Position numbers and translations under genes: made by a program. Positions 1 through 20,206 of a DNA stretch of 20,206 bases are shown piece by piece. Each line of letters starts with the position of its first letter. Position 1 is the stretch's first letter. The notes under the pieces were generated by a model. It worked only from the letters and a program-made list of their open reading frames with translations, had not been told where the DNA came from and did not search any database. This DNA comes from a virus. The stretch covers positions 1-20,206 of the IMG/VR virus record IMGVR_UViG_3300033571_003951. One strand, 5' to 3'.

Positions 1-930
1 ATTACTGTAAAAAACGACGGTCAGTTTGACATTGCAATTGATGTTGTCAAAGTGAAAGTCAATTCTATTAACGATATTGTATTTGTAGATGGAGAGCCCA
101 AAGTGAGTGAAAACACAGTTGCATTTAAAGCAAAAGAAGTTAAACAAGTAGAGACTGATGAGGAAGCAATGGATCGTATTGCTACCCGTTTTGCTGTGCT
201 TGATGAAATGACAAAAGCAGCAATTAACAGCGATATTCGGGCAATGATCGTTTCAGGTCCTCCCGGTGTCGGCAAGAGTTTCGGTGTTGAAACTCAACTA
301 GAAAAGGCAAGCATGTTTGACAAGCTTGCTGGCAAACGTGTTCGCTATGAAATTGTTAAAGGTGCAATGACTGCATTGGGTTTGTATGCTCAATTGTACA
401 AATACAGTGACAAGAAAAACGTGCTAGTATTTGATGACTGCGATTCTGTATTTCAAGATGAACTGTCCCTGAACATTCTTAAGGCAGCACTTGATTCGGG
501 CAAACGTCGCCGTATCTGCTGGAACAGTGATAGTTCTATGTTGCGCCGTGAGGGTATCCCTGATCAGTTTAACTTTGAGGGTAGTGCAATCTTCATTACA
601 AACTTGAAGTTTGAGAATGTAAAATCTAAGAAACTACAAGATCACCTCGAGGCATTGCAGTCACGTTGTCACTTTCTTGACCTGACTGTTGATACAGAGC
701 GTGACAAGATGTTGCGTATCAAGCAAGTTCATCGTGATAGCGATGGTGGTCTGTTCCGCGACTACAATTTTGATGATGGTGTCGCAGAACAAATTTTTGA
801 ATTCATGCAAGAAAACAAAAACAAACTGCATGAACTCAGTCTGCGTATGTGTCTGAAGATTGCTGATTTGGTCAAGATCAGCCCGAACTGGAAGATGCTT
901 GCAAGCACTACATGTATGAAAAGATCGTAA
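1..930 (+). CDS. AAA+ family ATPase, 5'-truncated by window edge
   Basis: A P-loop AAA+ ATPase. Counting from the GTG at 52, Walker A (GPPGVGKS) lies at residues 69-76, Walker B (VLVFDDCD) at 124-131, and a sensor-1-like stretch (IFITNLKF) at about 185. The frame is open to base 1, and the GTG at 52 sits inside a run of ordinary coding sequence, so the true start probably lies upstream and this is the last 309 residues. Similar ATPases of about 300-350 residues are widespread in marine phages; their substrate is not established. The gene is visibly richer in GC and uses CGT arginine codons, while the genes just downstream are very AT-rich and favour AGA, which may reflect high expression. A strong terminator follows. 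The AAA+ call is secure; the role is unknown. Confidence 0.85.
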   Translation: MTVKNDGQFDIAIDVVKVKVNSINDIVFVDGEPKVSENTVAFKAKEVKQVETDEEAMDRIATRFAVLDEMTKAAINSDIRAMIVSGPPGVGKSFGVETQLEKASMFDKLAGKRVRYEIVKGAMTALGLYAQLYKYSDKKNVLVFDDCDSVFQDELSLNILKAALDSGKRRRICWNSDSSMLRREGIPDQFNFEGSAIFITNLKFENVKSKKLQDHLEALQSRCHFLDLTVDTERDKMLRIKQVHRDSDGGLFRDYNFDDGVAEQIFEFMQENKNKLHELSLRMCLKIADLVKISPNWKMLASTTCMKRS

Positions 931-944
931 AATGTTTCAATTCT

Positions 945-969
945 AAAAAGGGGCTTAGGCCCCTTTTTT
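945..969 (+). terminator. Rho-independent terminator
   Basis: A perfect 10-bp stem (AAAAAGGGGC / GCCCCTTTTT) with a TTAG loop runs into a T tract. It begins 15 bases after the AAA+ ATPase stop codon and separates that transcription unit from the early operon starting at 1015. The A/T symmetry of the flanks means it could work in both directions, but no minus-strand gene is seen nearby. Confidence 0.93.
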
Positions 970-1002
970 ACCTATTGACTTTTAATTTTCGCATATAAGT
1001 AA

Positions 1003-1014
1003 TATAATATACAA
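1003..1014 (+). promoter_or_regulatory. -10 element of early promoter, leaderless arrangement
   Basis: A perfect TATAAT at 1003-1008 ends 6 bases before the ATG at 1015, so a start 7 bases after the -10 box would fall on the A of ATG. The -35 is weak: at 17-bp spacing the hexamer is TTTTAA, and a better TTGACT at 975-980 is 22 bp away, which is too far. There is no Shine-Dalgarno sequence before the ATG. Three other operon heads show the same geometry, which supports the call. Confidence 0.6.
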
Positions 1015-2049
1015 ATGAACAAAGTGGCACCAAATACCAAAGAACAGTTAATTTATTTTTTACTAAACAATCTAAGTTTGGGAACTTATGACAAAAAGTT
1101 TCTCGCCAACATTCAGGTAAAAAACTTAATTAACAAATCGCCACTAACAACAAATCAAGCAACTTTATTAAATAAAATTGTAGAGAGATATGCAAGACAA
1201 TTAGGTAAGTTTGATTTATTTGTTAGTGATTTAACTGAGTTGCCATGGGAAACAACTCCTATTCAAAGTCTTCCTACGTACACAGAAGTTTTCTTAGAAC
1301 TAAACGACAATGAACTGATACTACGTAGTCCATATAAAAAAGAATTTTTAGCCGAATTTATAAAACTGGACACTGGGGGAGTTTGGAATAAAACTGAGAA
1401 AATTTGGACCATACCCGGTAGCACATATTCACTGAAAAGTTTAGTGAGTTTAGTTGAAAAGTATTATCCTATTGTGAACTATTGCGACAACATTAAAAAA
1501 ATATTAGACGATATTTACAATTTTAGTGATTGTAAATATTGGGATCCTACTTTGGTATACAATAATTCATTGATGATTAACGCCATCAATCAACCATTGT
1601 ATGATGCTATTAAAGACATACCATTTGATATAACTTTACCTTCACTAGCAAGAATAGTAAGGTATGGTATTAACATCGATTCAAGTGTATCAAATGAATT
1701 TTATAGGCATTTTTCTGTTGACGATGTTGACTTTGCTAAAAGCATAGACTATAATGTTGAGTTTGAGGACTTGACTATCGTTGACAAAATAGTTGCGATT
1801 AAAACTGATTTAGTTTTAATGTATTTTAATGGACATGGATTGAGTTCATATTTCCATAACATAAAAAACAAATTAATTTTAGAACATGGAATCGAATGTC
1901 TATTTTTAGCTAATGGACAAGAATTTGTACAACCAGAAGATAAAGATAAATTTATCGTACAAATAACATCAAGAATGTATGGAACACAGCCAGTAACTGC
2001 GGCTAAAACTATTCATGTACTGAATAGTCAACCTATAGAATTAAAATGA
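1015..2049 (+). CDS. Conserved phage protein with HARP-like segment, paired with UvsW
   Basis: 344 residues, first gene after the terminator at 945-969. Residues about 90-140 read like the HARP domain of SMARCAL1-type annealing helicases (an RSPYKKEF-type start, then a W-rich end reading VWNKTEKIWTIPG). Residues about 20-65 resemble helicase-associated helical segments. No Walker motifs are present, so it is not a helicase by itself. Its stop overlaps the ATG of the UvsW-like helicase (ATGA), so the two are translationally coupled, and I infer a DNA-binding partner or accessory role in fork or recombination processing. The HARP resemblance is by eye and moderate. The predicted promoter places the transcript start on the ATG itself. 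Confidence 0.8.
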   Translation: MNKVAPNTKEQLIYFLLNNLSLGTYDKKFLANIQVKNLINKSPLTTNQATLLNKIVERYARQLGKFDLFVSDLTELPWETTPIQSLPTYTEVFLELNDNELILRSPYKKEFLAEFIKLDTGGVWNKTEKIWTIPGSTYSLKSLVSLVEKYYPIVNYCDNIKKILDDIYNFSDCKYWDPTLVYNNSLMINAINQPLYDAIKDIPFDITLPSLARIVRYGINIDSSVSNEFYRHFSVDDVDFAKSIDYNVEFEDLTIVDKIVAIKTDLVLMYFNGHGLSSYFHNIKNKLILEHGIECLFLANGQEFVQPEDKDKFIVQITSRMYGTQPVTAAKTIHVLNSQPIELK

Positions 2050-3503
2050 AAACATGTAAGGTCATAGTAAAAGATGAAGTAAATGTTAAGCTAGAAGGTT
2101 TAGAACTTTCAGAAAGAAAAACATTACTTAAAAAATTTGAGTATGAAAAGCCGGGTGCAAGATATCAGCCTAGTGTACGTTTGGGTAGATGGAACGGTAA
2201 GATAAGTTTCTTTAGTTTAGGTGGCAGCACTTATGTTAATCTACTACCAGAAATTTTGCCGATCATTGACAGTGCAGGTTACGATATTGTACTTGAGGAC
2301 TTAAGAAACTATTCAACAAATTTTAACTTTGAAAGCATACAAGAAGATACGTTTAGTCATTGTTCTTGGCCTAAAGGGCATCCTGATCAGGGAAAACCAG
2401 TTAAGTTTAGAGACTATCAATTAAAAGTAGTAAACGATTTTCTAGCTAATCCACAAAGCGTACAAGAGGTAGCAACTGGTGCAGGTAAAACGTTAATGAC
2501 TGCTGCATTAAGTTATAGTATAGAAAATTATGGAAGAAGTATTGTTATTGTTCCGAATAAAAGTTTGGTCGTTCAAACTGAAGCAGACTATATTAATTTA
2601 GGACTTGATGTTGGTGTTTACTTTGGTGACAGAAAAGAATGGAATAAAAAACATACTATATGTACTTGGCAAAGTTTAAACAACTTACTTAAGTTAAGTA
2701 CTGCTGGTGAGGCAAAAGAAACAATTAAAGATTTTATTGAAGATGTAGTTTGTGTTATGGTTGATGAAGTGCATATGGCTAAAGCAGATGTGCTTAAAGA
2801 ACTGTTAACAGGAGTTATGAGTCATATACCAATTAGATGGGGACTTACAGGTACGATTCCAAAAGAAGTTTACAACGCACAAGCGATTACAGTAAGCCTA
2901 GGAAATTCTATCAATAAACTAAGCGCAAGTGAATTACAACAAAAAGGAGTATTAGCTAACTGTCATGTTAACATCATACAATTACAAGACCAAGTAGAAT
3001 TCACAAATTATCAAAGCGAGTTAAAACATCTATTAGAAGATAAAACACGTTTGGATACCATAGCAGAGTTAATTTTAAAAATAAAAAATTCAGGCAATAC
3101 ATTAATTTTAGTTGACAGAGTAAATGCAGGTAAAGAATTAGTTGAAAGAATTCCAAATAGTGTTTTCGTAAGTGGTGAAACAAAATTGACAGAGAGAAAA
3201 GAAGAATATGATGAGATTGCGACAAGCAATAATAAGGTTATTGTGGCGACTTACGGTGTGGCCGCTGTGGGTATTAATATTCCTCGCATTTTTAATTTGG
3301 TTCTTTTGGAACCCGGAAAAAGCTTTGTCAGAGTTATACAAAGTATTGGGCGAGGCATTAGAAAAGCGGAAGACAAAGATTTCGTACAAATCTGGGACAT
3401 CACCAGTTCGTGTAAATTCGCAAAGCGGCACCTTACGCAGAGGAAGGCATTTTATAAAGAAGCAGCATACCCATTCGACATGGAAAAGTTGACATACAGA
3501 TAA
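2046..3503 (+). CDS. uvsW: UvsW-like superfamily 2 DNA helicase
   Basis: 485 residues, near the roughly 500 of T4 UvsW. SF2 motifs appear in order: Q-type RDYQ (122-125), motif I ATGAGKT (143-149), motif II DEVH (240-243), motif III LTGT (267-270), and motif VI QSIGRGIRKA near residue 435. The N-terminal 110 residues carry a separate domain with an RLGRWNGK signature, as in UvsW. T4 UvsW unwinds R-loops and branched recombination intermediates and moves replication from origin-dependent to recombination-dependent initiation; the same role is inferred here. The start overlaps the upstream gene as ATGA. The 3' end contains the -35 box of the next promoter (TTGACA at 3489-3494). Confidence 0.93.
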   Translation: MKTCKVIVKDEVNVKLEGLELSERKTLLKKFEYEKPGARYQPSVRLGRWNGKISFFSLGGSTYVNLLPEILPIIDSAGYDIVLEDLRNYSTNFNFESIQEDTFSHCSWPKGHPDQGKPVKFRDYQLKVVNDFLANPQSVQEVATGAGKTLMTAALSYSIENYGRSIVIVPNKSLVVQTEADYINLGLDVGVYFGDRKEWNKKHTICTWQSLNNLLKLSTAGEAKETIKDFIEDVVCVMVDEVHMAKADVLKELLTGVMSHIPIRWGLTGTIPKEVYNAQAITVSLGNSINKLSASELQQKGVLANCHVNIIQLQDQVEFTNYQSELKHLLEDKTRLDTIAELILKIKNSGNTLILVDRVNAGKELVERIPNSVFVSGETKLTERKEEYDEIATSNNKVIVATYGVAAVGINIPRIFNLVLLEPGKSFVRVIQSIGRGIRKAEDKDFVQIWDITSSCKFAKRHLTQRKAFYKEAAYPFDMEKLTYR

Positions 3504-3517
3504 AAATTTGCTATAAT
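3489..3517 (+). promoter_or_regulatory. Consensus sigma70 promoter, leaderless
   Basis: TTGACA (3489-3494), a 17-bp spacer and TATAAT (3512-3517): a perfect match to the bacterial housekeeping consensus. The ATG at 3525 lies 8 bases past the -10 end, so the transcript would begin at or one base before the start codon. The -35 box lies inside the 3' end of the UvsW-like gene. It is expected to be read by unmodified host polymerase early in infection. Confidence 0.88.
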
Positions 3518-3524
3518 TACAATT

Positions 3525-4025
3525 ATGAGAATACTTACTTTAGATGACGTTTATTACAACTTAGAAACACTACCAGAAGAGGTAGATGACTTACGATTTG
3601 CAATATTGGATAACAGCAATCCACAAAATGTAGATTATAACTATATACCTTTAATTTTTTTAGAAAGCTTTAATAGTCCTGCATTAGTATTGAGGATAGC
3701 GGATAAAATAATTAAGATGCCGGTTGATTGGCAAATATTAATTGGTGAACCTGAACTTGGTGATTTAGAAACATTACCATTGACAAGTATTAATGACAGA
3801 GGATTTAAAGCGTTTCAGTTTAATCCATTGAGTTCATTTAGACCAAGCTTCATTGACATAGAGATAGTTGACATATATCATGATGTAACTTGGTATGCAC
3901 CTAGATTAAAGAATGGACAATTCTTGTGCGTACCTATTGACGATACAGATAAACCTAGGTGTGTATATTTCGTTAAAGAAATTAGCCGAAATTGTGAAAT
4001 CGTAGATTATCAACAAGCATTCTAA
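3525..4025 (+). CDS. Conserved phage protein of unknown function
   Basis: 166 residues, first gene of an early operon that continues into the gp62-like subunit. I recognise the general type from marine T4-like phages but know no function. The centre has a conserved-looking block rich in acidic and hydrophobic residues (residues about 58-85, then a W/Y block about 115-125 with DVTWYAPRL). No signal peptide, membrane segment or nucleotide-binding motif is seen. No Shine-Dalgarno precedes the ATG, which fits the near-leaderless promoter just upstream. Its stop and the next ATG share one base (TAATG), so the two are coupled; a role in replication is inferred only from context. Confidence 0.8.
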   Translation: MRILTLDDVYYNLETLPEEVDDLRFAILDNSNPQNVDYNYIPLIFLESFNSPALVLRIADKIIKMPVDWQILIGEPELGDLETLPLTSINDRGFKAFQFNPLSSFRPSFIDIEIVDIYHDVTWYAPRLKNGQFLCVPIDDTDKPRCVYFVKEISRNCEIVDYQQAF

Positions 4026-4618
4026 TGACTACTAAAAAACAAACACCAAAAGAAGAAAAATTCCAAAACACAGATTTTGATTTGTTTTCTGCTATTGATG
4101 CTATAGATAAAAAAAATTATGATTACTATGACAACTTAACAGAAGAACAGAAGAAAGGCTTTGTGCCATTTATGATGACGCACTGGATAAGCCAAGTCAA
4201 ATCCAAAGCAGATTTACAAAGATACTACATCCAAAGCGTAGACTATCATGCTAATACAAATTTGTTTAATGAATATGTACAAAAGCATCCTAAATTACAA
4301 TGGTTGATGCTTTGCGCAAGTAGTCCTAATTTAGGAAAACAATTTCATCAATGGGTACCGCATATAACAAACAAGGTCGGTAAACTTAAAGAAAAAGCAA
4401 AAGACAAAGAAATTAAAGAATACTTTTCTAAAATTTATTCTAATGCCCCAGAGGATGCTATCAGTGAAATAGCTAAAGCATACACTGAACTTCAACATAA
4501 AAAAGTTTATTTGGCAAATCACTTCCCGAATTTAAAATACGAAGATATAGAAACCCTTGCTGATTTAATTTCCGATGAAGATATTGCACAATATGAAAAA
4601 AATCTCGGAAACCAATAA
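4025..4618 (+). CDS. 62: gp62-like clamp-loader small subunit
   Basis: 197 residues, close to the 187 of T4 gp62. The N-terminal part (DLFSAIDAIDKK, residues 19-30, then FVPFMMTHWIS at 46-56) and the block LMLCASSPNLGKQFHQW (94-110) resemble the pattern of cyanophage/pelagiphage gp62 proteins, where a short helix is followed by a basic KRFxKW-type motif. gp62 joins four gp44 ATPases to load the gp45 sliding clamp. No gp44 or gp45 gene lies in this window, so the call rests on motif resemblance and replication context, and the family is weakly conserved. The start overlaps the previous stop by one base. Confidence 0.6.
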   Translation: MTTKKQTPKEEKFQNTDFDLFSAIDAIDKKNYDYYDNLTEEQKKGFVPFMMTHWISQVKSKADLQRYYIQSVDYHANTNLFNEYVQKHPKLQWLMLCASSPNLGKQFHQWVPHITNKVGKLKEKAKDKEIKEYFSKIYSNAPEDAISEIAKAYTELQHKKVYLANHFPNLKYEDIETLADLISDEDIAQYEKNLGNQ

Positions 4619-5285
4619 TGTTTGTGAGTTCTGTAACCGTAGTTTTAGTAGAGAAAAATCTTTACTAACTCATGCGTGTGAAAAGAAACGTCGATGGTTA
4701 GAAAGAGATGTAAGAGGGAACCAAATTGGTTTTCAAAGTTTCGTACAGTTTTACAACAAACATACCGCATCTAAAAAAATAAAAACCTATGAGGATTTTA
4801 TTCACAGTCCTTACTATTTGGCTTTCGTGAAATTTGGTAACTACTGTTTAAATGTTAATGTAATAAATGTATCAAGATATGTAGAATGGTTACTAAAAGA
4901 TGGTATTAAATTAAACGATTGGGCAACTGATAGTAACTATACTAAGTTTTTAACTGAATATCTACGACAAGAGGACCCATTTGATGCGTTAGCACGAAGT
5001 GTCAAAACGTGCAAGGAATTGTCTGAAATGGAAGACATTCAAATATCAGACGTACTGCGTTATGCAAATATAAACAGAATATGTCATGCGGTTACAAATG
5101 GAAAAATTAGTCCATGGATGTTGTATCAAAGTAACAGTGGTACCCAATTTCTTAATCAATTAAATCAAGACCATGTTAAAATTATTATTGACTACATAAA
5201 TCCCGAAATGTGGGCTTTAAAATTTAAACGTGAACCTGAACTTACTAAAACAGTGAAAGAAACACTTGCACAAGCAGGATATTAA
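4593..5285 (+). CDS. C2HC zinc-finger phage protein, function unknown
   Basis: 230 residues from the second ATG. A compact zinc finger opens the protein: C11-X2-C14-X12-H27-X-C29, followed by a basic stretch KKRRW. The rest looks helical, with a conserved-type segment around FIHSPYYLAFVKFG. Proteins of this layout occur in many marine T4-like phages; I know no demonstrated function. The zinc finger and position after the gp62-like gene suggest nucleic-acid binding in replication or transcription. An upstream in-frame ATG at 4575 would add six residues; I chose 4593 because the finger then sits near the N-terminus as in remembered relatives. Neither start has a clear Shine-Dalgarno. It overlaps the gp62-like gene by 26 bases. 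Confidence 0.78.
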   Translation: MKKISETNNVCEFCNRSFSREKSLLTHACEKKRRWLERDVRGNQIGFQSFVQFYNKHTASKKIKTYEDFIHSPYYLAFVKFGNYCLNVNVINVSRYVEWLLKDGIKLNDWATDSNYTKFLTEYLRQEDPFDALARSVKTCKELSEMEDIQISDVLRYANINRICHAVTNGKISPWMLYQSNSGTQFLNQLNQDHVKIIIDYINPEMWALKFKREPELTKTVKETLAQAGY

Positions 5286-5466
5286 AGTTAGAATTCCTTG
5301 GAAACGAGGAGATACAATCTCAACATGGAGTGAGACTTGTGCATGGGCTATAGAACACTTCGGATTGCCCGGTGATCAATATGAATGTCATGCTAATGAA
5401 GATTACATGGATTTTCATTTTGTTAAAGAGCAGGACGCTATATTATTTTCTCTAAGATGGCTATGA
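5266..5466 (+). CDS. Small LRW-tail protein, paralog 1
   Basis: 66 residues, starting with TTG inside the 3' end of the zinc-finger gene (20-base overlap); no ATG or GTG is available before the conserved core, so the start is uncertain. The core has TWSETCAWAIEHFGLPG and ends in FHFVKEQDAILFSLRWL. The C-terminal pattern (aromatic, acidic residues, F-x-LRW) is shared with four neighbouring small proteins. Function unknown; no membrane segment. Its stop overlaps the ATG at 5463 (ATGA), indicating translational coupling. Confidence 0.68.
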   Translation: MHKQDIKVRIPWKRGDTISTWSETCAWAIEHFGLPGDQYECHANEDYMDFHFVKEQDAILFSLRWL

Positions 5467-5891
5467 AAATAGTACGTAGAATAAAAGCATTGTACAAGTT
5501 ATGGCGTGACAAAAGAATTTTAAAATCCCATGGCGTGACTAATTGGAGAGACTTTAATAAAACTTTTGATAAAAAAATCAATCGTAGAGCAATTACGGTT
5601 GATAAGTTTTACCATTCTTATCCATATGTTGTTGTTTTTGAATCACCACCTAAATTTGGTTCAGGACATTGGTTAAGTACTGTTCGTTATATTTACAGAT
5701 GGTGTGATGAACATTGCAAAGGATCATATAGATATGATTATCATAGAGTTGTTAAACAAACATTTATAAATTCTAATGAAGGATTACTTAAAGACCAATG
5801 GGTATTCAATGACATAGGTGGGCGTGATATACTTGTGTTTGCCTTTACAGACAGTAAAGATTATGTTTGGTTTAAAATGAAGTTTGAATAA
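5463..5891 (+). CDS. Small LRW-tail-like protein, paralog 2 (longer)
   Basis: 142 residues. The N-terminal 50 residues are strongly basic (KIVRRIKALYKLWRDKR), a feature the other members lack. The C-terminal half has the family layout: YPYVVVFE strand, IYRWCDEHC helix, and a final FAFTDSKDYVWFKMKFE in which the LRW end is replaced by MKF. An in-frame ATG at 5457 would add two residues; 5463 is preferred because it forms ATGA with the previous stop. The basic arm may bind nucleic acid, but this is inference only. Confidence 0.7.
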   Translation: MKIVRRIKALYKLWRDKRILKSHGVTNWRDFNKTFDKKINRRAITVDKFYHSYPYVVVFESPPKFGSGHWLSTVRYIYRWCDEHCKGSYRYDYHRVVKQTFINSNEGLLKDQWVFNDIGGRDILVFAFTDSKDYVWFKMKFE

Positions 5892-5894
5892 CCC

Positions 5895-6149
5895 ATGCAT
5901 AAACCTGAATTAATTTTAGCTGAAAGCACTGTGTATGGTTTACCCTATTTTGTAATTTATGTCAACGGTAGAACTACTTACGGAGATTACAGTGTATGGG
6001 AAGAAATGATAGCTTGGACTATACAAACATTTGGTCCGACTCCTAAAGATGGAGTGTGGACACCTAATGCACGTTGGTACGTTAACAATGCACGATTTTG
6101 GTTTAAAGAAGAAAAAGATCGTGAATGGTTTATATTAAGATGGACATAA
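5895..6149 (+). CDS. Small LRW-tail protein, paralog 3
   Basis: 84 residues. It contains VWEEMIAWTIQTFGPTPKDG (compare TWSETCAWAIEHFGLPGDQ in the gene at 5266) and ends in FWFKEEKDREWFILRWT. These two blocks make it the clearest relative of the 5266 product. Unusually rich in tryptophan and tyrosine. It starts three bases after the previous stop with no strong Shine-Dalgarno, so re-initiation is likely. Function unknown. Confidence 0.75.
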   Translation: MHKPELILAESTVYGLPYFVIYVNGRTTYGDYSVWEEMIAWTIQTFGPTPKDGVWTPNARWYVNNARFWFKEEKDREWFILRWT

Positions 6150-6150
6150 T

Positions 6151-6540
6151 ATGAATAAAAAATTATTGCGTAGAAAAGTATTAATTCGTGAGTACGATTT
6201 TAATAAAATAAAAATTAAGGCAACGGCTAAAGTTGATAGATATGAAACATTATACGACCGTGTTACTTTTACTCCTATCACAAAAAATGATTTAGAAAAA
6301 GAATACTTAATATATCTTTTAACTAAAGATGAAAATAATGTTACTAATAATCCATGGAACAGTTGGAAGCCAACCGATTACCCAGCTAGTTATCTATGGC
6401 ATATAAAGAAAAAGTTATATAATGAAGACTATGCCAGATGGGACTGTAGGTTTGATGATGACGGATTTCTTTTAGTACAATACAGCAAAGGCAAACCCGA
6501 AACTAAATTAGGTTGGGGCGTGTTTGAAAAAGAATATTAA
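6151..6540 (+). CDS. Hypothetical phage protein
   Basis: 129 residues, beginning one base after the previous stop. The N-terminus is very basic (MNKKLLRRKVLIREYD). The middle has a NNPWNSWKPTDYP segment and the end is rich in aromatic and charged residues (LGWGVFEKEY). It lacks the LRW tail of its neighbours, so I do not place it in that family. No recognisable domain, signal peptide or membrane segment. It is likely real because it fits tightly in the operon and has no alternative frame of note. Confidence 0.7.
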   Translation: MNKKLLRRKVLIREYDFNKIKIKATAKVDRYETLYDRVTFTPITKNDLEKEYLIYLLTKDENNVTNNPWNSWKPTDYPASYLWHIKKKLYNEDYARWDCRFDDDGFLLVQYSKGKPETKLGWGVFEKEY

Positions 6541-6549
6541 GATTACTTT

Positions 6550-6774
6550 ATGATTGAAGTAGAATGTATGTATTGGGATGTATCCCACACGTTAGAGGTT
6601 GTACGTGAACTGAAACATTCTGGATTAGTTCAGGGACAAGATTTTGATTTTACATATGTTCCGCCTATATTCAATAGTTATATTTGGGAAGACGAACCCA
6701 TTAGAGAGAAAAAAACTGTTTTTAAATTTTACAATGATGAGTTGGCAACTTGGTTTGAACTAAAATACAAATAA
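6550..6774 (+). CDS. Small LRW-tail-like protein, paralog 4
   Basis: 74 residues, acidic and rich in aromatics. The C-terminus FKFYNDELATWFELKYK keeps the family pattern (aromatic pair, acidic residues, W-F-x-L-basic-aromatic) with KYK in place of RW. The N-terminal helix SHTLEVVRELKHSGL differs from the W-x-E helix of the 5266 and 5895 products, so this is a diverged member. Function unknown. Confidence 0.68.
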   Translation: MIEVECMYWDVSHTLEVVRELKHSGLVQGQDFDFTYVPPIFNSYIWEDEPIREKKTVFKFYNDELATWFELKYK

Positions 6775-6777
6775 TAT

Positions 6778-6930
6778 ATGGAAATTTGGATACTAACAGT
6801 GTTTTTGCTTACCACACCAGACAAAATTTTTCACCAACAAACTTTACATTCACACGAAGAATGTGTAAAATGGATGAATTTCTACAACGAATATCCCTTT
6901 AGGCCTGTTTGTGAAAGAAAAAACAAATAA
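6778..6930 (+). CDS. Very small protein with hydrophobic N-terminus and EEC motif
   Basis: 50 residues. The N-terminus is hydrophobic (WILTVFLLTT), then an EEC motif (residues 27-29) with a second cysteine at 45 in a PVCER context. The product of the gene at 7160 has the same plan: hydrophobic N-terminus, REEC, tryptophan, then a cysteine 15-16 residues later. The two are probably paralogs separated by one gene. The hydrophobic start could be a signal peptide or anchor and the cysteine pair a disulfide, which would put the protein outside the cytoplasm; this is inference. It starts three bases after the upstream stop. Confidence 0.58.
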   Translation: MEIWILTVFLLTTPDKIFHQQTLHSHEECVKWMNFYNEYPFRPVCERKNK

Positions 6931-7135
6931 TAAAACTTATGTTGTAAGTCCTCCTGCGATAGGTAAAGATTACTATATAGTATTGACAGATTATATTTAC
7001 TGGAGTATATATGAAGATTCATTGCGTGAATGGTGCGCAAAAAATTTATCGTTAGGTGTTGCTGCTTTTAAGGGCAGCGTAGTGACTTGCACAACGGAAC
7101 AAGAGTTTATGATGTTTGAATTGCGATGGGGTTAA
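6911..7135 (+). CDS. Small LRW-tail protein, paralog 5
   Basis: 74 residues, starting with GTG inside the last 20 bases of the preceding small gene. The C-terminus CTTEQEFMMFELRWG matches the LRW-tail pattern of the 5266 and 5895 products, and the middle SIYEDSLREWCAKNLSLG takes the place of their W-x-E helix. Function unknown. GTG is the only reasonable start before the core. Confidence 0.7.
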   Translation: MKEKTNNKTYVVSPPAIGKDYYIVLTDYIYWSIYEDSLREWCAKNLSLGVAAFKGSVVTCTTEQEFMMFELRWG

Positions 7136-7159
7136 ACTTAACAACGAGAAGGAGAAATA

Positions 7160-7348
7160 ATGGAACCTGTAACAGTTTGGTTATTAATCGTTCAACTTTG
7201 GAACGATCCTCCACCTACAATGAAGTTTGTTTATAAAAAAGAATATGTTACAAGAGAAGAATGTTTTGTAGCGAAAAGTGAATGGGAAAGTAAGTTTGTA
7301 ACACTATGCAGTCCTATAGTAAAGAAAGAACATACTAATGGCAAATGA
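7160..7348 (+). CDS. Small protein with hydrophobic N-terminus and EEC motif
   Basis: 62 residues with a good Shine-Dalgarno (GAGAAGGAG) just before the ATG, unusual in this gene block. The hydrophobic N-terminus VTVWLLIVQLW is followed by REEC (residues 32-35) and a cysteine at 50 in an LCSP context. It is a likely paralog of the 50-residue product at 6778. A short secreted or membrane-anchored protein is possible; no function is known. Its 3' end overlaps the DexA-like gene by 11 bases. Confidence 0.66.
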   Translation: MEPVTVWLLIVQLWNDPPPTMKFVYKKEYVTREECFVAKSEWESKFVTLCSPIVKKEHTNGK

Positions 7349-7892
7349 TATTATGATTGACATTGAAAGTTTGGACACAAGCCCGTATTGCGTGATCCTT
7401 ACTATCGGTGCAGTCAGGTTTGATCCTAAAGGAGATGGGGTAGTAGAGAAACTAGAATTACGACCAACCATAGAAGATCAAACAGAGCAATACAATCGAA
7501 TAATTAATGATGACACTATACGCTGGTGGAGTGAGCAAAGTCCTGCGGCATTAGAAGAGGCTATGAGTGATCATGGTCGCCAAAGTTTAAAAGATTGTAT
7601 GGAACAACTTTACAAGTTTTGTTGGAATCGTCGTGCTGTATGGAGTCATGGTGCACCCTTCGACGTAGTAGTAATGGAAACTGCAATGCGTCAAACTCTA
7701 ACGGATAAACCTAATCCTATTCCGTGGCCTTTCTATACAGTGCGTGATACTAGAACATTATTTGAAATTGCAGGTGTAAAACTTAAAGACGGTGGTCACA
7801 AGACCTCACACAAAGCAGTAGAAGATGCAGAGCGACAAGCAATAGTAGTGCAACAGGCATATAAAAAATTAATGAAGGCAGGATTTTTATGA
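7338..7892 (+). CDS. dexA: DexA-like 3'-5' exonuclease (DEDDh)
   Basis: 184 residues. The DnaQ-fold catalytic set is complete: D8 and E10 in MIDIESL, D109 in GAPFDVVV, H158 and D163 in SHKAVEDA (H-X4-D, the DEDDh type). The segment TIRWWSEQSPAA (60-71) matches the IEWWKNQSPEA region of T4 DexA, a 3'-5' DNA exonuclease. Related DnaQ-fold proteins include RNA-directed members (Rv2179c type), so the substrate is not certain. The gene overlaps the preceding one by 11 bases and shares ATGA with the Rieske gene, so exonuclease and oxygenase are co-translated. Confidence 0.87.
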   Translation: MANDIMIDIESLDTSPYCVILTIGAVRFDPKGDGVVEKLELRPTIEDQTEQYNRIINDDTIRWWSEQSPAALEEAMSDHGRQSLKDCMEQLYKFCWNRRAVWSHGAPFDVVVMETAMRQTLTDKPNPIPWPFYTVRDTRTLFEIAGVKLKDGGHKTSHKAVEDAERQAIVVQQAYKKLMKAGFL

Positions 7893-8854
7893 CATATCTA
7901 ATATCAAAACTAAACGCAGAAAATAACACAATTATACCTGTACCCCAATATAACAATAGAGTTGCAGTACAAAATGTTAGTGACAAACTGTCCTTAATAT
8001 CAAACTCATGTTTGCACCGTGGTGCAATTATGGTAAAAGAAAAACAAAAATACACAGGTAGTCTGACTTGTCCACTGCATCATTGGGCATATGATACTGA
8101 TGGCAAACTTATCGGAGAACCAATAGACGGTGCTAAAGGATGTTTAAAAACATATGATGTAGTAGAATGGAACAATTTATTATTTAAAGATAAGGCACCA
8201 AACATAGAACTATCACCTCACTTAAAAGACTACTTTGATATGAGCCATTATGTTCATACTAAAACTGAAACTATGGTAGTCAACAGTAGTTGGGAAGTGT
8301 TTATGGAAGTATATTTAGATTTATATCATGTGAAACCATATCATCCTGGCTTAGGTAATTTTGTTGATATGAATAACTACAAGTGGCACTTTGGTGATAA
8401 TTGGAGTTTACAAGAAGTTATGTTAACTCCTAATTTGTACGAAAATCCTAATCCACACTTTTTAGAAATGCAAGAGCGAATCCGCAAAGATTATCCCGAT
8501 ACAAAACATGGTGCACTTTGGTTAACAATCTATCCTAACATTATGGTAGAATGGTATCCTAATACACTTGTTGTTAGTACGATTTGGCCAGGCACAACTA
8601 GTAATACGAGTTTTAATGTGATAGAATATCATCACTTAGATAGTGTGTTTGGGTTTGATCCAGAATTTATGATGACACAATTTAAAGCGTATGAAAGCAC
8701 CGCACTTGAAGATGCTGAAATTTGTGAACGCATAGAGCAAGGAAGAATTAAACCCGCAACCAACTATCCATATCACCCTGAACTAGAAAAAGGTATAGGT
8801 AAGTTTTACGAATGGTATAGTAAAAATAATACACACTTGTTAGAAACATTATGA
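7889..8854 (+). CDS. Rieske non-heme iron oxygenase, alpha-subunit type
   Basis: 321 residues. The N-terminal Rieske domain holds a canonical [2Fe-2S] motif C41-X-H43-X17-C61-X2-H64. The catalytic domain has D144-X2-H147-X4-H152, matching the bridging aspartate and the two histidine ligands of ring-hydroxylating oxygenases, and D275 in an EDAEICERIEQG context matches the third ligand. The YPNIMVEWYP segment (215-224) is typical of the family. All metal ligands are therefore present. Such enzymes insert oxygen from O2 into organic substrates using electrons from a separate reductase; none is coded here, so a host reductase would be needed. The substrate cannot be told from the sequence. ATGA overlaps on both sides bind it to the exonuclease and the polymerase-like gene. 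Confidence 0.9.
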   Translation: MTYLISKLNAENNTIIPVPQYNNRVAVQNVSDKLSLISNSCLHRGAIMVKEKQKYTGSLTCPLHHWAYDTDGKLIGEPIDGAKGCLKTYDVVEWNNLLFKDKAPNIELSPHLKDYFDMSHYVHTKTETMVVNSSWEVFMEVYLDLYHVKPYHPGLGNFVDMNNYKWHFGDNWSLQEVMLTPNLYENPNPHFLEMQERIRKDYPDTKHGALWLTIYPNIMVEWYPNTLVVSTIWPGTTSNTSFNVIEYHHLDSVFGFDPEFMMTQFKAYESTALEDAEICERIEQGRIKPATNYPYHPELEKGIGKFYEWYSKNNTHLLETL

Positions 8855-9423
8855 AATTTAAAAGTGACATTGACATAGACTTTGGTAATCGTGATTTGAT
8901 ATTAGAACATATCAAGCATATACCTGCTGCTATGCGAAATGTTAAACCTATACGTAAACACGCAACTGGGATATATGTCACCGAAATACCATATGATGCA
9001 CTTAATGATATGGCAAATATTGATTACAGTGATGCTGAAAAACGAGGATATTTAAAATTAGATTTTTTGAATGTGCATGTTTATGATAAGGTAAAAGATG
9101 AAAAACATTTGCTTTCATTAATGAAAGAACCTAATTGGAACAGATTACAAGAAACATCATTTGTTGAAAAATTAATTCATTTAAGTAATCATCATAAAAA
9201 TATTATTAAAATGCCAGAGCCTATAGACAGCATACCACGACTTGCTATGTTTTTGGCTTGTATTAGGCCTGCAAAGAAACACCTACTTGGTGAAAAATGG
9301 GCAGTAGTTAGTAAAACAGTGTGGGATAAAACAGAGGATGGTTATAGTTTCAAAAAAGCACATGGTGTTGCCTATGCTCATTTAGTTGTACTACATATGA
9401 ATTTATTAGAAGAAGGGATTTAA
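8851..9423 (+). CDS. Mini DNA polymerase III alpha-like (C-family) protein
   Basis: 190 residues. Motifs occur in the order of bacterial Pol III alpha (DnaE). DIDIDFGNRDLILEHI (6-21) resembles the PDFDVDF catalytic motif and its helix. RKHATG (35-40) resembles GKHAGG. GYLKLDFLNV (66-75) resembles GLVKFDFLGL with the third catalytic aspartate. IPRLAMFLACIRPA (128-141) resembles MIALVALFRPG, and FKKAHGVAYAHLVV (167-180) resembles FNKSHSAAYALVS. D8, D10 and D71 would be the catalytic triad. DnaE is about 1160 residues, so PHP, thumb, most fingers, beta-binding and OB parts are absent. Whether it polymerises DNA is unknown; it may be a relic with another job. Resemblance was judged from memory of DnaE motifs. 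Confidence 0.7.
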   Translation: MKFKSDIDIDFGNRDLILEHIKHIPAAMRNVKPIRKHATGIYVTEIPYDALNDMANIDYSDAEKRGYLKLDFLNVHVYDKVKDEKHLLSLMKEPNWNRLQETSFVEKLIHLSNHHKNIIKMPEPIDSIPRLAMFLACIRPAKKHLLGEKWAVVSKTVWDKTEDGYSFKKAHGVAYAHLVVLHMNLLEEGI

Positions 9424-9800
9424 GACATTCGCTTGACTAGAGTAATGGACTTTCGTTTTGATTTACGTTTACTTAATTCTAGCATACTACAGATAGGTCC
9501 ATGTAATATAATCAAGCTTTTGTTATTAAAGGTCCTTAAGTAGGGCTTAAACTGGTTCCATTCATCCTTTAGGAACATATTAATTGGAACTAATCGATTA
9601 CTTTCCCACCACCACACATCCCCCAGTTCTAGAAATTTCTCTCTTAGTTGGTGATGTACGATTGCTCCATAATCGTAGATAGTTGTAACCACGTCATCTC
9701 TATTTTGCACTATTCCGACATAATCCTGTCCTGCATATGAGCAAACTGTTATAAAGGGGTGATTTTCGCTTAGTTTTTTAAAAAATTCGTTATGTATCAT
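9420..9800 (-). CDS. Conserved phage protein on the minus strand
   Basis: 126 residues, the only minus-strand gene I support. It contains CSYAGQDYVGIVQNRDD, a WWWESNRLVPINMF block, and a very basic C-terminus (KRKSKRKSITLVKR). I recognise the type from marine T4-like phages but know no function. I chose the ATG at 9800; an in-frame TTG at 9815 would add five residues. A GATAAATA motif (9826-9819 read on the minus strand) lies 18 bases upstream, suggesting late expression. Its stop overlaps the stop of the convergent polymerase-like gene by four bases, with no terminator between. Confidence 0.78.
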   Translation of the reverse strand: MIHNEFFKKLSENHPFITVCSYAGQDYVGIVQNRDDVVTTIYDYGAIVHHQLREKFLELGDVWWWESNRLVPINMFLKDEWNQFKPYLRTFNNKSLIILHGPICSMLELSKRKSKRKSITLVKRMS

Positions 9801-9818
9801 TTTTGGTTCGAACAAGGA

Positions 9819-9826
9819 TATTTATC
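9819..9826 (-). promoter_or_regulatory. T4-type late promoter motif (GATAAATA), minus strand
   Basis: On the minus strand this reads GATAAATA, one mismatch from the T4 late consensus TATAAATA. It lies 18 bases before the ATG at 9800 and is divergent from the perfect motif at 9851. Confidence 0.55.
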
Positions 9827-9850
9827 AATTTTGGTAATGAATAATATTTT

Positions 9851-9858
9851 TATAAATA
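9851..9858 (+). promoter_or_regulatory. T4-type late promoter (TATAAATA)
   Basis: A perfect TATAAATA, the octamer recognised in T4 by gp55 sigma with the gp45 clamp. The predicted start, about 6 bases after the motif, is near 9864, giving a leader of about 95 bases to the GTG at 9960. Confidence 0.72.
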
Positions 9859-9959
9859 CATGAAAGGAGCTTACTGTGTATTCAACAAGTGTTTATCTAT
9901 TTACACCAAGACAAATTGTTGTCTTTTTCAGTGGGAACTCACCAAGGAGGTATCAAATA

Positions 9960-10622
9960 GTGTATGCAAAAAATCTTAAACTAAACAAAGGTGTAGACAA
10001 CAAGTTTCAATTTCAATTCTTAAATCAAGAGCAAAAACCAGTGGACATCACAGGATTAGAAATAAGCTTTAGATTAATAAATTATAATGGAACTGAAATA
10101 ATCCTAAGAAAATCACTTACTGGTACTTTAATGTTAAATGGGCTAGCAGAGATTGTACTCACAAGTAGTGAAATTGAAAATGTTGACACCCAAATGTGTT
10201 ACTATAGCTTAGAGATTGCTAGTTCTGGTCTTGACCTTCCTGTATTCGTAAATAGCGAGGCAGGTGCTAGAGGTGTGATAGATGTAGTAGATAGTGTTTT
10301 ACCCAGTTTTGTGCCAGCTACAGAAATAACGATTCCAAGTCATGCGATACCAAATAACAATACAGTAACTTACTTTAGTAGCGTATTATATACTACAGAT
10401 AATCCAATATTGACGATTCAACCGTACTTGGATAATTATTCAGGTAACATTCAAATACAAGGATCTACTCTTCCCGATAGTGAATGGTATAATATCGGAA
10501 ACGTGTATACATATTTGGGTAACACTGAAACAACAGGGTATACGATTAATGGTTATCACCCATACTTAAGATTGCAGTTTGTTAGCACACAGGGAAATAT
10601 AACACAAATTTTAGCCAGATAA
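9960..10622 (+). CDS. Virion protein with BppU-like N-terminal domain (tail/baseplate)
   Basis: 220 residues from the GTG at 9960, preceded by AAGGAGG at 9944-9950, the strongest Shine-Dalgarno in the window. The N-terminal part (LNKGVDNKFQFQF, then KPVDITGLEISFRLI) has the pattern of BppU-type baseplate N-domains. The C-terminal part has repeated beta strands and an NYSGNIQIQGS segment typical of phage structural proteins. An upstream in-frame GTG at 9876 also has an AAAGGAG (9863-9869), but the predicted late transcript starts inside that element and the extra 28 residues look non-domain. The upstream late motif agrees with a structural role. Exact position in the virion unknown. Confidence 0.72.
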   Translation: MYAKNLKLNKGVDNKFQFQFLNQEQKPVDITGLEISFRLINYNGTEIILRKSLTGTLMLNGLAEIVLTSSEIENVDTQMCYYSLEIASSGLDLPVFVNSEAGARGVIDVVDSVLPSFVPATEITIPSHAIPNNNTVTYFSSVLYTTDNPILTIQPYLDNYSGNIQIQGSTLPDSEWYNIGNVYTYLGNTETTGYTINGYHPYLRLQFVSTQGNITQILAR

Positions 10623-10624
10623 AC

Positions 10625-10653
10625 TTGTTATATCAAGAATACCATGCTAAAAT
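10625..10653 (+). promoter_or_regulatory. Early sigma70-type promoter, leaderless
   Basis: TTGTTA (10625-10630), a 17-bp spacer and TAAAAT (10648-10653). The ATG at 10660 is exactly 7 bases past the -10 end, so the predicted transcript starts on the A of ATG. No Shine-Dalgarno is possible. It drives the primase-helicase operon. Confidence 0.78.
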
Positions 10654-10659
10654 GTCAGT

Positions 10660-11628
10660 ATGTTTGACATCCTATCTTTAATTTCCGGCAGAAAAAAACA
10701 AACAAATAGTGGTTGGACTAGCTTTAACGCTATTTGTTGTGGACATCGCGGACATCGTCCTGACACACGATATAGAGGTGGCATAAAATTTAATGGCAAC
10801 GATTGGGTCATGCATTGTTTTAATTGTGGCTATTCTTGTAGCTTTACGTTAGGTAAATCGATTAACAATAAAACAAGACAGTTTTTGCAATGGTTAGGGG
10901 TTGACAAAGATCAAATTCAAAGATGGAACTTAGAAAGTTTACAGCAAAGAGATTTACTTGATATACTAATTAAAAAGAAAAAACCAACTAACATTAAGTT
11001 CAAAAGTAAGAAGTTACCTGACTGCGAACCGGTTGATGTTGAAAACACAGTACATAAAACATATGTTGACTATTTGGTAGCTAGAAAAGTTGACATTACA
11101 AAATATCAATTTTATGTAACTCCTAATTCTACAACAAGAAGTAAGCATGGCATCATTGTTCCCTATCTCTATCAGAATAACATTGTAGGACACACAACAA
11201 GATTTATTGATGGGAAGATTCCAAAATTCATTAATGATCAGCAGCTCGGATACGTATTTAATTTAGACAATCAAAAAGAATCATGGCAAATTTGTATAGT
11301 AACTGAAGGTATTTTTGATGCACTAAGCATCGATGGTGTAGCACTGATGCATGATGATATCAGTAATGAACAGGCTTTATTATTATCTCAACTTAATAAA
11401 AAAATTATTATAGTTCCTGATCGTGACAAATCAGGATTGAAGATAACAGACAGGGCATTAGAATTAGGATATCACGTAAGTTTACCTTATTGGGCAGATG
11501 ATGTTAAGGATGTCAATGATGCTGTAATAAAATATGGTAAATTACCAACACTGTTAAGTATATTAGAAAATGCTACAACAAGTAAAATTAAACTAGAGAT
11601 GAGGAAAAAGCAGATTGGTAGAATATAA
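10660..11628 (+). CDS. 61: gp61-like DNA primase
   Basis: 322 residues, close to the 342 of T4 gp61. The N-terminal zinc site uses C26/C27 with H29 or H32 and C53-X2-C56 (HCFNCGYS). A TOPRIM domain follows: E216 in VTEGIFDAL, then D254-R-D256 in VPDRDKSG, and a KDVNDAVIKYG tail motif (283-293). It makes RNA primers for lagging-strand synthesis and should act with the helicase encoded next, as gp61 and gp41 do in T4. The helicase start lies 14 bases inside its 3' end. Predicted to be translated from a leaderless mRNA. Confidence 0.9.
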   Translation: MFDILSLISGRKKQTNSGWTSFNAICCGHRGHRPDTRYRGGIKFNGNDWVMHCFNCGYSCSFTLGKSINNKTRQFLQWLGVDKDQIQRWNLESLQQRDLLDILIKKKKPTNIKFKSKKLPDCEPVDVENTVHKTYVDYLVARKVDITKYQFYVTPNSTTRSKHGIIVPYLYQNNIVGHTTRFIDGKIPKFINDQQLGYVFNLDNQKESWQICIVTEGIFDALSIDGVALMHDDISNEQALLLSQLNKKIIIVPDRDKSGLKITDRALELGYHVSLPYWADDVKDVNDAVIKYGKLPTLLSILENATTSKIKLEMRKKQIGRI

Positions 11629-13027
11629 CATAGAAACGCAAAAACTATTTTTGCGTATGATGATAACAAATGCTGAACTCTATACAAGAGTTACTAACAT
11701 TATAAATCCATTAAATTTCGATAAGTCTTTAAGACCCGTTGCGGAGTTATTCAAAACACATTCAGAAAGTTATAACGTACTGCCAGACAAATCTCAAATA
11801 CTAGCAGTCACTGGTTTAGAGATAGATCCTATTGATGAGTTATCTGATGGTCATTATGAATGGTTCTTAGATGAGTTTGAAAAGTTTACTAAGAGGCAAG
11901 AACTTGAACGTGCAATTTTAAAAGCGGCTGACTTACTAGAAAAGGGTACATACGATCCGGTTGAAAAATTAATTAAAGACGCTGTACAGATTAGTCTACA
12001 AAAAGATATGGGTACTGATTACTTTCTAGATCCTAAAGGTAGACTTATGATATTAAAATCTAGCAATGGTCAAAATAGTACAGGATGGCCATGCATGGAT
12101 AGTAAATTATATGGTGGCTTCAATCGCGGAGAACTGCAAATATTCGCAGGAGGAAGTGGTTCAGGTAAATCATTGTTCATGCAAAATCTTGCAGTTAATT
12201 GGGTTCAAGCAGGATTGAACGGAGTTTATGTTACACTAGAACTTAGTGAAGGTCTTTGTTCTATGCGTATCGATAGTATGATGACAGATACTAGTAGTCG
12301 AGATATTTTCAAAAATATCGATGATGTAGAAATGAAGGTCAAGATGGTTTCTAAAAAAGCCGGAAAACTGCGCATAAAATATATGCCAGCACAAAGCACA
12401 GTCAATGATTTAAGAGCATATTGTAAAGAACTAGAAGTACAAACTGGCATGAAGGTTGATTTCTTGTGTGTTGACTATTTGGACTTGTTGATGCCGGTTT
12501 CTGCTAAAGTTAGCCCAAGTGATTTGTTTGTCAAAGACAAATATGTTTCTGAAGAATTGAGAAATTTGGCAAAAGAATTGAACGTATTATTCGTAACAGC
12601 GTCACAGTTAAATCGCAGTGCGGTAGAAGAAATAGAATTTGATCACAGTCATATTTCAGGTGGTATCAGTAAAATTAATACAGCGGATAATGTATTTGGT
12701 ATTTTCACAAGTCGTAGCATGCGGGAACGTGGTCAATATCAGTTACAGTTGATGAAAACTAGAAGCAGTTCAGGTGTTGGTCAAAAGATTGAACTAGCGT
12801 TTGACGTAGAAACTCTTAGGATCACTGACCCCAATCCTGAAGATTCTCAGCAGTTTAATAAACCCAAACCAAATGCTAATGAACTATTAAGTCAGCTTAA
12901 GGCAAAATCTACAGTCAATGACACAAATTCAGCTATACAGGAAACAGTACAACCTGAGACTAAACGAGTGGTGGCCGACGTGAATTCATCCAAATTGAAG
13001 GCACTTCTGAACAACCTAACTAAGTGA
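11615..13027 (+). CDS. 41: gp41-like replicative DNA helicase (DnaB family)
   Basis: 470 residues, close to T4 gp41 (475). RecA-like core: Walker A GGSGSGKS (179-186), LELSE (208-212), Walker B LCVDYLD (284-290), sensor glutamine in VTASQLNRSA (Q331), and a probable arginine finger at KTRSSSG (R383). The N-terminal 130 residues are helical like the DnaB/gp41 hexamerisation and primase-binding region; the C-terminal 60 are low complexity. The start is TTG, giving MVEYN as in gp41 (MVEI); no ATG is near. GAGG upstream (within 11600-11605) may serve as ribosome-binding site. It unwinds DNA 5'-3' at the fork with the primase. Confidence 0.92.
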   Translation: MVEYNIETQKLFLRMMITNAELYTRVTNIINPLNFDKSLRPVAELFKTHSESYNVLPDKSQILAVTGLEIDPIDELSDGHYEWFLDEFEKFTKRQELERAILKAADLLEKGTYDPVEKLIKDAVQISLQKDMGTDYFLDPKGRLMILKSSNGQNSTGWPCMDSKLYGGFNRGELQIFAGGSGSGKSLFMQNLAVNWVQAGLNGVYVTLELSEGLCSMRIDSMMTDTSSRDIFKNIDDVEMKVKMVSKKAGKLRIKYMPAQSTVNDLRAYCKELEVQTGMKVDFLCVDYLDLLMPVSAKVSPSDLFVKDKYVSEELRNLAKELNVLFVTASQLNRSAVEEIEFDHSHISGGISKINTADNVFGIFTSRSMRERGQYQLQLMKTRSSSGVGQKIELAFDVETLRITDPNPEDSQQFNKPKPNANELLSQLKAKSTVNDTNSAIQETVQPETKRVVADVNSSKLKALLNNLTK

Positions 13028-13033
13028 TAAATA
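13026..13033 (+). promoter_or_regulatory. T4-type late promoter motif (GATAAATA)
   Basis: One mismatch from TATAAATA, overlapping the TGA stop of the helicase gene. The predicted start near 13039 leaves a leader of about 15 bases before the ATG at 13054. It would let the following three genes be expressed late, apart from the early primase-helicase unit. Confidence 0.55.
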
Positions 13034-13053
13034 CTATTAGGATATCTACCATT

Positions 13054-13299
13054 ATGCAAAGAAAAACCCGTAGCTTACTAGAAGAATTAGAGGCCCTTGG
13101 TGAAAATCGAGACACAAAATACTTGATAGAAAGTAGGGCTCATAACATCATTACCAGCGCCATAAATTTGTTAGAAATGATTAACAAGCATTACGATCCT
13201 GAAAAAGCAGCGATTTTAGAGCGCAAACTCTTAAACGCTATTAAATCTAGGGACCAAGGTAGATTTAGTAAAAGTTTAAGGAAAAACGATGAGGTATAA
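13054..13299 (+). CDS. Small conserved phage protein, helical
   Basis: 81 residues from ATG 13054. The alternative GTG at 13024 would read back through the late promoter motif, so I reject it. The protein is charged and almost wholly helical, with MQRKTRSLLEELEAL at the start and SAINLLEMINKHYDPEKA in the middle. I recall similar small proteins in marine T4-like phages with no assigned role. It overlaps the next gene by 11 bases. Confidence 0.74.
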   Translation: MQRKTRSLLEELEALGENRDTKYLIESRAHNIITSAINLLEMINKHYDPEKAAILERKLLNAIKSRDQGRFSKSLRKNDEV

Positions 13300-13945
13300 A
13301 GAATTAATTTCTGAAGCAAGTATCGGAGACATAGCCAAAAAGTGGCAATATTATCTAACAGGTACAGGAGGAACAAAAGCAGCAGAAGTAATGTTCCAAG
13401 ACGAATTCCTTAAAAAATTTAATCAGCGTACAAAATTAGCGATTGATAGTGCAAAATCTAGCGGTGTCCTTGCAAGTGGAAATGATATTAAAAAAATTGC
13501 AAATAATTTTCTTATGAATTATAAGTGGGAAGCGGATGCAGACCAACAAGAAAACTTAGATAGATTGTCAAACTTAGTTGCGCAAGAACCTAGTGGTTCG
13601 AATATCAATAAGTTAGGAAACTACCTATACTACATAGGAAGACAGCAGCAGGGCCAAGGTAAGAGAGAACCCACATTAGGAGAGCCTAGTTCTAGTCAAG
13701 AGAAACTTGGTTCGTCAACACAACAAGTTATAGCTTCTATAAACAAACTAACAGGATCGTCAAACTTTGATGATTTGGAAGCTATAGCTAAAACCGCAAT
13801 GACTTTATTGTACAAACAAAATCCTACAGCATATACAAAATTATATAGAGAAATAACCGGTACAGCAAATACTGCTCAGGATGATGACAATCCAAATATA
13901 GTTCGCGGATATAACGAATCTAAAAACTATAAAAAGAAAAAATGA
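13289..13945 (+). CDS. Putative internal head protein with capsid-targeting-like N-terminus
   Basis: 218 residues. The N-terminus MRYKELISEA resembles the targeting peptide of T4 internal proteins (MKTYQEFIAEA), which is cut by the gp21 prohead protease after a (L/I/F)-X-X-E site; here LISE (6-9) followed by A10 fits. The remainder is hydrophilic, glutamine- and serine-rich in the middle (residues about 110-150), with a basic KKKK end. This suggests, but does not prove, packaging inside the head. It overlaps genes on both sides (11 bases and ATGA) in a late-type operon. No enzymatic motif seen. Confidence 0.7.
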   Translation: MRYKELISEASIGDIAKKWQYYLTGTGGTKAAEVMFQDEFLKKFNQRTKLAIDSAKSSGVLASGNDIKKIANNFLMNYKWEADADQQENLDRLSNLVAQEPSGSNINKLGNYLYYIGRQQQGQGKREPTLGEPSSSQEKLGSSTQQVIASINKLTGSSNFDDLEAIAKTAMTLLYKQNPTAYTKLYREITGTANTAQDDDNPNIVRGYNESKNYKKKK

Positions 13946-15093
13946 GTTCTTCTGATTTAAAAAAAATTCAGGAAACTTTGAATGATTTGCAGGTTGTCAC
14001 TGAAGCTAAGGGTCATTTAGATCACCCTGAGGATGCTATCTTCATTGGTGGTAGTTCTTATGCTAAAACAGCATTAAACGCAATAGTTAATTGCTCTCAA
14101 AGTCCAAATCTTGTAACTATCAAATGGGATGGTTATCCAGCACTAATATTCGGTAGAGGCAGCAACGGAAAGTTTGCAATAATGGACAAGCATATGTTCA
14201 ATAAAAAAGATATGGCTGGACGCAATGTTTATAGTCCTGCCATGTTTCGCAATTACGATTTGCAGCGAGGTGTTGACAGATCCGAACTTCACAGCATTAT
14301 TCAACGAATATGGCAAGGATTAAGTGAACAAGACAAAGGATATGGATATTACTGGGGCGATTTATTATTCAGTCAACCACTAAAGGATCAAAATGGCTTG
14401 TATAAATTTCAAGCAAATCCAAATGGTATAACTTATACAGTTGATGCAAATAGTGAAATAGGACAATTATTAAAAAATAAAGTTGCAGGAATAGCAGTAC
14501 ATCAATATTTGGAGCCAAACAGCGCAAGTACTGATGATGCTGTAAGTTTGAATGGTAGTATCGGGAAACTTAAAAATGATGGTAATGTAGCAATAGTACC
14601 AAGTGCTATGCCCAACCCACCAAAATTAAAATTGAATGACGGTCAAGTTACTCGCTGCGATAACGCAATCAATACGTATGGTCCTGCAGTAGATCAATTA
14701 TTAGTAGCACCAGCTGGAACAAAAAGTGTTCTTAATAGTAATTTGTTTACGGTGTTTATTAACAGAAAAGTAGTATCCGGTAACCTTTCTAACTTAGTTA
14801 GAGATTTCTTACAATTCGTTAAAACACGCCCTATGAGCGATCAGATACGTGAAAAGGTAATGTTACATTTATCTTTGAACAAGCAAGGTCTTGCAGGTGC
14901 TTTTCTTATTTGGTCTGAAATGTATAAGCTCAAAATGTCGTTAGTAAAGCAACTTGACAAAGCTTCTCAAAGTAGTCCTGTCAAAGGATACTTACAGTCA
15001 GGGATACAAACACAAGAAGGATTTGTTTGCAATAACTTCAAATTTGTAGACAGATTGGGCTTCAGTAGACAGAATTTAGCCGCAAAAAATTAA
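13942..15093 (+). CDS. Putative nucleotidyltransferase/ligase-fold phage protein
   Basis: 383 residues. The segment TIKWDGYPALIFGR (59-72) matches motif I (K-x-D-G) of the DNA/RNA ligase and capping-enzyme superfamily, with K61 as the candidate adenylated lysine. YYWGDLLFS (136-144) may be motif III, and VAGIAVHQYL (181-190) a later core strand. It resembles a family of uncharacterised phage proteins with KxDG cores that I remember from T4-like phages (DUF6267 type). No zinc finger or OB-fold is obvious, so an authentic DNA ligase is unlikely; RNA ligation, protein AMPylation or a dead fold are possible. It is last in its operon and shares ATGA with the upstream gene. Confidence 0.68.
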   Translation: MSSSDLKKIQETLNDLQVVTEAKGHLDHPEDAIFIGGSSYAKTALNAIVNCSQSPNLVTIKWDGYPALIFGRGSNGKFAIMDKHMFNKKDMAGRNVYSPAMFRNYDLQRGVDRSELHSIIQRIWQGLSEQDKGYGYYWGDLLFSQPLKDQNGLYKFQANPNGITYTVDANSEIGQLLKNKVAGIAVHQYLEPNSASTDDAVSLNGSIGKLKNDGNVAIVPSAMPNPPKLKLNDGQVTRCDNAINTYGPAVDQLLVAPAGTKSVLNSNLFTVFINRKVVSGNLSNLVRDFLQFVKTRPMSDQIREKVMLHLSLNKQGLAGAFLIWSEMYKLKMSLVKQLDKASQSSPVKGYLQSGIQTQEGFVCNNFKFVDRLGFSRQNLAAKN

Positions 15094-15110
15094 TCCAAAT
15101 TCCATCTTTT

Positions 15111-15133
15111 TAAATAAAAGGACTAAATAAAAG
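15111..15133 (+). promoter_or_regulatory. Repeated TAAATAAAAG with variant late promoter
   Basis: The 10-mer TAAATAAAAG occurs twice (15111-15120 and 15124-15133). The second copy gives ACTAAATA (15122-15129), a two-mismatch variant of TATAAATA, 45 bases before the ATG at 15175. The predicted transcript start near 15135 puts a hairpin at the 5' end of the mRNA. A promoter is expected here because the gene is monocistronic, with its own terminator. Confidence 0.5.
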
Positions 15134-15135
15134 TA

Positions 15136-15150
15136 GAACCTATATGGTTC
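15136..15150 (+). other. 5'-leader hairpin GAACC-TATAT-GGTTC
   Basis: A 5-bp stem with loop TATAT, placed just after the predicted late transcript start and 14 bases before the Shine-Dalgarno region (AAGAGGAAAA). The octamer CTATATGG recurs in the leader of the gene at 19827, also at a hairpin loop. Possibly an mRNA-stabilising element. Confidence 0.45.
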
Positions 15151-15174
15151 AATCAACTTTAAGAGGAAAATAAA

Positions 15175-15579
15175 ATGGCACAAGTAGAAAAAGTACATGG
15201 TGATTTTAAACCAGTAATGAACTATGACGCACCTAGCTACACAGTAGGTGCATTAAACGCACTAACAAGTGGTGCATCAGTACAACCACAAGGTCCAAAG
15301 TTAGACTTCTTCACTATCGAAGGAGCTAATATTGACAACGGTAGCACAGAGAGCGGAAACGTTGCATTAATTATCAATGCAATTCAGCAATTAGCTACTA
15401 TCCATATGTATCAGTGGACAGACGCTGGTGCTAATGGTACACTAGCAGTTGCAGTTTATCCAACACAAGCTTTCTCAACAGACGGTTCAGTTGGTGCTAA
15501 CTTGACAGCACTATGCCAAGGCGTAGTTAGCTCAGTTGTTACTAGCAACAGTGCTACATTCACAAGTTCACAAGCTTAA
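15175..15579 (+). CDS. Probable abundant virion protein
   Basis: 134 residues, low in charge and rich in Ala, Thr, Ser, Gly and Val, typical of capsid-decorating or tail proteins. There is a strong Shine-Dalgarno (AAGAGGAAAATAAA before ATG), a late-type promoter region, a leader hairpin and a strong terminator directly after, so it forms its own high-output unit. NAIQQLATIHMYQW (about 86-99) is the most distinctive segment. It has no similarity I can name; it is too small for a major capsid protein. Decoration, head-fibre or minor structural roles are all open. Confidence 0.72.
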   Translation: MAQVEKVHGDFKPVMNYDAPSYTVGALNALTSGASVQPQGPKLDFFTIEGANIDNGSTESGNVALIINAIQQLATIHMYQWTDAGANGTLAVAVYPTQAFSTDGSVGANLTALCQGVVSSVVTSNSATFTSSQA

Positions 15580-15597
15580 TTTAAGTTTAGTAACTGT

Positions 15598-15626
15598 AAA
15601 GGCCCGAGAATTTCTCGGGCTTTTTT
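15598..15626 (+). terminator. Rho-independent terminator
   Basis: An 8-bp GC-rich stem (GCCCGAGA / TCTCGGGC, 15602-15609 and 15613-15620) with a tight ATT loop, followed by TTTTTT and preceded by AAAG. It closes the single-gene unit 15175-15579. Confidence 0.94.
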
Positions 15627-15631
15627 ACCTC

Positions 15632-15639
15632 TATAAATA
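15632..15639 (+). promoter_or_regulatory. T4-type late promoter (TATAAATA), leaderless
   Basis: A perfect TATAAATA right after the terminator. Using T4 geometry (start about 6 bases after the motif) the transcript would begin at 15645, the A of the ATG. Confidence 0.75.
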
Positions 15640-15660
15640 ATCTTATGACTAGAATAAGAT
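15640..15660 (+). repeat. Inverted repeat over start codon at 15645
   Basis: ATCTTAT (15640-15646) and ATAAGAT (15654-15660) form a perfect 7-bp inverted repeat with a 7-base loop. The first two bases of the ATG (15645-15647) are in the 5' arm. A transcript starting at the late promoter's predicted +1 (15645) would lack most of the arm. Confidence 0.5.
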
Positions 15661-16100
15661 GCTACACACTGTTTGATATAAAATATACAGGGGTGTTTAA
15701 CAGAAAAGCTCCGTTAGAATATGACGTAGAGCAAATAACAGAATGGAATAAAACTAGAAACCAACAGGTAAATCTAGATACAATACTACAAATAATATCG
15801 CTACGAGGCCAACCTGAGAATATTTCTGAGGTAACGAATATAGACATAGATTTTGCGAGTTTTAAAAACTTCGGATTTTTATATCAAAATGAAGAACCTC
15901 AAAAATGTTCAGTATTCGATTTTTCAGTAAATCACAAAAGTGTCTTTAACAACGGTAGTGATGATTTGGGTTATTTGTATGAGGATTGTGATGAAGTTCC
16001 GATGCTTAAAATTGGATCAGAATGGGAAAAATTACCAAACTTTCTTGACACTAGCCCAGAATTGAAAAATATTTACTTTGAGGTGATCGAAGATGGATGA
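15645..16100 (+). CDS. Conserved phage protein of unknown function
   Basis: 151 residues, acidic overall. The N-terminus TRIRCYTLFDIKYTGVFNR and the later NHKSVFNNGSDDLGYLYEDCD, then LPNFLDTSPELKNIYFE, are the most characteristic stretches. I recall proteins of this type in cyanophages and marine T4-like phages, always without function. The perfect late promoter with its predicted start at the ATG suggests late, possibly leaderless translation. The stop overlaps the next start by 8 bases. Confidence 0.78.
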   Translation: MTRIRCYTLFDIKYTGVFNRKAPLEYDVEQITEWNKTRNQQVNLDTILQIISLRGQPENISEVTNIDIDFASFKNFGFLYQNEEPQKCSVFDFSVNHKSVFNNGSDDLGYLYEDCDEVPMLKIGSEWEKLPNFLDTSPELKNIYFEVIEDG

Positions 16101-16569
16101 GTTAAACATGTACAATATCCTCAAAAAACTTCTCAGTGAACAAGAATTGCGAGGCTTATCTGGGATAGTAGTGATAGAGGACGGAGATGGATATGTGCTT
16201 TTTAATGAATACAAGATTACCCCAATTAAAAACAAAAAATATCTATTAACAAGTTTCAATACACATTTACGAGTAACCTTTTATTCTCTGCGAAATGCAG
16301 TGATTTACGCTACCCTTGACAAGAGAAATAGAGTAGCAGAATGTTCAAGTATTTTAATGTTTGACCAGCTTCTTGAGGGGACTGAGGCCAACATACAACT
16401 ACATAATCAATTAATCAAAAAGACTAAAAATCCTGATTCTAGAGGACTTTACGAGATAAAATTAGTTGAGGACAAGAACAAAAAAAGTCAAATACAGCAT
16501 AACCTAAATCAGTATGCTAAAGAAGTCAAAAAATGGCAATATCGGCAATTTACAGAAGCCGCAAAATAA
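16093..16569 (+). CDS. Conserved phage protein of unknown function
   Basis: 158 residues, mixed alpha/beta. The first half reads as beta-rich (GIVVIEDGDGYVLFNEYKI, residues 24-42); the second half is helical and basic (QIQHNLNQYAKEVKKWQYR). No catalytic motif recognised. It is coupled to the preceding gene and followed by a late promoter motif, so it is likely part of the same late block. Confidence 0.75.
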   Translation: MDELNMYNILKKLLSEQELRGLSGIVVIEDGDGYVLFNEYKITPIKNKKYLLTSFNTHLRVTFYSLRNAVIYATLDKRNRVAECSSILMFDQLLEGTEANIQLHNQLIKKTKNPDSRGLYEIKLVEDKNKKSQIQHNLNQYAKEVKKWQYRQFTEAAK

Positions 16570-16579
16570 TTTATCAGAA

Positions 16580-16587
16580 GATAAATA
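16580..16587 (+). promoter_or_regulatory. T4-type late promoter motif (GATAAATA)
   Basis: One mismatch from TATAAATA, 26 bases before the ATG at 16614. It lies in the 3' arm of a small hairpin (ATTTATC / GATAAAT, loop AGAA, 16569-16586) next to the stop of the previous gene. Confidence 0.55.
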
Positions 16588-16613
16588 TATTATATGTAAC
16601 TTTGGGAAAAACT

Positions 16614-17342
16614 ATGAAACTTACAGAATTTAACGCTAGACCAAGCACAGTCGCTAAGAAAGCTCTTAAAGAACATTTTAACACCAGTATTAATTTGGAT
16701 AAAATGTCTTTATATGACACAGAGCGTATGATGCGCAAGGTTAATACTTTGATGAACGAAATGCGTCAAAAAAGTAACGGACTAAACACCGAACAAAATC
16801 CAGCTTATTTAAAGTTGGTTTTTATGGAGCAAGCTCTGCAACATCATTATGGAGAACTTAGGTCCCTACCATTATATAATACTAGAATCGTATTAGAAAA
16901 TGAGGAAGTAGAAAAGTCCCAAGTTATTTTAGCTGCTCAAGAAATGGTAGACGCACTACAAAAAATGGTAGAACAAGTAAGCGATATGCTTGTTAAAGAA
17001 TTACCTGCTGTTGTCGATGGAGTCAATAGTGAAGTAGGTACTAACGAAGGTGAGCAATTTAATACAGCCGTTAGCGAAGCTTTAACATCACTACAGGCAT
17101 CATTAACACAAAGTAAAGGTACACTACAATCTTCATTAAATTCTATCACTGGTCAGGGTGGCGACATGGCAGGTCCTACTATGGATATGGGAACTGATGA
17201 ATTTGGCGATATGCCTCCAGAAGGCGGTGAAGATATGGATGCATTGGGTGGTGAAGAGCCTGATTCTGATCTTCCTGATCTACCAGAAGAGCCTGACGAG
17301 ACAGAACCTGTTGCTGGTGTAGGTCGTTCTACCCGTAAGTAA
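16614..17342 (+). CDS. Scaffold-like, helical and acidic-tailed phage protein
   Basis: 242 residues from ATG 16614; an upstream in-frame ATG at 16533 would run back through the preceding gene and the late promoter motif, so I reject it. Residues 1-200 are nearly all helix-forming, with a probable coiled coil at about 95-185 (repeated VDALQKMVEQVSDMLVK-type heptads). Residues about 205-235 are strongly acidic and Gly/Pro/Met-rich, and the end is basic (GRSTRK). This build resembles prohead core/scaffold proteins, but no sequence motif proves it; the role is inference. GGGA before the ATG is a weak ribosome-binding site. Confidence 0.72.
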   Translation: MKLTEFNARPSTVAKKALKEHFNTSINLDKMSLYDTERMMRKVNTLMNEMRQKSNGLNTEQNPAYLKLVFMEQALQHHYGELRSLPLYNTRIVLENEEVEKSQVILAAQEMVDALQKMVEQVSDMLVKELPAVVDGVNSEVGTNEGEQFNTAVSEALTSLQASLTQSKGTLQSSLNSITGQGGDMAGPTMDMGTDEFGDMPPEGGEDMDALGGEEPDSDLPDLPEEPDETEPVAGVGRSTRK

Positions 17343-17343
17343 A

Positions 17344-17688
17344 ATGCGCTTATACGAGTTTGATGACCGCGATCCATTGCGTGTTAAATTGATGGCGGTC
17401 ACTAATCAACTTAAAGAAAAATTGAAAGGTTCACCTCGCACATGGTCTACAGATGAACTTTTAGATTTTCTGAAGATTAATGATATTGTACTTGACAAGT
17501 CCGATCTTTTCGATATAGTCAAAAAAGAACCATTGGTCAATATTATAGATAACGTAAACGACGATCAAGTAATATTCAAAGGGCAAGAAAAAGAAGTACC
17601 ACAAGCACCAAAACCTGTACAGGGGAATACTCCTGATCACAAGAAAACAATTCAACAACTAGCATCAAAACAAGCTAAAAAATTATAA
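17344..17688 (+). CDS. Small phage protein, function unknown
   Basis: 114 residues, starting two bases after the previous stop. The N-terminus MRLYEFDDRDPLRVKL is of a type often seen in marine T4-like phage structural or scaffold-associated proteins; the middle is helical (STDELLDFLKINDI) and the C-terminus lysine-rich. No domain recognised. Proximity suggests co-expression with the scaffold-like gene. Confidence 0.72.
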   Translation: MRLYEFDDRDPLRVKLMAVTNQLKEKLKGSPRTWSTDELLDFLKINDIVLDKSDLFDIVKKEPLVNIIDNVNDDQVIFKGQEKEVPQAPKPVQGNTPDHKKTIQQLASKQAKKL

Positions 17689-17690
17689 CC

Positions 17691-17732
17691 AAAATAATTG
17701 TATTATAGGTCAAATCATAGTACAATTATTTT
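17691..17732 (+). repeat. 12-bp perfect inverted repeat containing promoter boxes
   Basis: AAAATAATTGTA (17691-17702) and TACAATTATTTT (17721-17732) are perfect reverse complements with an 18-bp spacer. The -35 (TTGTAT) and -10 (TACAAT) boxes of the exonuclease promoter sit in the two arms, so the site is symmetrical and could be an operator or a bidirectional promoter. Confidence 0.7.
17698..17726 (+). promoter_or_regulatory. Early sigma70-type promoter, leaderless
   Basis: TTGTAT (17698-17703), 17-bp spacer, TACAAT (17721-17726). The ATG at 17733 is exactly 7 bases past the -10 end, so the predicted transcript starts on the start codon. No Shine-Dalgarno. No terminator is seen after the exonuclease, so this transcript should read into the tail-fibre gene. 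Confidence 0.75.
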
Positions 17733-18419
17733 ATGTACATTCCCGACAAATTTAATTATATAAGCATCAATCGTGTCACTGAAAATGGTTCACGTAGATA
17801 CGCTACACCAGACGGTGAAAAACTTCCTAGTGTAACAACTATCCTTGACGCAACTAAGTCAGAAGAATCCAAAAAAGCACTAATGGAATGGCGTAACCGT
17901 GTAGGTCATAAACGTGCGCAAGAAATCACAACTGAAGCGGCGGGGCGTGGTACACGTATGCACAAGTTTATTGAGGATTATATCAAAGAAGGTGTGCTTA
18001 AAGAACCAGGTAGTAATCCTTACAGTATACAAAGTCATTTAATGGCAAAAAGTATAATTGAAAAAGGATTATGCAATTTAAATGAAGCTTGGGGAGTTGA
18101 AGTACCGCTTTATTTTCCAAAGGTCTATGCAGGAACAACTGACCTTTGCGGAGTTCATAACGGCGATGAAGCTATTATGGATCATAAACAAAGCAACAAG
18201 GTTAAAAAGCGTGAATGGATTGAGGACTACTTTATTCAATCTGCTGCTTATGCTACAGCACACAACGAAGTATACGGTACAAATATACGCAAAGGCGTTA
18301 TTTTCATGTGTACCGCAGATAATCAATATCTTGAATTTATCATTGAGGGAACTGAATTTGACAATTATGTAGGTAAATGGTTCCAACGTTGCGAAGAATA
18401 CTATTCAAAGTTCTTATAA
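17733..18419 (+). CDS. PD-(D/E)XK exonuclease
   Basis: 228 residues. Nuclease core: H77 in GRGTRMHKF, E123 in WGVEVPLYF, D137 in AGTTDLCG, then D150-H-K152 in IMDHKQS, and Q169 in YFIQSAAYA. This H/E/D/DxK/QxxxY order matches RecB/Cas4-type and MGME1-like single-strand exonucleases of the PD-(D/E)XK superfamily, except that the usual E-x-K is D-x-K, which the family allows. It probably processes DNA ends during phage recombination or degrades host DNA. It is a single-gene early unit placed among late genes. Uses CGT arginine codons more than its neighbours. Confidence 0.85.
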   Translation: MYIPDKFNYISINRVTENGSRRYATPDGEKLPSVTTILDATKSEESKKALMEWRNRVGHKRAQEITTEAAGRGTRMHKFIEDYIKEGVLKEPGSNPYSIQSHLMAKSIIEKGLCNLNEAWGVEVPLYFPKVYAGTTDLCGVHNGDEAIMDHKQSNKVKKREWIEDYFIQSAAYATAHNEVYGTNIRKGVIFMCTADNQYLEFIIEGTEFDNYVGKWFQRCEEYYSKFL

Positions 18420-18424
18420 TGGTA

Positions 18425-18432
18425 GATAAATA
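18425..18432 (+). promoter_or_regulatory. T4-type late promoter motif (GATAAATA)
   Basis: One mismatch from TATAAATA, 25 bases before the ATG at 18458. It overlaps the 5' arm of a start-codon hairpin; the predicted late start (near 18438) would leave that arm out. A TATAAT at 18434-18439 with TTCTTA 17 bp upstream is an alternative sigma70-type reading. Confidence 0.58.
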
Positions 18433-18459
18433 ATATAATCACAATAAAGATTATATTAT
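18430..18459 (+). repeat. 11-bp inverted repeat sequestering the tail-fibre start codon
   Basis: ATAATATAATC (18430-18440) and GATTATATTAT (18449-18459) are perfect complements with an 8-base loop. The AT of the start codon (18458-18460) lies in the 3' arm. In an mRNA read through from the exonuclease unit this hairpin would mask the start; in a late-promoter mRNA the 5' arm is missing. Confidence 0.68.
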
Positions 18460-19735
18460 GGCCATTTATCAGATTTCGAAAATTATCCACAGAACAGGTG
18501 CAAACATTGATTTGCCCCAACTAGACGTAGGGGAAATAGGTTTTGCTTCTGATGAACAACGTGTTTATATAGGAAATGATCCTAATATAGTGCCTCCTGT
18601 TACGGCCGGATCCACGACACAGACAGAAATCTTGACCACTGCTAGTCCATTAGACTTTTCAAGATTGAACGGATCCAGTAATGCTAGTTTAGATTTAAAT
18701 AGTCCTGAAAACGGACAATTGTTAGGGATTAATGTTGCAGCCAATATCACAACTGTTGTAAATGTTGGTGGCAATGCCGGCGGCGAAATCGATCTTGGAC
18801 AGATTAATGATGTTAAAATATCAGGTGGTGTCAATGGTTTCGTATTACAGACTGATGGAACAGGAAATCTAACATGGACTACAAATGGTTCATTAGTTTA
18901 TAAAATATCTGGATTCAGTGCGGCTAATGGTAGTAATTATTCTGAAGGGACAATAGTTACAACAAGCACCGACCACTTCTTTGGTACAGGTACCGCGGTT
19001 ACAATCAGTGGTGTTCTACCTTCTGGTGCTGTTAAAAGTAGTATAGAAACAGCAGGAGTTTCAGGTACAAATCAATTTTTCACACGAAGAATAAGCAATA
19101 CTACTTTTAGTATTCACGACGAATCTAATACCGCAGCAACTTCTAGTTTTGTGACATATAATCCATTATGGACTGGTTATACTGCAAACAGTGCAAATGT
19201 ACTTGGTCAAATTGCTCCGGTTGGTAATGCTGTTGCAGGGGGTAGTAATACACAAATTCAATTTAATGATGCAGGTACTTTTGGTGGCATTGGTAATTTA
19301 ACCTTTAATAAAGTATCCAGCGTGTTAACAGTAACAGGTAATGTAAACGCTACAAACGTTATAGGTAATATAAGCGGAAACTTCAATGGAGCTATTGGTT
19401 GCACAACTCCTAATTTAGCTACTTTTTCAAGTGTAACTGTAAACAACAATGCAAACGTTGTTGGTAATATTTCAGCTGGTAATATAAGTGTCGGCAACTT
19501 ATCAGTATCATCAAATATAACAGTAAGCGGAAACGTAATCGCTTCAAACGTGTTTGTTAGTGAAGATGTATTTTCTAATAATGCTACTATAACTGAAGTA
19601 GCAACTGCAAACGGTTTTAACCTATTATATGATTCAGGTTCGAATGTTTGGAGTATGTTTGCAAATGCAGACGGCATTTATCTTGCTGACAGCGGTACTG
19701 GTAATACGTATCAGATAAATCTCACTCAAGTTTAA
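18458..19735 (+). CDS. Tail-fibre-like virion protein
   Basis: 425 residues. The N-terminus (LPQLDVGEIGFASDEQRVYIGND, about residues 19-41) follows the pattern of major-tropism-determinant-like N-domains of phage tail fibres. Residues about 265-400 are a run of short beta repeats rich in N, V, S, G with recurring GNISxGN/NVxGN/NASNV units, as in trimeric fibre shafts. A C-terminal GNTYQINLTQV closes it. No chaperone or lyase domain is obvious, so it is short for a receptor-binding fibre and could be a fibre base, whisker or adaptor. Start-codon hairpin and late motif upstream indicate late-only translation. Confidence 0.8.
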   Translation: MAIYQISKIIHRTGANIDLPQLDVGEIGFASDEQRVYIGNDPNIVPPVTAGSTTQTEILTTASPLDFSRLNGSSNASLDLNSPENGQLLGINVAANITTVVNVGGNAGGEIDLGQINDVKISGGVNGFVLQTDGTGNLTWTTNGSLVYKISGFSAANGSNYSEGTIVTTSTDHFFGTGTAVTISGVLPSGAVKSSIETAGVSGTNQFFTRRISNTTFSIHDESNTAATSSFVTYNPLWTGYTANSANVLGQIAPVGNAVAGGSNTQIQFNDAGTFGGIGNLTFNKVSSVLTVTGNVNATNVIGNISGNFNGAIGCTTPNLATFSSVTVNNNANVVGNISAGNISVGNLSVSSNITVSGNVIASNVFVSEDVFSNNATITEVATANGFNLLYDSGSNVWSMFANADGIYLADSGTGNTYQINLTQV

Positions 19736-19741
19736 TAAATA
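19734..19741 (+). promoter_or_regulatory. T4-type late promoter motif (AATAAATA)
   Basis: One mismatch from TATAAATA, overlapping the stop of the tail-fibre-like gene and 85 bases before the ATG at 19827. The predicted start near 19747 lies just before two leader hairpins. Confidence 0.5.
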
Positions 19742-19749
19742 CATTGTTC

Positions 19750-19789
19750 TCTCTCTATATGGGAGACTTATGCAGTTCCCCAACTGCGT
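19750..19789 (+). other. Two tandem hairpins in the leader of the 19827 gene
   Basis: Hairpin 1: TCTCTC / GGGAGA (19750-19755, 19761-19766) with loop TATAT and one G-T pair. Hairpin 2: GCAGTT / AACTGC (19772-19777, 19782-19787) with loop CCCC. Neither has a T tract, so they are not terminators. Hairpin 1 shares CTATATGG with the leader hairpin at 15136. Confidence 0.5.
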
Positions 19790-19826
19790 AGGACCTAGAA
19801 CGTCTAACTTAAGGAGATGAAACAAA

Positions 19827-20206
19827 ATGGGACGCCCTTTAAAGATAGCAAAAACAAACGCAGCAGCAGATCCAGATGGAGTAACGGATCAAGGTTTTCC
19901 TAATGACGGTACTACAGATAACGGTTACACCACAAACGCAGTTGGTGTAGTAGGTGGTATTCGTGCCATAGCATTGTTAGGAAGTGTATGCATAGAACAA
20001 AATTGGTATGGTACTTATTATGCTAGTACAGGTTCAGCCGTAATAAGTTCACAAAACGCAGGAATATTGAATAATACTGAATTAGAAAATGATTCATTAA
20101 TATATTATGATGGTACATATGTAGGAACTGTTTCAAGCACTGGCGCAGTAATAAGCATGACCACTGCATCAACCGCAGCATCTACTGATAGAGTAACAGT
20201 TGATGA
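19827..20206 (+). CDS. Probable virion protein, 3'-truncated by window edge
   Basis: First 126 residues of a gene that runs past the window end. A strong Shine-Dalgarno (AAGGAG at 19811-19816) precedes the ATG. The product starts MGRPLKIAKT, then a DPDGVTDQGFPNDGTTDNG segment and a region rich in Ser, Thr, Gly and Ala, typical of structural phage proteins; I recall MGRPLKIAKT-type starts in marine phage virion proteins. Structured leader and late motif point to high late expression. No membrane segment in the visible part. Confidence 0.75.
   Translation, partial: MGRPLKIAKTNAAADPDGVTDQGFPNDGTTDNGYTTNAVGVVGGIRAIALLGSVCIEQNWYGTYYASTGSAVISSQNAGILNNTELENDSLIYYDGTYVGTVSSTGAVISMTTASTAASTDRVTVD

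Follow-up and report, generated by a model that had tools for sequence, protein, structure and literature searches.

A perfect hairpin links a late promoter motif to a start codon

In the window, by which we mean the whole 20,206-nucleotide stretch of viral DNA analyzed here, a late promoter motif runs into a hairpin that takes in the start codon of a probable tail-fibre gene. This raises the question of whether the hairpin locks translation on RNA that enters from upstream and is removed when transcription begins at the late promoter. The elements concerned are as follows.

18425–18432, plus strand: late promoter motif, GATAAATA
18430–18440, plus strand: 5′ arm of the hairpin, ATAATATAATC (fold and covariation)
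18438, plus strand: predicted late transcription start, placed by T4 spacing 6 nt past the motif, so that 3 nt of the 5′ arm remain
18441–18448: hairpin loop, ACAATAAA
18446–18449, plus strand: weak Shine-Dalgarno-like AAAG at the border of loop and 3′ arm
18449–18459, plus strand: 3′ arm of the hairpin, GATTATATTAT, including the A and U of the start codon (fold and covariation)
18458–19735, plus strand: probable tail-fibre or receptor-binding gene, 425 aa, with its ATG in the hairpin
18464–18470, plus strand: ATTTATC, codons 3–5, complementary to GATAAAT at 18425–18431 (folds; possible outer helix)

An earlier note had described an 11-bp perfect hairpin over the start codon and a late motif overlapping its 5′ arm, and both descriptions are correct. 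All 11 pairs between 18430–18440 and 18449–18459 are Watson–Crick, the A and U of the AUG (18458–18460) form the last two pairs while its G lies just beyond the stem, and the last three bases of the motif (ATA) are the first three of the 5′ arm. The Shine-Dalgarno-like AAAG lies mostly in the loop, so that the stem consists of promoter end, spacer, and AUG and holds no strong Shine-Dalgarno sequence; relatives are purine-rich at −14 to −9. Folding of 18425–18475 gives −10.5 kcal/mol (z = −4.0), a value equalled by 0/200 shuffles, and an RNA beginning at 18438 is predicted to be unstructured (0 kcal/mol). The possible outer helix between GATAAAT and ATTTATC is restricted to the window phage and its nearest relatives and is absent where codon 4 is Ile or Val.

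The window holds two perfect stems of at least 11 bp with loops of 3–12, whereas its 40 dinucleotide shuffles contain 0.075 on average. The other such stem (11 bp, 1511–1539, loop 7) lies within the ORF at 1015–2049. No Rfam family matched the start-codon hairpin. Sites within one mismatch of TATAAATA are present at chance level in the window (66 vs. 69.6 expected); the motif by itself is thus no proof, and comparative evidence carries the case.

The locus belongs to a family of uncultured T4-like viruses

An exonuclease gene immediately precedes the fibre gene.

17733–18419, plus strand: exonuclease gene, 228 aa, PHROG 298 (phrog_298, E = 3e-55)

The earlier label of tail fibre for the downstream gene is probable, its basis being a weak match to Mtd_N (PF18454, E = 5e-5) that falls below the curated cut-off; the gene has no PHROG match. 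Identity of the exonuclease to any named phage protein stays below 50%, and neither a nucleotide search of the phage collection nor a tblastn search with the fibre N-terminus gave a match, so no cultured phage was found with this locus. Relatives of the exonuclease in other, mostly jumbo phages (023Pt_psg01, Atu_ph07, 121Q, XbC2) are followed by different genes.

Relatives were collected as 80 viral contigs found via the exonuclease, another 80 via the fibre N-terminus, and a further, overlapping 80 via a distant exonuclease. Together with the window this gave 241 sequences, 237 of them readable, which reduce to 71 distinct elements. Of the 80 loci retrieved by the fibre N-terminus, 79 show the exonuclease immediately ahead of the fibre gene; the remaining one is cut by the contig end.

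Compensatory change maintains the hairpin

Two parts of the element are invariant in all 71 distinct elements: the ATAAATA of the motif and the T preceding the AUG. The 237 loci share a common register in which TATG contributes its TAT to pair with the motif's ATA, and pairing continues inwards, and the A and U of the AUG are paired at one register in all 71 elements. Pairing with at most one mismatch reaches motif position 12 or further in 66 of the 71, and in two more with one bulged base; some groups have an A–C mismatch or a bulged T close to the AUG. Past the common register, the arms differ widely between groups, including GTGTAA/TTACAC, GTATAATC/GATTATAC, GTTTAATC/GATTAAAC, GATGTAAT/ATTACATC, GATATAAC/GTTATATC, GTTGTAC/GTACAAC, GTGTGA/TCACAC, and others.

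Every variable pair from 4 to 10 changes on both sides, and each occurs as at least three standard pair types. When replacements at these pairs were mapped on an exonuclease DNA tree with 142 tips, we found 95 two-sided replacements that keep the pair, 9 one-sided replacements that keep it, and 29 breaks, although recombination or homologous exchange among phages could inflate the number of independent double changes. In controls in which the partner columns were slid by 1–3 positions, two-sided replacements fell to 0–28, breaks or mismatches were more frequent, and the paired fraction was 0.26–0.51. The search for compensatory base changes in the arms, put forward earlier as a check on the hairpin, is therefore strongly passed. 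On this comparative evidence the hairpin is kept by evolution across a large, uncultured family of T4-like viruses.

The position of the arm relative to the promoter is also constrained. In most elements the 5′ arm stops at motif position 14–16 (sd 1.4), compared with an sd of 4.0 for loop length, and the expected T4-type late start at motif position 13–14 falls about where the arm ends. Full elements fold with a mean of −9.7 kcal/mol, vs. −0.4 kcal/mol when cut at the T4-type start site. The arm therefore spans the interval from promoter to start site, as expected if read-through RNA has to carry it and late RNA has to lack it.

In many relatives, early-type and late promoter motifs flank the exonuclease gene

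Four large relatives (223–364 kb) encode a late sigma factor of the gp55 type (phrog_12791, E about 1e-71 to 1e-74; also phrog_234 matches), as a T4-type switch calls for; the window is a 20-kb fragment without this gene. In three of these relatives, GATAAATA lies 12–45 nt upstream of 44/841 ORF starts, compared with a mean of 3.8 over 168 letter permutations of the motif.

The earlier note had also placed the exonuclease in an early transcription unit. Near-consensus sigma70 promoters in many relatives fit this; the match in the window itself is weak.

17698–17726, plus strand: sigma70-like (early-type) exonuclease promoter, TTGTAT-17-TACAAT, 6 nt ahead of the ATG (8/12, not significant alone)

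Among 93 distinct upstream regions, a promoter of the form TTGACA-16/18-TATAAT adjoining the exonuclease ATG matches at 12/12 positions in 19 and at 11/12 in 11, while shuffled regions gave no match above 10/12. The −10 box mostly ends 6–11 nt ahead of the ATG. At the site of the window's 8/12 match, many relatives carry TTGACA-17-TATAAT (12/12), and from these relatives we infer an early-type exonuclease promoter in the window as well. In one group of relatives the promoter is palindromic (TTGTA...TACAA), and the region would itself form a hairpin ahead of the ATG. We considered the palindrome at 17698–17726 as a second start hairpin and rejected it, as the −35 and −10 boxes TTGTAT and TACAAT explain it.

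Between exonuclease and fibre gene the earlier claim of a missing terminator agrees with our finding of no terminator-like site in 18300–18460.

A probable promoter-gated lock and its alternatives

Taken together, the hairpin, its overlap with the motif, the compensated pairing, the late sigma gene and early-type promoter of the relatives, and the lack of a visible terminator make it very probable that the element is a promoter-gated start-codon lock of the kind found at T4 e, soc, and 49. RNA that enters by read-through, whether out of the exonuclease gene or from farther upstream, would contain both arms, and the hairpin would pair the A and U of the AUG together with the spacer, so that 30S ribosomes would seldom initiate. 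Late in infection, RNA polymerase carrying the gp55-type factor would start at GATAAATA. The resulting 5′ end, which we infer to lie near the top of the 5′ arm, would leave an mRNA without most of that arm, unstructured and translated. The presumed benefit is that a virion adhesin is kept off in the early phase.

The e and soc switches of T4 are textbook cases for which, to our knowledge, comparative support is limited to close relatives of T4. The long transcripts of gene e are structured and the late ones are not, and the structured transcript yields about 100-fold less lysozyme (PMC3014915). The e/soc precedent invoked in the earlier note is therefore real, and it is visible in the T4 sequence: read from NC_000866, e, soc, and 49 have a layout like that of the fibre locus. 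In T4 e, too, the late promoter (TATAAATA in T4) is in the 5′ arm, and motif bases and pre-AUG bases form the base of the stem (AATACCT/AGGTATT in T4). T4 e, however, is served by two late promoters and its stem includes a strong GGAGG, whereas the fibre locus has the spacer and AUG in the stem and a weak AAAG at the loop edge, and it serves a probable tail fibre in a lineage far from T4. At soc and 49 the late motif likewise lies upstream of or overlaps the 5′ arm of a hairpin over the Shine-Dalgarno or AUG, and the fibre gene is a homologue of neither. Motif bases of gene 49 pair with those immediately ahead of the AUG, as here, while the arm of soc begins past the motif and takes in both Shine-Dalgarno and AUG. 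In a T4-type switch the late start lies inside or 3′ of the 5′ arm, and the long RNA holds the Shine-Dalgarno, the AUG, or both in a helix; the fibre locus has the first arrangement if T4 spacing applies, and the second through its paired A and U and its compensated 11-bp stem. Such a switch also presupposes a gene within a longer early or middle unit that lacks a terminator, and the fibre gene may lie in one.

A related possibility is a general insulator: the hairpin would shield the gene from all read-through, chiefly that of upstream late transcripts, and have little role in the early phase. A copy of GATAAATA at 16580 precedes the virion-protein gene at 16617, and no strong terminator was seen between that gene and the fibre gene, so late read-through into the fibre gene is possible too. 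The predicted lock would hold back every read-through transcript, among them late RNA from 16580, and not early mRNA alone. Roughly one distinct upstream region in three lacks a promoter immediately before the exonuclease, yet most such cases retain the hairpin, so that an exonuclease promoter and a fully paired stem are not significantly associated (P = 0.14, Fisher's exact test); this also counts against a promoter-gated lock. Against the insulator, the hairpin is lost completely only where the early promoter is missing as well. The motif lacks a stable hairpin in one clade (L371, L373, L376, L393, L397), in which the exonuclease start abuts the preceding gene and no promoter is present, whereas the hairpin is lost in 0/84 distinct cases with an exonuclease promoter, though confinement of the losses to a single clade makes them one event. 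The T4 precedents also involve early and middle RNA. We regard a mainly late-acting insulator as possible, if rather unlikely.

Hairpins near start codons may also serve as protein-bound sites, on RNA or DNA, for a RegA-type repressor or for an autoregulating fibre protein or endonuclease. Such sites are known from T4, where RegA, gp32, and gp43 bind translational operators (PMC3014915), and homing endonucleases can bind operators that overlap late promoters (PMC2988022). Here, arms and loop vary freely outside the motif and TATG while pairing is kept, which argues against a sequence-specific site and is still compatible with a binder of structure only; as a replacement for a passive lock we find this improbable. 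It is very improbable that the hairpin instead aids expression, by stabilizing the mRNA or by bringing the Shine-Dalgarno nearer to the AUG, as the activating hairpins of T4 genes 25 and 38 do (PMC3014915): the AAAG is in the loop here, but the 25/38 hairpin lies between Shine-Dalgarno and AUG, the A and U of the AUG are paired in 71/71 elements, and a 5′ arm tied to the late promoter would leave the late mRNA without the structure. A chance palindrome, conceivable insofar as motif ATA is trivially complementary to start TAT in an AT-rich window, is refuted by covariation across the 71 distinct elements and by the rarity of such stems in shuffled windows.

A further point against the promoter-gated lock is that other late-motif genes of the window downstream of replication genes (e.g., 13026–13033) have no such hairpin, so that the lock would be gene-specific. 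Start-codon hairpins are not a general property of late genes in these phages: when 105 late-motif/ORF pairs from four sequences were folded and ordered by opening-energy difference, the fibre genes ranked 2, 5, 6, and 7, and a few other candidates appeared. Candidate start or Shine-Dalgarno hairpins on other late-motif genes were seen in the large relatives L088 (minus strand, 11700), L084 (minus strand, 19468), and L121 (minus strand, 2529), for example TATAAATACTCTCAGGAGTATATAATG, and these are possible further cases of a late-promoter hairpin switch.

A design like that of T4 e, soc, 49, and I-TevI thus stands in a distant lineage, on a different gene class, and with strong compensatory evolution, which suggests that T4-type phages have repeatedly turned to a start hairpin to deal with a late gene that follows an early one. 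The natural variants with mismatched, bulged, or lost stems offer material on how much start-codon pairing is needed.

Homing endonucleases lie behind the hairpin in some relatives

Four relatives (L045, with L419 alongside it; L064; L231; L420) carry an ORF for a GIY-YIG homing endonuclease exactly between hairpin and fibre gene. L231 came from a pattern scan for endonuclease cases, which is unspecific, and L420 from a protein search.

L045, 6731–7423: GIY-YIG ORF whose TGA overlaps the fibre start codon
L064, 1814–2395: GIY-YIG ORF whose TGA overlaps the fibre start codon

The ORF takes the hairpin ATG as its start codon and ends in a TGA that overlaps the start of the fibre gene (ATGA; GTGA in L231), and both of two ORFs tested match phrog_314. 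All these loci keep hairpin and motif, L045 with one mismatch, a retention that speaks for the lock. The stop/start overlap suggests that fibre translation is coupled to that of the endonuclease.

Hairpins with a late promoter are known to restrain homing endonucleases on early polycistronic RNA, as for I-TevI and mobE in T4 and Aeh1 (PMC2988022), and a GIY-YIG ORF behind a late-promoter hairpin resembles that arrangement. Unlike the case of I-TevI and mobE, the predicted lock here is that of the fibre gene, and the endonuclease has captured it, its stop codon overlapped by the start of the fibre. We put forward, as an evenly balanced proposal, that a gene-specific start-codon lock on an adhesin has been under selection throughout this uncultured T4-like lineage and was several times captured by homing endonucleases at the locked AUG, coupling through ATGA or GTGA placing both genes under one late-only switch.

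A freshwater-2 RNA follows the fibre gene

Downstream of the fibre gene, the window contains an Rfam freshwater-2 RNA (RF02980, cis-regulatory, 56.6 bits; 19750–19829, plus strand) as leader of the gene starting at 19827. A late motif of the form (A/G)ATAAATA ends about 8–10 nt ahead of this RNA in the window and in 6/6 matching relatives (L018, L031, L037, L046, L059, L073). Because the motif precedes RF02980 in every one of these sequences, it appears that freshwater-2 serves T4-like phages as the 5′ leader of a late mRNA.
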